NCBI RefSeq assembly: GCF_000304355.2
Contig: NC_018227.2
Span: 1,550,001-1,614,000, forward strand
Source of the DNA: Methanoculleus bourgensis MS2
GTDB taxonomy: Archaea > Halobacteriota > Methanomicrobia > Methanomicrobiales > Methanoculleaceae
DNA: 64,000 nt
Direction: 5' to 3'
A program made the position numbers and the translations under genes. This document shows, piece after piece, positions 1 to 64,000 of the stretch (the first letter of the stretch is position 1; every line of letters begins with the position of its first letter). The notes under the pieces are model-generated. The model saw only the letters and a program-made list of their open reading frames with translations, was not told the origin of the DNA and did not search any database.

Positions 1-1194
1 ATCGAGTGCCGCTGCAGCGACCACACACGGGATGGCCACACCGTTTGCGTGGCGGGTCACGACGTGGTTGCCGTTGAAGATACCGGGGCCGCCGCCACCG
101 TAGATCGAGTGGCTGAAGAACGAGAACCCGACAGCGGTACCCATGACACGGCCGTAGTCGCTGCTCGGGAGACCGGTCTCGTGCTCAAGCAGGTCGTTGA
201 AGTACAGGAGCGTCGAGGAGACTGCCTGGGCGAACCGTCCGGCACCACAGTTGACGATGGTGGCTGCCATGGATCCCGCAGCAGTGTAGGCGTTCCAGAG
301 CATGGGGTCCTTCGTGTCGTAGAACTGGAAGTATCCGCCCTTCTTGCCGGGGGTGATGACCTTGTCCTCGATAGCACGCTCGACCAGGCTCTGGACAACC
401 GTACCAACGGTTCCAGTCTGGCCGTTTGCCTTGACGAGGTCGTAGACCATGTTGTTCGCGTTCAGGCCCTGGTAGGCGTAGGCGAGCAGCGTGGCACGCT
501 CGAAGGGTCCGATGGCGGATCCCATCTCGAAGATACCGGCGGTCTCGAGCGTGGATGAGAGTGCAGCGCCCTGCAGGGCGTTCCTGTTGGTCATCATCAC
601 GACGTGGTTGACCGGGATGTTCCGGAGCGCGTAGCCGAGACCTTCGTTGTTCTGGGGGATGTTCAGGATCGACGTAACGAGCGAGCCCTTCATGTCCTGG
701 GTGTGCGGGTAACCGCCCCAGCAGGCCGCCTTGACGGTGGAAGCGTTGAAAGCGTCGACATTGAACTGGTCGACGATCGCGTAGGTGGTCGCGGAGGCGA
801 CCGCGGTGATTGCTGCATCGTAGGTGGCCGCGTTGATCAGGCGCTTCGCCGGGACCTGGACAAGCTGGAGCTTTCCTCCGTTGAACTCCAGGATCTCGGT
901 GTCATCACCTTCTTCAACCTGGATCATCTCCTTGATCTTGGCGACGATGGCGTCCTTGTTCTCCATGATGGGGAGATCCAGTTCTCTTCCCTTGATCTTG
1001 CCCTGTCCAAGTTTTCCGTTCTTGAGCGCATCCTGGATGCCCCCAAGGTTTACGTTGATTGTTCTCTTGGTCAGGTCGATGATCTTACTTGTGGCCGGGT
1101 TAACCAGCGGGCTGATTCTGTCGAGGGAGACGCCGCTCTTGAGCAGCTTCCCATCATCAGAATAGAGATCGATTGTTTCCGAGTATTTAGCCAT
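1..1194 (-). CDS. mcrB: Methyl-coenzyme M reductase, beta subunit (5' part, truncated by window edge)
   Basis: Beta subunit of the Ni-F430 enzyme that releases methane from methyl-CoM and CoB, the terminal step of methanogenesis (cytoplasmic alpha2beta2gamma2 complex). The reading frame is open from ATG at 1194 to base 1, 398 codons, and still open there. McrB is usually about 434 residues, so roughly the last 36 are outside. The N-terminus MAKYSETIDLYSDDGKLLK and internal stretches such as GGGGPGIFNGNHVVTRH are typical of McrB. A GGATGA ribosome binding site lies 6 nt before the ATG. The usual order mcrBDCGA predicts mcrD, C, G and A to the left of the window. Identity is very secure; whether it is the Mcr or an Mrt isoenzyme cannot be decided here. 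Confidence 0.96.
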   Translation of the reverse strand, partial: MAKYSETIDLYSDDGKLLKSGVSLDRISPLVNPATSKIIDLTKRTINVNLGGIQDALKNGKLGQGKIKGRELDLPIMENKDAIVAKIKEMIQVEEGDDTEILEFNGGKLQLVQVPAKRLINAATYDAAITAVASATTYAIVDQFNVDAFNASTVKAACWGGYPHTQDMKGSLVTSILNIPQNNEGLGYALRNIPVNHVVMMTNRNALQGAALSSTLETAGIFEMGSAIGPFERATLLAYAYQGLNANNMVYDLVKANGQTGTVGTVVQSLVERAIEDKVITPGKKGGYFQFYDTKDPMLWNAYTAAGSMAATIVNCGAGRFAQAVSSTLLYFNDLLEHETGLPSSDYGRVMGTAVGFSFFSHSIYGGGGPGIFNGNHVVTRHANGVAIPCVVAAAALD

Positions 1195-1308
1195 AGTATT
1201 TCATCCTTTTACCCTTGTTCAATGCATTCCGTTCATGAAAGAGACCGGGCATTCACCTGCTCCGGTTCCCTGAAGGCCGCTACTGCACGTCCCAAAAGGG
1301 ACTATAAG

Positions 1309-1336
1309 AGTAGAAGGAGGGTTATTAATAAAATTT
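1309..1336 (-). promoter_or_regulatory. Probable mcr promoter region
   Basis: Read on the minus strand there are two TATA-like boxes, TTTATTAATA (about 1323-1336) and CTTATAGT (about 1310-1317), which would start transcription around 1290-1300 and give a leader of about 100 nt before mcrB. The choice between the boxes is a guess. AT-rich DNA continues to about 1720. Confidence 0.4.
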
Positions 1337-1399
1337 GCGAATTCAAATTGGATTTTAACGTAAATAATAATATTCATCGTAATTATATTCATATCAGGG

Positions 1400-2250
1400 T
1401 ATTTTAAAATCGGGATTCAATTGTCCAAATTGTTGATCGTTGTACTTAAAAAGGATTTCGACGGGTTGTCGCCCCTCAGTTCACGGCCTGGGAGGAGCAG
1501 CAGAGAGGGACATATTAAATAATAAAATGAACAAACAGATTAATAATAAGTATGATTATTTCTTCAGATGCAATGTCCAACAGTATCCACTTTCATACGT
1601 TGCACTCAAAGATATATAATGCTACCCAAAACGGACAGGATTTTTCAAAACCCTGATCGTCAGACGCCTGTTTTATGAACGCACCAGATTACGGTCAAAA
1701 TTAAAAGAGATGCAAATATATAGTGCTCACTAACTCACCAGCCATCCGTATCCAGGTGCACCGCGAGCCGGACAGGCGGGGGAGACCACCCCGGCCCGCG
1801 CCCCGGGAAGACCTGTGAGTATCCGGCTCAGGAGAGCCGCTCCAGGTGGAGGCGAGATCTGGTTTTTCGCGTATATTTAGGGGCACCGCTGCACCCACAC
1901 TCTCCATGATATGCCTATTTACAGGTCAGATAGCCGATATTTATGCGAGCAGCCCCTTGCTCTGCCAGATCTGCGCCGCAGACGGAGCGTTGCCTCATGC
2001 AGAGAGGCATGTTGCCGCGCCATGCGCGAAAGGCAACGGGGAAGGCAGGAACCACACGAACCTCACCATCTCCGCGTGCGACCGCATCACCATCTACACC
2101 GCCGACCGTCTCACACAGGAGTACGCGAAGAGCGCGAAGGCCGTGGGATTGCGACATCCCCCATCGCGCCTCCCACGTGCTTCGCGAGCGGTCGGCGATC
2201 GTTCCCACACACCAGGATCCGCAAAAAGGGTGAATCAGTTCACTATCTGC
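1400..2250. other. Long intergenic stretch, AT-rich then GC-rich, no convincing gene
   Basis: 1400-1720 is AT-rich with no gene. 1740-2300 is GC-rich and contains short overlapping open frames on both strands that look like chance products. A good TATA-like box (TATATTTAG, 1874-1882) precedes an ATG at 1906 whose frame encodes about 120 residues with no recognisable family. The end of that frame (about 2110-2250) is a diverged copy of the interspersed repeat seen near 19270, 45060, 46270 and 56910, sharing cores such as CCCACGTGCTTC and TCGGCGATC. I treat the stretch as non-coding with a repeat relic. Confidence 0.45.
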
Positions 2251-2418
2251 GCCTTTCGGGCACTAGAGGGGTCGTGAGGCCGGATACCTACGCCCATCCG
2301 GACAAACTCCATGCTCCTGAGTTAACCAGATCCCAAACCAGAAACATTTAGGTGGTCAGCAAAAATACGTCCAATTTCGCGACTTTTCTGTAACATAATC
2401 GCATTTATTACCCGGAGG

Positions 2419-2431
2419 GGTAAAGTTTACC
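2419..2431. promoter_or_regulatory. 13-nt palindrome upstream of the fwd promoter
   Basis: GGTAAAGTTTACC is a perfect palindrome around a central G, about 60 nt upstream of the TATA box of the fwd leader. It is a candidate regulator site (molybdate/tungstate or other control would make sense for fwd), but no family-specific box was recognised. Confidence 0.3.
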
Positions 2432-2488
2432 AAATTAACTGTTTGAAGTAAATTTAGTCGCTTGATCCCCCTTACAAATACGGAATGG

Positions 2489-2496
2489 TTAAATAG
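2489..2496 (+). promoter_or_regulatory. Probable TATA box of the fwd operon
   Basis: TTAAATAG in AT-rich DNA, with a transcription start expected near 2515-2520. That is where the base composition switches abruptly to the GC-rich leader. Confidence 0.5.
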
Positions 2497-2519
2497 AATT
2501 CATTACAAGTTATGATAAA

Positions 2520-2780
2520 ACGATCTATCCGGTGCTCCGCCAAGAGAGTTTCAGTCCATCCCGAGGTGGGCAGCCCCCCTCTGCGTATTCCCCCCGGTTT
2601 CTGGCAGTGCTCCAGCAAACCCGAACGACAAACCTTCTCCGTGCAAGAAGGCCCGGCATACCGGGTACGGGGCGTCCTGGTGGACACTCTCGCAACACAG
2701 TGAATGGCCCAAATGCGGGTCAAATCCAGAGCACCACTCTCCGGGGCCGATTCTCCTGGAGGTTAGGAGAACCGGCCCTG
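2520..2780 (+). ncRNA. Candidate structured RNA leader of the fwd operon
   Basis: A GC-rich island of about 260 nt between an AT-rich promoter and fwdD, with a chain of local hairpins: 2596-2622 (GGTTT, CTGG / CCAG, AAACC), CCCGG-CATA-CCGGG near 2652-2665, GTCC-TGGT-GGAC near 2674-2685, GGCCC/GGGTC near 2706-2720, AGAG-CACCA-CTCT near 2728-2740, and a long stem 2744-2778 (about 14 pairs with one A-C mismatch, loop GGAGGTT). No open frame here looks protein-like. I could not match it to SRP RNA, RNase P RNA, tRNA or the bacterial Moco riboswitch. It may be a cis-regulatory leader or an independent RNA; the hairpins are seen, the function is inferred. Confidence 0.4.
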
Positions 2781-2802
2781 TCAATCACATTGAGGCAAAA
2801 CC

Positions 2803-3219
2803 ATGGCGAAGAAGATTACGTTGAACATGATCACCCAGCGCTCTGTAGAAGAAGGCGTTGGGATAGTAAAGGGCAAAATGACCCCGGAGTACTTCGAGGC
2901 CTGCTCTATCATCGAGATGCACGACGACGACGTCAAAGCACTCGGTCTGGTCCCGAACCAGCTCGTCAAGGTGACGAGCGAATGCGGAAGTGTTATCGTC
3001 AAAAGCGTCAGGGGACGCCAGGCGCTCTACCCCGGTCTTGCGTTCATTCCGCAGGGTGTCTATGCAAACCAGATAGTCCCGCCGCGGACTCAGGCAACCG
3101 GGGAACCCCAGTACAGCGGATTTCCTGTGACAGTCGAGCCCGCTCCTGAAGGCGAGAGGCGCAAGAGCACCCTCGAACTCGTCCAGAGCGCCGTAGGGAT
3201 GTGGAGAGGTGATCAGTAA
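2803..3219 (+). CDS. fwdD: Formylmethanofuran dehydrogenase subunit D
   Basis: 138 residues. Subunit D of the Mo/W-dependent formylmethanofuran dehydrogenase, which reduces CO2 with ferredoxin and attaches it to methanofuran. FwdD is the small beta-barrel subunit equivalent to the C-terminal molybdopterin-dinucleotide-binding domain of formate dehydrogenases, and completes the cofactor pocket of FwdB. The start MAKKITLNMITQRSVEEG is typical; GAGG lies 7 nt upstream of the ATG. Its stop overlaps the fwdB start (ATGGC at 3219), so translation is probably coupled. First gene of fwdDBAC. Whether it is a tungsten (fwd) or molybdenum (fmd) isoform cannot be told by eye. Confidence 0.93.
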   Translation: MAKKITLNMITQRSVEEGVGIVKGKMTPEYFEACSIIEMHDDDVKALGLVPNQLVKVTSECGSVIVKSVRGRQALYPGLAFIPQGVYANQIVPPRTQATGEPQYSGFPVTVEPAPEGERRKSTLELVQSAVGMWRGDQ

Positions 3220-4586
3220 TGGCAAAAAAGATTGAGAATGTCGGATGCCCGTTCTGCGGCGTCTGCTGTGACGACCTTGTCGTCACCGTCTCTGACGACG
3301 GGAAGAAGATCCTTGAGGTTGAGAACGCCTGCATCATCGGCAGCACGGTCTTCCACCGTGCCATGGAGGATCGGCACACACTGCCCCGCCTCCGCCAGCC
3401 GGACGGCACCTACAAAGAGATCTCCTACGATGAGGCAGTCGATTACACGGCAAAGGTCCTCTACAACGCAAAGAAACCCCTGATCTACGGGTTTGGGTCG
3501 ACCAACTGTGAGGGCATGGCCGCCGCTGCCAAGGTCGCTGAGAAGGCAGGTGCCGTGCTCGACAACTGTGCGTCCATCTGCCACGGGAGCTCGTTCCTTG
3601 CTATATTCGACAACGGCTACCCGAGCTGCACCCTCGGCGAGACAAAGAACCGGGCCGACGTCATCGTCTACTGGGGCGCAAACCCGGCTCACGCTCACCC
3701 GCGGCACATGTCCCGCTACTCGATCTTCCCCCGCGGGTTCTTCACCGGCAAGGGCCACAAGGGCCGCAAGATCATCGTCATCGATCCCCGGCACACCGAC
3801 ACCGCTCAGGTGGCTGATATCCACCTGCAGGTGAAACAGGGACACGACTACGACCTCTTCAACGCATTCCGGACCGTTGTCCGGGGCCACGATATCCCCG
3901 ATGAGGTTGCGGGTATCAAGAAGGAACAGATCATCGAGGCTGTCGAGATCATGAAGAAGGCGCGGTTCGGCACCATCTTCTACGGCATGGGTCTCTGCCA
4001 CTCCGACGGTCGGAACCACAACGTGGACATCGCCATCAGCCTGACCCGCGACCTCAACGACTTCACCAAGTGGACGATCATGGCGATGCGGGGTCACTAC
4101 AACATCACGGGGCCTGGCGCGGTCTGGTCATGGCAATACGGGTTCCCCTACTGCCTGGACCTGACGAAGAGGGATATCGCCCACATGAACCCGGGTGAGA
4201 CGAGCTCTGTCGACCTCGCCATGCGGGAAGAGGTGGACGCCTTCGTCAACATCGGGACCGATGCCGCCGCTCACTTCCCGATCGAGCCGGTCAAAAACCT
4301 CAGGAAGCATCCCTGGATCACCATCGACCCCCACCCCAACATGGCAACCGAGATCTCAGACCTCCATATCCCGGTGGGAATCGTCGGTGTCGAGGTTCCG
4401 GGCATCGTCTATCGGATGGACAACGTCCCGATCCAGTACCGTAAGGTCATCGATGCACCCGATGGTGTCCCGAGCGACGAGGAACTCTTCGAGCGGATCT
4501 ACCAGAGGCTCTGCGAACTGGAAGCGGAGGACGCCGCAAAGGAACCTGCAAAGGCCGTACCTGAAGGTGTCCGTGCGGGGGAATGA
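3219..4586 (+). CDS. fwdB: Formylmethanofuran dehydrogenase subunit B (catalytic, pterin-binding)
   Basis: 455 residues. Catalytic subunit that reduces CO2 to formate at a bis-pterin W/Mo centre. An N-terminal [4Fe-4S] motif (C10, C13, C17 in CPFCGVCCDD, with C38) is followed by a molybdopterin oxidoreductase fold. The metal-ligand position is cysteine in DNCASICHGSS (C117 and C121, the latter the likely ligand), so this is the Cys and not the selenocysteine form; there is no in-frame TGA. It starts on the last base of fwdD and is followed 3 nt later by fwdA. Length is normal for the family. Confidence 0.95.
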   Translation: MAKKIENVGCPFCGVCCDDLVVTVSDDGKKILEVENACIIGSTVFHRAMEDRHTLPRLRQPDGTYKEISYDEAVDYTAKVLYNAKKPLIYGFGSTNCEGMAAAAKVAEKAGAVLDNCASICHGSSFLAIFDNGYPSCTLGETKNRADVIVYWGANPAHAHPRHMSRYSIFPRGFFTGKGHKGRKIIVIDPRHTDTAQVADIHLQVKQGHDYDLFNAFRTVVRGHDIPDEVAGIKKEQIIEAVEIMKKARFGTIFYGMGLCHSDGRNHNVDIAISLTRDLNDFTKWTIMAMRGHYNITGPGAVWSWQYGFPYCLDLTKRDIAHMNPGETSSVDLAMREEVDAFVNIGTDAAAHFPIEPVKNLRKHPWITIDPHPNMATEISDLHIPVGIVGVEVPGIVYRMDNVPIQYRKVIDAPDGVPSDEELFERIYQRLCELEAEDAAKEPAKAVPEGVRAGE

Positions 4587-4589
4587 ACC

Positions 4590-6302
4590 ATGGGTGAACT
4601 AATAATCAAGAACGGATTCGTCTTTGACCCCCTGCAGCGGATCAAGGGCGACCGGATGGATATCGGGATCAAGGACGGCAAGATCGTCGAGACGACGGCT
4701 CTGGCGAACCCGAAGACAATCGATGCCGCCGGCATGACCGTGATGGCGGGCGGTGTGGACATCCACTCTCACGTTGTCGGGCCGAAGGTGAACGTCGGCC
4801 GGCTCTTCCGGCCTGAGGACAAACTCTTCAAGAGCCCCCACAAATCTCCTACGTGCAACCGCATGGAGATGGGCTTCTCGGTCCCCTCCACGTTCAAGAC
4901 CGGCTATGACTACGCCCGGATGGGCTACGTCTTCGTTAACGAAGCAGCGATGCCCCCGCTCCACTCCCCGCACGTCCACGAGGAGATCCGGGATACCCCG
5001 ATCATCGACAACGCAGCGATGCCGGTCTTCGGCAACAACTGGTTCACGCTCGATTATCTCAAGAACAACGAGATCGAGAACAACGCCGCGTACACTGCCT
5101 GGCTCCTGCGGGCAACCCGCGGGTTTGCCATCAAGGTCGTCAACCCCGGCGGCACGGAAGCCTGGGGATGGGGCCTGAACTGTGACAACATCCACGATCC
5201 GGTCCCATACTTCGATATCACCCCGGCAGAGATCGTGAAGGGTCTCATCGAGACAAACGAATTCCTGGGCCTCCCCCACTCGATGCACCTGCACTGCAAC
5301 AACCTCGGGAACCCGGGCAACTACACCGATACCCTCGACTCGTTCAAGCTCGCCGAGGGCTACACCCCGAAGAACAACTTCGGCCGGGACCAGGTCATGC
5401 ACGTCACGCACGTCCAGTTCTGCTCCTATGGCGGTGACTCCTGGAGGAACGTCGAGTCCCGGGCCGACAAGATCATGGACTACGTGAACTCGCACGAGAA
5501 CATCACCATCGACATGGGTCAGGTGACCCTCGACGAGACCACGACCATGACCGCAGACGGACCGTTCGAGCACCACCTCCGGGCCCTCAACAACCTGAAA
5601 TGGGCAAACACCGACGTGGAACTCGAGACCGCCGCGGGCGTCGTCCCCTACATCTACAGCCCGACCGTCAAGGTCTGCACCATCCAGTGGGCCATCGGTC
5701 TGGAACTTGCGCTCTACGCCAAGGACCCGATGCGGACGTTCATCACCACCGACCACCCGAACGCCGGGCCGTTCACCCGCTACCCACGGGTCATAAAGTG
5801 GCTGATGAGCCGTGCAGCACGTGACGAGACCATGAAGACGTTCAAGTGGCTCGACCGGACGATTGAGTCCACCACCATAGACAGCATCGACCGTGAACTC
5901 ACGCTCTACGAGATCGCGCAGATGACCAGGGCAGGGCCGGCAAAGGCGCTTGGCATCAGCAACATCTACGGCGGACTTGCTCCCGGCATGGATGCCGATG
6001 TCGCCATCTACGCCCTCAACCCCGAGGATATGCCCTCCGACCCGGAGATGATCGAGAACGCCTTCTCACGGTGCGCGTACCTTATCAAGGACGGCGTCGT
6101 GACCGTCAAGGGCGGCGAAGTCGTCTCAGAGCCCGCAAAGCGGACCGTCTGGGTCGACGTGAAGGTCCCGGAGAACGCACAGGTGCAGAGAGATATCTAC
6201 GAGCACTTCCTCAGGCACTACAGCGTGGGAGTCGAGAACTACAAGCTCTTCGAGGAACACCTCCACAACCCGAGGGTGATCGAGGTCGATTCGACACAGT
6301 AA
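4590..6302 (+). CDS. fwdA: Formylmethanofuran dehydrogenase subunit A (amidohydrolase)
   Basis: 570 residues. Subunit A is a binuclear-zinc amidohydrolase that condenses formate, delivered by an internal tunnel from FwdB, with methanofuran. The HxH metal motif is present (GGVDIHSHVVGP, H59 and H61), a likely carboxylated lysine is near K182 (GFAIKVVNPGG), and further His ligands are in MHLHCNNLG and HVTHVQF. A conserved Asp motif occurs in FITTDHPNAGP. It starts 3 nt after fwdB and is full length. In vivo the subunit assembles with B, C, D and polyferredoxin subunits; no F or G gene is in this window. Confidence 0.95.
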   Translation: MGELIIKNGFVFDPLQRIKGDRMDIGIKDGKIVETTALANPKTIDAAGMTVMAGGVDIHSHVVGPKVNVGRLFRPEDKLFKSPHKSPTCNRMEMGFSVPSTFKTGYDYARMGYVFVNEAAMPPLHSPHVHEEIRDTPIIDNAAMPVFGNNWFTLDYLKNNEIENNAAYTAWLLRATRGFAIKVVNPGGTEAWGWGLNCDNIHDPVPYFDITPAEIVKGLIETNEFLGLPHSMHLHCNNLGNPGNYTDTLDSFKLAEGYTPKNNFGRDQVMHVTHVQFCSYGGDSWRNVESRADKIMDYVNSHENITIDMGQVTLDETTTMTADGPFEHHLRALNNLKWANTDVELETAAGVVPYIYSPTVKVCTIQWAIGLELALYAKDPMRTFITTDHPNAGPFTRYPRVIKWLMSRAARDETMKTFKWLDRTIESTTIDSIDRELTLYEIAQMTRAGPAKALGISNIYGGLAPGMDADVAIYALNPEDMPSDPEMIENAFSRCAYLIKDGVVTVKGGEVVSEPAKRTVWVDVKVPENAQVQRDIYEHFLRHYSVGVENYKLFEEHLHNPRVIEVDSTQ

Positions 6303-6315
6303 GGTGATGAGAAGT

Positions 6316-7116
6316 ATGAAGACAGTAACTATCACCCTGGCAAACCCCCCCGAACTCTATCTTGAGGGGCAGAATATCACTCCGGACAACTTTGCAGGAA
6401 AGAAGGCCGCTGAGATCGCCACTCTCGATGTCTGGGAGGGCAAGATGAAGAGCCCGCTCGGAAAGTACTTCACCGTTGAGGGCGAAGGCGGAGCAACGGC
6501 TGCCGAGACGAAGATCATCGTCCGTGGGGACTGCACCCGTGTGAAGCGGATCGGCCAGCAGATGACCGCGGGCGAGATCGTCATCGAAAGCAACGCCGAC
6601 ATGTACATCGGCGGCTGGATGAAAGGCGGAAAGATCCACGTGAAAGGAAACGTCGACTCGTTCTGCGGCATCGGAATGGAAGGCGGCGAACTGATCGTCG
6701 ACGGAAAGGCCGGATGTCACCTTGGCTCATCGCCCCGCGGTGAGTGGCGCGGTATGCAGGGCGGACTGATCCGGGTTGCCGGGGACGTCGGCAGCGACAC
6801 AGCCACGTTCATCAACGGCGGGACCATCATCATCGGCGGCGATGCGGACATTCACGTCTCCACCCACGGCGAAGGCGGCACCGTCATCATCAAGGGGAAC
6901 GCCAAGGCCCGTGTCGGCGGGCAGATGGTGAAAGGCGACATCTACGTCTATGGCACAATCGAGAACCCGCTCCCCGGGTTCAAGCTGGTCGGCGAGGTCG
7001 AGCAGGAGGTCGATGGTGAGACTGCCCTCTTCGCCCACTATATCGGGGACCTCGGTGAACGCCACCCGGTCTCCAAGGGTAAGACGGTGTATGCAAACAT
7101 CTACACCAGAATCTAA
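6316..7116 (+). CDS. fwdC: Formylmethanofuran dehydrogenase subunit C
   Basis: 266 residues from ATG 6316. Structural subunit built as a right-handed beta-helix related to the GXGXG C-terminal domain of glutamate synthase; repeats such as IGGWMKGGKIHVKGN and NGGTIIIGGDADIHV are visible. Upstream in-frame starts exist (GTG 6304, ATG 6307), but GGTGAT at 6303-6308 is a ribosome binding site 7 nt before ATG 6316, which makes MKTVTITL the best N-terminus. Last gene of the operon; a T-run (7118-7124) follows the stop. A distant structural relative, the GltB3 GXGXG gene, lies at 43064 in the same window. Confidence 0.94.
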   Translation: MKTVTITLANPPELYLEGQNITPDNFAGKKAAEIATLDVWEGKMKSPLGKYFTVEGEGGATAAETKIIVRGDCTRVKRIGQQMTAGEIVIESNADMYIGGWMKGGKIHVKGNVDSFCGIGMEGGELIVDGKAGCHLGSSPRGEWRGMQGGLIRVAGDVGSDTATFINGGTIIIGGDADIHVSTHGEGGTVIIKGNAKARVGGQMVKGDIYVYGTIENPLPGFKLVGEVEQEVDGETALFAHYIGDLGERHPVSKGKTVYANIYTRI

Positions 7117-7117
7117 C

Positions 7118-7124
7118 TTTTTTT
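7118..7124 (+). terminator. Oligo-T terminator after fwdC
   Basis: The stop codon of fwdC is followed within a few bases by CTTTTTTTA. Archaeal termination typically needs only a U-rich stretch. moeA downstream may be read through or have its own promoter. Confidence 0.5.
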
Positions 7125-7191
7125 ATCCGCGGCCACCGGCCGGGAAGGGAACGTATGGCGTGCCGGGTAGGATACCCGGGAGGCTGAAGAT

Positions 7192-8400
7192 ATGACCGGA
7201 TTTCTTCGTCTTATACCGGTGATCGAGGCTATCCATATCATCAACCGGATCTCCCCGGCGGTCGGGACAGAGAATGTGCCGCTGACCGCGGCGTATGGTC
7301 GCATCCTCGCGGAGGACGTCCAGGCTGATACTGACATACCGGGTTTTGACCGCTCGGTCAAGGACGGGTTTGCGGTGAACTGCGCCGATACCGTCCGGGC
7401 ATCGGAGGCGGCCCCGGTCCCGCTTACGAGGGTGGGGCAGGTTGTCATGGGCCGCGGAGGGAACAGTCCCGCGATCAGGCCCGGCGAGTGTGCCTACATC
7501 CCGACCGGTGGCGCTCTCCCCAAAGGAGCGGATGCGGTCGTGATGCTTGAGTACTGCCAGGACCTCGGGGAGACGGTTCTTGCGGGTCGCCAGGTCTCCC
7601 CGGGCGAGAACATCATCCGTGCCGATGAGGATTACGCCCGCGGCGAAGGCGTTCTTGCGGCCGGGAAACACCTGAAGGTCCAGGACATCGGCGTGCTCGC
7701 GGCGGTCGGGGTCTCCCGGGTGGCGGTGAGGAAGAGACCGGTCATCGGGATCGTCCCGACCGGCATCGAACTGGTGCCGCCGGACCAGGTCCCGGCTGCC
7801 GGTGAGGTCCGCGACGTCAACTCCTACCTCTGCGGCGCGTTCGTCGAGGAGATGGGCGGCGTTCCGCGGTATTATGGTATCGTCAGGGATGACCGCGCAG
7901 AACTCGCGGCGCTCCTCTCGTCGGCGCTTGACGAGTGTGACGCGTTCCTGATCACCGGGGGGAGCTCCAAGGACGACCGCGATATCACGGCCGACGTGAT
8001 CGGGTCGCTTGGAGAGGTGCTCGCGCACGGAATGGCGCTGGCGCCCGGGAAACCGACGATCATCGGGAAGATCGGGCATGCGCCCGTCATCGGCATCCCC
8101 GGCCACCCGGCATCGACGAGGGTCGTTCTTGCGGTGCTCGCAGGTCCCCTCCTGCGGTCGCTCTCTGGCTGCACCGGTCGCCGGGAGGCGAAGCAGAAGG
8201 CGGTCCTCACACGGAACATCCCCTCGGAGCGGGGGCGTGAGGAGTACGTCAGGGTCAAACTCCTCGGGGATGAAGCGGTGCCGCTCTTCGGGAAGTCGGG
8301 CCTCTTAAACACCCTCGTAGAGAGCGACGGGCTCATCAGGATCCTCCAGGGATGGGAGGGGCTCGAGGCAGGATGCGAGGTGGACGTGACGCTATGGTGA
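7192..8400 (+). CDS. moeA: MoeA family molybdenum/tungsten insertion protein (copy 1)
   Basis: 402 residues. MoeA inserts the metal into (adenylylated) molybdopterin, finishing the Mo/W cofactor used by Fwd. The family pattern is visible: N-terminal VPLTAAYGRILAEDV, DIPGFDRSVKDGFAV, PTGGALPKGADAVVMLE, the active-site loop ITGGSSKDDRD, and GIPGHPAST before the C-terminal beta-barrel. GGGAGG lies about 8 nt upstream of ATG 7192. It lies directly downstream of fwdDBAC and overlaps a second moeA, which ties both to cofactor supply for formylmethanofuran dehydrogenase. Archaea often carry two paralogs, thought to favour Mo or W; which is which is not readable. Confidence 0.92.
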   Translation: MTGFLRLIPVIEAIHIINRISPAVGTENVPLTAAYGRILAEDVQADTDIPGFDRSVKDGFAVNCADTVRASEAAPVPLTRVGQVVMGRGGNSPAIRPGECAYIPTGGALPKGADAVVMLEYCQDLGETVLAGRQVSPGENIIRADEDYARGEGVLAAGKHLKVQDIGVLAAVGVSRVAVRKRPVIGIVPTGIELVPPDQVPAAGEVRDVNSYLCGAFVEEMGGVPRYYGIVRDDRAELAALLSSALDECDAFLITGGSSKDDRDITADVIGSLGEVLAHGMALAPGKPTIIGKIGHAPVIGIPGHPASTRVVLAVLAGPLLRSLSGCTGRREAKQKAVLTRNIPSERGREEYVRVKLLGDEAVPLFGKSGLLNTLVESDGLIRILQGWEGLEAGCEVDVTLW

Positions 8401-9656
8401 GGGAGCGTCTTCTGCTGAGACCGCTTGCTGAGGTCCGGGATATGATGCTGGGCGCTTTCCCGCGCCCGAACCGGTCCGTCCGGGTCCCGGTGGCGGGGGC
8501 AACCGGGCGGGTGACGGTCGAGCCCATCCACTCGCCGCTGACGGTCCCGGCAACCGACATCGCCGCAAGGGACGGGTTCGCCGTTGTGAGCAGCGAGACC
8601 AGTGGTGCGGATGACGAGAACCCTGTTCTGCTCAGGGAGCCCTGCCGGGTGAACACGGGAAACGCGATCCCGCCGGGCTACGATGCGGTCGTCATGATCG
8701 AGGATATCACCGGGGGGGAGGGGGCCTGGTTCACCAGCAGGGCCGCATCACCTGGGGAGCACGTCCACCCCGCCGGGGAGGAGATCCGGAGCGGGGACCT
8801 GATCCTCCCGGCCGGACACCTGATACGCCCCTGCGACATCGGGGCGCTCCTCTCCTACGGGATCACCGGGCTTGATGTACAGGCCGTGAAGGTCGGGCTC
8901 CTGCCGACAGGGAGCGAGGTGATCCCGGCAGGCGAGCGCCCGGGCCCGGGCGAGGTGATCGAGAGCAATACTGCTGTTGCGGCGGCATGGCTCGGTGAGG
9001 CGGGCGCAACCTGCACCCGCTACCCCATCGTCTGCGACGACCAGAGGCTGCTCCGGCAGGCGATCGCAAAGGGCGTCAGGGAGAACGACCTCCTCCTGGT
9101 CTCTGCCGGTTCTTCAGCGGGCACCCGCGACTTCACTGCCGGGGTCATCGGCGATCTTGGTGAGGTGCTCGTCCACGGGATCGCCATGAAGCCCGGGAAA
9201 CCGGCGATCATCGGGCGGGTCGACGGGAAACCGGTTATCGGGATGCCGGGCTACCCGATCGCTGCTATGACGACTGTGCGGGAGCTCGCCCTCCCCCTGC
9301 TCGTGGAGTGGGGGTTCTGCGCTCCGTACGGGGAGCGCCTCCACGCCCGGCTCGCGAGGACAGTCCAGACCGACCCGGGTTTTGATGAGTACGTCTTTCT
9401 CACGGTATCTCGCTCCGGCGACCGGTACATCGCCACCCCCCTGCCCCGGGGGGCCGGGACGCAGATGACGGTCGTGCGGGCAAACGCCTACCTGCACGTC
9501 CCCCCGGGCACCGGCAGCATCCACGAGGGTGCGGAGGTCGAGATCCTGTTGACCGGGCCGCGTGCGCTGATCAGGGAGTCCCCCGGGAGCCGCAGACCCG
9601 CGCCCGAACACCGGGTGCAGGGAGTAGGAGCGACGCTCCCGCTGAAGAACTCCTGA
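8394..9656 (+). CDS. moeA: MoeA family molybdenum/tungsten insertion protein (copy 2)
   Basis: 420 residues from ATG 8394, which overlaps the first moeA stop (ATGGTGA); GAGGTGGA is the ribosome binding site. An in-frame extension to 8352 exists but would begin inside moeA1 without a good site. Motifs: DIAARDGFAVVSSE, NTGNAIPPGYDAVVMIE, LLPTGSEVIP, SAGSSAGTRDFTAG and GMPGYPIAAM. No extra periplasmic-binding domain is fused. The last 40 residues or so (Pro/Arg-rich, ending TLPLKNS) look unlike the family barrel and border the repeat region, so the original C-terminus may have been altered. Confidence 0.9.
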   Translation: MVRERLLLRPLAEVRDMMLGAFPRPNRSVRVPVAGATGRVTVEPIHSPLTVPATDIAARDGFAVVSSETSGADDENPVLLREPCRVNTGNAIPPGYDAVVMIEDITGGEGAWFTSRAASPGEHVHPAGEEIRSGDLILPAGHLIRPCDIGALLSYGITGLDVQAVKVGLLPTGSEVIPAGERPGPGEVIESNTAVAAAWLGEAGATCTRYPIVCDDQRLLRQAIAKGVRENDLLLVSAGSSAGTRDFTAGVIGDLGEVLVHGIAMKPGKPAIIGRVDGKPVIGMPGYPIAAMTTVRELALPLLVEWGFCAPYGERLHARLARTVQTDPGFDEYVFLTVSRSGDRYIATPLPRGAGTQMTVVRANAYLHVPPGTGSIHEGAEVEILLTGPRALIRESPGSRRPAPEHRVQGVGATLPLKNS

Positions 9657-10471
9657 CGGCGGTCCTGCCGGACCAACTGCGTCTACCGTTTTTACGTACA
9701 GCGGTTGCCTCACGCGGAAGAGCGCGTTGCCCTGACTGGGGACTGAGACGCTCATCCACTGTTCTTCGCGTCGCCTCAAGGCTTCGCGTGAGTTAGTACA
9801 CCGATTCCGAATTATCAGACTCTGTTGACCCCCTGTTCGTGTCCAGGTGCTCGTCCCCACCCCGGGGGAGTACCGGGTCCGGATTTCCCCGGGCTCGCCC
9901 GAGCAGGGGACCGTGGTGGGAATCTCCTCGGGGGGTGCGGGCAGGGGAGGGGGCGAGCCCCCACCCCGCAGGCGGCGGAACTCGTAGATCCCTCCTCGTA
10001 GCCCCCACCCCGCCCGGCCTCCGGCCTCCTCCCCCGCCCCCGAGGGGCGGGGGCAGTGCGAGGCGATACCCAGGGGCAAACCCTGCCCGGGCACGATGAA
10101 CTTCTGGTGCGAACCGGTCGGGCTCTCGCCGATTGCCCCCCCGACAAGGATCAAGACCGTTTTCCGAGGAGGTGGACGATTGACCGCAGACCGGTCAATA
10201 ATACCCGAAACCGACGTTCGTCTCCTGAATTGGCGGTATCCTCACGAGTCTCCATACCGAACGTTAGCGTCAATGGGGCGAGCTCCCTCCCCGCACAAGA
10301 CGGACCCGGGGCACGATAGAACAGAGCAGAGGAACCTCCCAGTCGCCAATCTCGCGTTGAGCGTGAAGCCTTGATGGGGGGATCAACACCCACCCAGTCT
10401 TCGCGCCCTCAAAATACGATAAAAAAATCGTCCAGGAGCCTCCGGTTGCCCGGAGTCCGCCCGCCCATCCG
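9657..10471. repeat. Intergenic block made of interspersed repeat modules
   Basis: No gene is supported in these 815 bases. 9710-9800 carries the CTTCGCG/CGCGAAG-rich module also seen at 13800, 44905 and 57060. 9884-9960 (minus) matches the GC-rich module at 45640-45723 and 57127-57185 (shared GGACCGTGGTGGGAATC). 9961-10072 (minus) matches 45912-46020 (shared GCCGCCTGCGGGG, GAGTTCCGCCG). 10283-10350 (minus) matches 45587-45660 (shared GACCCGGGGCACGAT, CCTCCCCGCACAAG). The 10283 piece and the 9884 piece are the two halves of one module that is intact elsewhere. Confidence 0.7.
10179..10199. other. 8-bp inverted repeat inside the repeat block
   Basis: ATTGACCG and CGGTCAAT separated by 5 nt, just after a GAGGAGGTGGA sequence. 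This could be a leftover operator of a lost gene or chance. Confidence 0.25.
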
Positions 10472-11245
10472 TCACCCGCCGTTCTCGCAGGCGCTCACGA
10501 GCGCCCTGATGCGGCCCTCGAGGTCAGGGAGCCTCTCCTGGTACTCCCGCGCGAGCAGGAACGTCCTGACGGCGTCGCCCATCCCCCGGTGGACATCCAG
10601 GAGGTGGCGGTACTCCGGGGGAACCGGATACCGGAAGTTTCTCGAAGCGACGGTGGAGCCGTCGACGGAGAAGTCAATGAGCCGGGCGAGGCGGTCGAGG
10701 GAGAGGACCTGTTTCATGCCGAAACACCGCCGGATCTCCCGCTGGAGGTCGACGAGGGTGCACCCATCAAGGGAGACCTCTGCGGCGCGGAAGGCCTTCC
10801 GCTCCATATGCGCCGCAAAGACGACTACCTTGTTGATATCCCCTGCCGAGAGGAGCGACTCCATGAAGAGCCGAAGGTCGACAAACGCATTCCGGGCGGT
10901 CTCTCCGGCCGCCAGAACCTCACTCTCGGGAACCCGGAACGAGTGGTCGTAGGCCATCCCGTACTCGCCGCGGCCCATATTCGCCACGGTGGTCGCGACA
11001 CCGACGGTTTTGCCGCATTGATCGGTCACCTTCTTCCAGATCTCAACGTCGACATCATACCGGAACTGCTCCCCTATATACCTGACGCTGTCATCCCCGG
11101 GCCGGTGGACGACCGCGCCTATCTCGACCGGCATCATGACCGCCCGGCAGGTGCCGTAGACGTAGCCGAACTCGATATCAAGGTAGACGCTCTCGCCACA
11201 CTGACCCGTCATGGACTGGAACACACAAAGAGATCTCGTGCGCAC
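10472..11245 (-). CDS. DnaQ/RNase T-like (DEDDh fold) protein, divergent active site; paralog of 20795-21520
   Basis: 257 residues from GTG 11245 (a later ATG at 11212, MTGQCGESVYLDIEFG, is also possible). The layout matches 3'-5' exonucleases of the DEDDh group: motif I D-x-E in YLDIEFG, a motif II-like segment VVVFAAHMERKAF where the usual Asp is not evident, VDLQREIRR as in the family's D-T/L segment, and motif III H-x4-D in HRGMGDAV. The C-terminal third is helical. About 240 residues align by eye with the paralog at 20795-21520, including MPVEIG, FRYDVDVE, TVANMGRGEY and HRxxGDA. Divergent from the RNase III gene. The exact role (DNA or RNA trimming, or a catalytically altered protein) is unknown. 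Confidence 0.6.
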   Translation of the reverse strand: MRTRSLCVFQSMTGQCGESVYLDIEFGYVYGTCRAVMMPVEIGAVVHRPGDDSVRYIGEQFRYDVDVEIWKKVTDQCGKTVGVATTVANMGRGEYGMAYDHSFRVPESEVLAAGETARNAFVDLRLFMESLLSAGDINKVVVFAAHMERKAFRAAEVSLDGCTLVDLQREIRRCFGMKQVLSLDRLARLIDFSVDGSTVASRNFRYPVPPEYRHLLDVHRGMGDAVRTFLLAREYQERLPDLEGRIRALVSACENGG

Positions 11246-11285
11246 GCGACGAAAAGGTTACCCTGTGCGGGAGCAGTCCCGGCAA

Positions 11286-11295
11286 AGGTTTATCC
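11286..11295 (+). promoter_or_regulatory. TATA-like box of rnc
   Basis: AAAGGTTTATCC is seen here and, on the minus strand, at 32804-32814 ahead of the flavin reductase gene, suggesting a local promoter consensus. Transcription would begin near 11315, which disfavours an rnc start at 11302. Confidence 0.4.
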
Positions 11296-11331
11296 GGATA
11301 GATGGAGGCCATTCTATATGAGAATAGCAGG

Positions 11332-12129
11332 ATGCCCCTGCACCAGGCGACCATGAGACTCTCTACCATCCGGGAAAGACTTCATATCGGCAGTCTCTTC
11401 GGGAAGAAACTCCCCCGGCACCCGGAGCTCGCCGGCCGTGACCGGGGGGCGGAACTACGCGCGCTCCTCGCTGTCCCCCCGTTCGGGATCACCAACGTGA
11501 GCGATGCAGCCCTCAACCTCTACGACCAGGCGCTGACCCATCGGTCGTACGCAAACGGCGGGGAGTACCCGGTAGCGGCGGTCGAAGACAATGAGAGGCT
11601 TGAGTTCCTGGGAAACTACGTCCTTGACTTCATCATCGCCGACCACATCTACGACGCCTACGACCTCCCGCCCGGCGAGATGAACCGGAGGCTCCAGGTG
11701 ACCAGGAACACAAAACTCGCCGATATCGTGCTCGAACAGGGGCTCGGCATCGACGGCGCCATCAGGAGGAAGGGGCAGGCGCTGACCGATTCCATCATCG
11801 CAGACGCGTTCGAGGCCCTGATCGGCGCCATCTTCCTCGACCGCGGCCTTGACGTGGCGCGGGAGGTGGTGCTCGCGATCTTTGAGGACGAGATCGCGGA
11901 GTGCGACACCCACAGGAACTACCGGGGGAGGCTCCAGGAGTACGTCGCCCAACAAGACCTCGGCAGTCTCGCGTATGACTACCGCCAGACCGGCCCGGGG
12001 AACTGCCCGGTCTGGGCCGCCCGGGTGACCGTCGGCGGGATTCCTCTCGGGAAGGGGGAGGCCCGGACCAAGCAGGGGGCGGCGATGCTCGCGGCAAAAG
12101 AGGCGCTCGTCCACCTCGGGGAGGAGTGA
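11332..12129 (+). CDS. rnc: Ribonuclease III, atypical active site
   Basis: 265 residues from ATG 11332 (ATG 11302 lies before the expected transcript start; ATG 11353 is another option). Double-strand-specific ribonuclease with an N-terminal RNase III domain and a C-terminal dsRNA-binding domain (NYRGRLQEYVAQQ to AAMLAAKEALVHL). The signature reads NERLEFLGNYVLDF: the metal-binding Asp that normally follows LEFLG (D45 in E. coli) is Asn, codon AAC at 11614-11616. The second pair is intact in ADAFEALIGAIFLDRG (Asp 11803, Glu 11812). RNase III is patchy in Archaea. It may be slow, inactive, or a binder; the fold assignment is secure. Confidence 0.85.
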   Translation: MPLHQATMRLSTIRERLHIGSLFGKKLPRHPELAGRDRGAELRALLAVPPFGITNVSDAALNLYDQALTHRSYANGGEYPVAAVEDNERLEFLGNYVLDFIIADHIYDAYDLPPGEMNRRLQVTRNTKLADIVLEQGLGIDGAIRRKGQALTDSIIADAFEALIGAIFLDRGLDVAREVVLAIFEDEIAECDTHRNYRGRLQEYVAQQDLGSLAYDYRQTGPGNCPVWAARVTVGGIPLGKGEARTKQGAAMLAAKEALVHLGEE

Positions 12130-12130
12130 G

Positions 12131-13309
12131 GTGCAACCGGTCGGGCGGGACGCGACCGTCGCCGTCGTCAGGTGCGGGGGCTACGGCCGTGACGAGGTCG
12201 ATGCGGCCGTCAGCCGCGCGATCGACCTCATCGGGGGTATGGGGAGGTTTGTCGCGCCGAAAGAGTTGGTGCTCCTCAAACCAAATCTCCTGCAGGGCCA
12301 GGAGCCGGAGCGGTGCGTCACCACGCACCCGGCGGTCGTCGCTGCCGTCGCCCGCCTCCTCGTGGGACACGGGTGTCAGGTTGTCATCGGCGACAGCCCA
12401 GGAGCCGGGATCGTCTACAACGAGACGAACCTGCGGCGGGCATACGCGCGGGCCGGGTATACAGCGGTGGCTGAGGAGACCAGTGTCGTCCTGAACTACG
12501 ATACCGGCTACCAGACCGTCTCATACCCGGAGGGCGCGGTGATGAAACAGTTCTCCATCATCACCCCAGCGGTCGCGGCTGACGCGATCGTGGTCGTCTC
12601 CAAGGCCAAGACCCACATGTGGACCCGGATGACGGGTGCCGCGAAGAACCTCTTCGGGCTCATCCCCGGGCTTGAGAAGCCGGTCTTCCACTTCCGGTTC
12701 CAGGACGAGTATGCTTTTGGAAGGATGCTCGTCGACCTCAACGAGTGCATGAAGCCCCGGCTCCAGGTCATGGACGCGGTCATGGCAATGGAGGGGGACG
12801 GCCCCCAGGCAGGGAGTCCGCGGAAGGTCGGGGTGATCCTTGCCGGGAGCGACCCTGCGGCCGTGGACACGGTCCTCGCCCGGCTCATCGGGATGGACCC
12901 GCTCGAGATCGGGAGCATCAGGAGCGCGGCCGCCCGTGGCCTCATCGATCCCACGGCCGTCCGGACGGTCGGCGACGACCCGGCGGACCTCGCGGTCCCG
13001 GACTTCAAAAAACCCTCCACCTACACCGGGGGCGGGGCGGGGCCCTGGCGGCGCGTGGTCCTCGCCATCACGCAGCGGTTCGGGAAGACCTACGCCCCAC
13101 GGCCCGGCGTGGTCGGGGAGGCATGTATCGGGTGTGGGAAGTGCGAGCGGATCTGCCCGGTGCACGCGGTCACCGTCACTGAGGGCAGGGCGACGATCGA
13201 CCTCTCGCGCTGCATCAGGTGCTACTGCTGCCACGAGATCTGCACCGAGCGCGCCATCGCCCTCTCCCGGGGCCTCGCCGGAAGACTCCTCGCCCGCCTG
13301 CTCGGGTGA
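12131..13309 (+). CDS. DUF362 domain protein with two [4Fe-4S] ferredoxin motifs
   Basis: 392 residues, start GTG 12131 with GAGGAGTGAG upstream, 1 nt after rnc. The N-terminal 300 residues are a DUF362 domain (VLLKPNLLQGQEPERCVTTHP, VSKAKTHMWTRMTGAAKNLF); the C-terminal part carries CIGCGKCERICP and CIRCYCCHEIC, two [4Fe-4S] sites. Such proteins are common in methanogens as soluble iron-sulfur proteins of unknown substrate. Tight spacing with rnc suggests co-transcription, not a shared function. The second cluster motif is spaced C-x2-C-x2-C-x3-C with an additional Cys (RCYCCHEIC). Confidence 0.85.
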   Translation: MQPVGRDATVAVVRCGGYGRDEVDAAVSRAIDLIGGMGRFVAPKELVLLKPNLLQGQEPERCVTTHPAVVAAVARLLVGHGCQVVIGDSPGAGIVYNETNLRRAYARAGYTAVAEETSVVLNYDTGYQTVSYPEGAVMKQFSIITPAVAADAIVVVSKAKTHMWTRMTGAAKNLFGLIPGLEKPVFHFRFQDEYAFGRMLVDLNECMKPRLQVMDAVMAMEGDGPQAGSPRKVGVILAGSDPAAVDTVLARLIGMDPLEIGSIRSAAARGLIDPTAVRTVGDDPADLAVPDFKKPSTYTGGGAGPWRRVVLAITQRFGKTYAPRPGVVGEACIGCGKCERICPVHAVTVTEGRATIDLSRCIRCYCCHEICTERAIALSRGLAGRLLARLLG

Positions 13310-13362
13310 AGCGGCGGGCCGGCCGAAACGCTCATGAGCGACCCCGGCAAGACCAGGGGACC

Positions 13363-13731
13363 ATGCCATGCCCGTTCTGCAACCCGGCCCCGGAGGATAT
13401 CGTCGCAAGAAACGACCTCTGCTACGCCCGCTACGACATCCACCCGGTCAGTCCCGGCCACCTGCTCGTCATCCCATTCCGGCATGTGGCAAGTTACTTT
13501 GATACGACCTACGAAGAACGAATGGCGCTTGCCCGGCTCATCGACGACTGCAGGGAGATCAGCGAACGCGAGCACCATCCTGACGGCTACAACATCGGCG
13601 TCAACGTCGGAGAGGCTGCAGGACAGGTCGTGATGCACGTCCATGTTCACTTCATACCGCGCTACCGGGGCGATGTCGCCGGAGAGCATGAAGGGGGCGT
13701 GCGGGGCGCGGTACCCGGCAGGCCCGGATGA
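13363..13731 (+). CDS. HIT family hydrolase
   Basis: 122 residues from ATG 13363. Histidine-triad proteins hydrolyse nucleoside phosphoramidates, AppppA or related nucleotides. The triad is in VVMHVHVHFIPRYRGD (H-x-H-x-H), and an N-terminal CxxC (MPCPFCNP) suggests the zinc-containing subgroup. Family sequence SPGHLLVIPFRHV and NIGVNVGEAAGQ are present. The last 15 residues or so (GGVRGAVPGRPG) are Gly/Arg-rich and run into repeat DNA, so the original C-terminus may be altered. The nucleotide substrate is not predictable. Confidence 0.9.
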   Translation: MPCPFCNPAPEDIVARNDLCYARYDIHPVSPGHLLVIPFRHVASYFDTTYEERMALARLIDDCREISEREHHPDGYNIGVNVGEAAGQVVMHVHVHFIPRYRGDVAGEHEGGVRGAVPGRPG

Positions 13732-14048
13732 GATGAACGGGTGGTTTTAGCCCGGGAAAACCCCTGTACATTGACGCACGCGAAGCACACGAGAGTGCGC
13801 GGGAGACCGGGTGGATGGATATGCAACTTCCTCTTCGCGTCCTTCGCGGCTTCGCGTGAGCTTTGGTGTGAGATAACGATACGGTCTCACGCGAAGGCTG
13901 CGAAGCCGCGAAGATCTTTCCGGGTACCTGCAGGTCGCTGATGCGTGCGAAGGCGCGGTAATTCAGCCGTCCGGTTCGCCGTATCACGCCGCGCGGAACC
14001 GGCGTCGGGTATTCGCCGGGCGATACCCCGGGGTGCCTATTTGGAATG
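13732..14048. repeat. Gene-free stretch with CTTCGCG-type inverted repeat
   Basis: 13829-13916 contains CTTCGCGTCCTTCGCGGC, then TTCGCGTGAG, and about 25 nt later CTCACGCGAAGG and CGAAGCCGCGAAG: arms of about 18 nt in inverted orientation. The same low-complexity family recurs at 9710, 44905 and 57060. No open frame is convincing. Confidence 0.6.
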
Positions 14049-14092
14049 ATTAATTATGTAAGTAGGGCATAGTTACCCTACGAGGGACTTTA
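14049..14092 (+). promoter_or_regulatory. ech promoter with operator-like inverted repeat
   Basis: A TATA-like box TAATTATGTA (about 14050-14059) is followed by GTAGGG (14062-14067), 8 nt, and CCCTAC (14076-14081). The expected transcription start (about 14078) falls inside the repeat, so a protein bound there could block initiation. The GTG start of echA is at 14093. No regulator is identified. Confidence 0.5.
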
Positions 14093-15994
14093 GTGCAGAC
14101 GCTGCTCTTCCTTATACTATTTCCCATCCTCGTCGCATGTCTTTTATTGTTCGTGAAGCGAACGACATTGCGCTACGCGGTGGTCGCCCTTTCGGCTCTC
14201 GCCATCGGGGGGGCATCGATATACCTGCTTATGCGGTATGCGTTCGCGGGCGCGGTCTACTTTGCCGCGCCCTCGGAGGCGGCAAGCCTCGCCATGGTGG
14301 CCATCGAGATGGTGCTTGCGCTCTTCATCATTTACATGGGCGCAAAGTTCAGGAACTACCTGGCAATCGCGCTGGCCGTTGTGCAGGCAGCGCTGATCGT
14401 GTATCTTGAGATGACGTTCCCGGAGAACCTTCACGCGGCTAACAACCTCTTCATCGACCAGTTCTCCATCATCATGGCCCTGATCATCGGGATCATCGGG
14501 AGCCTCATAGCCGTATACGCGGTCAGGTACATGGAGACGTATCATCACCATCATCCGGAGGTGCGTGATCGGCAGAAGATGTTCTTCTTCGTCATCTTCG
14601 CCTTCCTTGCCGCGATGTTCGGCCTTGTCTTCTCCAACAACCTCATGTGGGTCTTCTTCTTCTGGGAGATCACGACCATCAGCTCATTCCTGCTGATCGG
14701 CTACTCGGAGACCGATGAGGCGACAAGGAACGCCTTCCGCGCCCTGGTGATGAACCTCCTCGGCGGGGTCGCGTTCGTCGCGGCGATCATCTACCTTGCC
14801 GCCGAGCCGGCAAGTGGGGGCATCGATCTCGCCCGGGTGCTCGCCTCAGGCGACACGGCCGTCATCCTGATACCGGCCGTCCTGATCGGGTTTGCCGGCA
14901 TCACGAAGGCGGCCCTGATGCCGTTCTCCTCCTGGCTCCTCGGGGCGATGGTGGCCCCGACCCCGGTCTCGGCCCTGCTCCACTCGAGCACCATGGTCAA
15001 GGCCGGTGTCTACATCCTGGTCAGGTTTGCACCCGTCTTCGCCGGGACGTTCGCCGGGTTCTCGGTCGGCCTCGTCGGCGCCGTGACGTTTGTCGTCGCA
15101 TCCGCGATAGCGATATCGCAGAGTAACGCAAAATTGGTCCTCGCCTACTCGACGATCGCAAACCTCGGGCTGATAGCCGCCTGTGCGGGTGTCGGAACCC
15201 ACATGCTCGTCTGGGCAGCCATCCTGCTGATCATCTTCCACGCCGTCGCGAAATCGCTCCTCTTCCTCGGGACCGGGGCGATCGAGCACCGGACCGGGAG
15301 CCGCGACATCGAGGACATGGAAGGCCTGATCGTCAGGATGCCGAAGATGGCGGTCATGATGTTCATCGGGATCGCCGGTATGTTCCTTGCGCCGTTCGGC
15401 ATGCTGGTCTCCAAGTGGGCGGCGATCGAGGCGTTCGTCCAGGTCCCCTTCGGCCTGGTCTTCGTCGCCATCCTCGCCTACGGGAGCGCAGTTACGGTCT
15501 TTTTCTGGGCGAAGTGGATGGGCAAACTCGTGACGGTCACCCGGGAGACGGAGCGGATCGAGAAAGGGTTCCTGGAGGAGCCCTGGGCTCCTCTCTACAT
15601 CATCACCGGGCTTGTGATAGCGGCCGTCTTCCTCTTCCCGGTCATATCCTCGACGCTGATTGAGCCCTACGTCCTTGCCATCTACGGTATTACGACGGGC
15701 CTTGCACAGACAAACGTCGCTATCATGCTCCTGATGATGGCCCTGCTCCTGATCCTCCCGGTCTCGTTCTTCCTCTTCCGGAGGACCGCAAAGCACCTCC
15801 CGGCCTACATGGGCGGGAGGCCCGCGACGCCGGACCTGCACTTCGCAGGCTCCCTCGGCATGACCAGGGAGGCCCAGACCAGGAACTACTACCTCACCGA
15901 CTACTTCGGCGAGGCACGGCTCTTCCGGCCGGGGGCGGTGGTCTGCATCGTCCTGATCCTCGCATCGTGGGTCCTTGCGGGGGTGGCCTTATGA
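14093..15994 (+). CDS. echA: Energy-converting hydrogenase Ech, subunit A (NuoL/Mrp-type antiporter)
   Basis: 633 residues, GTG start. Large membrane subunit of the Ech-type [NiFe] hydrogenase, which couples H2 and ferredoxin redox chemistry to ion translocation. Many hydrophobic helices and antiporter-family sequence are visible: FFFWEITTISSFLLIGYSE, KAALMPFSSWLLGAMVAPTP with SALLHSSTMVKAGVYI, and the HAVAKSLLFLG segment, containing the Glu, Lys and His residues used in proton pathways. First gene of six in echABCDEF; its stop overlaps the echB start (ATGA). In hydrogenotrophs Ech can provide reduced ferredoxin for Fwd. Confidence 0.93.
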   Translation: MQTLLFLILFPILVACLLLFVKRTTLRYAVVALSALAIGGASIYLLMRYAFAGAVYFAAPSEAASLAMVAIEMVLALFIIYMGAKFRNYLAIALAVVQAALIVYLEMTFPENLHAANNLFIDQFSIIMALIIGIIGSLIAVYAVRYMETYHHHHPEVRDRQKMFFFVIFAFLAAMFGLVFSNNLMWVFFFWEITTISSFLLIGYSETDEATRNAFRALVMNLLGGVAFVAAIIYLAAEPASGGIDLARVLASGDTAVILIPAVLIGFAGITKAALMPFSSWLLGAMVAPTPVSALLHSSTMVKAGVYILVRFAPVFAGTFAGFSVGLVGAVTFVVASAIAISQSNAKLVLAYSTIANLGLIAACAGVGTHMLVWAAILLIIFHAVAKSLLFLGTGAIEHRTGSRDIEDMEGLIVRMPKMAVMMFIGIAGMFLAPFGMLVSKWAAIEAFVQVPFGLVFVAILAYGSAVTVFFWAKWMGKLVTVTRETERIEKGFLEEPWAPLYIITGLVIAAVFLFPVISSTLIEPYVLAIYGITTGLAQTNVAIMLLMMALLLILPVSFFLFRRTAKHLPAYMGGRPATPDLHFAGSLGMTREAQTRNYYLTDYFGEARLFRPGAVVCIVLILASWVLAGVAL

Positions 15995-16851
15995 ACGGAA
16001 TCATAGGCGCAGTCCTCTTCCTCATCCTCGCGCCCATAGCCGGCGGGCTCATCGCCGGAATCGACAGAAAACTCACCGCGCGGATGCAGGGGAGGGTCGG
16101 GCCGCCGCTCCTGCAGCCCTTCTACGACGTCGGCAAACTCTTCGAGAAGGAGAACGTCGTCGTCGTCACGGCGCAGAACTTCTACGTCGTCGCCTACCTG
16201 GTCTTCATCGCCCTCTCAGGCGCCCTCTTCTTCGCGGGAGGGGACCTCTTGCTGATCGTCTTTGCCTTCACGCTCGCCCACGTCTTCCTGGTGCTCGGGG
16301 CCTACGCGGTCCACTCGCCCTACAGCCACATCGGGGCCGAGCGTGAACTGATCCAGGTGATGGCCTACGAGCCGATGATCATCCTTGCGGCTGTCGGGCT
16401 CTACATGGTCAGCGGGAGTTTCTACGTCGCCGACATTGCCGCAACGACCGCGCCGGCGATCCTCTACCTCCCCGGCGTCTTCCTGGGCCTTGCCGTCATC
16501 CTGACGATCAAACTCAGGAAATCTCCCTTCGACATCTCGACGTCGCACCACGCGCACCAGGAGATCGTCAAGGGCATCACGACAGAGTTCTCGGGCTCGA
16601 CCCTCGGCCAGATCGAGATCGCCCACTGGTATGAGAACATCTTCCTTCTCGGGCTCGTCTACCTCTTCTTTGCCTGGAACCCCGTGATCGGGATTGTTGC
16701 GGTCGCGGTCACCTACGCAGCCGAGGTCTTCATCGACAACGTCACCGCACGGGTGCGGTGGCAGGCAGCCCTGAAGAGCGGGTGGCTCGCGGCGTTACTT
16801 GGCATCGCGAACCTGGCGATCCTCTCCTATATGATGATCGGAGGTGCATGA
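15991..16851 (+). CDS. echB: Energy-converting hydrogenase Ech, subunit B (NuoH-like)
   Basis: 286 residues from ATG 15991 (an in-frame GTG at 15967 lies inside echA). Membrane subunit homologous to complex I NuoH/Nqo8, connecting the hydrophilic module to the ion pump. Visible family features: GRVGPPLLQPFYDVGKLFEKE near residue 35, HSPYSHIGAERELIQVMAYEP and KLRKSPFDISTSHHAHQE, whose acidic residues belong to the E-channel. About 8 transmembrane helices. ATGA overlap with echA, and it runs into the echC ribosome binding site. Confidence 0.94.
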   Translation: MNGIIGAVLFLILAPIAGGLIAGIDRKLTARMQGRVGPPLLQPFYDVGKLFEKENVVVVTAQNFYVVAYLVFIALSGALFFAGGDLLLIVFAFTLAHVFLVLGAYAVHSPYSHIGAERELIQVMAYEPMIILAAVGLYMVSGSFYVADIAATTAPAILYLPGVFLGLAVILTIKLRKSPFDISTSHHAHQEIVKGITTEFSGSTLGQIEIAHWYENIFLLGLVYLFFAWNPVIGIVAVAVTYAAEVFIDNVTARVRWQAALKSGWLAALLGIANLAILSYMMIGGA

Positions 16852-16856
16852 GTACC

Positions 16857-17339
16857 ATGGCATTCCTGAAGCGATCACCCTGGATCCTTCATTACGATGC
16901 GTCCAGCTGCAACGGGTGCGACATCGAGGTGCTTGCGTGCCTCACCCCGCTCTACGACGTGGAGCGGTTTGGCATCATCAACACCGGAAACCCGAAGCAT
17001 GCAGATATCCTGCTGATCACCGGCGGGATCAACGAGTTGAACCGGGCGGTGGTCAGGAACCTCTACGAACAGATGCCGGAGCCAAAAGTCGTTATCGCGA
17101 TCGGCGCCTGCGCCGCAACCGGCGGCATATTCCGGGAGTGCTACAATATTGTAGGCGGCATCGACAAAGTTATCCCGGTCGACGTCTACGTCCCGGGATG
17201 CCCGGCCCGGCCGGAACAGATCATCGACGGTGTTGTTGCGGCGCTCGGGATTCTCGAGGAGAAACGGGAGAAGATGGCGGGAGGAGCGCAGATGAAAGAA
17301 GAAGCACGGCATGCAGAAGAGGTAGGTGAGAGTACATGA
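16857..17339 (+). CDS. echC: Energy-converting hydrogenase Ech, small subunit C
   Basis: 160 residues from ATG 16857. GGAGGTG at 16840-16846 sits 10 nt before this ATG and only 1 nt before the earlier ATG 16848, so MAFLKRSPW is preferred. Small [NiFe] hydrogenase subunit (NuoB-like) holding the proximal [4Fe-4S] cluster: SSCNGCDIEVLAC (C18, C21), IGACAATGG and PGCPARPE provide the four ligands. The charged C-terminal tail (residues about 140-160) is linker-like. Overlaps echD by ATGA. Confidence 0.95.
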   Translation: MAFLKRSPWILHYDASSCNGCDIEVLACLTPLYDVERFGIINTGNPKHADILLITGGINELNRAVVRNLYEQMPEPKVVIAIGACAATGGIFRECYNIVGGIDKVIPVDVYVPGCPARPEQIIDGVVAALGILEEKREKMAGGAQMKEEARHAEEVGEST

Positions 17340-17716
17340 CAGTAAACGAAGAGCAGACTACCATCAGCGTCGCGCTGGAAGACCTCGTACGTGAGGTCGA
17401 GGGGCTCCATGCCGACGGCTACCGCCTCGTCCAGATCGGGTGCACGGACGTCGGCGGTGCGTACGAGGTCAACTACTCGTTCGATAAGGGCTACCAGTTC
17501 AGGAACCTCCGCCTGACGGTCGGGCCGGAGACGGAGGTCCCGAGCATCTCCGGTATCTACTGGGGAGCGTTTGTCTATGAGAACGAACTGCACGACCTCT
17601 TCGGGATCCCGGTGACCGGGATAAATATCGACTTTAAGGGGACGTTCATCAGGACCGCGGAGAAGTTTCCGTTCAGCGTCACGAGAAGGGGGGACGACCG
17701 ATGCCAGAACGCATAG
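17336..17716 (+). CDS. echD: Energy-converting hydrogenase Ech, subunit D (NuoC-like)
   Basis: 126 residues. Hydrophilic subunit corresponding to complex I NuoC (30 kDa), which packs against the large and small subunits. Family signature around GIYWGAFVYENELHDLFGI. Start ATG overlaps the echC stop and its own 3' end overlaps echE by 16 nt, consistent with translational coupling. It carries no cofactor motif. Confidence 0.9.
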   Translation: MTVNEEQTTISVALEDLVREVEGLHADGYRLVQIGCTDVGGAYEVNYSFDKGYQFRNLRLTVGPETEVPSISGIYWGAFVYENELHDLFGIPVTGINIDFKGTFIRTAEKFPFSVTRRGDDRCQNA

Positions 17717-18780
17717 TCGTGCCGTTCGGGCCGCAGCACCCGGTGCTACCGGAACCGATCCACCTCGACCTCGTCCTTGAGGATGAGTTGGTGGTGGATG
17801 TGGTCCCCTCCATCGGCTACATCCACCGCGGGCTTGAGCAGCTCGTGCAGAAGCGCGAGTACACCGAGTACGTCTACGTGGCGGAGCGGATATGCGGGAT
17901 CTGCAGTTTCATGCACGCGCTCTGCTACTGCCAGGGCATCGAGCATATCATGGAGCTTGAGGTTCCTGACCGGTCGCGATATCTCAGGACGATCTGGTCG
18001 GAGTGCTCGCGTCTCCACTCCCACCTCCTCTGGCTCGGGCTGTTTGCGGATGGGATGGGCTTTGAGAACCTCTTCATGCGGTCCTGGCAGCTCCGGGAGA
18101 GTGTGCTCGATGTCTTTGAGGATACCACCGGCGGGCGGATTATCCAGGGCACCTGCAAGGTCGGCGGGGTCAGGCGCGATATCGGGCAGGAGAAACTCGA
18201 CGAGATGCACCGGGCGCTCGACCCCTTCGAGGAGAAGTGCCGGGACCTCGGCGACGTCTTCTTAAACGACGAGACGGTGAAGTACCGTCTCCAGGGGCTC
18301 GGAGTTCTCTCGAAGGATGAGGCCTACACCCTCGGGGCGGCAGGGCCGACCCTCCGGGGGAGCGGGGTCGCGGTTGACCACCGGGAGACCGGGTATGCGG
18401 CCTACGGGGACCTGGGATTCAAACCGGTCGTCGAGACCGCCGGGGACTGCTACGCCCGGTGTGCCGTCCGTGTCCGTGAACTCTACTCTTCCATCGACCT
18501 GATCAGGAGGGCGATCGAGGAGATGCCCGAAGGCCCGATCGACGTGAAGGTGAAGGGAGCGCCGAACGGCGAGTACTTCTCCCGCGTGGAGCAGCCGCGG
18601 GGAGAGGTCGTCCACTACCTGCGGGGCGACGGCACCAAGCACCTCGCCCGTGCCCGTATCAGGACACCGACGCTCGCAAACATCCCTGCGCTCGTGAAGA
18701 TGCTCCCGGGCGCCCAGCTTGCCGACGTCCCGGTCGTCGTCCTCTCGATCGACCCCTGCATCAGCTGCACGGAGAGGTGA
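17701..18780 (+). CDS. echE: Energy-converting hydrogenase Ech, large subunit E ([NiFe] site)
   Basis: 359 residues. Large subunit with the Ni-Fe active site. N-terminal ligand motif RICGICS (C65, C68) and C-terminal motif DPCISC (C353, C356). The protein ends three residues later (TER), so there is no C-terminal extension to be cleaved and a maturation endopeptidase should not be needed, as noted for some other Ech-type enzymes. PFGPQHPVLPEPIHL at the N-terminus and SECSRLHSHLLWLG are typical of the NuoD-related family. Confidence 0.95.
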   Translation: MPERIVVPFGPQHPVLPEPIHLDLVLEDELVVDVVPSIGYIHRGLEQLVQKREYTEYVYVAERICGICSFMHALCYCQGIEHIMELEVPDRSRYLRTIWSECSRLHSHLLWLGLFADGMGFENLFMRSWQLRESVLDVFEDTTGGRIIQGTCKVGGVRRDIGQEKLDEMHRALDPFEEKCRDLGDVFLNDETVKYRLQGLGVLSKDEAYTLGAAGPTLRGSGVAVDHRETGYAAYGDLGFKPVVETAGDCYARCAVRVRELYSSIDLIRRAIEEMPEGPIDVKVKGAPNGEYFSRVEQPRGEVVHYLRGDGTKHLARARIRTPTLANIPALVKMLPGAQLADVPVVVLSIDPCISCTER

Positions 18781-18787
18781 AGAAGGC

Positions 18788-19186
18788 ATGGGACTCTTTG
18801 AGATGACAAAAACAGTCCTCCGGAACCTTGCGAGGGGGCCGGCCACCCGGCGGTACCCTGCGGTCCCGGCACGGACGAGCCCCCTTACCCGGGGGCACGT
18901 CACCTTCGACCCTGCCACGTGCCGCTCCTGCGGGCTCTGCTCGCGGCGGTGTCCGTGCGAGGCGATCCACCTCGATAAGGAGGCGAAGGTCTGGGAGATC
19001 AATCGCATGCGGTGCATCGCCTGCGGCGACTGCGTCGAGGGCTGCCCGTTCGGGAGCCTCACGATGGAGCAGGAGTACCTCCCACCGGTGGTGGAGCACG
19101 TGGTGGAACGCCATACCATCACCTACGTGAAGCCCGAGAAGCCCGCGAAGAAACCGGCCGAGGAGAGCGCCGGCGCCGGGGCGTGA
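18788..19186 (+). CDS. echF: Energy-converting hydrogenase Ech, subunit F (2[4Fe-4S] ferredoxin-like)
   Basis: 132 residues from ATG 18788; GGTGA lies 10 nt upstream. NuoI-like electron-transfer subunit with CRSCGLCSRRCPCEAI and CIACGDCVEGCPFGSL, two [4Fe-4S] clusters linking ferredoxin to EchC. The C-terminus is a Lys/Glu/Ala-rich tail (KPEKPAKKPAEESAGAGA), longer than the minimal family. It closes the ech operon; repeat DNA follows within 80 nt. Confidence 0.93.
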   Translation: MGLFEMTKTVLRNLARGPATRRYPAVPARTSPLTRGHVTFDPATCRSCGLCSRRCPCEAIHLDKEAKVWEINRMRCIACGDCVEGCPFGSLTMEQEYLPPVVEHVVERHTITYVKPEKPAKKPAEESAGAGA

Positions 19187-19263
19187 GAATGGGAAGGGGC
19201 GCGGAGCCGCCCCAAGGCATCTTTTTTGAATGATAACTGCTGCATCGTGCATCTAACATTTCA

Positions 19264-19352
19264 CACGCTGCGTTGCTTCGCGCACTTCCGCGTGCGGTGG
19301 CGACCGAACCCACGCACCAGAATCCCCACAGCAGGTGAAATGGTCCACCGCG
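19264..19352 (+). repeat. Interspersed repeat copy (GTGCGGCTGGCGAT family)
   Basis: Contains CTTCGCGCACTTCCGCGTGCGG, then TGGCGACC, CCCACGCACCAG, and AGGTGAAATGGTCCAC. The same ordered blocks occur at 2163-2250, 45056-45133, 45750-45812, 46272-46345 and 56911-56975. Confidence 0.65.
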
Positions 19353-19365
19353 CCGACGCGCCCCC

Positions 19366-20736
19366 TCACATCCGCACCAGTGGATGGACCATATGGATGA
19401 TGTCGTAGGTGTTGCTCGGGTAGGCCCAGGCGATCGCGTCCAGCGTGAGATCGTCCACCGTCAACCCGTGCTTGATCGCAAGAGCGAAGATGTTGATCAC
19501 CTCTTCTACGTGGTGCCCGATGAGGTGGGCCCCGAGGATCCTGCGGGAGTCGCCGTCTATCAGGAGTTTGTAGCCGACATGCTTCTGGTTGATACCCCGG
19601 TTCGTGAAGCGTTCCGAGAGGTCGCCGGCGTGGACGATGTAGGGTATCCCTTTCTCCTTCGCCGCCTCTTCCGTGAGCCCGACCGACGCGATGGGCGGGT
19701 TTGTGAAGACGGCGCTCGGGACGACCCAGTAGTCCGCGGCCCGCGCATTCCCGTTCAGGATGTTGTCGACGACGATATGGGCGTCCCTCACCGCCACCGG
19801 CGTCAGCTGCACCCCTCCCGGGTTTGCGTCCCCGGCCACGTAGACGGCCGGGTTTGAGACGCTCTGGAGGTATTCGTTGACCCGGATCCCCCGCCGGTCC
19901 GTCTCGACCCCTCCGGCCGCAAGGTCGAGCCCCTCGATCGCGGGGACCCTCCCCGCACCGTGGACGACCATATCCGCCTCAAAGGTCTCCTCCTCGCCCT
20001 CCCTCCCGGCCCGCACCAGAAGACCGGCGGCGGTCTTCTCGACTGAGAGAAGCGGCATATTCATCTGCACGTCGATCCCGACTTCCCTCGACGCCTGCAC
20101 CAGCCGGTCGACGATATCGTGATCGAACCCCTTGAGCACCCGACCGCTCCGCTGGAGGATGGTCGCTTTCGCCCCGGCCCTGGCGGCCACATGGGCGAAC
20201 TCGAACGATATGTAGCCCCCGCCGATGAAGACGATCCGCTCGGGGAGCGTCTCAAGGTAGAAGAAGTCGTCACTTTGGGTCACGAGGTCGGCACCCGGGA
20301 CGTCGAGCGGCCGGGGGTGTGCGCCGGTGGCGATCACGATGTATCGCGCCGAAAAGAGGTCGTCGCCGATCGCCACCCGGTCCGGGCCGGCAAACCGGGC
20401 GAACCCCCGGCAGGTGTGGATGCCCGCCCTCCGGAAGCGCTCCTCCTTCCGCCGGGGAATAGGGTCGGTGAATGAGCGCTCGAAGGCGAGCAGCTGCGGC
20501 CAGTCGATCGATACCTCCCCCCTGATACCCCTCCCCTGCTGGTCATGGACACGCGCCACCACCTCCGCGGCGCCGGCGAGCACCCTCTTTGGGACGCAGC
20601 CCCGGAGAGCGCACGTCCCCCCGTAGGTCTGGTGATCGGTGATCGCTATCCGCATCCCGGCTTCCCTGCAGTGCCAGGCGACATCGGAACCGGCGACGCC
20701 GGTCCCGATAACGATGACATCATACTCACGCTCCAT
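19366..20736 (-). CDS. Dihydrolipoamide dehydrogenase/mercuric reductase-like flavoprotein
   Basis: 456 residues. FAD- and NAD(P)H-dependent disulfide oxidoreductase fold: N-terminal FAD motif VIGTGVAGSDVA, redox-disulfide motif GGTCALRGCVPKR near residue 40, NAD(P) Rossmann motif FIGGGYISFEFAHVA, and second FAD motif YVAGDANPG. The C-terminal catalytic segment, normally H-P-T-x-x-E, reads AIAWAYPSNTYDI: the His-Glu dyad is missing, so the substrate is unlikely to be dihydrolipoamide. No 2-oxoacid dehydrogenase genes are nearby. Candidate roles are a thiol/disulfide or quinone/metal reductase. A TATA-like TTTATAG near 20763-20770 would give an almost leaderless mRNA. Confidence 0.8.
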   Translation of the reverse strand: MEREYDVIVIGTGVAGSDVAWHCREAGMRIAITDHQTYGGTCALRGCVPKRVLAGAAEVVARVHDQQGRGIRGEVSIDWPQLLAFERSFTDPIPRRKEERFRRAGIHTCRGFARFAGPDRVAIGDDLFSARYIVIATGAHPRPLDVPGADLVTQSDDFFYLETLPERIVFIGGGYISFEFAHVAARAGAKATILQRSGRVLKGFDHDIVDRLVQASREVGIDVQMNMPLLSVEKTAAGLLVRAGREGEEETFEADMVVHGAGRVPAIEGLDLAAGGVETDRRGIRVNEYLQSVSNPAVYVAGDANPGGVQLTPVAVRDAHIVVDNILNGNARAADYWVVPSAVFTNPPIASVGLTEEAAKEKGIPYIVHAGDLSERFTNRGINQKHVGYKLLIDGDSRRILGAHLIGHHVEEVINIFALAIKHGLTVDDLTLDAIAWAYPSNTYDIIHMVHPLVRM

Positions 20737-20794
20737 GGCGGGGCTCTGGTCGCCATGGGGCGCTATAAAGGTTTACCCGACGGGCCGCGGGGCA

Positions 20795-21520
20795 TCAGGC
20801 CGCGGCGGCATACCCGGCCCGGGGCGTGGCAGGCTGCCCGAGATAGGCACGCGCACGGGCCTCAAAAGTCTCTCCAGCCTCTGCAAGTTCCCGGGAAAGG
20901 ATGAATATCCGGGCGGCGTCACCCAGCGCCCGGTGGGGCTTGATGAAGTGCTGGAGGACCGGAGGAACCTGGTAGGAGAAGTGCCCGGACCGGATTTGGG
21001 CCTTCGAGGAGGAGAACCCGATGATGGTCGAGACCCGGTCGAGCGAGAGATGGTCCTTCATCCCGAGGCGCCGCCGGATATCACGCTGGAGGTCGACCCG
21101 GGAAAATTCGTCCGTATCCACACCCGCCTGCTCAAACGCCATCATCTCCATCCCGTCGGCGAAGAAGGTGAGGGTTGAGATATCAGCGTCGCCCGAGAGC
21201 CGCTGCATGAAGAGGCCGAGGTCGGCAAACGCCGCCCGGGCCACCTCCCTGGCGGCCTGCACCTGGTATCCCGGGAGGCGGTGACTCCGCAGGAACGGTT
21301 TCTGGTACTCGCCGCGCCAGAGGTTCGCAACCGATGCGGTCACCCCGAGGGTCTTTCCGCGGGTGTCGGTCACGTTTCTCCAGAGTTCCACGTCGATGTC
21401 GTAGCGGAACGTCTCGCCGAGAAACCGCGGCCGGTCCTCTTCCGGGTCGTGGAGCACCACCCCGATCTCGACCGGCATGACGACCGCACGATGGGTGCCA
21501 TATACGTGGCCGAACTCCAT
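20795..21520 (-). CDS. DnaQ/RNase T-like (DEDDh fold) protein, paralog of 10472-11245; 5' end uncertain
   Basis: 241 residues from ATG 21520. Aligns by eye with the other copy: MEFGHVYGTHRAVVMPVEIG, FRYDIDVELWRNVTD, SVANLWRGEYQKPF, VDLQRDIRRRLG and HRALGDAARIF (motif III H-x4-D). Homology continues upstream of the only ATG: codons at 21521-21532 read A-C-I-D, so motif I would be D-M-E, but the in-frame stop TGA at 21554-21556 leaves no standard start between. A strong GAGGTGAT site sits just upstream in another frame. The gene may therefore have lost its start, use a non-standard one, or contain a frameshift. Confidence 0.55.
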   Translation of the reverse strand: MEFGHVYGTHRAVVMPVEIGVVLHDPEEDRPRFLGETFRYDIDVELWRNVTDTRGKTLGVTASVANLWRGEYQKPFLRSHRLPGYQVQAAREVARAAFADLGLFMQRLSGDADISTLTFFADGMEMMAFEQAGVDTDEFSRVDLQRDIRRRLGMKDHLSLDRVSTIIGFSSSKAQIRSGHFSYQVPPVLQHFIKPHRALGDAARIFILSRELAEAGETFEARARAYLGQPATPRAGYAAAA

Positions 21521-21556
21521 ATCGATGCAGGCAGTGACGTCAGGAACCGCGCATCA

Positions 21557-21910
21557 CCTCTGCAGTGCAGCATCCTCTAGGCATGTACTTCATATTCAGG
21601 TTCAGGTCACTACGTGAAAAATGTGCCCGTGGTACGGCAACCGCCGGAAGTCCCGGAGAATGTGCTTCTGCCCGAGCCGGGACACAGAACCGGGCCGAAC
21701 GCCGGGAGAGCGATCGTTACGGAAGCGTATGACTCCAATCCAGGGCGGATGGCCGGGATAGTGATTCAGGAGGTCCTGCAGAGTCTGCCGGTGACCGGCG
21801 TCATGGAGGATCGAATGGACCGTTGGGGCATGCCCCGACGACCGGTACGTGCTGCCAACCCCGGAATACCGCCGGCGCGGGGGGGCAGGCACCCGGTGGA
21901 TCCCGTACCC
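21557..21910. other. Intergenic stretch without a supported gene
   Basis: Two opposing open frames of about 100 codons fill 21602-21925, but neither has a ribosome binding site, a protein-like composition or a recognised family. I see nothing else here. Confidence 0.4.
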
Positions 21911-21916
21911 CATACC

Positions 21917-21926
21917 TTAATATAAA
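21917..21926 (+). promoter_or_regulatory. TATA box of the secreted-protein gene
   Basis: TTAATATAAA, with a start of transcription expected near 21946, 13 nt before the proposed TTG start codon at 21959. Confidence 0.5.
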
Positions 21927-21958
21927 CCCAGGTGCACCGGGCCACCGTGGGTGGACAT

Positions 21959-22507
21959 TTGACAACAGACAGACGATGGTATGCCCTCCTCATACTGCTC
22001 GCGGCGCTGGCCTTCGGCTGCATCGTCGTCGCCGCAGAGAACGTCTCCGGAGAGCAGCCCCTCACCGGCGCACCGGGGGTGGTCGCCCGGGGAGACCCCG
22101 TGACGATCTCCGGCATCGCTACCGGAAACCCGGACGCGGTCTACGTCTGGGTCTTCGGTCAGAACTACCGGCTCCTGAGCGAACCCGTGGACGTCGGAAG
22201 CGACGGAATCTACCGCTACACGCTGGAGCGGAGCGAGACTGCGGACCTCTCCCCCGGCCGCTACTTTGCGATCGTGCAACACCCGATGGGCAACGGCAAG
22301 CAGGACGTACGGGTCGTATCGGACAGCACGATATCGGTTCCCGGCGGGACGACAGTCGATCTTGCCGGACTCCCCGCCGATGAGGCAGCGACTGCTCTCG
22401 TCGATGCGCTGAACTCACCGTACAGCGATGACACCTATGTCATGGTCAGTTTCATGATCGAGGATCCCTGGATCCAGATCGGCGGGATCAGAAGTACAGG
22501 AGGATGA
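21959..22507 (+). CDS. Secreted/surface protein with signal peptide, DUF3821-like
   Basis: 182 residues from TTG 21959, chosen because GGTGGA lies 3 nt upstream and the mRNA probably starts near 21946; GTG 21932 would lie outside the transcript. An N-terminal signal segment WYALLILLAALAFGCIVVAA is followed by an extracellular domain: PGVVARGDPVTISGIATGNP and VYVWVFGQNYRL resemble the beta-sandwich domain (DUF3821) found in Methanomicrobiales surface proteins. Function unknown; no C-terminal anchor is seen, so it may be released or complexed with the S-layer. Confidence 0.65.
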   Translation: MTTDRRWYALLILLAALAFGCIVVAAENVSGEQPLTGAPGVVARGDPVTISGIATGNPDAVYVWVFGQNYRLLSEPVDVGSDGIYRYTLERSETADLSPGRYFAIVQHPMGNGKQDVRVVSDSTISVPGGTTVDLAGLPADEAATALVDALNSPYSDDTYVMVSFMIEDPWIQIGGIRSTGG

Positions 22508-22546
22508 TACCGGCGAATCAGGGGCGTTCCGAAAGATCAGAACGCC

Positions 22547-23287
22547 CTACCATCTGTACATAGCACGGGTGACCTGGTGCGGCTCGAACCGTCCGCGGTG
22601 GAAGACCCGGACCTCGACCTCCGCACCCTTCCGGAAGTCACGCATCAGGAGGTCGTAGGTCCGCCGGACGTAGCGCAGTCCTTCCCGGGCGAAGAGGTCC
22701 CGGAGGGCCCGCCGGAACCTGATCTCCTGATCAAGAAACGCCGCCTCGTATGCCCGGGTCTCTCTGGCGATACGGGCGCATTCAGCGTCGTCGATCGGGG
22801 TGTTGTAGCACCCGTGCTCGTTTAAGCCGCTGATCTGCCGCCAGTCGACCGCGCCCCTCTCGTCGGCCTCCCGGTGGAGCATGTAGGGGTAGACCCGGCA
22901 GATAGAGAACCGCTGGTCGTAGACGCTGCACCGGCCCCCTTCAAGGAAGATGCAGGACCCGTCCGGCTTTGTCCTGAGGGCGTAGCCTGAGACGTAGAAC
23001 CTCCCATGCTGGTCGCAGGCGTCGTAGCCGGGCGCCGGGACGATGGCATCCGGACAGAACGACCTGACCCGGTCGGTGTCCTCCTCCAGCAGGAAGACGT
23101 GACCGTTGAACTCCCGGGTGCAGCACCGGCCGCAGCAGTCGCAGAAGAACCCCACGTCCCGTATGATATCGATGAACTCCTCCTCAGGGAACCTGAGAAG
23201 ATCGGCAAGTTCCTGCTCAAGAGCATCGATCTCTTCGTCAAAAGAAAGCGTTGCGACGGCCTCCACACCGGGATCCGGCAGAATCAT
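22547..23287 (-). CDS. YkgJ-type cysteine cluster protein
   Basis: 246 residues. The family binds a metal, probably an iron-sulfur cluster or zinc, through a Cys-rich core: FFCDCCGRCCTREFNG, then CIFLEGGRCSVYDQRFSICRVYP. The function is unknown; family members are often annotated as UPF0153. A helical C-terminal half contains many Arg/Glu. Divergent from the cation exchanger gene and convergent with the secreted-protein gene. Confidence 0.8.
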   Translation of the reverse strand: MILPDPGVEAVATLSFDEEIDALEQELADLLRFPEEEFIDIIRDVGFFCDCCGRCCTREFNGHVFLLEEDTDRVRSFCPDAIVPAPGYDACDQHGRFYVSGYALRTKPDGSCIFLEGGRCSVYDQRFSICRVYPYMLHREADERGAVDWRQISGLNEHGCYNTPIDDAECARIARETRAYEAAFLDQEIRFRRALRDLFAREGLRYVRRTYDLLMRDFRKGAEVEVRVFHRGRFEPHQVTRAMYRW

Positions 23288-23427
23288 GCCGGCACCAGTA
23301 CTCCATCAACGTTGGGTGGGGAGGAGGATATGCTCTTCGGCGCCCGCCACATCTTCTTCAGGCCCGACCTCGGAAACGTATTATGAGATTCCCGCCAAAC
23401 CGGTACCAGCACGCCTGAGGCATCCCC

Positions 23428-24363
23428 GTGATACTGACCGTCATCATATTCATCATCGGCATAGCGCTCCTCGTAAAAGGGGCCGACCTCTTTGTCGGCG
23501 GCGGGAGCGGCCTTGCCCTCCGGCACAGCATCTCCCCGGCCCTGATCGGGTTTACGATCATTGCGTTCGGCACCTCCCTCCCGGAGCTCGTCGTCAGCAC
23601 AAACGCCGCGGCCACGGGAAATACAGCCATCACGCTTGGGAACGTCCTCGGGAGCAACATCGCAAACATCGCCCTTATCCTGGCCCTCTGCACATTCATC
23701 AGGCCGGACATGATCGCGGCGTCGGGAACATCGCGCCCCGCGCTCGTCCAGCATACCGTGATGATGCTTGTTGCGACAGCAGCGTTCGCCCTGCTCGCCA
23801 CCCTGGGCACGCTCGGCGCCCTTTCCGGAGTGGTGCTCCTCATCCTCTTCGTGGTCATCCTCGCCGTCCTCTGGAGGGAGCGCCGCGAGGAGGGGGCTGT
23901 CCATATCAAGTCCCACGGGTGGGCCGACGCCCTCTACATCGGCCTCGGGCTCGTCGCCGTCATCATCGGCGCCCGCCTGGTCGTCGAGAGCGCCGTCACA
24001 ATCGCTGAAGGGTTCGGGATCCCGGCCTTCGTGATCGGCCTCTCGGTCGTCGCCGTCGGCACGTCGCTCCCGGAGCTCGCGACCTCACTTGTCGCAGCCT
24101 TACGAAACGAGGGGGCCATATCAGTCGGCAACATCCTCGGGAGCAACATCTTCAACCTCCTTCTGGTCCTCGGGGTAAGCCTCCTCCTCGCCCCGGTCAC
24201 CATCGGGTCATGGGCCGACATCATCGCGGTCGTCCTCTTCACGGTCGCGATCCTCCCCCTGCTCTTCGCGCGCCCGTCCGTCGTCAGGGGCTGGTCGGTC
24301 CTCATGCTCGTCGGCTACGCCGCCTACATCGCCTGGGCCTTTGCGGCGGCACCGGTCGGGTGA
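23428..24363 (+). CDS. Calcium/cation antiporter (CaCA family, YrbG-like)
   Basis: 311 residues, GTG start with GAGG 8 nt upstream. Membrane exchanger expected to export Ca2+ (or another cation) against Na+ or H+. It has the two inverted alpha repeats: FGTSLPELVVSTNAA with GNVLGSNIANIALI, and VGTSLPELATSLVAA with GNILGSNIFNLLLV. About ten membrane helices with a short charged cytoplasmic loop (WRERREEGAVHIKSHG). A P2-type ATPase lies 2.7 kb downstream on the other strand. Confidence 0.92.
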   Translation: MILTVIIFIIGIALLVKGADLFVGGGSGLALRHSISPALIGFTIIAFGTSLPELVVSTNAAATGNTAITLGNVLGSNIANIALILALCTFIRPDMIAASGTSRPALVQHTVMMLVATAAFALLATLGTLGALSGVVLLILFVVILAVLWRERREEGAVHIKSHGWADALYIGLGLVAVIIGARLVVESAVTIAEGFGIPAFVIGLSVVAVGTSLPELATSLVAALRNEGAISVGNILGSNIFNLLLVLGVSLLLAPVTIGSWADIIAVVLFTVAILPLLFARPSVVRGWSVLMLVGYAAYIAWAFAAAPVG

Positions 24364-24456
24364 GGAACTTCGGCGGAAGACTTCGAAGATATTCGTAGGC
24401 TACGCAAAGATGATACATCGGCGGGTGCATCTCCCTTTACCGGAAGGTGAACGAGT

Positions 24457-26352
24457 ATGGGAAACTGGAAACCGGCGGTGGTGGCCTGCATCGGATGCCT
24501 GGTGATCGCCGCGATCATCGGGACCGCCCTCGCGTCTGAGGATGCCGGGGAGGAGACCTGGGGGGACTTACAGAAGTTTGCGTCGAAAGAGGAACTCAGG
24601 GAATTCCTAAAGGAGCACGCGCAGGGAGGGTGGAACGACGGCATCTATCCCCAAGTTCCGGGGGGCGCCGGGCAGGAGAGCGCAGTGAAGGCACCGGCGC
24701 CGGCAGTAACGGCCGCGCCGACATCCTCTGCCCGCGACTACTCCACCACGAACGTGCAGGTGGAGGGCGTGGATGAGGCCGACTTCGTGAAGAACGACGG
24801 GAAGTACATCTACATCATCTCTGGGGAAACCCTCGCGATTGTGGAGGCGTTCCCGGCAAAGACCGCGAAAATTGTCTCTGAGACACGGATAGACGGCCGC
24901 CCGGCGGCGCTCTTCCTCGCTGGCGACCGCCTGGTGGTCTTTGCCGTCACAGAGGAGCAGCAGATGACCACCCCGGAGGGGAGCGTAACACCGGTCCCGG
25001 TCTGGCGGACGGTGACGCACGCCTACGTCTACGCGGTCGGGAATCGGGCCGACCCGGAACTGGTGCGGGACCTGACCTTCACCGGCGACTACTACGACGC
25101 CCGGATGGTCGGGGACTACGTCTACACCCTCACGCGGGAGTCTCCCGTCTGGGTGCGGGACGATATCGTCCTCCCTGAGGTGAGGAGTGGCAGCGCGCTG
25201 TCCGTCCAGCCCGACGTCTACCGCCCCAAAACCCCCATGCAGAACTACGTCTTCTACACCGCAAGCGCCTTCTCGGTCCGGAAGGATACGGGCGCCACCG
25301 ATGCCGAGACGTTCCTCCTCGGCTACGACACCACCCTCTTCGCATCGCAGGAGAACCTCTATATCGGCTACCGGAACACGGGACCGGCCTATTCTGAGGG
25401 GATCCGCGACCAGACGATCATCCACCGGTTCGCGATCAAGCGGGGAGCGATCGACTACCAGGCGATGGGGGAGGTCCCCGGGCATCTCTTAAACCAGTTC
25501 TCGCTTGACGAGTACGCAGGCAACCTCCGGGTCGCGACGACCGTCGAGGGCTGGACGCGGGAGGGGCAGATCCAGTACAACAACGTCTACGTCCTCGATC
25601 CTTCGATGAAGACCATCGGGACGCTCGAGCATATCGCACCTGACGAGCGGATATACGCAGCCCGGTTCGTCGGCGACCGACTCTACCTGGTGACGTTCAA
25701 GCGGATCGACCCTCTCTTCGTCATTGACCTCTCTGACCCGAAGCACCCGGGCATCCTCGGGAAACTCAAGATCCCGGGCTACTCAGACTACCTCCACCCC
25801 TATGACGCCGACCACATCATCGGTATCGGGAAAGAGACGAACGAGAACGGGTGGGGCGGCGTCTCGGTAGGGGGCCTCAAGATCGCCCTCTTCGACGTCT
25901 CGGACGTGAACAAACCAATCCAGGTTGACGCCGTCGTGATCGGTGAGGCCGGGACCGACTCGGAGGCGCTCCGCGACCACAAGGCCTTCCTCTTCATACA
26001 GGAAAAAGACCTCCTTGTCATCCCGGTGAGCGAGATTAAAAAGGTCGAGAACCCCTCGTCGAGGTACCCGGGCTCCTACAGCACCACGACCTGGCAGGGA
26101 GCCTATGTCTACCAGGTGAACCCCTCCTCCGGGTTCACCCTGGAGGGCACGGTCACGCACGGGGAGAAGGGGCCCTCCTACGCCTGGAACGCACCGGACG
26201 CGGTGCGGCGGTCGCTCTTCATGGACGACACCCTCTACACGGTCTCACAGCGGAGCATCGTTATGACCGGGCTTGCCGACGGCAGCCGGGTAAGCGAGGT
26301 CTTCCTCCCCTACCGGGAGGAGGCCTACCCGCCCCCCTACCCGGTCTGGTGA
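24457..26352 (+). CDS. Secreted beta-propeller domain protein
   Basis: 631 residues; AGGTGA lies 6 nt before the ATG. A signal-anchor (about residues 6-27, VACIGCLVIAAIIGTALA) precedes a Pro/Ala linker (APAPAVTAAPTSSA) and a large domain starting YSTTNVQVEGVDEADFVKNDGKYIYII, the hallmark of the archaeal/bacterial secreted beta-propeller family (Pfam Beta_propel). Later blades include HLLNQFSLDEYAGNLRVATT and RIYAARFVGDRLYLVTFKR. Role unknown, probably extracellular binding. Its last 16 nt overlap the 3' end of the ATPase gene tail to tail. Confidence 0.88.
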   Translation: MGNWKPAVVACIGCLVIAAIIGTALASEDAGEETWGDLQKFASKEELREFLKEHAQGGWNDGIYPQVPGGAGQESAVKAPAPAVTAAPTSSARDYSTTNVQVEGVDEADFVKNDGKYIYIISGETLAIVEAFPAKTAKIVSETRIDGRPAALFLAGDRLVVFAVTEEQQMTTPEGSVTPVPVWRTVTHAYVYAVGNRADPELVRDLTFTGDYYDARMVGDYVYTLTRESPVWVRDDIVLPEVRSGSALSVQPDVYRPKTPMQNYVFYTASAFSVRKDTGATDAETFLLGYDTTLFASQENLYIGYRNTGPAYSEGIRDQTIIHRFAIKRGAIDYQAMGEVPGHLLNQFSLDEYAGNLRVATTVEGWTREGQIQYNNVYVLDPSMKTIGTLEHIAPDERIYAARFVGDRLYLVTFKRIDPLFVIDLSDPKHPGILGKLKIPGYSDYLHPYDADHIIGIGKETNENGWGGVSVGGLKIALFDVSDVNKPIQVDAVVIGEAGTDSEALRDHKAFLFIQEKDLLVIPVSEIKKVENPSSRYPGSYSTTTWQGAYVYQVNPSSGFTLEGTVTHGEKGPSYAWNAPDAVRRSLFMDDTLYTVSQRSIVMTGLADGSRVSEVFLPYREEAYPPPYPVW

Positions 26353-29069
26353 CCCTGAGGATGGTGCTTCCTGACGGCCTTAAAGACCTCCATCACGACC
26401 ACGACCAGGGAAGCGAGGGCAAGCAGCGAGAGCCATTCGACCAGGGAGACCGGCTGCACCTGGAGGATATCCCGGAGGATGGGGGTGTAGAGCGCGAGGA
26501 TATGCACACCCTGCGCGGCAACGACGCCGGCCACCAGGAAGTAGTTGCGGCTGATCGGGACACGGAAGGCCGACTGATACTCGGACCGGCAGTTGAAGAC
26601 ATGGAAATTCTCGAAGAGCACCATCAGCAGGACAACCAGGTTCCGGGCCGCGAACTCGTCCCATCCGTTTGAAAGGAGCCAGTACCAGGCACCGAGCGCG
26701 ACCAGCGCGATCACCGTGCCGGAGAGGAGCGTCTCCTCTATCATCAGCCGGTTGAAGATCCCCTCCTCCGGCCTTCGTGGCGACCGGTCCATGACACCGG
26801 GCTCTCCCCCCTCAAGCGCAAGCGTCACGTCCTGAATGCCGTTCGTCACCAGGTTCAGCCAGAGGAGCTGGACCGCAAGGAGGGGCAACGGAAGGCCCAC
26901 GATGAGGGCGAGCATGAAGAGGAGAACCTCCGCAAAACCCGTCGATATCAGGAGGTAGACAACCTTCCTGACGTTGTCGTAGGCATACCGCCCCTCCTCG
27001 ATCCCGGCGACGATCGAGGCGAAATCGTCGTCAGTGACGATCAGTGACGCCGTATCCTTGGCGACGTCGGTCCCGGAACCCATCGCGACCCCGATATTCG
27101 CGCTCCGGAGCGCCGGCGCGTCGTTAACCCCGTCCCCCGTGACCGCGACAAACGCCCCGCTCTCCCGGTAGGCTTCGACGATCCGGAGCTTTTGCAGCGG
27201 CGTAACCCTGGCAAAGACCCGACCCCGCTTCACCCGGTCGATGAACTCAGAGAACGTCGGGATCTCTGAATCTCCCAGTTCCGCACCGGTGATCACCTCG
27301 TCAGGAGAGTCAGCAATCTCAAGTTCCCGCGCGATGGCGAGCGCCGTTGCGGGGTGATCCCCGGTCACCATCACCACGTCGACCCCGGCGCGGCGACACC
27401 GCCGCACGGCATCGGGAACGTCGGGGCGAATCGGGTCGATGAACCCGACCAGACCGAGAACTTCGAGGGGAGGGATCTCGGGGCTCTCCGCAGGTACCGG
27501 TCCCTCTACGTGACCATGGGCCACGGCAAGCACCCGGTAGCCCCGGGAGGTGAGGCCGTCGAGCTCCTCCTGTACGCGATCCAGGTCGAGCGGGGTCTCG
27601 CCTTCCCGCTCCCCTGCCATGGTCCGGCAGAACGGGAGAACCGTCTCGACAGCCCCCTTGACCGCCACCCGGACTGCATCCTCCTCCCGGTACCAGACGG
27701 CGGCATACCGCTGCTCTGACTCGAAAGGGATCTCGGCAACGATGGGTGCATCCGCACGGATAGCGCCGGGGTCAAGCCCCAGCTTGTAGGTGAGCGCGAG
27801 GAACGCAACATCGATCGCATCGCCCCGGTGCGCCCAGTCCCCCTCACCGACCAGTTCCAGACCCGCCTCGTTGCAGATCGTTGCGGCCCGGGCAAGGCGC
27901 TCCAGCCGGTGGCGATCCGGCCCTGCTACCGGGGCGCCACTCTCATCGAGAACTTCTCCCTCGCCCGTATACCCGGCCCCGGTGACTGAGAACTCCTCGC
28001 CCGTGGGCAGGGCAACGACCCGGGCAGTCTGCTGGTTCACCGTGAGGGTGCCGGTCTTGTCGCTCGCGATCAGTGTGCAGCTCCCAAGACTCTCCACGGC
28101 GGCGAGGAACCTGACGATGACGTTGCGCCCCGCCATCCGTGAGGTTGCGACCGAGAGCGCGACGGTCAGTGCGATCGGCAGCCCCTCGGGGATCGCCGAG
28201 ACCGCAAGGGCTACGGCGAGGAAGAAGACCTCAACCGGCGGCATCCCCTGGCCGAGGACGATGATCGCAAGCAGCCCGGCGGCGGCGAGGACAGCGATGC
28301 TGATCTTCCGCGAGAAATCCTCCATACGAAGGACAAGCGGGGGTTTACCCATCTCCGACGCGGCGACCGTCTCGGCGATCTGCCCGAGCTCGGTATGCCG
28401 GCCTGTCCCGACCACGATCCCGGTGCTCCGACCGCTCATGACGGTGCTGCCGGCGTAGAGCATGTTCAGGCGGTCGCCGGGCGGGAGGGATGCGTCAACG
28501 GGGTCAGGTTTCTTCCCGACCGCATGGGACTCGCCGGTCAGGAGCGACTCGTCGACGGTGAGCGCTCTGGTCCGGAGGATGCGGATATCTGCCGGGATGC
28601 GGTCGCCCGACTCCAGGGAGACGCGGTCGCCGGGGACCAGGTCTTCGGCCGGAACGGTCGCATCACGGCCGTCCCGCCTCACCTGTGCGTAGATCCTGAG
28701 CATCTGCTGCAGGGCTGTTGCGCTCCTCTCCGCCCTCACCTCCTGGAATGTTCCGATGACCGCGTTGATCAGGATGACGATGAAGATGAAGACCGCGTCG
28801 GTGAAATCGGCGAAGAGAAGGGAGATGATCCCGGCTGCAAGGAGGACGTAGATGAGCGGGCTCGTGAACTGGCGGAGGAAGACCTCAAAGACCGTCGGCG
28901 GCCGCCTCTGCGGGAGGGCGTTTGCCCCGAAGACTTCCCGCCGCCGGGCAACCTCGGCGTCCGTGAGGCCTTCCGGCGGCGATGCAAGCTGCCTGGCTGC
29001 TTCATCCGCCGTAAGGGCGTGCCATGCCGTCGTCCTCGATTCGTCGGGGGAGAGGGTGGAGGTTGTCAT
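26337..29069 (-). CDS. P-type cation-transporting ATPase (P2, Ca2+-ATPase-like)
   Basis: 910 residues from ATG 29069; an extension to GTG 29168 exists but its residues do not resemble the family N-terminus. Cation ATPase with N-terminal cation_ATPase_N domain (WHALTADEAARQLASPPEGL), actuator loop LTGES near residue 178, helix-4 motif SAIPEGLP near 294, phosphorylation site DKTGTLT at about 337, hinge GDGVNDAP, and six C-terminal helices. The PEGLP motif favours the P2A Ca2+ (or Mn2+) group. The nearby CaCA exchanger supports a calcium role; P2B/P2C-like monovalent specificity cannot be excluded. Confidence 0.92.
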   Translation of the reverse strand: MTTSTLSPDESRTTAWHALTADEAARQLASPPEGLTDAEVARRREVFGANALPQRRPPTVFEVFLRQFTSPLIYVLLAAGIISLLFADFTDAVFIFIVILINAVIGTFQEVRAERSATALQQMLRIYAQVRRDGRDATVPAEDLVPGDRVSLESGDRIPADIRILRTRALTVDESLLTGESHAVGKKPDPVDASLPPGDRLNMLYAGSTVMSGRSTGIVVGTGRHTELGQIAETVAASEMGKPPLVLRMEDFSRKISIAVLAAAGLLAIIVLGQGMPPVEVFFLAVALAVSAIPEGLPIALTVALSVATSRMAGRNVIVRFLAAVESLGSCTLIASDKTGTLTVNQQTARVVALPTGEEFSVTGAGYTGEGEVLDESGAPVAGPDRHRLERLARAATICNEAGLELVGEGDWAHRGDAIDVAFLALTYKLGLDPGAIRADAPIVAEIPFESEQRYAAVWYREEDAVRVAVKGAVETVLPFCRTMAGEREGETPLDLDRVQEELDGLTSRGYRVLAVAHGHVEGPVPAESPEIPPLEVLGLVGFIDPIRPDVPDAVRRCRRAGVDVVMVTGDHPATALAIARELEIADSPDEVITGAELGDSEIPTFSEFIDRVKRGRVFARVTPLQKLRIVEAYRESGAFVAVTGDGVNDAPALRSANIGVAMGSGTDVAKDTASLIVTDDDFASIVAGIEEGRYAYDNVRKVVYLLISTGFAEVLLFMLALIVGLPLPLLAVQLLWLNLVTNGIQDVTLALEGGEPGVMDRSPRRPEEGIFNRLMIEETLLSGTVIALVALGAWYWLLSNGWDEFAARNLVVLLMVLFENFHVFNCRSEYQSAFRVPISRNYFLVAGVVAAQGVHILALYTPILRDILQVQPVSLVEWLSLLALASLVVVVMEVFKAVRKHHPQGHQTG

Positions 29070-29225
29070 CGCCGTATTATTGTCCCGTACTTCCACAGGA
29101 CCGGACACCGCCGTGCGGGGCGTTAACCGGCCATGACAGGTTCTTGCCAGGCCGGTTGTAGGATACACCGTCGAACAACGGTCTCCCGGAATACGTTTAA
29201 AAAAGGTGTCAGATCATCCGCCTAT

Positions 29226-29231
29226 AAAAAA
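29226..29231 (-). terminator. Terminator of the cupin gene
   Basis: On the minus strand AAACCCCGGGTTT is followed by TTTTT and TATAGG, a short GC-rich dyad with a U-run, 25-30 nt after the cupin stop. Confidence 0.5.
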
Positions 29232-29256
29232 CCCGGGGTTTGGGACTGCAGCCGGG

Positions 29257-29592
29257 TCAGGCGTGGATCATCGTCAGCATCATCTTGAAGCGGGTGACGG
29301 CGTGGACCGCGTGGGGCTTGTTTGCTGGCATGATGATCAGGTCGCCCGCCTTCATCGGGTATTCGGTGCCGGTGATGGTGATGAGCGCCTCCCCGTCGAG
29401 GACCTGGAGGATGGCGTCGTAGGGCGCGGTGTGCTCAGAGAGGCCTTCGTCCGCATCGAAGGCGAAGACCGTGATCGTGCCAGACTTCGTGTAGACGAGC
29501 ATCCGGCTGACGATCGAGCCGGGCTGGTAGGCGACGAGGTCGCGTGGGTCGATGACCTGTTCGGTGAGGTTCTCTTTTCTTGCTTCAGGCAT
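29257..29592 (-). CDS. Small cupin domain protein
   Basis: 111 residues from ATG 29592; a longer frame to 29850 has no start signal. Single-domain cupin (conserved beta-barrel): a His/Glu-poor first motif ADEGLSEHTAPYDAILQVLDGEA and a second motif PMKAGDLIIMPANKPHAV. Typical metal-binding His residues are partly present (H in EHTAP, H in KPHAV). Often annotated as a cupin of unknown function in methanogens. Divergent from the radical SAM gene; a shared role is possible but unproven. Confidence 0.85.
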   Translation of the reverse strand: MPEARKENLTEQVIDPRDLVAYQPGSIVSRMLVYTKSGTITVFAFDADEGLSEHTAPYDAILQVLDGEALITITGTEYPMKAGDLIIMPANKPHAVHAVTRFKMMLTMIHA

Positions 29593-29867
29593 AGGAGTCC
29601 GTTTATCCTTGCAGGGACTTCTGCTTTGCGCCGGTCGCGATGAGCCCTGAGCCGGTGCGACTTCCGGGGGGTGGTGGCCCGGGATGTTGCAGGATATCAG
29701 ACTCATCCTGACAGTGAAGAGGCCGGATGCTGCTGGTCTATGAAACCTTCCCGCAACCTCACTGCCATCCGCCCAAAAAGCCTCGCAGAAACCCTCTACG
29801 AAACGGCGGGAGGCCCCTGTAACCTCACCTTTTTCCCGCCCGGCCCCCAACCTGTAAGAGACCTTCC

Positions 29868-30986
29868 GTGTATTACCACCTCATCCTGACCGACAACTGC
29901 AACCTCTGCTGCACCTACTGCCGCGGGAAGGCGTTTGTCGTCGATCCCCCGGAACTGCCCGATATCGCCATCGACGAAGACCTCCCGGTGGACCTCGAGG
30001 TCGATCCTGCCGACCTCGACCGGTTCCTCGCAAAGGACCCCGACGCCGTGCTGACCCTCTACGGCGGGGAACCCCTGCTTGCGATTGACCTCGTCCGGGA
30101 GGTCGTCAGCACGGCGCCGGTATCGGCGCTGATCCTGCACACCAACGGCACGCTCCTCGACCGTCTCGAACCCGCGGTCGCGAACCGCTTCGACACGATC
30201 CTGGTCTCCATCGACGGTCCCGAAGGGCTCACCGACGCCCACCGCGGGGAGGGGACGTTTGAGCGGATCACCAGAAACCTCCAGAACCTGATGGCAGGCG
30301 GTTTTGCCGGGGAGGTGATCGCCCGGATGACGGTGACCGAAGATACCGATATTGTCGAGGCGGTCCGCTACCTCACGGAGAACGACCGGTTCTCGTTTCC
30401 CGCCGTCCACTGGCAGATGGACGCGAACTTCTGGAACGACTACCATATGCGCGACTACGCCGCGTGGGTGGAGGAGAGGTACAACCCCGGCATCAGGTCG
30501 CTCGTCACGTTCTGGGTCGAGACGATGCGGGAGAGCGGCCGGGTGCTCCGGTGGTACCCCTTCATCGACCCCATGCAGGACATGCTGTTTGCGCGTCCAA
30601 GCATGCTCAGGTGCGGGTGCGGCCACGCGAATTACAGCATCATGACCGACGGGCATATCGCCCCCTGTCCCATCATGGTCGGGATGAAGGACTACTACGT
30701 CGGGCACATCAGGACCGCCGACCCGCTCCACCTCCCGGTGACGACCGTGGGGAGCCCCTGCACGGAATGCGGTCTCCTCGACTTCTGCGGCGGCCGGTGC
30801 CTCTACTCAAACATCACCCATCCCTGGCCGGAGGAGGGGCGAAGGATCGTCTGCGGGACGGTGGAGAATCTCTACGAGGCGCTCAAGGCGGCGCTCCCCG
30901 AGGTCAGGGCCCTCCTTGATGCGGGGAGAGTCAGGATGAAGGACTTCGAGCACCGAAAGTACAACAGTTGCGAGATTATACCCTGA
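29868..30986 (+). CDS. Radical SAM/SPASM protein, putative peptide-modifying enzyme
   Basis: 372 residues, GTG start. The CX3CX2C radical-SAM motif is at residues 11-18 (CNLCCTYC), followed by TLYGGEPLL and ILHTNGTLL. A SPASM-type auxiliary Fe-S region follows: CGCGHANYSIMTDGHIAPCPIM, CTECGLLDFCGGRCLYS, then a last Cys near the C-terminus. It resembles the methanogen subfamily I recall as the Mhun_1560-type putative peptide-modifying enzymes. No small Cys-rich substrate peptide is visible in the 275 nt upstream or within the flanking genes, so the substrate may be encoded elsewhere. Confidence 0.82.
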   Translation: MYYHLILTDNCNLCCTYCRGKAFVVDPPELPDIAIDEDLPVDLEVDPADLDRFLAKDPDAVLTLYGGEPLLAIDLVREVVSTAPVSALILHTNGTLLDRLEPAVANRFDTILVSIDGPEGLTDAHRGEGTFERITRNLQNLMAGGFAGEVIARMTVTEDTDIVEAVRYLTENDRFSFPAVHWQMDANFWNDYHMRDYAAWVEERYNPGIRSLVTFWVETMRESGRVLRWYPFIDPMQDMLFARPSMLRCGCGHANYSIMTDGHIAPCPIMVGMKDYYVGHIRTADPLHLPVTTVGSPCTECGLLDFCGGRCLYSNITHPWPEEGRRIVCGTVENLYEALKAALPEVRALLDAGRVRMKDFEHRKYNSCEIIP

Positions 30987-31003
30987 AAAGATGGACCGGG
31001 GCC

Positions 31004-31801
31004 TTATTCAGCCCCGATGCTTGAGAGAAGGTCTTGAGCGCCCTCCAACATGGCGCGGGCGGCCTTCGCCTTTGCCTTCACGACCGCGTGGTTGCCGTCA
31101 TCGAGCGCCGCTTCCGCCTCCCCATAGAGCGTCTCGGCCCGGTCAATCCGTGACCTGGGCTTCCTGACATCCAGCCCCTCGACATCAAGAAGTTCGATCT
31201 CCTCCTGGACGGCGAGGAGGTCGCCGTAGAGTTCCTCCAGGAGTTCCCGCAACTCTTCGGTTCGGGCCTCGTCCTCCTCCCGCTTCTGCCGGCCGCGCTC
31301 GCGGAGCGCCTCCCGGGCCTCCGCCTGCCCTTCAAGGATCGCCTGGAGTTCGTCCTCGACGTCCCTGACCGCCTCCGCAAGCACCGCGGCAAACGCGGTC
31401 CGCTCCTCGCGGGAGGCCTCGTAGCCGTCGTATGCCCCGTATGCCCCGCCGGCCGCCGCACCTCCGAGGGCACCGCCGAGGGCGCCTCTGACATCCCCGT
31501 CGCCACGGATGATGCCGCCGAGGAAACCACCGAGGCCGGCCCCGGCGATGGCGCCCGCGATACCTTTCTTGACCTCCTTTCGCTCCCGGTCGACGGTATA
31601 ACTCACCCGGACGTTCTCCCGGTCGATCACGACCTCCATCTTCCCCTCTTCGCCGGTATGCCGGATATCCATCGTCGAAACCGTATCCCCGACATTCTGG
31701 TGTGTGATCTCCGTACCCCTGAGTGCGAGCTGCGACATCAACCGCTCTACAAAGTCCCCGTAGAGGGATGAGACTCCCTGGCCATAATAGATAAACGCCA
31801 T
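31004..31801 (-). CDS. Hypothetical protein with glycine-zipper segment and coiled coil
   Basis: 265 residues. No family recognised. Residues about 1-75 form a charged beta-rich start (MAFIYYGQGVSSLYGDFVER). Residues about 80-125 are a glycine-zipper-like hydrophobic stretch (GIAGAIAGAGLGGFLGGII, then GALGGALGGAAAGGAYGAY), which may insert into or associate with membrane. Residues about 135-265 are a long Glu/Arg/Ala-rich coiled coil. GGAG lies 6 nt before ATG 31801 and TTAATTATC further upstream is a possible promoter. Convergent with the radical SAM gene (17 nt apart). Confidence 0.7.
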   Translation of the reverse strand: MAFIYYGQGVSSLYGDFVERLMSQLALRGTEITHQNVGDTVSTMDIRHTGEEGKMEVVIDRENVRVSYTVDRERKEVKKGIAGAIAGAGLGGFLGGIIRGDGDVRGALGGALGGAAAGGAYGAYDGYEASREERTAFAAVLAEAVRDVEDELQAILEGQAEAREALRERGRQKREEDEARTEELRELLEELYGDLLAVQEEIELLDVEGLDVRKPRSRIDRAETLYGEAEAALDDGNHAVVKAKAKAARAMLEGAQDLLSSIGAE

Positions 31802-31957
31802 ACGTTTCTCCGTTCTGCCGTTTGATAATTAAGGCTCCGGCATCATAGGATAAAAACCTTCTCAGACGCGATTCTCCCCAGATTCGGCACGAAAACCGTC
31901 TGCCGGGGGAGGGTAACGTTCATCCGGCCGGAGGGAAGAACATTCTGTAGGAGACCT

Positions 31958-32122
31958 ATGACAACCATCGGGCTCATCCTCTGCAGAATCGGGCTCCACC
32001 GGTGGGGCAGGAAGCGCGGCTACGACGAGTATTCATCAAACGTCATCGAGTGGGAGCAGCGGTGTGAGCGGTGCGGGAAGAGGAAGCGGTGGGTCGAGGT
32101 AAAGCGGGACCGCCGGCGGTGA
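31958..32122 (+). CDS. Small zinc-ribbon-like protein (54 residues)
   Basis: MTTIGLILCRIGLHRWGRKR starts a 54-residue frame ending in KRDRRR. GGAG is 4-5 nt before ATG 31958. The pattern C-x4-H-x-W followed later by CERCGKRKRW is typical of small treble-clef/zinc-ribbon proteins, with Cys, His, Cys, Cys as possible ligands. Highly basic, so nucleic-acid binding is plausible. Convergent with the flavin reductase gene. Confidence 0.6.
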   Translation: MTTIGLILCRIGLHRWGRKRGYDEYSSNVIEWEQRCERCGKRKRWVEVKRDRRR

Positions 32123-32202
32123 CGGCCCCTGGTCAGGGAGGGGTAGGGCGCTGCAGGACGGCAGTTTCACGGAAAAACAGGGGAACGTTTGGAACCAAAA
32201 AG

Positions 32203-32778
32203 TTACTTTTCGATCTCTTTCCCCACAGAGAACGCCTTTGCGATCACACCGCCAAACCCGTAGTACTCCCGCCGCATCGAGTCGTAGGCGAACGGCCGGA
32301 TCTTTGCGATGTCGGGCTTGCCGTCCGGCCCGAGGACGCTCTCGTCCACCTTGACGTCCAGGATCTCCCCGATGAACTGGGTGTGCACCCCGATCTCGAC
32401 CGTCTGGAGGAGCCGGCACTCGAGGACAACCGGGAACTCCCCGACATACGGCGCGTTCACGAGGTCGCCCTTCACGGGCGTGAGCCCGGTGGCGGCGAAC
32501 TTGTCCGTATCTCTGCCCGAGACGATACCGAAGTAGTCGGCTTCCTTCACGTAGTCCACCGACGGTATGCTGACCGTGAACTCGCGCTCGCTCGTCAGGT
32601 TCTCGTAGGTCTGCCGGACCTTCTGGACCGAGACCGCCACCGCCGGGGGCTGGGACGAGCAGATACCGCCCCATGCAGCGACCATGGCATCAGGGCGGCC
32701 GCCGGGGCCGTAGGTCCCGATGATCAGGTCAGGGTGGGGGTAGAGGAGTGTCCGTGGTCCAATCGATATCTTCTTCAT
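32203..32778 (-). CDS. Flavin reductase-like domain protein (flavoredoxin type)
   Basis: 191 residues from ATG 32778 (MKKISIGPRTLLYPHPDLI). FMN-binding split-barrel of the flavin reductase/flavoredoxin family; conserved stretches are NAMVAAWGGICS-like DAMVAAWGGICSSQPPAVAV, EFTVSIPSVDYVKEADYFGIVSG and HTQFIGEILDVKVDESVLG. Such proteins in methanogens may act in electron transfer with ferredoxin or F420. An AAAGGTTTATCC box at 32804-32814 lies about 27 nt upstream, so the mRNA is almost leaderless. Followed by DUF475 upstream on the same strand but with its own promoter. Confidence 0.88.
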   Translation of the reverse strand: MKKISIGPRTLLYPHPDLIIGTYGPGGRPDAMVAAWGGICSSQPPAVAVSVQKVRQTYENLTSEREFTVSIPSVDYVKEADYFGIVSGRDTDKFAATGLTPVKGDLVNAPYVGEFPVVLECRLLQTVEIGVHTQFIGEILDVKVDESVLGPDGKPDIAKIRPFAYDSMRREYYGFGGVIAKAFSVGKEIEK

Positions 32779-32834
32779 GGGACTACATTTCGTTGCCGGA
32801 CCCGGATAAACCTTTTCGGGCCCGGGTTTTTCGG

Positions 32835-33764
32835 TCACGCGGTACCCGACGCCCCATTCTTCCGGTATTGCACCGAGCGGTAGAGGAAGTAGCCGACGAT
32901 GGCGAACGTCGCTATCGGCGAGAGCCAGGCCGGGATGTGGAACCCGAAACTGTCAGCGAGCATGATCGTCCCGAGCACCAGGATGGAGTACATCGCACCG
33001 TTCTTGAGGTAGCAGAAACTCCTGATCCGGTCGACGCCCCGGACGGTCAGTTCCCTGACCACGACGGCCCCAATACCATTCCCTATCAGGATAAGAGGGA
33101 CCGAGAGGGTGAAGGCAAACGCCCCGATGACGCCGTCGATCGAGAAGGTCGCGTCAAGAACCTCCAGGTAGGCGACCTTTGAGAGGTCTGAGATCCCGGG
33201 CTGTTTCAGCCGTGCCTCCTGCACCTCGGCGTTCTGCCTGAACCCGTGAACGATGAAGAAGGCGGTCGAGCCGAGCACAGCCGCAAACCCCATCATGGCG
33301 TTGATCTGGAGGGCGAACCAGACAAGGGCGGCAAGCAGGATCGAGACGACCGCATAGAACCAGACGGCCTGTCTGGAGAAGAACGCTTCACTCCGGAGCC
33401 CGCAGTTCTTCTCCTCCACAAAGAGCCAGTGGAAGAAGAGGAAGACGAGGAACGTTCCCCCGAAGATCAGGAGGACCGGGGCCGACTCCTCGATCGCGGC
33501 CACGACCGCCGGGTCGCTGGAGAAGGTCGCAAACAACGCGCCCAGAGGTCCAAGCGACGGCGTCGTCATCCAGACGATCAGCCACGGCAGGAGCCCGCGG
33601 ACCACGAAGACCGCGATGATCAGGCCCCAGAGGAGGAACCACCTGCGGGCCTCATCTCCCATCGTCGCAAGAACGTCGGCGTTGATGATGGCGTTATCGA
33701 TGCTTGAGACGATCTCGAAGACAGAAAGACCTGCCACGGTAAGAATAATCAGTAGCCAGTCCAT
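32835..33764 (-). CDS. DUF475/TerC-like integral membrane protein
   Basis: 309 residues with about nine membrane helices. Two similar motifs, IVSSIDNAIINADVL near the N-terminus and LDATFSIDGVIGAFAF around residue 200, match the paired S-x-D-N/G motifs of TerC/DUF475 transporters; acidic residues in the membrane suggest metal-ion (for example Mn2+ or tellurite-linked) export. Function is inferred from the family only. Long Val/Leu-rich helices and a short cytoplasmic loop are visible. Confidence 0.85.
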   Translation of the reverse strand: MDWLLIILTVAGLSVFEIVSSIDNAIINADVLATMGDEARRWFLLWGLIIAVFVVRGLLPWLIVWMTTPSLGPLGALFATFSSDPAVVAAIEESAPVLLIFGGTFLVFLFFHWLFVEEKNCGLRSEAFFSRQAVWFYAVVSILLAALVWFALQINAMMGFAAVLGSTAFFIVHGFRQNAEVQEARLKQPGISDLSKVAYLEVLDATFSIDGVIGAFAFTLSVPLILIGNGIGAVVVRELTVRGVDRIRSFCYLKNGAMYSILVLGTIMLADSFGFHIPAWLSPIATFAIVGYFLYRSVQYRKNGASGTA

Positions 33765-33879
33765 TTGTGCAGTACACGATATCGCTTCAATCGCATATAA
33801 GGAAATAAGTCAGGCCCGGCCGGGGGGTTATGTTCATATATCATATCCGGCATGATTCAGCCGTCAACGGAGGTAACAT

Positions 33880-34332
33880 ATGGGACTTGTGAAGTGCTGC
33901 CGTGAGCAGGTCGTCGCCGTCTCGCCGGACACGCCGGCGGTGGAGGTGGCGAGGATCATGGGAGAGAAGAACGTCGGAAGCGTCGTCATCGTCACCGGCG
34001 ACAACCGGCCCGTCGGCGTAATCACCGACCGCGATCTCGCGGTCCGGGTCATGGCACAGGAGAGGAATCCCGGTGAGGTGCGGGCAGGGGATATCGTGAC
34101 CCGGGACGTGATCACGTTCCGGGACAGCATGGGGGTCTATGAGGCCATCCAGAAGATGACCGCCGAGGGCATCAGGAGGATGCCGGTCGTCGATGATGCC
34201 GGGAAACTGATCGGGATCGTCACGATGGACGATATCATCCGCATGCTGGGCGAGGAGATGGCTGCTATCGCAAAGAATATCGAGAAACAAAGCCCGCCCA
34301 TGCAGAAAGAGGCCGCGCCCATACCCATGTGA
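33880..34332 (+). CDS. Two-CBS-domain protein
   Basis: 150 residues; GGAGGT 6 nt before ATG and a CATATATCA box near 33835-33843. Two CBS domains in tandem (VSPDTPAVEVARIMGEKNVGSVVIV..., ITFRDSMGVYEAIQKMTAEGIRRMPVV...), each ending in an IGVITDRDLA-type or IGIVTMDDII motif. Such pairs bind adenine nucleotides and regulate partner enzymes. Short Met/Pro-rich tail (QSPPMQKEAAPIPM-like). Target unknown. Confidence 0.9.
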   Translation: MGLVKCCREQVVAVSPDTPAVEVARIMGEKNVGSVVIVTGDNRPVGVITDRDLAVRVMAQERNPGEVRAGDIVTRDVITFRDSMGVYEAIQKMTAEGIRRMPVVDDAGKLIGIVTMDDIIRMLGEEMAAIAKNIEKQSPPMQKEAAPIPM

Positions 34333-34387
34333 GGGAGGGGCCGGCATCCCTTTTCCCCGGAGCGGGGTTCCTCATCCCCGCCCGCCC

Positions 34388-34843
34388 TTACCCGGTGGCG
34401 AAGGCGATGACCTCCCCCGACTGGTTGAGCGATCCCTGCATCGCCCGGATCATCTCCTCCCATGTCGCCCCGGGAGGAAGCGCAAGGTCGAGGTCGAGCG
34501 CGTAGACCCGGAAGAGGTAGGCCTCGCCTTCCCCCGGTTTCGGGCAGGGACCCCGGTAACCGATGTTGCCGAAATCGTTCGTGCCCTGCACGGCATGAAG
34601 GGGTGACTCCACTTCCTCCCCCGCCGGGAACCCCTCCGGGATCAGCGAGACTGGGGGGAGGTTCCAGAGGAGCCACGCCACCTTCGCCGGCCCCTCCTCA
34701 GGGCTCGTCGTCGCGAGGATCGCAAGCGACTTGATGTTCGGGAGGATCCCCTCCACCCTGATGGGAGGCGACCGGTTCGCCCCCTTACAGGTGTAGACCT
34801 CCGGAAAATCTTCAAAATCCAGTTTTACGGTAAGTTTTGGCAT
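34388..34843 (-). CDS. PEBP (YbhB/YbcL) family protein, copy 1
   Basis: 151 residues from ATG 34843. Phosphatidylethanolamine-binding-protein/Raf-kinase-inhibitor family: TCKGANRSPPIRVEGI, VAWLLWNLPP, QGTNDFGNIGYRGPCPKPGE and YLFRVYALDLDLALPPG match the conserved ligand pocket. The usual DPDAP segment is absent (TSPEEGPAKVAW instead). Role in archaea unknown. A perfect 16-nt palindrome at 34859-34874 lies 15 nt upstream of the ATG. Tandem with copy 2. Confidence 0.9.
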   Translation of the reverse strand: MPKLTVKLDFEDFPEVYTCKGANRSPPIRVEGILPNIKSLAILATTSPEEGPAKVAWLLWNLPPVSLIPEGFPAGEEVESPLHAVQGTNDFGNIGYRGPCPKPGEGEAYLFRVYALDLDLALPPGATWEEMIRAMQGSLNQSGEVIAFATG

Positions 34844-34858
34844 ATTATCGGTCTCCGT

Positions 34859-34874
34859 CGATAGGCACCTATCG
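34859..34874. promoter_or_regulatory. Operator-like palindrome upstream of PEBP copy 1
   Basis: CGATAGG-CA-CCTATCG is a perfect inverted repeat (7-nt arms, 2-nt spacer), placed where the transcript of the downstream (minus strand) PEBP gene should begin. No regulator is identified. Confidence 0.45.
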
Positions 34875-35025
34875 GATCCGGAATGTGAAAAAGGTTTGCG
34901 CGGCCACCGGGGGTAGAAAGCGGCGGTCTCACCGAACTGGAGGATGTGCTCCCGCATGGCATCGATGAGGTCGTGTCTGCCTGCGCCTGGCCCCGATCTC
35001 TCTCCCGAGCTGAGGATCCGGAGGC

Positions 35026-35517
35026 TCAGGTCCCTCGCGCGGTCTCAGGCGGGACCTCAGGTGCTTTTTTGTGGCCGTAGGTTGCCATCGTCTCGCCGTA
35101 CCCGGTGGCGGCGGCCGCGAGCGCATCCTCCAGCTCCCCCCGTTCAGCACCAGGCGGGAGGTCAAGCCGCTTTTCCACGCCCCAGACCCTGATGAAGTAG
35201 CGGTGCGACCTGCCCCGCGGCGGGCAGGGGCCGCTGTAGCCGGTCCTCCGGTAGTCGTTCATCCCCTGGACGGCAGCGAACGGGTGGGAGATACGGGGCT
35301 CTGGCGGGATAGCCATCGGAATCTCGCCGGCCGAAGGGATGTTCCAGGCAAGCCAGTGGGTGAACGTGCCGGTGGGGTCGTCCGGATCGTCCATGATGAC
35401 CGCGAGGTAGGGTGCATCCGACCCCGATACCCTGATCCGCGGGGAGATGTTGTCCCCGTCACAGGTATGCTCCGGGGGAAACCGGTCGAAATCGACCTCT
35501 ATCGTCAGGTTCTGCAT
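35026..35517 (-). CDS. PEBP (YbhB/YbcL) family protein, copy 2
   Basis: 163 residues from ATG 35517 (MQNLTIEVDFDRFPPEHTCDG). More canonical than copy 1: MDDPDDPTGTFTHWLAWNIP, QGMNDYRRTGYSGPCPP and YFIRVWGVEKRLDLPPGA. About 180 nt separates it from copy 1, so they are an old tandem duplication that has diverged substantially. The C-terminal 20 residues are Pro/Lys-rich. Confidence 0.9.
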   Translation of the reverse strand: MQNLTIEVDFDRFPPEHTCDGDNISPRIRVSGSDAPYLAVIMDDPDDPTGTFTHWLAWNIPSAGEIPMAIPPEPRISHPFAAVQGMNDYRRTGYSGPCPPRGRSHRYFIRVWGVEKRLDLPPGAERGELEDALAAAATGYGETMATYGHKKAPEVPPETARGT

Positions 35518-35625
35518 ACGCAATCGCCCTTCCGGTGCCCTCATGGAGGCGGTCGTATATACCCGTTGCGGCGCGGGATCAGGTCCGGCATCGTGGCCAA
35601 AACCCGACCGTAACTCCGCGAAGAA

Positions 35626-36333
35626 TCAGATGAGCCCCATATCCCGGGCCTGGATCAGCAGTTCCTGCACTTCCTGGTCGGTGATATCGTGCCACCGCTC
35701 GTACGCCTGCGCCACCGCGAACATGCGGCTGGTCCTGATGTTCGGGCAGACGACGAGGTCGGCCTTCCCAGCGATGAAGGTGACGGCGTGGAGCGACCCG
35801 GTGGGGACCGCAACGACGACCTGGCGGGGTGACTCGGCCCGGGCCGCCTCGATGGCGGCGAGCATCGTATACCCGGTTGCAAGACCGTCGTCGACCAGGA
35901 TCGCGGTCCGGCCCAGAAGCTCCGGCTCCCGGCCGTGACCACCTGCAAACTTCTCCATCCGCTCCTCCACGTTCTTCCTGGCCTTCGCGACCGCGGCGTT
36001 CACCTCGGCCTCCGAGAGGTCGAGCCCGGCCATGAGGCTGCGGTTCAGGAAGACCCGCCCGTCCCAGGTCACGGCGCCGAACCCGGCCTCCGGGTTCCAG
36101 GGGATCTGCACCTTCCGCACCACAGCCATCCGGAGCGGGGCCTTGAGCACCCGCGCCACCTCAAGCCCCGGCGGCACCCCCCCGGCAGGGATGGCGCAGA
36201 CCACCGCATCACCGATCGTCTCCATCGGCGCGAGGACCGCCGCCAGTTTTCTGCCGGCATCGGTCCTGTCCTCAAAAACGCCCAGCCTGTCCCGCATCGC
36301 CCGATCCTCAATAATCCGGCCCGTATCCAGCAT
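35626..36333 (-). CDS. Phosphoribosyltransferase domain protein
   Basis: 235 residues. PRPP-binding loop AILVDDGLATGYTMLAA (type I PRTase motif) near residue 150, and an N-terminal segment FEDRTDAGRKLAAVLAP common in this stand-alone family. The substrate base is unknown; similar proteins are often near stress or hydrolase genes. A GATATTAA box (36356-36363; minus TTAATATC) about 25 nt before ATG 36333 suggests a leaderless transcript. Confidence 0.88.
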   Translation of the reverse strand: MLDTGRIIEDRAMRDRLGVFEDRTDAGRKLAAVLAPMETIGDAVVCAIPAGGVPPGLEVARVLKAPLRMAVVRKVQIPWNPEAGFGAVTWDGRVFLNRSLMAGLDLSEAEVNAAVAKARKNVEERMEKFAGGHGREPELLGRTAILVDDGLATGYTMLAAIEAARAESPRQVVVAVPTGSLHAVTFIAGKADLVVCPNIRTSRMFAVAQAYERWHDITDQEVQELLIQARDMGLI

Positions 36334-36476
36334 GGGTCAGCCTCTACTGCACCGCGATATTAACATCTTCCGGTGAGCGGCCGCACCTCCCCGGAGAAAC
36401 GATACCAATAACCCTTCAGAGATCGGATGATCAAGCGATAGATGACGCTCACTGAGACAAACCGGAGGAGACAGCG

Positions 36477-36902
36477 GTGACGGCAGCCGATACGGTGACC
36501 CTGTATACCGACGGCGCATCGCGCGGGAACCCCGGAGACGCCGCCTGGGCATACGTGATCGTACAGGAAGGAGCCATCGCCGCCAGCCGTTCCGGGTACA
36601 TCGGGAAGGCGACCAACAACGTGGCCGAGTACCACGCCGTCATCAACGGTCTTCGCGCCGCCCGGGCGTTCACCGAGGGGAGGCTTAGAGTCAGGTCAGA
36701 CTCTGAACTGGTCGTGCGCCAGCTCACCGGCCGGTACCGCATCAGAAAAGAGCACCTGGCGGTCCTTGCAGGCGAGGTGCAGCAGCTGGCGCGGAACTTC
36801 GCGGAGGTCAGGTTCGAGAGCGTGCCGCGGGAGCACCCCTGTATCCAGGTCGCGGACCGTCTCTGCAATGACGTGCTCGATTCAGAGGCAGGGAGGAAGT
36901 AG
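36477..36902 (+). CDS. rnhA: Ribonuclease HI
   Basis: 141 residues, GTG start; GGAGG 9 nt upstream. Degrades RNA in RNA-DNA hybrids. The four catalytic acids are visible: D in LYTDGASRGNPGDAAW, E in NNVAEYHAVINGL, D in VRSDSELVVRQL, and D in HPCIQVADRLCND. Length and layout match the short archaeal/bacterial RNase HI group. TrmO follows 4 nt later, so both are likely cotranscribed. The genome also carries RNase HII (58717). Confidence 0.92.
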   Translation: MTAADTVTLYTDGASRGNPGDAAWAYVIVQEGAIAASRSGYIGKATNNVAEYHAVINGLRAARAFTEGRLRVRSDSELVVRQLTGRYRIRKEHLAVLAGEVQQLARNFAEVRFESVPREHPCIQVADRLCNDVLDSEAGRK

Positions 36903-36906
36903 AAGT

Positions 36907-37347
36907 ATGACCGCAATCGAATGCATCCCCATCGGCGTCGTCCGGTCACCCTACCGGGAGCGGGGCGACGCCCCGCGCCAGGGCCGGCTGGTAGCAGATA
37001 TCATCGCTGAGATCCACATCTTTGACGCCTACGTCCCTGGGCTTGAGAACGTTGAGCGGAGCAGCCATCTCATCGTGCTCTACTGGCTTGATCGGGCGGA
37101 GCGGGGGGAGCTCCTCGCAAAGCCCCCGGGGGAGACCCGGACCCGGGGAGTCTTTTCCACACGCTCGCCCGCCCGGCCAAACCCGATCGGCTTTGGGATC
37201 GTCGACCTGGTCAGGCGGGACGGCGGCGTCCTGGTGGTCAGGGGGCTTGATGCCCTCGACGGAACTCCGGTGCTGGATATCAAGCCCTACTCCCCCGAGA
37301 TCGACTGCATCCCCGAGGCGACGGGCGGGTGGCATATCAAAAAGTAG
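36907..37347 (+). CDS. trmO: tRNA (N6-threonylcarbamoyladenosine) methyltransferase TrmO
   Basis: 146 residues from ATG 36907; GGGAGG about 10 nt upstream. TrmO/TsaA is an S-adenosylmethionine-dependent N-methyltransferase with a beta-barrel fold, acting on t6A37 of threonine tRNA. Signature FSTRSPARPNPIGFGIVDLV, N-terminal PIGVVRSPYRERGDAPRQG, SSHLIVLYWLDRA and DIKPYSPEID are all present. Confidence 0.9.
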   Translation: MTAIECIPIGVVRSPYRERGDAPRQGRLVADIIAEIHIFDAYVPGLENVERSSHLIVLYWLDRAERGELLAKPPGETRTRGVFSTRSPARPNPIGFGIVDLVRRDGGVLVVRGLDALDGTPVLDIKPYSPEIDCIPEATGGWHIKK

Positions 37348-37486
37348 GCTGGGTCAGGAGTCGTGAGGCGCCCCTTGAGGGCGGCGAGAGATCACTGCCG
37401 GAGGGTAAACGTGTGCAAAAACAGCATCCCGGCGGCCGGACAGGATAATTTTGCCATCAACTATACCTTTTTGTGACACTTGTCGT

Positions 37487-37494
37487 TAATATAT
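37487..37494 (+). promoter_or_regulatory. TATA box of the Mrp/NBP35 gene
   Basis: TTAATATATAG-type box, with transcription expected near 37515; GGAGG at 37535-37539 then serves ATG 37549. Confidence 0.5.
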
Positions 37495-37548
37495 AGTAGC
37501 TCCAGATCGTCCTTATTGAAGGATACAATACCACGGAGGATACTTCTG

Positions 37549-38448
37549 ATGGCTCAAACGAGTGAACCAAATAAGGATACATGTACCGGGAACTGTGCCG
37601 GCTGCCCGTCTACAACCAAGTGTGAGGACCCAAGAAACGTAAGCGCCCCAAAAGGCCTTCCCCCGAAAGCAGATATCAGCGTGAAGCACGTCGTCCTCGT
37701 CCTCTCCGGGAAGGGCGGGGTTGGGAAGAGCACGGTATCGGCAAACCTCGCCTACTCTCTCGCCAACCGCGGCTATAGCACCGGACTCATCGACCTCGAT
37801 ATCCACGGCCCTGATATCCCGAAGATGCTCGGCGTCGAGGATGCTCGCCTCCAGTCCTATGACGGAAAGGTCATCGAACCGGTCAGGGTCACCGGCAACC
37901 TTGCGATCGTCTCCATGGCGTTCCTGCTCCCTGAACGCAACACCCCCGTGATCTGGCGTGGCCCGATGAAGATGACCGTCATCAAGCAGTTCCTGGAAGA
38001 CGTCAACTGGGGTGACCTCGACTACCTGGTCGTCGACCTCCCGCCCGGCACGGGCGATGAGGCCCTCACCATCGCTCAGCTCGCCCCGAACATCGCAGGA
38101 GCCGTCATCGTCACCACCCCGCAGGAAGTGGCAATCCTCGACTCGAGCAAGGCGGTCGAGTTTGTGAAGAAACTCGAACTCCCGGTACTCGGGATCGTGG
38201 AGAACATGAGCGGGTTTGTCTGCCCCCACTGCGGGGAGGAGATCGATATCTTCGGCAAGGGCGGCGGGGAGAAGGAGGCAGGCGAACTCGGTGTGCCCTT
38301 CCTTGGCGCCATCCCGCTCGACCCCGAGATGCGGAAAGCAGCGGATGAGGGAAGACCCTTCATCATCCGTCGTGCCGGGGGGGAAGACCCGACCTGGAAG
38401 AGCATCGACGCCATCATGGAAGCGCTTGTGAAGCAGATCGAGGAGTAA
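37549..38448 (+). CDS. Mrp/NBP35 family iron-sulfur carrier ATPase
   Basis: 299 residues from ATG 37549; the in-frame extension to 37480 precedes the expected transcription start. P-loop ATPase that carries and delivers [4Fe-4S] clusters. Deviant Walker A LSGKGGVGKSTVSANLAY, Walker B region DYLVVDLPPGTGD, ENMSGFVCPHCGEE (the C-x2-C shared by homodimers for the bridging cluster), and an N-terminal Cys motif (CTGNCAGCPSTTKCEDP) as in NBP35/ApbC proteins. Followed 1 nt later by the small gene 38450. Confidence 0.93.
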   Translation: MAQTSEPNKDTCTGNCAGCPSTTKCEDPRNVSAPKGLPPKADISVKHVVLVLSGKGGVGKSTVSANLAYSLANRGYSTGLIDLDIHGPDIPKMLGVEDARLQSYDGKVIEPVRVTGNLAIVSMAFLLPERNTPVIWRGPMKMTVIKQFLEDVNWGDLDYLVVDLPPGTGDEALTIAQLAPNIAGAVIVTTPQEVAILDSSKAVEFVKKLELPVLGIVENMSGFVCPHCGEEIDIFGKGGGEKEAGELGVPFLGAIPLDPEMRKAADEGRPFIIRRAGGEDPTWKSIDAIMEALVKQIEE

Positions 38449-38449
38449 T

Positions 38450-38770
38450 ATGAATTACGCAGAGATTCTTGCCGGGCGGGAGGACCCCCTCCCGGTGTGT
38501 GCAAGGATCGTGCAGGCGCTCGAGAACTTTGGGGAGTTTCCCTTCCTGCTGGAGTCCGTCTACCGCGAGGCGTCGGAACTTGACGACGATGACCTCGACC
38601 GCCTGCGGTTCGGCCTCGTCCGCCTGCAGGTCTATGCCGACATTCACCGCTATGAGAACATGGAGGCGGCCCAGCAGATGAAGTACGTGGCCTCCGTGCT
38701 CGAACGGATACTCTTCGGCAGGCTCCTCCTCGAGGGAGAAGAAGCGGGCGGCAAACAGCAGTGCTGCTAG
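38450..38770 (+). CDS. Small conserved-looking hypothetical protein downstream of Mrp
   Basis: 106 residues, no family recognised. Acidic, mostly helical (LPVCARIVQALENFGEFPFLLESVYREA, EMAAQQMK-like segment), ending in Gly-Lys-Gln-Gln-Cys-Cys, a terminal vicinal cysteine pair that could bind metal or receive a cluster. It follows the Mrp stop by 1 nt, so coexpression is likely and a role as partner or client of the Fe-S carrier is conceivable but only an inference. A T-run near 38802 is a possible terminator. Confidence 0.6.
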   Translation: MNYAEILAGREDPLPVCARIVQALENFGEFPFLLESVYREASELDDDDLDRLRFGLVRLQVYADIHRYENMEAAQQMKYVASVLERILFGRLLLEGEEAGGKQQCC

Positions 38771-39040
38771 CCCGGACGCCGGCGAAGATATCTGCCACCT
38801 CTTTTTCTGCACCGGCGAAGGGTTTTTTGCGGTAACCCGGACGCCGGGGCCGGGCTTTGCCCGGTGCGCAGTCCGTATCTTTTTCACCCGGGCGCATGGT
38901 TCCTTGTTCCAGCGACTGCTCTGCATACCAACCGGGTTTCGAGTCAGTGCACCCCGGATTACGTTTGCGCCAATGGAGTCTCCCCCTCCCCGTAAACGTC
39001 GGGCCGGGAACCTTCCGTTGCCCGGGACCGGGCTGATTCC
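38771..39040. other. Intergenic between the Mrp partner gene and glnA
   Basis: No gene seen. Contains two T-runs on the plus strand (38802-38806, 38823-38828), a short direct repeat CCCGGACGCCGG at 38771 and 38837, and near 38960 a TTTGCGCCAATGG stretch that resembles sequences at 46093 and 10264 bordering repeat modules. Confidence 0.4.
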
Positions 39041-39043
39041 TCC

Positions 39044-39050
39044 GAAAAAA
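39044..39050 (-). terminator. Oligo-T terminator of glnA
   Basis: On the minus strand, CTCTTTTTTTCGG follows the glnA stop by 5-10 nt. Confidence 0.55.
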
Positions 39051-39055
39051 AGAGA

Positions 39056-40387
39056 TTAATATGTCGCGAGATACCGGTCGAGTTCCCAGGGGTGGACCGT
39101 TGTCCGGTAGGACTCCCACTCGGCTTCCGCAACACTCGTGAGGGCCTCGACGACGTGGGGACCCAGCGCCCTGCAGATGAGGTCGTCGGCAAGCAGAGCC
39201 TGGTGGGCCGCGTAGAGGTCACCCGGGAGCGTCTCGATCCCGGCACCCGCCCGCTCCTCCAGCGTCATATGGTAGATGTTCTTATCGATGCTCGCCGGGG
39301 GTTCGATCCTCTCCCGGACGCCCTCCATCCCGGCGGTGAGCATCGCGGCGAAGGTGAGGTAGGGGTTGCAGGTCGGGTCCGGACTCCGGAACTCGACCCG
39401 GGTGCTGTTGCCGCGCGGTGTCGGGACCCGGACGAGGGCCGAGCGGTTGCCGGCGCTCCAGCTGATGTAGCAGGGTGCCTCGTAGCCGGGGACCAGCCGT
39501 TTATAGGAGTTGATCGTCGGGTTTGCGACCCGGGTGATGGCCTTTGCATGTTTGAGGAGGCCGCCGATGAAGTGCATGCAGGTCTCGGAGAGCTGGCGGG
39601 GGGCATCAGGGTCGTAGAAGGCGTTCACCCCGTCCTTCTCGAGCGAGCAGTTGGTGTGCATCCCGCTCCCGCAGATGCCGTAGATCGGTTTTGCCATGAA
39701 CGATGCGTGGAGGCCGCGCATCAGCGCCATCGTCTTGACCGCGAACTTGAAGGTGATGACGTTGTCCGCCGTGTGGAGAGCGTCGCTGTACTTGAAGTCG
39801 ATCTCGTGCTGGCTCTCGGCCACCTCGTGGTGCGACGCCTCGATCTCGAACCCCATCTCGGTGAGGGCAATGATGATCTCGCGCCTGACATCCTCCGCAA
39901 GGTCGGTCGGCGCGAGGTCGAAGTAGCCGCCGACGTCCTGGAAGAGCGTGGTCGGCCTGCCATCCACCATCCGGAAGAGGAAGAACTCCAGTTCCGGGCC
40001 GGTGTTGAAGATGTAGCCGTCCCGTGCCGCATCCTCCATGGCCACGCGGAGCACGTGGCGCGGGTCACCCTCGAACGGTTTGCCGCTGCTCGCCTTGTAG
40101 ACGTCGCACATAAAGCGCGCCACCGTGTACTCCCGGGGCCCCCAGGGCAGGAGGGTGTAGGTGGAGAGGTCGGGTTTGAGCACCATATCGGACTCCTCAA
40201 TCCTGACGAACCCCTCAATCGAGGAACCGTCAAACCCGATCCCGCTGGTCAGCGCCTTCTCTGCCTGCTTCACCGGGATAGCGACGTTCTTTGGCATGCC
40301 GATGAGGTCGGTGAACTGGAGATGGAGGAATCGGACGTTATCCTGTTCAATGCGCTCGAGCATCACAGAAGTGGCATCGCCGGACAT
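39056..40387 (-). CDS. glnA: Glutamine synthetase
   Basis: 443 residues from ATG 40387 (an extension to 40465 would lie outside the probable transcript). Type I glutamine synthetase, which makes glutamine from glutamate, ammonia and ATP. Signatures: GFDGSSIEGFVRIEESDM, FNTGPELEFFLF with metal Glu residues, GSGMHTNCSL, and KRLVPGYEAPCYISWSAGNRS. The class I-beta adenylylation site is not evident, consistent with the archaeal I-alpha type. A TATTTAT box (about 40409-40416, minus) 25 nt upstream suggests a leaderless mRNA. Divergent from the glutamate synthase operon, forming the GS-GOGAT island. Confidence 0.95.
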   Translation of the reverse strand: MSGDATSVMLERIEQDNVRFLHLQFTDLIGMPKNVAIPVKQAEKALTSGIGFDGSSIEGFVRIEESDMVLKPDLSTYTLLPWGPREYTVARFMCDVYKASSGKPFEGDPRHVLRVAMEDAARDGYIFNTGPELEFFLFRMVDGRPTTLFQDVGGYFDLAPTDLAEDVRREIIIALTEMGFEIEASHHEVAESQHEIDFKYSDALHTADNVITFKFAVKTMALMRGLHASFMAKPIYGICGSGMHTNCSLEKDGVNAFYDPDAPRQLSETCMHFIGGLLKHAKAITRVANPTINSYKRLVPGYEAPCYISWSAGNRSALVRVPTPRGNSTRVEFRSPDPTCNPYLTFAAMLTAGMEGVRERIEPPASIDKNIYHMTLEERAGAGIETLPGDLYAAHQALLADDLICRALGPHVVEALTSVAEAEWESYRTTVHPWELDRYLATY

Positions 40388-40406
40388 GTGGAAGTCTACT
40401 TCTATC

Positions 40407-40440
40407 CGATGGAATAAATATCTATTGACACAAATATAAT
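40407..40440. promoter_or_regulatory. Divergent glnA/glt promoter region
   Basis: GATATTTATTC on the minus strand serves glnA and AAATATAATC (about 40431-40440) on the plus strand serves gltB1, whose GAGGT lies 4 nt before ATG 40492. I looked for the NrpR operator GGAA-N6-TTCC and did not see a good match. Confidence 0.45.
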
Positions 40441-40491
40441 CGAGCAGAATTATAGGAAACGGCAACAGAACTTTAATTCACCGAGGTTACA

Positions 40492-41544
40492 ATGTGCGGC
40501 ATATTTGGTGTAATGGATAAGAGGCGCCAGATGATGGATGGTTCCGGCATCAGGCAGGCCCTCTCCATGATGAACGAGCGCGGCAGCGGCGAGGGGGCGG
40601 GCTACGCGGCATACGGCATATACCCTGACTACCAGGACTGCTACGCGCTCCACGTCTTCTTCGATAACGCTCGCGACGGCAAAGCGGTTGTCGACGCAAC
40701 GCTGGAACAATGGGGGACGGTCGAGCACAATGAAGCGATCCCCACCTACGACCAGCCGAATCTCCGGGCAACCTGCACTCCCTGGCGCTACTTCTTCAGG
40801 CCCGACCCCTCTCTCGCGCCCGGGAGCGCATCGCCGGAGAAGGATATCATCACAAGCCTCGTGATGCAGATCAACGCAGGCTCAAACGGGGCCCAGGTCA
40901 TCTCGTCAGGGAAGAACGTCGGCGTCTTCAAGGCAGGCGGCTGGCCGGAAGATGTGGCGGACTACTACCGGATCGAGGACTACGAGGGCTACATCTGGCT
41001 TGCGCACAACCGGTATACGACAAACAACCCGGGAAAGTGGGAGCGGCCCGACCCGTTCAACCTCCATGACTGGAGCGTCGTGGAGAACGGAAAGATCACC
41101 TCCTACGGGACCAACCGGCGCTATATCGAGAGTTTCGGGTACACCTGCTCCATGTCCACCGACAGCGAGATCATCACCTACTTAATCGACCTCCTGGTGC
41201 GGCGGCACGGCCTTGACATCAACCTCGCCATCAGGGCGCTCTCCCCGCCCTTCTGGGAGGATATCGACCTGATGCCGAAAGCTGAACAGGACCTGAACCG
41301 CGCCCTCCGGCTCGCGTACGGGTCGGCGACGATGAACGGACCGTTCACCGTTGTCGCAGCGAACCCGGATATGATGGTCGGGTTCACCGACCGGGGCAAA
41401 CTCCGGCCAATGGTCGTCGGCGAGTGCGGAGACCGGCTCTACATATCAAGCGAAGAGGCGGCGATCCGGGCCATGGAACCAGGGGTCGAGTCGATCACCA
41501 CACCGGCTGCAGGAGAGCCGGTGATCGGGAGGGTTGCTCCATGA
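40492..41544 (+). CDS. Glutamate synthase, glutamine amidotransferase subunit
   Basis: 350 residues. Class II glutamine amidotransferase domain encoded as a separate protein in archaeal-type split glutamate synthase; it releases ammonia from glutamine. The nucleophile is Cys2 (MCGIFGVMDKRRQ), followed by WLAHNRYTTNN and DWSVVENGKI, hallmarks of the Ntn glutaminase pocket. The stop overlaps the next gene as ATGA. First gene of the four-gene operon. Confidence 0.93.
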   Translation: MCGIFGVMDKRRQMMDGSGIRQALSMMNERGSGEGAGYAAYGIYPDYQDCYALHVFFDNARDGKAVVDATLEQWGTVEHNEAIPTYDQPNLRATCTPWRYFFRPDPSLAPGSASPEKDIITSLVMQINAGSNGAQVISSGKNVGVFKAGGWPEDVADYYRIEDYEGYIWLAHNRYTTNNPGKWERPDPFNLHDWSVVENGKITSYGTNRRYIESFGYTCSMSTDSEIITYLIDLLVRRHGLDINLAIRALSPPFWEDIDLMPKAEQDLNRALRLAYGSATMNGPFTVVAANPDMMVGFTDRGKLRPMVVGECGDRLYISSEEAAIRAMEPGVESITTPAAGEPVIGRVAP

Positions 41545-43058
41545 GTAACAACCTCGGCAGCATGCCGCTGCGTTACCGGGTCACGATCGACCGGGAGCAG
41601 TGCATGGAGTGCGAGCGGTGCATCACCAACTGTTCCTATGGCGTATTCAGGCGGGACGGCGACCGGATCCTGATCAACTCCCGGAAGTGCACCGCCTGTC
41701 ACCGGTGCCTTGCCTACTGCCCCCGGGACGCCATCAGCCTTGAGGAGCAGCCCTGCGACTACCGGAGCCACCCGGTCTGGACCAGGCAGACCAGGGAGGC
41801 GATCTACAATCAGGCCCGGACCGGCAAAATCATCCTCGCCGGGATGGGAAGCGTCGCAAACCTCCCGGTCATATTCGACCACCTGATGCTGGACGCAAGC
41901 CAGGTCACCACGCCCCCGACCGACCCGCTGCGCGAGCCCGTCGAACTCCGGACATACCTCGGGAAGAAGCCGTCACAACTGGACCTCCGCCGGAACTCGA
42001 ACGGGGACGTCGAACTCGCCACGGAACTCGCCCCAAACCTCATGCTCGAGACCCCGATCATGCTCGGCCACATGAGTTACGGGGCGATCAGCCTCAACGC
42101 CCAGATCTCCATGGCCCGGGCGGCAAAGGAGACCGGAACCTACATGGGCACCGGGGAGGGCGGACTCCACGCCGGGCTCTACCCCTACCAGGACCGCATG
42201 ATCGTCCAGGTGGCATCTGGCCGGTTCGGCGTGAACATCGACTACCTGGAACGCGGCGCCGCCATCGAGATCAAACTCGGGCAGGGCGCAAAGCCGGGCA
42301 TCGGCGGGCACCTCACCGGGGAGAAGGTCAGTAAGGATGTCTCCCGCACGAGGATGATCCCGGAAGGGAGCGACGCGATAAGCCCGGCGCCGCACCATGA
42401 TATCTACGGCATCGAGGACCTCTCCCAGCTCGTCCGGTCCATCAAGGAGGCGACGGAGTGGAAGAAACCGGTCTTTGCGAAGATCGCGGCCGTCAACAAC
42501 ACGGCCGAGAACGTGGCAGCCGTTGCCCGGGCCTCGGTGGACGCCGTCGTCATCGACGGGTTCCGGGGCGGCACCGGCGCGGCACCACGGGTCTTCCGCG
42601 ACCATGTCGGCATCCCGCTCGAGGTCGCAGTTGCAAGCGCCGAACGTGAACTCTGCAGGCAGGGGCTCAGGAACGAGGTCTCCCTCATCGCCTGCGGCAG
42701 CATCAGGGAGAGTGCGGACGTTGCAAAGGCAATCGCTCTCGGCGCTGACGCGGTCTACATCGGCACTGCGGCGCTCGCGGCGATGGGATGTCGGGTCTGT
42801 GGAAACTGCTACCAGGGTCTCTGTCCCTGGGGGATCGCCACCCAGCGCCCGGACCTGGTGCAGCGCCTGGACCCCGACGTGGCATCGAAGCAGGTGGCAA
42901 ACCTGATCCATGCATGGACGATGGAGATCACCGAACTGATGGGTGCGGCGGGGGTAAACAGCATCGAGAGCCTGCGGGGCAACCGCGACCGGCTCCGGGG
43001 CTATATGCTTGATGAGAACCTGCTCAATGTTCTCGACGTCAAGCCGGTGGGGGCGTGA
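41541..43058 (+). CDS. Glutamate synthase, FMN-binding synthase subunit with ferredoxin domain
   Basis: 505 residues from ATG 41541. Two [4Fe-4S] motifs at the N-terminus (CMECERCITNC and CTACHRCLAYC), then the glutamate synthase FMN barrel (MLGHMSYGAISLNAQ, AKPGIGGHL, VVIDGFRGGTGAAPRVF) and the cluster motif CRVCGNCYQGLCPWGIATQ. It reduces 2-oxoglutarate plus ammonia to glutamate using electrons delivered through the ferredoxin domain. Start overlaps gltB1 stop (ATGA); its own stop overlaps a possible GTG start of the next frame. Confidence 0.94.
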   Translation: MSNNLGSMPLRYRVTIDREQCMECERCITNCSYGVFRRDGDRILINSRKCTACHRCLAYCPRDAISLEEQPCDYRSHPVWTRQTREAIYNQARTGKIILAGMGSVANLPVIFDHLMLDASQVTTPPTDPLREPVELRTYLGKKPSQLDLRRNSNGDVELATELAPNLMLETPIMLGHMSYGAISLNAQISMARAAKETGTYMGTGEGGLHAGLYPYQDRMIVQVASGRFGVNIDYLERGAAIEIKLGQGAKPGIGGHLTGEKVSKDVSRTRMIPEGSDAISPAPHHDIYGIEDLSQLVRSIKEATEWKKPVFAKIAAVNNTAENVAAVARASVDAVVIDGFRGGTGAAPRVFRDHVGIPLEVAVASAERELCRQGLRNEVSLIACGSIRESADVAKAIALGADAVYIGTAALAAMGCRVCGNCYQGLCPWGIATQRPDLVQRLDPDVASKQVANLIHAWTMEITELMGAAGVNSIESLRGNRDRLRGYMLDENLLNVLDVKPVGA

Positions 43059-43063
43059 TTATC

Positions 43064-43801
43064 ATGACAAATTCAGTCACGATTGATGCGGAGGGGATGC
43101 ACTACACCCCCCTGAACCGGCAGATCCGGGAGGCCGTGGAGGACGGGGTCAGCGAGGTTGTCGTCAAAGGCGTCCTCGGGCAGCGGTTCATCGGCAACGG
43201 TCTCCGGGGAGACGCTACCATCCACGTCTACGGCGTCCCGGGCGGCGACCTTGCGATGTTCATGAGCGGCCCGACGGTCATCGTTCACGGCAACGCTGAG
43301 CACGCGCCCGGGAACACGATGGACTCCGGGAAGGTGGTGATCCACGGGAGCGCCGGCGATGCGGTGGCGCACAGCATGCGGGGCGGCAAGGTCTTTGTCC
43401 GCGGGAACATCGGTTACCGGGGCGGGATCCACATGAAGCAGTACGAGACGCAGCGCCCCATCCTGGTCGTCGGGGGGTCCGCCCAGACATTCCTCGGTGA
43501 ATACATGGCGGGCGGCCTTCTCGTCGTCCTCGACCTCGACGGGACCATGAAGGCACGCGGGATCGGGAGCGGGATCCACGGCGGGGAGATCATCATCCGC
43601 GGGGATGTGGACGACGCGAGCCTCGCTGCAGGGGCGAAGAAGGTGCCGCTCACCGATGAGGACCGGGCAAGGATCGCTCCGGTGATCAGGGAGTTTGCAG
43701 GCGACTTCGGGCTCGATCCGGAACCGCTGGTCAGTGCTGACTACACCCGGATTGTCCCCGCAAGCGCAAGGCCCTTTGCAGGAAAGTATACGTGGGAGTG
43801 A
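43064..43801 (+). CDS. Glutamate synthase, GXGXG domain subunit
   Basis: 245 residues from ATG 43064; GGTGG at 43046-43050 is about 10 nt upstream (GTG 43055, which overlaps the previous stop, is the alternative). Right-handed beta-helix with repeated G-x-x-x-G-x-x-x-G patterns (DSGKVVIHGSAGDAVAHSMRGGKVFVRGN). In the fused bacterial enzyme this domain is the C-terminal part that links the glutaminase and FMN domains. Third gene of the operon. Confidence 0.9.
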   Translation: MTNSVTIDAEGMHYTPLNRQIREAVEDGVSEVVVKGVLGQRFIGNGLRGDATIHVYGVPGGDLAMFMSGPTVIVHGNAEHAPGNTMDSGKVVIHGSAGDAVAHSMRGGKVFVRGNIGYRGGIHMKQYETQRPILVVGGSAQTFLGEYMAGGLLVVLDLDGTMKARGIGSGIHGGEIIIRGDVDDASLAAGAKKVPLTDEDRARIAPVIREFAGDFGLDPEPLVSADYTRIVPASARPFAGKYTWE

Positions 43802-43806
43802 TTGGG

Positions 43807-44826
43807 ATGGATACGAAGACATTCAAGGACCTGGAAGCCGCGGTCTGGGCTAAGGACCTCTGTTCCGGATGCGGGGCGTGCGTGGCGGTCTGCCCGGCGG
43901 ATGCCCTCCGGTTCGCACCGGGGAACACCGATGCACCGGTGAACATCGGCTACTGTAAGGCCGAGAACGACAGCGTGCCCTGCGGGGCATGCTACGCGGC
44001 CTGTCCGCGGGTCGACCTCGCATCATGTGGGAAGATGCTCGGGCCGCACCTGGATATCGTTGCGGCCCGGTCGGTCTTCCCGGTGGAGCGGAAGCAGAGC
44101 GGCGGCGCGGTGACGGCAATCCTCGTGAACGCCCTCGATGAGGGGTTGATCGACGCGGTCGTCACGGTGACGAGGGACCCCTGGACGATGAAACCGTCGT
44201 CGGCGGTGATCACCTCCTCTGACGCGCTCATCCAGCATGCCGGGAGCCGCTACTCCTGGTGGGTCCCGCTGCTTGCGTCCCTCAAGGAAGCAGTGGTCAC
44301 CCGGAAGTACCGGCGGATCGCCGTCGTGGGCGTGCCCTGTGTGGCACGGGCGACACAGGCGATCCGGGCGAGCGACCATGAGCTCCTCCGGCCCTACGCG
44401 AAGGCGATCAGGCTTGTGATCGGCCTCTTCTGCACGGAGACCTTCGATTACGCGAAACTGGTCGAGGGGAAACTGGAATCCGAGCGCCGGATCGAGCCCT
44501 GGGATATCCGCCGCCTGGATATCAAGGGGAAACTGGACGTCTACCTCCAGGACGAGCGGCATATCTCTATCCCGCTTGCTGAACTGGAGGAGTCGGTCAG
44601 GCCCGGGTGCCGGGTCTGCACCGACTTTACGGCGGTGGAGGCGGATGTCTCGGCCGGGGCTGTCGGGTCGCCGGAAGGCTACACGACACTGGTCATCAGG
44701 AACGATATCGGCAGGGGGTTCGTCGACCGGGCGGTCTGGCAGGGGAAACTTGCGACCGGCGGCAGCGTCGACCTCGCTGCAGTCGAGCGCCTGGCGGCGA
44801 AGAAAGCAGAGCGTCAGGCGGAATAA
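43807..44826 (+). CDS. F420 hydrogenase/dehydrogenase beta subunit (FrhB-like), probable electron input of glutamate synthase
   Basis: 339 residues from ATG 43807; GGAGTGAT lies 5 nt upstream. FrhB/FpoF-type protein that binds F420 and FAD with two N-terminal [4Fe-4S] motifs (LCSGCGACVAVCPADAL, CGACYAACPRVDL), followed by the FrhB N-domain (ERKQSGGAVTAILVNALDEGLID) and C-domain (VVGVPCVARATQAIR, GLFCTETFDYAKL). Operonic position after the three glutamate synthase genes suggests it passes F420H2 electrons to the FMN subunit, as proposed for F420-dependent glutamate synthases. The link is inference; the family identity is strong. Confidence 0.9.
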   Translation: MDTKTFKDLEAAVWAKDLCSGCGACVAVCPADALRFAPGNTDAPVNIGYCKAENDSVPCGACYAACPRVDLASCGKMLGPHLDIVAARSVFPVERKQSGGAVTAILVNALDEGLIDAVVTVTRDPWTMKPSSAVITSSDALIQHAGSRYSWWVPLLASLKEAVVTRKYRRIAVVGVPCVARATQAIRASDHELLRPYAKAIRLVIGLFCTETFDYAKLVEGKLESERRIEPWDIRRLDIKGKLDVYLQDERHISIPLAELEESVRPGCRVCTDFTAVEADVSAGAVGSPEGYTTLVIRNDIGRGFVDRAVWQGKLATGGSVDLAAVERLAAKKAERQAE

Positions 44827-44829
44827 TAC

Positions 44830-44836
44830 TTTTTTT
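44830..44836 (+). terminator. Oligo-T terminator after the glutamate synthase operon
   Basis: A TTTTTTT run 4 nt after the stop of the FrhB-like gene. Confidence 0.55.
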
Positions 44837-44879
44837 GGCGTCGCTTCGGCATTGGAACTTTTTACCTCATTTTGCTGAC

Positions 44880-45240
44880 CCTTCATGTGTGAAGGGGAGT
44901 GTCAATAACCTCACGCGAAGAGCGCGAAGACGCGAAGGATGTGTACCTCCTCCCAATCGGAACCCTTCACGGTCTTCCGCGTGAGCCTTCAGTACAGGGA
45001 GGCAACAGAGTCTCACGCGGAGGCCGCGAAGAGGAGTTGCCTCCATCCATTACCGAACTTCGCACACTTCTGCGTCTGCGTGCGGCTGGCGACCACTCCC
45101 ACGCACCTGCACCATACGGCGAACCGGTCCACTCGTTCATTCGTTCAGGACGTGATCGTCTTACTGCGCAAGGCAGGGTGCAACCGTCCGAGGTCGGACC
45201 AGCGAAGACCCGGGTGTCGGAGAGTATAAGAGGATAGATG
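44880..45240. repeat. Repeat block between glt operon and the nucleotidyltransferase gene
   Basis: 44908-44940 (TCACGCGAAGAGCGCGAAG), 44978-44992 (CTTCCGCGTGAGC) and 45013-45036 (TCACGCGGAGGCCGCGAAG) are CGCGAAG modules in opposing orientations. 45047-45133 is a copy of the GTGCGGCTGGCGA family, starting with CATCCATTACCGAACTTCGC, shared exactly with 46265-46284. Open frames here are repeat by-products. Confidence 0.65.
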
Positions 45241-45258
45241 TGTGATCCTAGAATAACG

Positions 45259-45543
45259 ATGAACCCCCTCGCCCAGATCCGGCAGAATCTGCACATCATC
45301 AGGGAACGCTACGGCGTGGCCCGTATCGGCGTCTTCGGATCCGTAGTACGGGACGAAGCCACCCCGGCAAGTGATGTCGACGTCCTGGTGGAGTTCCGGG
45401 AGGGGGAGGAGACCTTTGACCACTTCATGGACCTCAAGTTCTACCTTGAGGACCTCCTGGGACGGAAGACGGATCTCGTCATTGCCGATACTCTCAAGCC
45501 CCGGATCCGCGATGCAGTCCTCGGTGAGGTCGTCTATGCCTAG
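45259..45543 (+). CDS. MNT-type nucleotidyltransferase domain protein (orphan antitoxin-like)
   Basis: 94 residues from ATG 45259 (ATG 45238 is 16 nt after a TATA-like AGTATAAG, too close for its transcript). Minimal nucleotidyltransferase: GVFGSVVRDEATPASDVDVLVEF contains the G-S and D-x-D metal motif. In MNT/HepT modules the MNT antitoxin adenylylates the HepT toxin. Here the ORF that should start at 45536 gives only MPSELFHLNFP before stop, and from about 45548 the DNA matches a repeat module, so HepT is absent. It is probably a leftover of a toxin-antitoxin pair. Confidence 0.8.
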   Translation: MNPLAQIRQNLHIIRERYGVARIGVFGSVVRDEATPASDVDVLVEFREGEETFDHFMDLKFYLEDLLGRKTDLVIADTLKPRIRDAVLGEVVYA

Positions 45544-45547
45544 TGAA

Positions 45548-45722
45548 CTATTTCATCTAAATTTCCCATGAAAATCGCCCCGATTTGGCGAGTGGGAGAC
45601 CCCCTGCTCTGGTGCATCGTGCCCCGGGTCCGGCTTGTGCGGGGAGGGGGCGATTCCCTCCCCTGCCCCCACCCCCCAGGGCGATTCCCACCACGGTCCA
45701 CGGCCCGGGCTCGCCCGGGGAA
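45548..45722 (+). repeat. Interspersed GC-rich repeat, full module (plus orientation)
   Basis: Aligns in reverse complement with 57127-57275 along nearly its whole length. Shared pieces include AATTTCCCATG, GTGCCCCGGGTCCGG, GGGAGGGGGCGA, CCTCCCCTGCCCCC and GGGCGATTCCCACCACGG. Fragments also occur at 9884-9960 and 10283-10350. Confidence 0.75.
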
Positions 45723-45749
45723 TAGGTCGTGTTCATGTGTACCATCGCC

Positions 45750-45812
45750 TCACGCGAGCGGCTGGCGATCCGCATCAGAACCCGCAAAATAAGGTGAAAT
45801 GCTCCACTAGTG
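45750..45812 (+). repeat. Interspersed repeat copy (GTGCGGCTGGCGAT family, short)
   Basis: GCGGCTGGCGATCCGC followed by AAAATAAGGTGAAATG and CTCCACTAG: same blocks as 56934-56980, with the central CCCACGCACC block eroded. Confidence 0.55.
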
Positions 45813-45897
45813 CAACGATTCTCAATCACCGGCACTCTCAACGGAGGAGAGTATCAACCTTTTTTACACACTATCCGGGGGTTTGCATCCCGGAGGA

Positions 45898-46156
45898 CGA
45901 CTTTCCACCGGATATCGCCACGCACTGCCCCCGCCCCCGGGGCGGGGGAGGAGCGCGGAGCGCGGGTGGGGTGGGGGTTATGAGGAGGGTTCTGCGAGTT
46001 CCGCCGCCTGCGGGGAGGGGGTGAGGCCCGGGTGAGGCAGGGAACCGTCCGGATCCGAATCAACCTCATCGATACATTGCACCATAGGATAAGTTCGCGC
46101 CAATGGGGGGTCCCCTCCCGGTCCCTCCCCCGCGAGGCGATACCCGGTGGAAAGCC
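45898..46156. mobile_element. Repeat module flanked by inverted ends (MITE-like)
   Basis: GACTTTCCACCGGATATCGCC at the left (about 45899-45919) is mirrored by GGCGATACCCGGTGGAAAGC at the right (46133-46152), imperfect inverted ends of about 20 nt around 215 nt of GC-rich DNA. The left half (45912-46020) matches 9961-10072 in inverted orientation. No transposase is encoded. It may be a non-autonomous transposon relic. Confidence 0.45.
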
Positions 46157-46263
46157 GTGTCAGCACTTTTGACGCGGGCTATTGCTCAATTCCTTGCAAA
46201 CATGCGTCAGTATGCTCTGAACCACATGGATATCCGGTCGCAGGGTACTTGTTGGGATGTGCT

Positions 46264-46345
46264 CATCCATTACCGAACTTCGCGCACTTCTCTGTGCGGC
46301 TGGTGATCCGCCCCTCACGCCCGCAAAGTAAGACGAGGTCGTCCA
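46264..46345 (+). repeat. Interspersed repeat copy (GTGCGGCTGGCGAT family)
   Basis: CATCCATTACCGAACTTCGC, CGCACTTCTCTGTGCGGCTGG, TGATCCGC, CTCACGCCCGCAAAGTAAG: ordered as in the copy at 45047-45133. Confidence 0.55.
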
Positions 46346-46569
46346 TCAGACAGATGATCAACTTTAATAGTTCTAACAACAATAAACTTGTTTTGTGCAG
46401 AACCGGTCCCCTCCCACGGCTCCGGCAACAGACGTTCCCGGACTTGAGAGCCCGACTGCTGTGACTGCCTGCGCGAGCACGGCACGCCGGTTCCCTGCAC
46501 GGTGGTTCGAGTGAACCCTGATACCTGCGAAGACCGCAGGCGAACACACAATCAGCGGTGAGGTGAAAA

Positions 46570-46937
46570 ATGGCACGATATTTTGGGTATTCTCCGAAAG
46601 GCACCGTGAAGAGTGCCGTGGAATCGTTTGAATCAACAACTCTGGTGCGGAGCGCCGGGGGAACCTGCTCGGAACCGTCTATGTGGACATCAGTGATGAG
46701 GAATGGGCCGTTGCCATCGCCTACGGCAGAGCGCAGCACCCGAAACTGAGAGGCCCGGAACCGGCCTACGAGGTCAGGTATGCGCACCAGACGGGGGAGG
46801 CAGGGGAGACGACGAGGCTTGACACCAGAGAGGAAGCTCCGTGTGCCATTCCGGTCGACCCGTTCCCGTCGGAGGATGAATTTGTTGTCTGGGCCCTGGG
46901 CGAAGAGAAGGGACGGATCCAGGGCGCCGCTGTGTGA
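46570..46937 (+). pseudogene. Frameshifted hypothetical gene
   Basis: A GAGGTGA site (46560-46566) precedes ATG 46570, which opens MARYFGYSPKGTVKSAVES and continues to a G-run at 46657-46661. After it the coding pattern shifts one frame: GNLLGTVYVDISDEEWAVAI, then AYGRAQHPKLRGPEP..., ending GRIQGAAV at the stop 46935-46937. Adding one G to the five-G run would restore a single frame of about 122 codons. No family recognised; acidic, possibly a small domain protein. Either a real pseudogene or a one-base sequence error. Confidence 0.5.
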
Positions 46938-47081
46938 GAGGGGGCCCAGACCGCCCCTTCCCTTCGCTCACACTCTTTTTTTCCATAAAGTCACCCCGTC
47001 CGGGTAGCCTGGAGGCTTCCGGCGGCCGGGTATCATCACTCCCGGGGATGGCTCGCCGGGGAAATCGCCGTGTGGGGGCAA

Positions 47082-47089
47082 TTTTATAT
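47082..47089 (+). promoter_or_regulatory. TATA box of the rubredoxin operon
   Basis: TTTTATAT, with transcription expected near 47112, about 26 nt before ATG 47138. Confidence 0.5.
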
Positions 47090-47137
47090 GCATTGAGACC
47101 GGGTACGCCCGGGTGTCATCATCGGAGCGTGAGCGGT

Positions 47138-47335
47138 ATGGCACGATGGGTGTGCAGCATCTGTGACTATGAGTACAACGAGGAGGCGGGAGACCCTGCC
47201 AACGGCATCCCGCCGGAGACGCTGTTTGAGGACCTCCCCAGCGGCTGGCGGTGTCCCGGCTGCAGCGTCGGAAAGGAAGCGTTTGTGCGGGTTAACGAAG
47301 GGGAGGTGGAGAGGAATGAGGAAGACTACCTCTGA
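47138..47335 (+). CDS. Rubredoxin
   Basis: 65 residues from ATG 47138. One-iron electron carrier with two C-x2-C knuckles: WVCSICDYEYNEEAGDP (C6, C9) and WRCPGCSVGKEAF (C39, C42). The Tyr/Trp/Phe core is normal. Its 3' end overlaps the TPP enzyme gene by 20 nt and contains the GGAGGTGG ribosome binding site for it, implying coupled translation. It may deliver or accept electrons for that enzyme or act in oxidative-stress defence. Confidence 0.93.
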   Translation: MARWVCSICDYEYNEEAGDPANGIPPETLFEDLPSGWRCPGCSVGKEAFVRVNEGEVERNEEDYL

Positions 47336-48935
47336 AGGATCGGTCACGACCGTGGCCGACGTGCTAGTCTCGGAACTGGAGGCCTGGGGGATCACCCTAT
47401 ACTTCGGCATCCCGGGATCGTCGTCGCTCCCGCTCGTGGATGCGGTCAGGAGGAACCCAAACGCCCGGTACATCGTCACCCGGCACGAGCAGACCGCGGC
47501 TATGGCGGCATCGGCCTACAACAAGTTCACGGGAGAGATCGCAGTCTGCCTGACCATCGCCGGGCCGGGTGCCACGAATCTCGCCACCGGGCTCTACGAC
47601 GCAAAGGAGGACCGGACAAGCGTGCTCTCGCTCAACGGGCAGGTAAAGGCGCAGTACGCCGGTCCCGGCGGCATCCAGGAGATCGATCAGGACGCGTTCT
47701 TCCGGCCCGTCACGGTCTTCAACAACACCGTCGCCGACCCGGCGATGGCGGTCAAACTCCTCACCCGGGCGCTGCGCTACGCCATCGTCGCCCGTGGTGT
47801 CGCCCAGCTCTCCATCCCGAACGATATCCAGGCCGCGCCGCTTGACCCTGCCTACTGCAAGCGCGAGACCTGCCTCCCGGCGGTCAGGGTTGCGCCGACC
47901 GACGAGGCTGTCGGGGCGGCTGTGGAGGCGATCGACGCCGCCACACGGCCGGTGATCCTCGCGGGTTTCGGGGCCATGGATGCTGCCGGAGCGGTCCTTG
48001 ACCTGGCAGAGAGAATCCAGGCGCCGATCGTCACCACCTTCCGGGCGAAGGGCATCCTCCCCGACGATAACGAGTGGATTGCCGGGGTGCATGGCGAGCT
48101 CGGGACACCGCACGCCTTGACGCTTGTCCTGGAGTCTGATCTCGTGATCGCCTGCGGTGCGAGTTTCTCAGACCTCACCGGGATCCCGGAGGATAAACGG
48201 GCCGTTCAGGTTGATATCGACCCGCTCCAGCTCGGGAAACACCCGCTCGTCGCGGCGGTCTGGGGGGACTGTGCTATCGCCCTGCCCCGGATCGTTGAAG
48301 AGGTCAGACCGCGGGAGGACCAGGGCATCAGGCAGTGGCTCGCTGACCGGAAACGGGAGTGGTTCGACCGGCTCGACCGGGAGGCCGACCCGGAGGCTGT
48401 CCCAATCCGCCCGCCCTACATCATGAACGTCCTCTCCGAGACCCTGCCGGAGGATGCGGTCATATCGGTCGATGTCGGGGATAACCAATGGTGGTTTGGG
48501 CGGAACTTCCGGATGAAGCGGCAGCGGTTTGCGATGTCGGGCTATCTTGGGACGATGGGGTTTGGGCTCCCGGGAGCGATTGCGGCAAAATTAGCCTATC
48601 CAGAGAAGACCGTCGTCTGCATCACCGGGGACGGCGGGTTCTCCATGGTCATGGCCGACTTCGTCACGGCGGTCAAGTACGACCTCCCGATCGTCGTGGT
48701 GGTCCTGAACAACCGCGAACTTGCCATGATCAGGGAGGAGCAGCGGGAGGCGAATTACCCGCCCTACGGGATCGACCTCACGAACCCCGACTTCGCCGCC
48801 TTTGCCGGGACCTGCGGCGGCGCCGGGATACAGGTGACCCGGCCGCAGGACCTCGCCGGGGCGGTCAGGAAGGCGGTGCAGATGGATACGCCGGTCATCA
48901 TCGATGTCGAGACCGACCCGAAGCGGTTCGGGTGA
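47316..48935 (+). CDS. Thiamine-pyrophosphate enzyme (acetolactate synthase/pyruvate oxidase-like)
   Basis: 539 residues from ATG 47316. Three-domain TPP enzyme: N-terminal PYR domain (GIPGSSSLPLVDAV, RHEQTAAMAASAY with the catalytic Glu), central domain (PVILAGFGAMDAAG), C-terminal PP domain with GDGGFSMVMADFVTAVKYDLP and NNRELA. It differs from genuine acetolactate synthase large subunits in the QREANYPPYGIDL segment. Together with overlapping rubredoxin it looks like a pyruvate oxidase/decarboxylase-type enzyme using a one-electron carrier, but the substrate is not certain. No ilvN-like regulatory subunit follows. Confidence 0.8.
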   Translation: MRKTTSEGSVTTVADVLVSELEAWGITLYFGIPGSSSLPLVDAVRRNPNARYIVTRHEQTAAMAASAYNKFTGEIAVCLTIAGPGATNLATGLYDAKEDRTSVLSLNGQVKAQYAGPGGIQEIDQDAFFRPVTVFNNTVADPAMAVKLLTRALRYAIVARGVAQLSIPNDIQAAPLDPAYCKRETCLPAVRVAPTDEAVGAAVEAIDAATRPVILAGFGAMDAAGAVLDLAERIQAPIVTTFRAKGILPDDNEWIAGVHGELGTPHALTLVLESDLVIACGASFSDLTGIPEDKRAVQVDIDPLQLGKHPLVAAVWGDCAIALPRIVEEVRPREDQGIRQWLADRKREWFDRLDREADPEAVPIRPPYIMNVLSETLPEDAVISVDVGDNQWWFGRNFRMKRQRFAMSGYLGTMGFGLPGAIAAKLAYPEKTVVCITGDGGFSMVMADFVTAVKYDLPIVVVVLNNRELAMIREEQREANYPPYGIDLTNPDFAAFAGTCGGAGIQVTRPQDLAGAVRKAVQMDTPVIIDVETDPKRFG

Positions 48936-48957
48936 GACTCCGGGGCGGGGGATCGCG

Positions 48958-49056
48958 GGTCGTGGCGCCTGCAGGGAGGCTCCCACCCCGGCCCCCGGGG
49001 GAGCGGGCTGTTTCCATCCGTATGGCCTCTCCCCATCTCATGCAGGCGCCACGACC
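48958..49056. repeat. 99-bp element with perfect 16-bp inverted ends
   Basis: GGTCGTGGCGCCTGCA (48958-48973) and TGCAGGCGCCACGACC (49041-49056) are exact inverted repeats separated by 67 nt that include a further GC-rich hairpin (GCTCCC...GGGAGC). It lies in the convergent gap between the TPP enzyme and the histone gene and carries no T-run. Confidence 0.6.
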
Positions 49057-49146
49057 TCCTCACACAAACGCCCAAGATTCCTCCTGCATGTATCGGTCAG
49101 CGAAGCGCGGTCTTTGGGGATCGAAAATAAGAAGATTAGGGTTCGT

Positions 49147-49356
49147 TCATTTCACGGTCTCAGCGGCCATCCGAACATCGGTTGCCTTAACCGTCTTTCT
49201 GCCTGCATGACCTGCCAGCTTGATCGCTTCTTTTGCGATCCTTGACGCGTACTGTTCCATCAGTTTTGCGAGTTCTTCATTGGCGTCGGAACTCACCCGC
49301 TCCGCACCAGATTTCTTCACGATTCTGCCAACAGGCGCCAGTGGTATATCAGTCAT
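49147..49356 (-). CDS. Archaeal histone
   Basis: 69 residues. Minimal histone-fold protein that dimerises and wraps DNA: PLAPVGRIVKKSGAERVS (loop/helix 1), NEELAKLMEQYASRIAKEA (long helix 2), and GRKTVKATDVRMA (K-T-V-K-A-x-D loop and helix 3). GGGGG sits upstream of the ATG, and a CTATTTATAT box near 49441-49450 would leave a leader of about 65 nt containing a 7-bp inverted repeat. Confidence 0.95.
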   Translation of the reverse strand: MTDIPLAPVGRIVKKSGAERVSSDANEELAKLMEQYASRIAKEAIKLAGHAGRKTVKATDVRMAAETVK

Positions 49357-49381
49357 GATCTCGTTTCCCCCTTTTCATTGA

Positions 49382-49410
49382 GCTCTGTGAAATGTAATCT
49401 CAAACAGAGC
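49382..49410 (-). promoter_or_regulatory. Inverted repeat in the histone leader
   Basis: GCTCTGT (49382-49388) and ACAGAGC (49404-49410), 15 nt apart, within the 5' untranslated region. Possible hairpin or operator; AT-rich flanks make it stand out. Confidence 0.35.
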
Positions 49411-49500
49411 ACGTTTTACAGAAGCACCATAGGTATTCTCATATAAATAGTTAACTGTCTCCAGAGGGGTTGAAGGGAGAAATTCAGAACGGGAAGGGTA

Positions 49501-50379
49501 TCAAAGTGAGGGAAAGACCCGGATTATATCAGTCTGTGTAACGATCCCGATCGGCTTACCATCCTCGACAACAACGAGCCTCCCAATCTCGCGTTCCTTG
49601 AATCGACCCACAAGCTCGTAGAGCCGGATCGACGGCGGCGCCTCCACCACATCGGCGGTCATGACCCGTGAGACAGGCGCGTCCAGCGGCAGACCCTCGT
49701 CTAGGCCCCGGGCGACGTCGCTCAACGTCACGATACCCTGCAGGCGGCCGTCCTGCACCACCGGCGCCCCGTGAATATGGTGCGCGTTGAAGAGGCGGAT
49801 CGCATCGCGGAAGGTGGCGTCAGGAGACAGGGTCAGGAGCGGAGTGCTCATGTAGTGCCTGATCGTCTGTTTCGGCAGCGATATCATCTCCGATACACTG
49901 ATCAGGAGCAACTGCTGGTTCTCGTCCATCCCGAAGACCTCACCCCGGACGAGGAGTTTGTTCACCGGTGTGGGCCCGATCGAGACCATATCCCCCACCC
50001 TGAAGAGCTTCACGCTCCCGATAATCTTGACCATCGCATGACAGAGATCAGGGTGACAGAGGGTGGTAAAACTGAGCTCGGCAACACGGACACCCTTTAC
50101 CTTCTCACCGTCGCGGAGGATCTGCACCTCAGACTGGTGTTCGAGGTCCGCCAGGTTCAGCTCCTTGTATGCGCGTGCGGTCGGGCTGTAACCGCCCTTG
50201 GGGCCGGGCACGCCGTCTACAAGCCCGAGCGCTTTTAGTGCCTGCATCTGGTTACGGACGGTGCCGGGGTTGCGCTTCAGCACATCCGCAATCTCCTCAC
50301 CTTTTATAGAATGAGACGCCTGATGGTATAGGGTAATCAGGGTTATCAGGATATCCTTCTGAATCGGGGAGAGATCCAT
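49501..50379 (-). CDS. Predicted HTH transcriptional regulator with CBS domains
   Basis: 292 residues. N-terminal winged-helix segment (QKDILITLITLYHQASHSIKGEEIADVLKRNPGTVRNQMQALKALGLV), a middle domain of unknown type (GVRVAELSFTTLCHPDLCHA, FRVGDMVSIGPTPVNKLLVRG), then two CBS domains (STPLLTLSPDATFRDAIRLFNAHHIHGAPVV, VEAPPSIRLYELVGRFKEREIGRLVVV). Expected to sense adenine nucleotides and regulate transcription. Likely leaderless: the shared palindromic TATA box 50402-50407 lies about 25 nt upstream. Confidence 0.85.
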   Translation of the reverse strand: MDLSPIQKDILITLITLYHQASHSIKGEEIADVLKRNPGTVRNQMQALKALGLVDGVPGPKGGYSPTARAYKELNLADLEHQSEVQILRDGEKVKGVRVAELSFTTLCHPDLCHAMVKIIGSVKLFRVGDMVSIGPTPVNKLLVRGEVFGMDENQQLLLISVSEMISLPKQTIRHYMSTPLLTLSPDATFRDAIRLFNAHHIHGAPVVQDGRLQGIVTLSDVARGLDEGLPLDAPVSRVMTADVVEAPPSIRLYELVGRFKEREIGRLVVVEDGKPIGIVTQTDIIRVFPSL

Positions 50380-50400
50380 AACTATCAGTCATAATACGTT

Positions 50401-50410
50401 GTTTAAATAC
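50401..50410. promoter_or_regulatory. Shared palindromic TATA box between two divergent leaderless genes
   Basis: GTTTAAATAC contains the palindrome TTTAAA (50402-50407). Its centre is about 25.5 nt from the regulator ATG (50379, minus) and 23.5 nt from GTG 50428 of nog1 (plus), the distance archaeal TBP boxes usually have to the transcription start. Confidence 0.55.
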
Positions 50411-50427
50411 ATTAGGTTGTGCGTGCA

Positions 50428-51408
50428 GTGGAGTTTGAAACCATCCCGACCGTTCCGACGGCTGATGAAGTGCTCGACCGCAGCCTTCGCAGGGCTGCGG
50501 CAAAGAAGAAACTCAAGACCAACGTCGATCGGGCAAACGAAGAGTTCGTGAGAGCGGTCGCAAGCGCCATCCACGATAAGCTAAAGAGCGTGGTCAGTTC
50601 GTTCCCGAGTTTCGAGCGTCTCCCCCCCTTCTACCAGGAGGTGGCCGACATTCTCGTCTCGCTCGACCGGATGAAGAAGTCTCTCGGCGCCGTCACCTGG
50701 GCGGCGGACCAGGTCAGGGTCATCGGCTCCGGCTACGCCCGCAGCATGCGCTCGAGCACCGACACGGGCCAGCTCCGCCGCCAGGCCGTTGCCCGGATCG
50801 CCTCCATCGTCCACCAGGTGGACGACGACCTCATATTCCTCAACGAAGCCCGTAATATCCTCCGGAAACTCCCGCACGTGAGTGAGGACGAGTTCACCGT
50901 GGTGGTGGCAGGATACCCCAACGTCGGGAAATCATCGTTTATCAGACTCGTCTCCACGGCAGAACCCGAGATCGCCGCCTACCCCTTCACCACGAAGGGG
51001 GTCATCGTCGGCCACCGCGATCTCGGAAAGGGCGAGCGGGTCCAGTTCATCGATACCCCCGGCGTCCTCGAACGCCCTGCCGACGAGAGGAATCCCATCG
51101 AGCGGCAGGCGGTAAGCGCCATCATCAACACAGCCGACGTCGTGCTCTTCATCCTCGACGCGAGCGAGCACTGCGGCTACGCGCTCGACGACCAGGTCAG
51201 GCTCCAGGAAGAGATACAGGGGCTCGTCGACGTCCCGGTGGTGACGGTCGCAAACAAGGCGGATATCAGGAGGATCGAGGGATACCCGGCGATCTCCACG
51301 CTCACCGGTGAGGGGGTGGAGGGAGTGCTCGACCTGCTGCTCAGATACAGAAAGGACACCAGGCAAGCGAGCCTGCAAGAACCGCCCCGATCAGAAATCC
51401 AAGAATAG
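50428..51408 (+). CDS. NOG1-family GTPase
   Basis: 326 residues from GTG 50428. The N-terminus then reads (M)EFETIPTVPTADEVLDRSL, matching archaeal NOG1 far better than the upstream start GTG 50419. GTPase involved in large-subunit ribosome assembly: NOG1 N-domain, G1 VVVAGYPNVGKSSFIR near residue 155, G3 FIDTPGVLE, G4 TVANKADIRR. The 3' 68 nt overlap convergently with the presenilin-type protease gene. Confidence 0.92.
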   Translation: MEFETIPTVPTADEVLDRSLRRAAAKKKLKTNVDRANEEFVRAVASAIHDKLKSVVSSFPSFERLPPFYQEVADILVSLDRMKKSLGAVTWAADQVRVIGSGYARSMRSSTDTGQLRRQAVARIASIVHQVDDDLIFLNEARNILRKLPHVSEDEFTVVVAGYPNVGKSSFIRLVSTAEPEIAAYPFTTKGVIVGHRDLGKGERVQFIDTPGVLERPADERNPIERQAVSAIINTADVVLFILDASEHCGYALDDQVRLQEEIQGLVDVPVVTVANKADIRRIEGYPAISTLTGEGVEGVLDLLLRYRKDTRQASLQEPPRSEIQE

Positions 51409-52255
51409 CACCGCCGTTCAGGGGCGGGAGACCCGCCTGGGGCTTACCCTTGTTGACGAAGTAGAGGAGCACGGCAAGCCCTGCTATCGAGCCCGCCATC
51501 GCGCCGAGCGTCGGCGCGGAGAGGACCCAGAAGACGGCGGGCGCGTCCACGAAGACATGTGACGATGCCACGAGGATGGAGGGCATGATCAGGTCGCCCA
51601 TGCCCATGAGAAACGCGCCGCGCTCCTCCCCTTCCCCGATGTTGAGCCCTTCTTTGCGGAACGAGTAGTCCATCCTCTTCGGGACCACGACCATGATCGG
51701 CGCCTTCGTCTCGATGACGCCTTCGGCGAGCGTGATCATATGTTTTGTCCGATAAACCGATATGGCGTCATAGGCGGCGAGCAGCACGAGCAGCACGAGA
51801 ACCGGCAGGATAGCAAGGGATATCCCGAAGATGGACGCGATGCCGGCCGATATCAGCACGCCGAGGATATCGATGACGTACCACTCAGGGTAGAGGTAGA
51901 GGAGCGCGGTCGCCGCCCCGGCGGCGATGACCGTCCCGATGGCGGCGGCACCGGTCACGCCGAGCGCGAGGGTGGAAAGCGCGCCGAAGATGTAGAGGAA
52001 CGTCATGAATATGGCAAAGCCGATGAAGAGGGCGATGAAGCGCCGTCCTCCCACCCTGATCAGGAGGAGCAGTATCAGCGTGAAGACGAGCAGCATCCCT
52101 ATGAAGATCAAGGGATTTGCAACCGACTCAGGGTCTTCGAACGCCACAAGCCCCGCCGCCTGCATGGGCATGACGAGGATGATAGCGATGACCTGGACGG
52201 CGAGAAGCATGAGGGGCATCCCAAGAAACGGCAGCCAGTTGCGTATCTGCATCAT
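51341..52255 (-). CDS. Presenilin/signal peptide peptidase homologue (intramembrane aspartyl protease)
   Basis: 304 residues from ATG 52255 (GGAG 5 nt upstream). Nine or so membrane helices. The catalytic aspartates are in LAAYDAISVYRTKHM (Y-D) and GMGDLIMPSIL (G-x-G-D), with a third motif where P-A-L is expected: here GLPPLNGGAI. Family known as PSH in archaea. Its final 68 nt overlap the 3' end of nog1 tail to tail. Confidence 0.9.
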   Translation of the reverse strand: MMQIRNWLPFLGMPLMLLAVQVIAIILVMPMQAAGLVAFEDPESVANPLIFIGMLLVFTLILLLLIRVGGRRFIALFIGFAIFMTFLYIFGALSTLALGVTGAAAIGTVIAAGAATALLYLYPEWYVIDILGVLISAGIASIFGISLAILPVLVLLVLLAAYDAISVYRTKHMITLAEGVIETKAPIMVVVPKRMDYSFRKEGLNIGEGEERGAFLMGMGDLIMPSILVASSHVFVDAPAVFWVLSAPTLGAMAGSIAGLAVLLYFVNKGKPQAGLPPLNGGAILGFLIGAVLAGSLAWCPFCI

Positions 52256-52280
52256 AAAAACTCCATTCACTTTAGGTAGG

Positions 52281-52288
52281 TTAATTAA
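52281..52288. promoter_or_regulatory. Palindromic TTAATTAA box, possible bidirectional promoter
   Basis: TTAATTAA is self-complementary; its centre is about 26.5 nt from the 52311 start and about 30 nt from ATG 52255 of the protease on the other strand, another divergent pair. Confidence 0.4.
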
Positions 52289-52310
52289 TGCATCCTCATC
52301 ATTTTAAAAT

Positions 52311-52625
52311 ATGGAGATTCGCGAACTCATCGGCGACATCGTTCTCACCATCGTGATGGTGGCCTCCACCGTCGTGCTGGTGATGCGATTCTGGCAGGAC
52401 CTGCTTATAGCAGTTGCTGCGACGTTCATGATGCTCTCTCTTGGAGGACTGCTCATATCTCTTGGGTTAAAGATTGTAAGGCTCGAGCAGAGCGTCGTAC
52501 AGCGGGAGCGCACCATGCGCGTGAACATGGAGGAGATGGGGAAGGCGATGAGCGCCAAATACGACAACACCATGGGTCACATCGAGGAGATCGTCGACGG
52601 GCTCTCCCGGCGGATGTACCGGTGA
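52311..52625 (+). CDS. Small membrane protein with coiled coil
   Basis: 104 residues, no family recognised. Two hydrophobic helices (about residues 10-25 and 30-52: LTIVMVASTVVLVMRFW, LLIAVAATFMMLSLGGLLISLG), then a C-terminal amphipathic coiled coil with Glu/Met/Arg. Adjacent to fen1 (43 nt) in the same direction but with its own box; a role cannot be assigned. Confidence 0.75.
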   Translation: MEIRELIGDIVLTIVMVASTVVLVMRFWQDLLIAVAATFMMLSLGGLLISLGLKIVRLEQSVVQRERTMRVNMEEMGKAMSAKYDNTMGHIEEIVDGLSRRMYR

Positions 52626-52668
52626 ACCGCCATCTTCATGGTCTCTCACCCTCTCATGAGTAGGTAGC

Positions 52669-53670
52669 ATGGGCGTTGCTATCCGCGATATTCTGGCAGA
52701 TTGTAAAGAGACATTGACATGGGGCGACCTTCCCGGCATCGCCGCGGTGGACGCCCATAACGCGCTCTACCAGTTTCTCTCGATCATCAGGCAGCCTGAC
52801 GGCACCCCGCTGATGAACGGCGCGGGCCGGGTCACCTCGCACCTCTCCGGCATCCTCTTCCGGACGGTCAACTTCCTGGAGAAAGGCATCAAGCCGGTCT
52901 TCGTCTTTGACGGGAAACCGCCGGAGTTCAAACAGGAGACGATCGAGCAGCGGCGGGAGGTCCGCAACCGGGCGAACGAGGCCTGGAAGGCGGCACTGAA
53001 AGAGGGCGATATGGAGGAGGCGTATAAGCAGGCGAGCGCGTCCACCCGGATTGACCGGCATATCATCGAGTCGTCCCACGAACTCCTCGACCTGCTCGGC
53101 ATCCCGGTGGTGCAGGCGCCGAGCGAAGGCGAAGCACAGGCGGCTCATATGGTACGGAGCGGGGGCGTCACCTATGCGGTCTCGCAAGACTACGACTCGC
53201 TCCTCTTCGGCTCCCCGGTGCTCGTGCGCAACCTCACGGTCAGCGGCCGGAGGAAGGCGCGGGGCCGGACGATCACGGTAAACCCTGAGCGATTCGTCCT
53301 CTCTTCTGTCCTCGACCGCCTCGGTGTCACACGAGAGCAGCTCATCGAGATCGGTATCCTGGTGGGGACCGACTTCAACCCCGGGATCCGGGGTGTCGGC
53401 GGCAAGACGGCCTTAAAGGTCGTCCGTAGCGGCGAGTTTGAGTCCTTGATCGCCGAGAAGCAGCCTGACTTCGATCCCGGGCCGATCCGGGAGTTCTTCC
53501 AGAACCCGCCGATCACCGACGATTACGCCCTCGAGTGGAGGACGCCGGACGTCGAAAGGGTCGTGGAGATGCTCTGCGGGCGCTACGACTTCTCAGAAGA
53601 CCGGGTCAGAAACGCTCTTACCAAGGTCTCGGTGAAGGCGACGCAGAAGACGCTTGACGCCTGGTTCTGA
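52669..53670 (+). CDS. fen: Flap endonuclease 1
   Basis: 333 residues. Structure-specific 5' nuclease of Okazaki fragment maturation and repair. Metal ligands in [33 protein letters not shown] and [13 protein letters not shown], and the H3TH segment [25 protein letters not shown]. The C-terminus is a PCNA-binding PIP box, TQKTLDAWF (Q-x-x-L-x-x-W-F). Confidence 0.95.
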
Positions 53671-54211
53671 CGCACCACGGTATGGAGAGGAACGGGCCCC
53701 TGAACCTCTGTGGCGGTAGCAGCCACGCCGGCAGGCCCGGTCCATCCCCGCTTCCAGCAGGCTATGTGGTATACCCAGACGAAATCCGGTCCGGTACCCG
53801 GATGACGGAACGTTGGGCACACCCTGGTACACCGCCTGCATAAACCATTGAATATCGTGCGGTCCCGGAAAAAACCCTGGATGGGGCAGGGTTCGGCGGT
53901 TTGTCAACGACGCAAGAGATATAAGGTACCAGGGCACATTAAGCAATTGTAATATCAGTATAAGAACTCTGATGTGAGATGAAAGGTACGGGAACCAGCG
54001 ACCGCGTCAGCGGGTGTCCCGGCAATCTCCCGGGCATTCCTGGCCATTACCCACCGTTCTCCCGGCGGCGCTAACCCATCCTGCTGCATCCCGCCGTTAC
54101 TTCCGTACCTCGCTCACCGATCGCTTTGCCGAACCCGGTGTGCTCCTGATCGGGCCACCGCAGGGATCGTTTTATGAGCAGCTGAGACTCTAAGCAGGGA
54201 ACAATATCAAA
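53671..54211. other. Intergenic before the DUF2193 gene
   Basis: Two short frames on the minus strand (53583-53946) are not protein-like. A hairpin AACCCTG-GATGGGG-CAGGGTT (53873-53893) and a TATA-like AGTATAAG (53957-53964) are visible, the latter leaving a leader of about 240 nt before ATG 54224. Confidence 0.4.
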
Positions 54212-54223
54212 AGGTGATCTGAA

Positions 54224-55723
54224 ATGAGAGAAATTTACGAGAAGATGATAAACGAGGCCATGGCCGCCCAGCGAGCGGACGTGGAGACAGTAAAGGCGAA
54301 ACGCGGCCAGAAATTCGTCATTGAGGACACAAAACCCTACGTCGACGTGGCCCGGAAGATGACGGCGATCGGCAACCAGAGCCAGGCGGTCATCGACCTC
54401 CACAAAAACTCGGTGATATCGCACTACGAGATCTTAAAGGGCCTTACAAAGACCGTCCGCCCCGAAGACGACCCCTTCGTTGAGCACTACCAGACGCCGG
54501 TCGTGCTTGAGATCCTGAAAGGTCAGGACGAGGCGTTCGCAAAAAGTGTCGATACCTTCGTTCAGGCAATCGCTGATGCAGAAGCACTGATCGGCCTTGA
54601 AGGGGTGCGGCATTACGGCGGGTTCTACGGCCCCACCTGCGTCGTCGACTTTGCGCTGATGCCAGGGAGCACGAGCAACGTGGTGAACCGCGTGCTGACG
54701 AAGACCGATATCCCGGTCGAGCACAAGCGGGCTATCCTCGCCGCCAAATCGTGGGGTATGAACACCTCCTACGGTTTCGGCGACGCCTTCGCCCACGCCC
54801 TCGAGGCAGGGGCCACCCCCGCTGAGGCGACGGCCAAAGAGATCGAGATCATGCAGAAGCTCTACCGCGAACCGGTCGAAGCCCAGGTGGGACTGATGGA
54901 TGATGCCGGCATGACGTCATTTGATGCCCGGAAGTACATGAGCGAGTACCGGCGGCGGATGGAGGCGACCGTCAAGGCGGCCATCGATGACGGCGTCCAC
55001 TACGGCAACATCCTGACCGTTCCCGCCTACAGCGTCGGCGACGTCTCGCACCACATAGCCCAGTCGACCTTCAATATGTGCAAGGACGACGTCATCATGG
55101 CGGTGATCGAGGCGGTCACCGACGTGATGGAGTCCACGCTCCGGAAGTCGCTTGACTCGTACAAGAGTTACTGGGACGTCCTCTCGCTTGCGACGGGCGC
55201 CTCGGCGGCCGCGACCGAGTACATCCTCGAACTCGACGGGTTCAACGCTCCCATGATCGTCGACCTGCTCACGAAGAGGTTCCACAACTACGTTCAGGTC
55301 TACCCGGACCGGGGAGCGGCGGCAGAACTCCACAACTGCGACTTCATGGACACGATCTACCGCGGATGGAAGATCCTCGATAAGGCAGAGCGGGGCCGGA
55401 ACGGGTCCGGTGAGGAACTGGTCCCCATGGTCGGCAAGTACCCAATCGATCTTGCGCCCATCCACAAAAACGAGGTGCTGATGAACCCGCAGTGGTACGC
55501 CTACGCGGCCTGTGCAATATCGGTCCGGTTCTCCGCACTGATGCGGCTTGCTGACTATCCGTGCCTCCTGACGAGCGAGCCCGTGACCGCGACGATGATG
55601 ACGAACATCATCGCCCTCGAGAAGGAGACGGCAGCTGCTCCGGTGCGGGCCTGCAAGAACTGCGCAGCGGCCTGTCTGGTTGATCTGCGGCACCAGTACT
55701 GCCAGTGGAAAGAGGCGGTCTGA
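54224..55723 (+). CDS. DUF2193 domain protein (methanogen-specific)
   Basis: 499 residues; a perfect AGGTGATCT ribosome binding site (54212-54220) 3 nt before ATG 54224. Matches the large methanogen family of unknown function (DUF2193): MREIYEKMINEAMAAQRADV, VRHYGGFYGPTCVVDFALMPG, NMCKDDVIMAVIEAVTDVM, and a Cys-rich C-terminus ACKNCAAACLVDLRHQYCQW that could bind metal. It precedes DUF2180 and aqpM in the same direction. Role unknown; a redox or metal-binding enzyme is a guess. Confidence 0.85.
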   Translation: MREIYEKMINEAMAAQRADVETVKAKRGQKFVIEDTKPYVDVARKMTAIGNQSQAVIDLHKNSVISHYEILKGLTKTVRPEDDPFVEHYQTPVVLEILKGQDEAFAKSVDTFVQAIADAEALIGLEGVRHYGGFYGPTCVVDFALMPGSTSNVVNRVLTKTDIPVEHKRAILAAKSWGMNTSYGFGDAFAHALEAGATPAEATAKEIEIMQKLYREPVEAQVGLMDDAGMTSFDARKYMSEYRRRMEATVKAAIDDGVHYGNILTVPAYSVGDVSHHIAQSTFNMCKDDVIMAVIEAVTDVMESTLRKSLDSYKSYWDVLSLATGASAAATEYILELDGFNAPMIVDLLTKRFHNYVQVYPDRGAAAELHNCDFMDTIYRGWKILDKAERGRNGSGEELVPMVGKYPIDLAPIHKNEVLMNPQWYAYAACAISVRFSALMRLADYPCLLTSEPVTATMMTNIIALEKETAAAPVRACKNCAAACLVDLRHQYCQWKEAV

Positions 55724-55740
55724 AGAGGAAGGGAGTTGCC

Positions 55741-55950
55741 ATGAAGTGCTACTATTGCGCCCTTGAGGGGGGAGAGAGCGAGGCAGTGGCAATCTGCATC
55801 GTCTGTGGGATGGGGCTCTGCATGGAGCACGCTGTCCGGAAGGATGTCGATGTCTGGGAAGGCGGCTACCCGCTCCCCAGCAGGCGCGTGAAGGCTCCGC
55901 TGCCGCGGATCCTCTGTCCCGAGTGCTATGCTGCCCTGTATGGGAAGTGA
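55741..55950 (+). CDS. DUF2180 small cysteine-rich protein
   Basis: 69 residues from ATG 55741 (MKCYYCALEGGESEAVAICIV), GGGAG 7 nt upstream. Two zinc-ribbon-like knuckles (CYYC, CIVCGMGLC) and a C-terminal CPEC. The family is typical of methanogens and commonly sits next to DUF2193; a metal-binding accessory role for that protein is plausible. Confidence 0.88.
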   Translation: MKCYYCALEGGESEAVAICIVCGMGLCMEHAVRKDVDVWEGGYPLPSRRVKAPLPRILCPECYAALYGK

Positions 55951-56018
55951 GGCACATTCTCAAATCATTTTGGCAAAACCATTACCCTAAAAGGATGGTA
56001 TGACTAATTGGTGAAACC

Positions 56019-56762
56019 ATGACTGTATCTCTTGGAAAGCGGTCCATCGCCGAGGCCGTCGGCACATTCATCCTGGTCTTCTTCGGGGCCGGGGCCGCGG
56101 CCGTCACACTGATGCTGGCTTCGGGAACCGCCACGCAAACGCCCTTCAACATAGGGATCGGGGCGCTCGGGGGTCTCGGTGACTGGCTCGCTATAGGGCT
56201 CGCCTTCGGCATCGCGATTGCCGGGTCCATCTACGCCCTCGGGAGGGTATCAGGCTGCCACATCAACCCGGCGGTGACGATCGGTCTCTTTGCGACCGGG
56301 CGGTTCCCGGGCCGGGATACAGGAGCGTACATCGTCGCCCAGCTGATCGGTGCGGCGGCGGCAAGCCTGCTCTTCGCCTGGGCTGTCGGCCCGGACGCCG
56401 TCGCGATCGGGGGCCTCGGGGCAACGGCGCCCTTCGCAGGCATCGGTTACCTGCAGGCGATCGTCATCGAGGCTGTCGGGACGTTCCTCCTCATGCTCGT
56501 CATCATGGGCGCTGCCGTGGATGAACGTGCTACGCCGGGATTTGCCGGCCTCGCGGTCGGTCTTACGGTCGCCGGCATCATCACGACGACCGGGAACCTG
56601 ACCGGCGCATCACTGAACCCCGCCCGTACGTTCGGGCCGTACCTCGGTGACTGGCTCCTTGGCGGGCAGAACCTCTGGGGGCTCTTCCCCATCTACATCA
56701 TCGGCCCGATCATCGGTGCGGTGCTCGCAGCATTCCTCTACGACTACCTCTCCGGCGACTAG
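56019..56762 (+). CDS. aqpM: Aquaporin family channel (AqpM-like)
   Basis: 247 residues; GGTGA 5 nt upstream of ATG. Six-helix channel with both NPA loops: SGCHINPAVTIG and TGASLNPARTFGP. The second NPA is followed by R, as in water/gas/glycerol-conducting channels; archaeal AqpM conducts water and has been suggested to pass small neutral solutes. Transcription may be independent of DUF2193/2180 because an AT-rich 60-nt gap precedes it. Confidence 0.92.
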   Translation: MTVSLGKRSIAEAVGTFILVFFGAGAAAVTLMLASGTATQTPFNIGIGALGGLGDWLAIGLAFGIAIAGSIYALGRVSGCHINPAVTIGLFATGRFPGRDTGAYIVAQLIGAAAASLLFAWAVGPDAVAIGGLGATAPFAGIGYLQAIVIEAVGTFLLMLVIMGAAVDERATPGFAGLAVGLTVAGIITTTGNLTGASLNPARTFGPYLGDWLLGGQNLWGLFPIYIIGPIIGAVLAAFLYDYLSGD

Positions 56763-57300
56763 GCCAACCCCACCTTTTTTCCCCGCGCTTCCCGGCAAAG
56801 GACTACATGACCGTGTGGCTACCGGGCCATACTGCCATGCGACTGTTGCCGCTCGCGCTCTTCGCGCGTTGCCCTGACGCCTGTGGGATTGTTACGCCCT
56901 CTTCATATCCTCACGTGTGCTTCCGCGTGCGGCTGGCGATCACTCCCACGCACCCTCAAGTTAAGGTGAAATAGCCCACTACTGGAGCATTGCATCGAAT
57001 ATCTCCATGCGAGTGTTGTGTTACGCAGAAGTGCGCGAAGTGGACTATACCGTCCAGCAACCGAACTTCGCGTCCTTCGCGCAAGAGCGCGAGAGGCTGT
57101 ACGCATGAAAACCGCTCCCCTGGGGTCATCCCGGGCAGTGGACCGTGGTGGGAATCGCCCTGGGGGAGGGGGCAGGGGAGGGGGCTCGCCCCCTCCCCCA
57201 CAGGCCGGACCCGGGGCACATTCCCCCACCCGCCAAACCAGGGTGGTTTCCATGGGAAATGTAAGCTGAAATGCCCCACTCCAGGCATACCCGGTGAAAA
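56763..57300. repeat. Gene-free stretch of repeat modules
   Basis: 56850-56900 includes CTCTTCGCGCGTTGCCCTGACGCC, similar to 9712-9740. 56905-56975 is the best copy of the GTGCGGCTGGCGAT family (CTGGCGATCACTCCCACGCACC, AGTTAAGGTGAAATAGC). 57040-57096 is CGCGAAG-type. 57127-57275 is the full GC-rich module in minus orientation relative to 45548-45722. Confidence 0.65.
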
Positions 57301-57307
57301 AAAAGGA

Positions 57308-58639
57308 TCACGATACGGTCATGATGAACCGTACCGCCGCGACCATCATCGGCATCGTGATGAGGAGAATCAGCATCATCGTGACGAACCCGCTGATCGA
57401 GGCGACGACCCGGTGCGCGTACCGGGACCACCCCAGCCGCTCGAAGAACCGCTCCACCCCTTCTTTCATGATGTAGCCGCCATCGAGCGGCACGATCGGG
57501 ATGGCGTTGAACATACCGACCAGCAGGTTGAACCACCCAAGCCAGAAGGCGAGGTGGACCGTGCCCCAGAAGAAGGGGAACGGCTCCTTCCAGGCCACCT
57601 GCTCGGGGGTATCGGCGAGCAGGATGGCGAGCTGCTGGGTGTTACCCTGGATGAAGGCGTCGATCGGTGCTATCGTCAGGTAGAGCGGCGCGAGGAGGCC
57701 GAGGTCTGCGATGTTCCCGAGGTGCTCCTTGACCAGGGGCGCGTTGTAGTAGTAGACCCCCATGAACCCGGAGTCCCGGTCGCTCGCGAGGGCCTCCGGC
57801 CATTCGGCGAGGGTGAGGGTATACGTCCTCTCGACCCCGTCCTTCTCGGCCGTCAGGGTGACCGTCTCTCCCGGCCGCGTCCCGTCCATGAACGCCGATA
57901 CCTCCTCCTGGCTCGTCACCGGGACGCCGTTTATTCCCGTTATGACCGAGTAGCCCTGGAGTCCCGCATCGGCCGCCGGGAAGTCCTTGTAGACACCCTG
58001 GACAAGCGGGACCGAGAGGGGCGTCGCCATCCCCATAAGAAGGAACATCAGCCCGAAGCAGACGAGGCCGACGACGATGTTGTTGGTGATACCTGCGCCG
58101 AACATCCGAATCTTGGGCATCCCCTTCGCCGCCTCGACATCCTCTTCATCGGGCTCGACGAATGCGCCGATGGGGATGACGGCGATCAGGAGCCCCATGC
58201 TCCGCACCCGCATATCCTCGACCCGGGCAAGGATCGCGTGGCCGAACTCGTGGACGACGATCGTGAGCAGAAGACCGATAAAGACGGCCGCGGTGATCGG
58301 TATCGCCTGGTTGACCCCGGGTATGGCGAGGATGTTCCTCGGATCATAGATACCGGTCGGCTCAGGGGTATGCACCAGGAGTTGGGGGATCGCGAGGAGC
58401 AGGGCGAGCGTCATGAAGGCCGAGACCACCACGACCATGACGACGCCGAGCGTCGCGTAAGCCCGGAGCAGACGCCGGAACTTCTGGAACCAGTCGAAGA
58501 AGCCGACCCTCTCGGTCTTGATCGCCATGATGGGGCCGAAGAACATGATGCGATCGGCAAACAGCCCGCGGTCACGGATGTAGACGGCGATCAGGGTGTA
58601 CGCCAGAATGAGAAGAAGGAGTATCTGGAGCCAGCTCAT
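57308..58639 (-). CDS. Site-2 protease family metallopeptidase (M50) with PDZ domain
   Basis: 443 residues from ATG 58639 (GTG 58642 is the next codon upstream). Intramembrane zinc protease: HEFGHAILA (HExxH) in a helix near residue 130, a C-terminal NAIPIVPLDGGYIMKEG with the LDG motif supplying the third ligand, and a PDZ-like domain between (AGLQGYSVITGINGVPVTSQEEVSAFMDGTRPGETVTLTAE). About six membrane helices. Substrate unknown. The gene is convergent with the repeat block and tail-adjacent to nothing. Confidence 0.92.
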   Translation of the reverse strand: MSWLQILLLLILAYTLIAVYIRDRGLFADRIMFFGPIMAIKTERVGFFDWFQKFRRLLRAYATLGVVMVVVVSAFMTLALLLAIPQLLVHTPEPTGIYDPRNILAIPGVNQAIPITAAVFIGLLLTIVVHEFGHAILARVEDMRVRSMGLLIAVIPIGAFVEPDEEDVEAAKGMPKIRMFGAGITNNIVVGLVCFGLMFLLMGMATPLSVPLVQGVYKDFPAADAGLQGYSVITGINGVPVTSQEEVSAFMDGTRPGETVTLTAEKDGVERTYTLTLAEWPEALASDRDSGFMGVYYYNAPLVKEHLGNIADLGLLAPLYLTIAPIDAFIQGNTQQLAILLADTPEQVAWKEPFPFFWGTVHLAFWLGWFNLLVGMFNAIPIVPLDGGYIMKEGVERFFERLGWSRYAHRVVASISGFVTMMLILLITMPMMVAAVRFIMTVS

Positions 58640-58716
58640 CACTCACGATTAGCGTGCACGAAGCATAAAATCTTCCGCGTTATGGGCCGGTTGGGATCCC
58701 GGGGCGATGGAGCGCC

Positions 58717-59367
58717 CTACAGGAAATCCGCAATCGTTGTCTGGCAAAGATTCGTCACCGTCTTCCAGCTCCGGCGGGCGCAGGGCGGCGGGTTCCCGTA
58801 GTCCCTGACATAACCCCTGAGGAACTCGATCGTCACCGGGTCGGAGGGATAACCGCTCCCGATATTCCCGTACTGCTCATCGAGGTCCTTGATCGCCCGG
58901 TCCCGGGTGACCTTCGCGACGACGCTTGCCGCGCCGACGATCTTGTAGCGGGCGTCAGCCCGGTGCTCGGAGATGATGTCGCAGGGGAAGTCGAGGTAGT
59001 CTGTGACCGTCCGGCCGTAGCGTTCCGCGTTCACGTCGCAGGCGTCCACGTAGGCCGACTCAGGCCGGAGTCCCATGAGCGCCTCGGCGTGGAGCTCGGC
59101 CACGCACTCGTTCATGCTCATCCTGCTCCGCGCCTCATCGATCCCGGCGGCGTCGATGGTGACGATCGATATCGCGAAGTCACGGAGAAGGATCTCGTAG
59201 ATCGCTTCCCGCTGCTTCGGCCGGAGGGCCTTTGAGTCCCTGATGGGGAGGGGCGCGAGGTCTCCGGCCTCCCGGCAGCCGACAGCGGCGACCACCATCG
59301 GGCCCAGGACCGACCCCTTCCCCGCCTCATCTACCCCGCAGATCACACCCTTCTGTTTTCTTCGCAA
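58717..59367 (-). CDS. rnhB: Ribonuclease HII
   Basis: 216 residues from TTG 59367; GTG 59346 (starting VICGVDEAGKG) is an alternative that removes seven basic residues. Removes single ribonucleotides and primers from DNA. D-E-D-D residues: D and E in CGVDEAGKGSVLGPM, D in YVDACDVNAERY, and D in SVVAKVTRDRAIKDLDEQYG. Divergent from the TrkA gene with only about 34 nt between. Confidence 0.92.
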   Translation of the reverse strand: MRRKQKGVICGVDEAGKGSVLGPMVVAAVGCREAGDLAPLPIRDSKALRPKQREAIYEILLRDFAISIVTIDAAGIDEARSRMSMNECVAELHAEALMGLRPESAYVDACDVNAERYGRTVTDYLDFPCDIISEHRADARYKIVGAASVVAKVTRDRAIKDLDEQYGNIGSGYPSDPVTIEFLRGYVRDYGNPPPCARRSWKTVTNLCQTTIADFL

Positions 59368-59401
59368 GGTATTTCAATGGCAACGGTTGACTCCAGATGG
59401 A

Positions 59402-60067
59402 ATGTACACCATCATCGTCGGCCTGGGCGGAATCGGCCGGAACCTGACCGCGATCGCCGTCAACGCCGGCGATTCAGTGGTCGTGATCGACCAGAACGAG
59501 GAGCGCGCAAGTGACATCCTGGAGCACTACGACGTCCTCGCCATCACCGGGAACGCGACCGACAAGTCGGTGCTGGAAGACGCCGGGATCGACCGGGCCG
59601 ACGCCCTGGTCGCCACCACGAGCGACGACGCGGTGAACCTGATGACCTGCTGGCTCGCGAAACGCTACAACGTGAGAAACGTCGTCTCGATCGTCAACCA
59701 AAAAGAGCACTCCGACCTCTTCAACGAGGTTGGGGTGAAGATCAGCGAGAACCCGGACGAACTGGTGGCGACCCGGCTCTACTACTGGGCAAGGAGCCCG
59801 AACCTCCAGCAGGTCGCCTCGATCCCGGGGGGCACCATCTTCGAGATCGTCGCCGAGGCAGGTGCGCCGATCGTCGACCGCGAGATCCGGGAACTCGATG
59901 TCCGGGACTTTGTCTTCATCGCTATACGGCGTGCCGGAGGAGACCTGATCATACCGAGCGGCACGGTCCGTATCAGGCCGGGGGACGTCATTACGGTCTT
60001 CACGAAAAAAGAGGCTGAGGGAGAGACGTTAAAGACCCTCAACAAGCAGTTGAAGCGGTCAGCCTAA
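59402..60067 (+). CDS. TrkA family potassium-uptake regulator (RCK_N + RCK_C)
   Basis: 221 residues from ATG 59402 ([20 protein letters not shown]). Binds NAD(H)/ATP through the Rossmann RCK_N domain ([51 protein letters not shown]) and ends with a TrkA-C domain ([22 protein letters not shown]). It should regulate a Trk/Ktr potassium channel whose membrane subunit is not in this window. Its last 9 nt overlap the geranylgeranyl reductase gene. Confidence 0.92.
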
Positions 60068-61255
60068 CGCGTCTTTGAGCGCTTTGAGTTCAAAGAGCAT
60101 CTTTGGGTTGCGCTTGATCAGTTCCCTGATGAGCGCCGAGACCGAGAACTCCTCAAGGCCGACACTCGCGATCGAGTCAGCGAGGGCATTGAGTTTCTTA
60201 TCGTCGAGGGTTATGAAGAACTCCTTGACCTTGTAGTTCCGCTCGAGGAACTTGCCCATGCGGGACGCGCGCCACTCCGCGTCATAGGGCATCAGCGCCG
60301 CTTTCGAGCAGTCGCCCGCAGATATGCACTCGGAGGCTACCCGGGCGGCGAGCCTCCCGGTGAACATGGCGTTCCCTATCCCGCCGCCGGTGAGGGGGTC
60401 GACGACCCGGGCCGCGTCCCCGATGACCATAAGACCGTCGGCGACCGTGCACGGGAGCGGCCTGCAGACCGGGACGCCACCTGCGATCGCCTCGATCGTC
60501 TTACCTCCCGGGAAGTTCTTCGCGATGAACCGGTCCAGGTAATCCTTTGCCCGTGAGCCGTCCCGGCTCTTCCTGCCCGAGATGCCGATACCGACGTTTG
60601 CCGTCCGCTCGCCCTTCGGGAAGACCCAGAGATAACCCTCAGGCGCGACGTCGTTACCGAGGTAGAAGTCTGTCGAGGCCGCGTCGATGTCGATGTCGGT
60701 GAGGAGGTACTGGGCGCAGCTCATCATCTCCCGGAGGGGGACGGTGGTGTCAAGCCCTGCCCAGCGGGCGAACTGCGCCTCCGTGCCGTCGGCGGCGAGG
60801 ACCACGTCTGCCCTGATATCAACCGGCGTCCCAGCAGATATCACCTTCGCGCCCCGGACAGCCCCGTTCTCCATGATCGGCGCGGTCGCCCGGGTCTTGA
60901 CGAAGACATCCGCCCCGGCCTCGGCCGCCTGCCAGACGAGCTCCCGGTCGAAGACCTTCCGGTCAAGGACATAGCCGACCTCGTTCCCGGCCTTATCCTG
61001 CTCGAGGCGGACAGCAGTGCCGTTCGGCGCGATGATCCGGGCTCGCTCGATATCAGCCGATATCCAGCGCGGGTCGGGCTTGATGAACTCTTTCAGGATA
61101 TCTTTGCCGATTCCTTCCGCACACCGGATGGGCGTTCCGATGGCGGGACGCTTCTCGATGAGGCAGACCGTGTTTCCTGCTTCGGCCGCCGTCCTGGCTG
61201 CAAGAGCGCCGGCGGGCCCGCCACCGACGATGAGCATATCATACTTACTCTTCAT
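60059..61255 (-). CDS. Digeranylgeranylglycerophospholipid reductase
   Basis: 398 residues from ATG 61255. FAD enzyme that saturates the isoprenoid chains of archaeal lipids. FAD motif [18 protein letters not shown], family segment [47 protein letters not shown], and second FAD motif [21 protein letters not shown]. Electron supply is usually ferredoxin or F420; the upstream small ferredoxin gene (61245-61421) overlaps its 5' end and likely serves it. Confidence 0.92.
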
Positions 61256-61421
61256 GCACGACCTCCAGTGCACCAAGCGGGCACGCCCGTGCGCAGATGC
61301 CGCAGGCGATGCACTCCCGCTCCAGACTGAGATAGGCATCAATCAGCTCGAGCGCATCCTCGGGGCAGACTGCGACGCAGGTGCCGCAGTATCCACACTT
61401 ATCTCGGTTTATCCTGAGCAT
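61245..61421 (-). CDS. 2[4Fe-4S] ferredoxin adjoining the lipid reductase
   Basis: 58 residues from ATG 61421 ([20 protein letters not shown]). Two C-x2-C-x2-C-x3-C sites: [11 protein letters not shown] and [11 protein letters not shown]. Longer frames upstream lack a start signal. The stop overlaps the reductase start, implying translational coupling; it is probably that enzyme's electron donor. Confidence 0.9.
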
Positions 61422-61567
61422 TGTATTTATGTTGTTGTTGTCATCGCAAAAACTTTTACGTCGCCGGCATCTCCAGAGCGTCATTCTTTCCCGGTGCGGG
61501 AAGCGCCAGCGTTCACCGGGTCATTTTATAGGAGTTAGCACAAATTTATCTGGTAACTGGAGATTCT

Positions 61568-62098
61568 ATGGGATTGAAGGGTGGACCTACGCAAGACGAG
61601 GTTATGGCCGTCTCGCTCGCAAAACTCGGCATCCGCCCGGGCGACCGGGTGGTTGATGTCGGGTGCGGGACCGGGAAGGTCGCAATCGCGGCATCACGGG
61701 TGGCAGAGCACGTCTACGCGATTGACCGGAGGCCGGAGGCGGTCGCCTACGCCCGAAAGGAGGCGGCAGCCGCCGGCGCCGGAAACATCGAATTCTTCGA
61801 GGGGGATGCGGTGGAGATCCTCGCCAACATCGACCGGCTCGACGCCGCGTTTGTCGGGGGGTCCCGCAGGCTCCCGGAGGTGCTCGACCTCCTCGCCGCA
61901 ACGGTGCGGGGGCGGATCGTCGTCAACGCCGTCATGGTCGAGACGCTCTATGAGGCTATCCGGAGCATGCAGCGCCTCGGTATATTCGTAGAGGCCGTCC
62001 ACCTGCAGGTCTCCCGGTCCGCCGCCATCGCCGGCGGGGTGATGTTCAAACCCCAGAACCCGGTCTACGTCATCGTCGGGGGTGCCGGATGCTCGTAG
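61568..62098 (+). CDS. cbiT: Cobalt-precorrin-6B C15-methyltransferase (decarboxylating)
   Basis: 176 residues; GGAG 5 nt before ATG. Methylates C15 and decarboxylates the acetate side chain in anaerobic corrin synthesis. SAM-binding motif VVDVGCGTGKVAIAASR and family start GPTQDEVMAVSLAKLG. First of four overlapping cbi genes (T, L, F, G), each starting within the previous gene. Confidence 0.92.
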   Translation: MGLKGGPTQDEVMAVSLAKLGIRPGDRVVDVGCGTGKVAIAASRVAEHVYAIDRRPEAVAYARKEAAAAGAGNIEFFEGDAVEILANIDRLDAAFVGGSRRLPEVLDLLAATVRGRIVVNAVMVETLYEAIRSMQRLGIFVEAVHLQVSRSAAIAGGVMFKPQNPVYVIVGGAGCS

Positions 62099-62706
62099 GG
62101 GTGGGACTCGGGCCCGGCGACCCGGAACTCCTGACCCTGCGGGCGGTCAGGCTCCTCAAGGAGGCTGCGGCAGTCTTTGTCCCCGGGAACCTCGCCTACG
62201 ATCTGGTGCGGCCCTACCGCCCAGACGCCGTCATCCTCGAGTTCCCGATGACGAGCGACGAGGACTACATCAGGGAGTGCCTTGAGGAGAACGCCGATGC
62301 GATAGCCCCGAAGGCGAAGGACGGGCTCGTGGTCTTCGGGATCATCGGGGACCCGAACTTCTACTCGACCTTCTCCCGGCTCTGCGAGGTCATCGGCAAG
62401 CACTACCCGGAGGTCGCGTTTGCGACCGAGCCCGGGATCAGCTCCATCACCGCGTTTGCCTCGGTGGCGAACGTCCCGGTGGCGGGTGGGTTCTTTGTCT
62501 CTGACGGAAGCGGGCTTGAGTCGCGGATCTTCATGAAGGTCAGGAAACCGGCGGCGCTTGCGGCCAGCCTGAAGGCGGAGGGCTACTCTGAGTTTGTCCT
62601 CGTGGAACGGATGTACATGCCTGAGCAGCAGGTCTACCGGGGGGACGACCTCCCGGAGGAGAGCAACTACTTCTCGATCCTCTTTGCGAGGCGGTCCGGT
62701 GCATAA
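62089..62706 (+). CDS. cbiL: Cobalt-precorrin-2 C20-methyltransferase
   Basis: 205 residues; starts 10 nt inside cbiT. Tetrapyrrole methylase that adds the C20 methyl. Family motifs MLVGVGLGPGDPELLTLRAV, IIGDPNFYSTFSRL and ATEPGISSITAFASVANVP. The end overlaps the cbiF start. Confidence 0.92.
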   Translation: MLVGVGLGPGDPELLTLRAVRLLKEAAAVFVPGNLAYDLVRPYRPDAVILEFPMTSDEDYIRECLEENADAIAPKAKDGLVVFGIIGDPNFYSTFSRLCEVIGKHYPEVAFATEPGISSITAFASVANVPVAGGFFVSDGSGLESRIFMKVRKPAALAASLKAEGYSEFVLVERMYMPEQQVYRGDDLPEESNYFSILFARRSGA

Positions 62707-63415
62707 GGTCTACATCGTGGGCGCGGGGCCGGGGGCGCCCGACCTCATCACGGTCAGGGGGATGGACCTCCTCCGGCGGGCAGACGTCCTCATCTACGCG
62801 GGCTCGCTCGTGAACCCGGCGCTCGTGGAGGAGTCTCCCGCGGGGCTGAAACTCGACAGTTGGGGGATGCGGCTTGACCAGATCGTCGACGCCATCGAGG
62901 AGCACGTCAGGGCCGGGGAACTTGTCGTCAGGCTTCACTCCGGCGACCCGGCACTTTACGGGGCGATCGTCGAGCAGATGGCGGAACTTGAGCGGCGCGG
63001 GATCGGGGCCGAGATCGTCCCCGGCGTCTCGTCGCTCTTCGCGGCCGCGGCTGCCCTCAAGACCCAGTTCACCCTCCGCGACGTCTCTGAGAGCCTGATC
63101 GTCACCCGCCCGGCGGGGGCGACGCTTGAAGCGGACCTGATCCCTGAGTTCTCCCGGCTCGGGCAGACGATGGTGGTCTTCCTCGGGACCGAGCATATGG
63201 AGGAGATCCTCGCCCGGGTGGAGTGTCCCCCCGATACACCGGCGGCGGTCGTCTACCACGCCTCCTGGCCTGACCAGAAGGTCGTCCGGGGGACGGTGGC
63301 CGATATCGCGGCGAAGGCCCGGGCGGCAGGGATCGAGCGGACGGCGCTGATCGTCATCGGGAAGGTGGTCGATCCGGCGACGTCCGGGTTCGGGAGGTCG
63401 GTCCTCTACTCATGA
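62699..63415 (+). CDS. cbiF: Cobalt-precorrin-4 C11-methyltransferase
   Basis: 238 residues, GTG start at 62699 (VHKVYIVGAGPGAPDLITVR) inside the end of cbiL. Tetrapyrrole methylase: VYIVGAGPGAPDLITVRG, RLHSGDPALYGAIVEQM, EIVPGVSSLFAAAAALKTQ and GTEHMEEIL match CbiF. Stop overlaps the cbiG ATG. Confidence 0.92.
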   Translation: MHKVYIVGAGPGAPDLITVRGMDLLRRADVLIYAGSLVNPALVEESPAGLKLDSWGMRLDQIVDAIEEHVRAGELVVRLHSGDPALYGAIVEQMAELERRGIGAEIVPGVSSLFAAAAALKTQFTLRDVSESLIVTRPAGATLEADLIPEFSRLGQTMVVFLGTEHMEEILARVECPPDTPAAVVYHASWPDQKVVRGTVADIAAKARAAGIERTALIVIGKVVDPATSGFGRSVLYS

Positions 63416-64000
63416 CCGGGACTGTCGTGATAGCCCTCGAGCGGTTCCTCCCCGATGCACGCCGGATAGCAGGCGCGCTCGGCGCTGAGGTCATCCCCTA
63501 CGGCCCTGACGTGTTCCGGGAAGCCTTTGCCGGCTACCGCCGGATCGTCGCCCTGATGTCGGCCGGGATCGCAGTCCGGGGGATCGCTCCCCTCCTCGTC
63601 GACAAGTGGCGGGACCCGGCAGTCGTGGTGGTCAGCCCGGATCTCCGCTACGCCGTCCCGGTCGTCGGCGGGCATCACGGCGGAAACGATCTCGCGCGGG
63701 AACTCGCCGCCCTCGGGATCGAGCCCGTGATCACGACCGCGACCGAGACCCGGGGCCGGGAGTCGGTGGAGGGAATCGCCGCCCGCAGAGGGTGCGATAT
63801 CGTGAACCGCGACTCCACCAGGGCGGTGAACGCCGCGATCCTGGACGCAGACGTGCCCCTCTACGCCGTCACCGGCCCGGGGATCGTCGTCGCGGGACCG
63901 GGGATCTCCTTCCTTGCGAGGAAGGGCGACTACGCCGTCGGCGTTGGGTGCCGGAAGGGTGTTTCGGCGGCAGATGTGACCGCGGCAGTCGGGCAGGCGC
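63412..64000 (+). CDS. cbiG: Cobalt-precorrin-5A hydrolase (partial, runs off window)
   Basis: At least 196 codons from ATG 63412, open to the window end. CbiG opens the delta-lactone of cobalt-precorrin-5A and releases acetaldehyde. N-terminal region MTGTVVIALERFLPD, GYRRIVALMSAGIAVRGIAP, VVGGHHGGNDLARELA and the C-domain start YAVTGPGIVVAGPGIS are visible. The C-terminal conserved domain is outside. Confidence 0.85.
   Translation, partial: MTGTVVIALERFLPDARRIAGALGAEVIPYGPDVFREAFAGYRRIVALMSAGIAVRGIAPLLVDKWRDPAVVVVSPDLRYAVPVVGGHHGGNDLARELAALGIEPVITTATETRGRESVEGIAARRGCDIVNRDSTRAVNAAILDADVPLYAVTGPGIVVAGPGISFLARKGDYAVGVGCRKGVSAADVTAAVGQA

Follow-up and report, generated by a model that had tools for sequence, protein, structure and literature searches.

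The Moco RNA motif (RF01055), a bacterial molybdenum-cofactor riboswitch, is a structured leader located 5′ of molybdenum and molybdopterin genes. The Methanomicrobiales are major biogas methanogens, and to our knowledge little is known about the control of formylmethanofuran dehydrogenase in this order. In Methanosarcina acetivorans, six of seven mapped methanogenesis-related promoters have untranslated leaders of 51-137 nt, which the authors interpreted as permitting translational control (PMC2838876); that mapping did not include the leaders of fwd and fmd. Molybdate control of fmd in Methanothermobacter has been linked to the DNA-binding protein Tfx, and not to RNA (PMC3087415). Our literature search found no start-site map or leader study for Methanoculleus.

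Here we analyze a 64,000-nt stretch of the Methanoculleus bourgensis MS2 chromosome (NC_018227.2, positions 1,550,001 to 1,614,000; the window), in which a fwdDBAC-moeA operon is preceded by a long region predicted to be transcribed and folded. Like the M. acetivorans leaders it appears to lie untranslated at the head of an operon for energy metabolism and may allow translational control, although it is about twice as long and shows pooled evidence of genus-wide conserved pairing. As in the Methanothermobacter fmdECB/Tfx system, a formylmethanofuran dehydrogenase operon carries an element downstream of its promoter; there, however, the element is a DNA site of Tfx, whereas the Methanoculleus candidate is an RNA structure. 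With the Moco RNA motif it shares the position of a structured leader ahead of molybdenum-related genes, but it has neither an Rfam match, in window or leader, nor a conserved aptamer core. Structured leaders are already known as a kind; the fwd leader is outside the Rfam families and restricted to one genus.

Results

Operon and genomic context

The operon comprises the following genes.

2803-3219, plus strand: fwdD (NF042908 match below cut-off; Pfam molybdopterin-binding domain)
3219-4586, plus strand: fwdB (NCBIfam TIGR03129, above cut-off)
4590-6302, plus strand: fwdA (NCBIfam TIGR03121, above cut-off)
6304-7116, plus strand: fwdC (NCBIfam TIGR03122, above cut-off)
7192-9656, plus strand: two moeA-type genes downstream of fwdC, in the same orientation

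A moeA gene lies 3′ of fwdC in all six relatives examined, including the sister genus. Members of the sister genus and of the window's clade carry the tandem moeA-type pair (7192-9656), of which the other Methanoculleus clades examined keep the second gene only. The same genome holds another fwdDBAC set, located 3′ of an HdrA-type gene and lacking a long leader, with an FwdD that is 47% identical to that of the window; the window's operon is thus one of two sets, a second and leader-bearing one. The set without the leader (L134 8252-14160; G000:C1:1758251-1764160) adjoins a second mcrB copy, so that fwd and mcr are neighbors twice in this genome. Beside the operon in six of six relatives examined is a gene for a 257-aa protein (10472-11245, minus strand; 63-82% identity) that has no match in NCBIfam or Pfam. 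The mcrB start lies at 1194, divergent from the fwd operon. Upstream of the mcr operon (1195-1459, minus strand) the first 120 nt are 93-98% identical to genome G001, and in other clades the region is about 85% identical up to 1459; this conservation exceeds that of the fwd leader, and the region may hold a conserved mcr leader or regulatory site.

Promoter and predicted fold

The elements of the promoter and leader are listed below; p values refer to the tree-preserving null described further on.

2421-2433, plus strand: GTAAAGTTTAC-type element about 55-65 bp 5′ of the TATA box, candidate operator
2472-2511, plus strand: core promoter with TTACAAAT, a BRE-like GGAATGG, the TATA box TTAAATA (2489-2495) and ATTACAAGTT
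2515-2802, plus strand: whole 5′ leader of fwdDBAC-moeA, as indicated by fold, z-scores and relatives
2512-2553, plus strand: start region and conserved 5′ box (ATGAYAAARCGATCYRYCCGGTGCTCCGCC...GTTTC) with the small hairpin GGUG-CUC-CGCC, nearly invariant in 26 leaders
2531-2735, plus strand: P0, an alternative long-range closing helix of GGUGCUC (2531-2537) with GAGCACC (2729-2735), which closes the minimum free energy (MFE) structure of the window
2565-2662, plus strand: helix P2, GGUGGGC (2565-2571) with GCAUACC (2656-2662), and a variable apical part
2663-2740, plus strand: P3 multibranch domain, within the match to model R1 (2658-2805, 118.9 bits)
2663-2670 with about 2733-2740, plus strand: P3 helix, degraded in the window (p<0.002)
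2674-2680 with 2726-2732, plus strand: P3a, GUCCUGG with CCAGAGC (p=0.004)
2691-2700, plus strand: P3 domain loop CGCAACACAG
2707-2710 with 2717-2720, plus strand: P3c, GCCC with GGGU (not significant)
2742-2780, plus strand: P4 terminal hairpin, 16 pairs with one 1x1 mismatch
2781-2805, plus strand: ribosome-binding region YCAAYYACATYGAGGCAAAACCATG with the Shine-Dalgarno GAGG (2792-2795), near-invariant in 26 leaders

The promoter is 34% GC with its TATA box at 2489-2495, as an earlier note made from the DNA letters had read it, and 2471-2541 is 87-96% identical across the genus. Copies of TTACAA lie on either side of the TATA box (2473-2478 and 2503-2508), and most relatives have GTAAAG..TTTAC or GTAAAG..GTAAT at the same place upstream of it. 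The GTAAAG element is, from its sequence, a possible operator, and the genus-conserved stretch 2421-2511 with both repeats and element can be regarded as a candidate operator region. With the usual archaeal TATA-to-start spacing, transcription is predicted to begin near 2515-2519, which would give a leader of about 285 nt. The earlier note had named transcription from about 2790 as a result that would overturn its reading; the conserved promoter and the absence of a second TATA box ahead of fwdD speak against such a start. A leader peptide from the ATG at 2512 was considered and rejected, as stops follow directly in L004, L005 and L019.

RNAfold predicts a structure of -106.3 kcal/mol with nine hairpins for 2515-2800, more than the at least six stem-loops counted by eye in the earlier note, which also came close on the last stem (about 14 pairs at 2744-2778, now extended to P4). 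Its description of the leader as GC-rich applies relative to the promoter only, since the 59% GC of the leader equals that of the fwd coding region (60%) and lies below the window mean (62.5%). Three of 200 dinucleotide shuffles of the window leader were as stable (z -2.42; -2.16 in a second run), and among random 285-nt windows of the same sequence, with a control mean z of -0.44, 5 of 85 reached z -2.4. Taken alone, the window leader shows a modest folding excess over chance. No tRNA or tmRNA was detected, and Rfam returned no match for the whole window at the gathering score or for the leader at E values up to 5, consistent with the RNA class having gone unrecognized by the earlier reader.

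Distribution and variation of the leader

Twenty-eight distinct Methanoculleus genomes yielded the leader, with a length of 165-297 nt from just 5′ of the presumed start to the ATG. Alignment of 26 leaders reveals two near-unchanging blocks, the promoter with the first ~45 nt and, at the 3′ end, 25 nt that include the ribosome-binding site, separated by a middle that varies in length and sequence. In three to four species the leader is reduced to 165-182 nt and much of P2 and P3 is missing while the operon is intact; the inner domain is deleted in L010, L018, L019 and L040. Identity to the leader of G001 is 68-83%, and the spacer at 1735-2270 reaches just 52-65%. The 5′ box motif has one mismatch-free copy per genome in most species. 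Clades A and B have in common the hairpin loop CGCAACACAG (2691-2700) within differing surroundings, and this is a possible recognition loop.

Covariance model R1, built from the 3′ half of the leader with the window's own leader in its training set, finds the window at the score listed above despite the divergence of the window's clade, and it places the leader as a single copy per genome only ahead of the fwdDBAC-moeA operon. Across 150 genomes of the order the leader stands ahead of no other gene, transporter genes included. Outside the Methanoculleus leaders, searching the order gave one weak partial match (G110, E 0.028). A near-certain Methanoculleus-type fwd leader with its operon was also found on a short contig (G132:C90:820-966) that had been assigned to another genus (g23), probably through mis-binning. 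Two genomes (G013 and G008) have neither operon nor leader, and in G042 the operon is present and the contig ends at the leader. In the sister genus (G097, G129) the promoter is kept and followed by a leader of about 280 nt with no recognizable sequence similarity to that of Methanoculleus. Other Methanomicrobiales families have a ferredoxin gene of about 87-90 codons between the promoter and fwdD.

Conservation of pairing

The excess stability becomes clear when species are compared: folding z-scores are negative for 30 of 30 leaders (28 from Methanoculleus and two from the sister genus; mean -2.41), and for the terminal region the mean is -2.46 with 90% negative. When 21 leaders are aligned on sequence alone, pairing in the named helices amounts to 84.6%, compared with 31-54% in slid versions. 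Because relatedness inflates simple shuffles, we used a tree-preserving null in which each alignment column is re-evolved on the tree. Against it, overall pairing is 0.846 versus 0.738 +- 0.028 (p<0.002), all R1 pairs together give p<0.002, and P2 gives p = 0.004 among the 19 species that have it. The Shine-Dalgarno stem is 85% paired with p=0.04, a value that is weak ground given that about ten helices were tested. P0 is without covariation support (p = 0.33), P4 as a helix is not significant (p about 0.13-0.25), and support for the 5′ hairpins and for the anti-Shine-Dalgarno pairing GUUUC/GAGGC does not go beyond conservation. P4 is strong in the window's clade and clade C (z -2.6 to -5.2), and in some members of clade B (L005, L009, L036, L043) it is eroded.

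Alignment A6 of 28 leaders contains two-sided changes in 22-23 pairs versus 15.2 expected, although A6 was fitted to the model and its counts therefore lean towards structure. The best single examples include the P2 exchange U-G/C-G/U-A among species and a P3 pair in which L008, and likewise L012/L099, have C-G in place of U-A. Single-pair covariation under the tree null identified no significant pair in alignment A4, and the RNAalifold consensus of all 26 leaders is weak because the middle varies in length and sequence. For the compensatory changes among relatives that the earlier note had put forward as a check, pooled helices give pairing above the tree null, while no individual pair is significant. 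In sum, comparison of the sequences supports conserved pairing in aggregate, not per pair.

An alternative pairing of the ribosome-binding site may exist in part of the genus, where UUGCC in the 3′ strand of P2 is complementary to a GGCAA overlapping the Shine-Dalgarno. UUGCC/GGCAA becomes UUUCC/GGAAA in L012 and GUUCC/GGAAA in L099 with loss of the outer P2 pairs, probably as one event. This pairing is interrupted by an A-C mismatch in the window, where the alternative is not predicted, and the predicted Shine-Dalgarno partner varies between species.

Discussion

The explanation we favor, with reasonable though far from full confidence, is that the fwdDBAC-moeA mRNA begins with a structured 5′ untranslated leader that acts in cis, is specific to the Methanoculleus lineage and most likely sets translation initiation and mRNA lifetime. 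The fold, the relatives and the conservation at genus level agree on a long structured leader ahead of the fwd operon, as the earlier note had proposed. Transcription would start near 2515-2519, and the RNA would fold into a 5′ hairpin, the long helix P2, the multibranch P3 and the terminal P4, beyond which the invariant ribosome-binding stretch would lie open. The inner domain, together with P4, may cover the 5′ side and keep the binding site accessible, and the leader would thereby influence both initiation and the lifetime of the message; in part of the genus, pairing of the P2 UUGCC with the Shine-Dalgarno GGCAA instead could produce an on/off change. We infer an effect on translation or mRNA stability because the ribosome-binding stretch is open and invariant, stable structure precedes it, and there is no terminator. 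Control or protection is the probable role of the leader.

The strongest challenge to an RNA function comes from the promoter itself. It is the most conserved part of the region, with the TTACAA repeats flanking the TATA box and the upstream GTAAAG element, and Tfx acts in Methanothermobacter fmd control at a site downstream of the promoter (PMC3087415). A DNA-binding protein acting on the promoter might then exert most of the control, with the leader a passive, fast-evolving spacer with a variable middle, whose folding would stem from base composition and from weak selection at the 5′ end of the mRNA. We regard this as rather unlikely, though it deserves real weight: every species has a leader that folds more stably than its shuffles, pairing lies above the tree null, and conservation is higher in the leader than in the spacer upstream. 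Promoter control and leader control could coexist. The place of the leader between promoter and fwdD is that of the ferredoxin gene in other families of the order, which raises the possibility of a decayed copy of that ~87-90-codon gene; however, an nhmmer model of 15 such genes found no match in 30 leaders and alignment scores are mostly at chance level, which makes such a relic very improbable. Similarly slim is the chance that the 2742-2780 stem marks the end of a separate small RNA gene, a possibility raised in the earlier note. The own promoter and strong terminal stem fit such a gene, but there is no U-tract 3′ of the stem in the window and none visible in relatives, fwdD lacks a TATA box of its own, and conserved sequence reads through into the invariant ribosome-binding site, with the leader never found apart from the operon.

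A new archaeal riboswitch for Mo/W, molybdopterin cofactor or a methanogenic cofactor, opening and closing the ribosome-binding site, is suggested by a Mo/W enzyme operon that ends in moeA genes, by the loop CGCAACRCA conserved in two clades, and by the mutually exclusive pairings of UUGCC with P2 or the Shine-Dalgarno, with one compensatory change. A classical aptamer is nevertheless disfavored because species that retain the operon differ in the middle of the leader, and several have lost part of it. A genus-wide conserved unpaired core is absent, the invariant positions being at the two ends only; no Rfam family matches even at E 5, and the element precedes no other gene, transporters among them, in the 150 genomes of the order. 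On balance a riboswitch appears improbable. We hold in equally low expectation the broader idea of an RNA switch, the first archaeal one on the methanogenesis CO2-entry operon, in which UUGCC would reside in P2 or on the Shine-Dalgarno and the signal would be a metal, cofactor, redox state or a protein reading the conserved 5′ box. Control of the leader by Mo/W, metal, cofactor or redox state, as the earlier note had suggested, is a guess from gene context, namely the moeA genes at the end of the operon.

The conserved leader and promoter together form a compact, testable regulatory region, and a shuttle vector is available in the genus, in Methanoculleus thermophilus (PMC11267900). If the leader RNA regulates, the CO2-entry step of methanogenesis would be under RNA-level control; otherwise the repeats conserved in the promoter would suggest a regulator that binds DNA.
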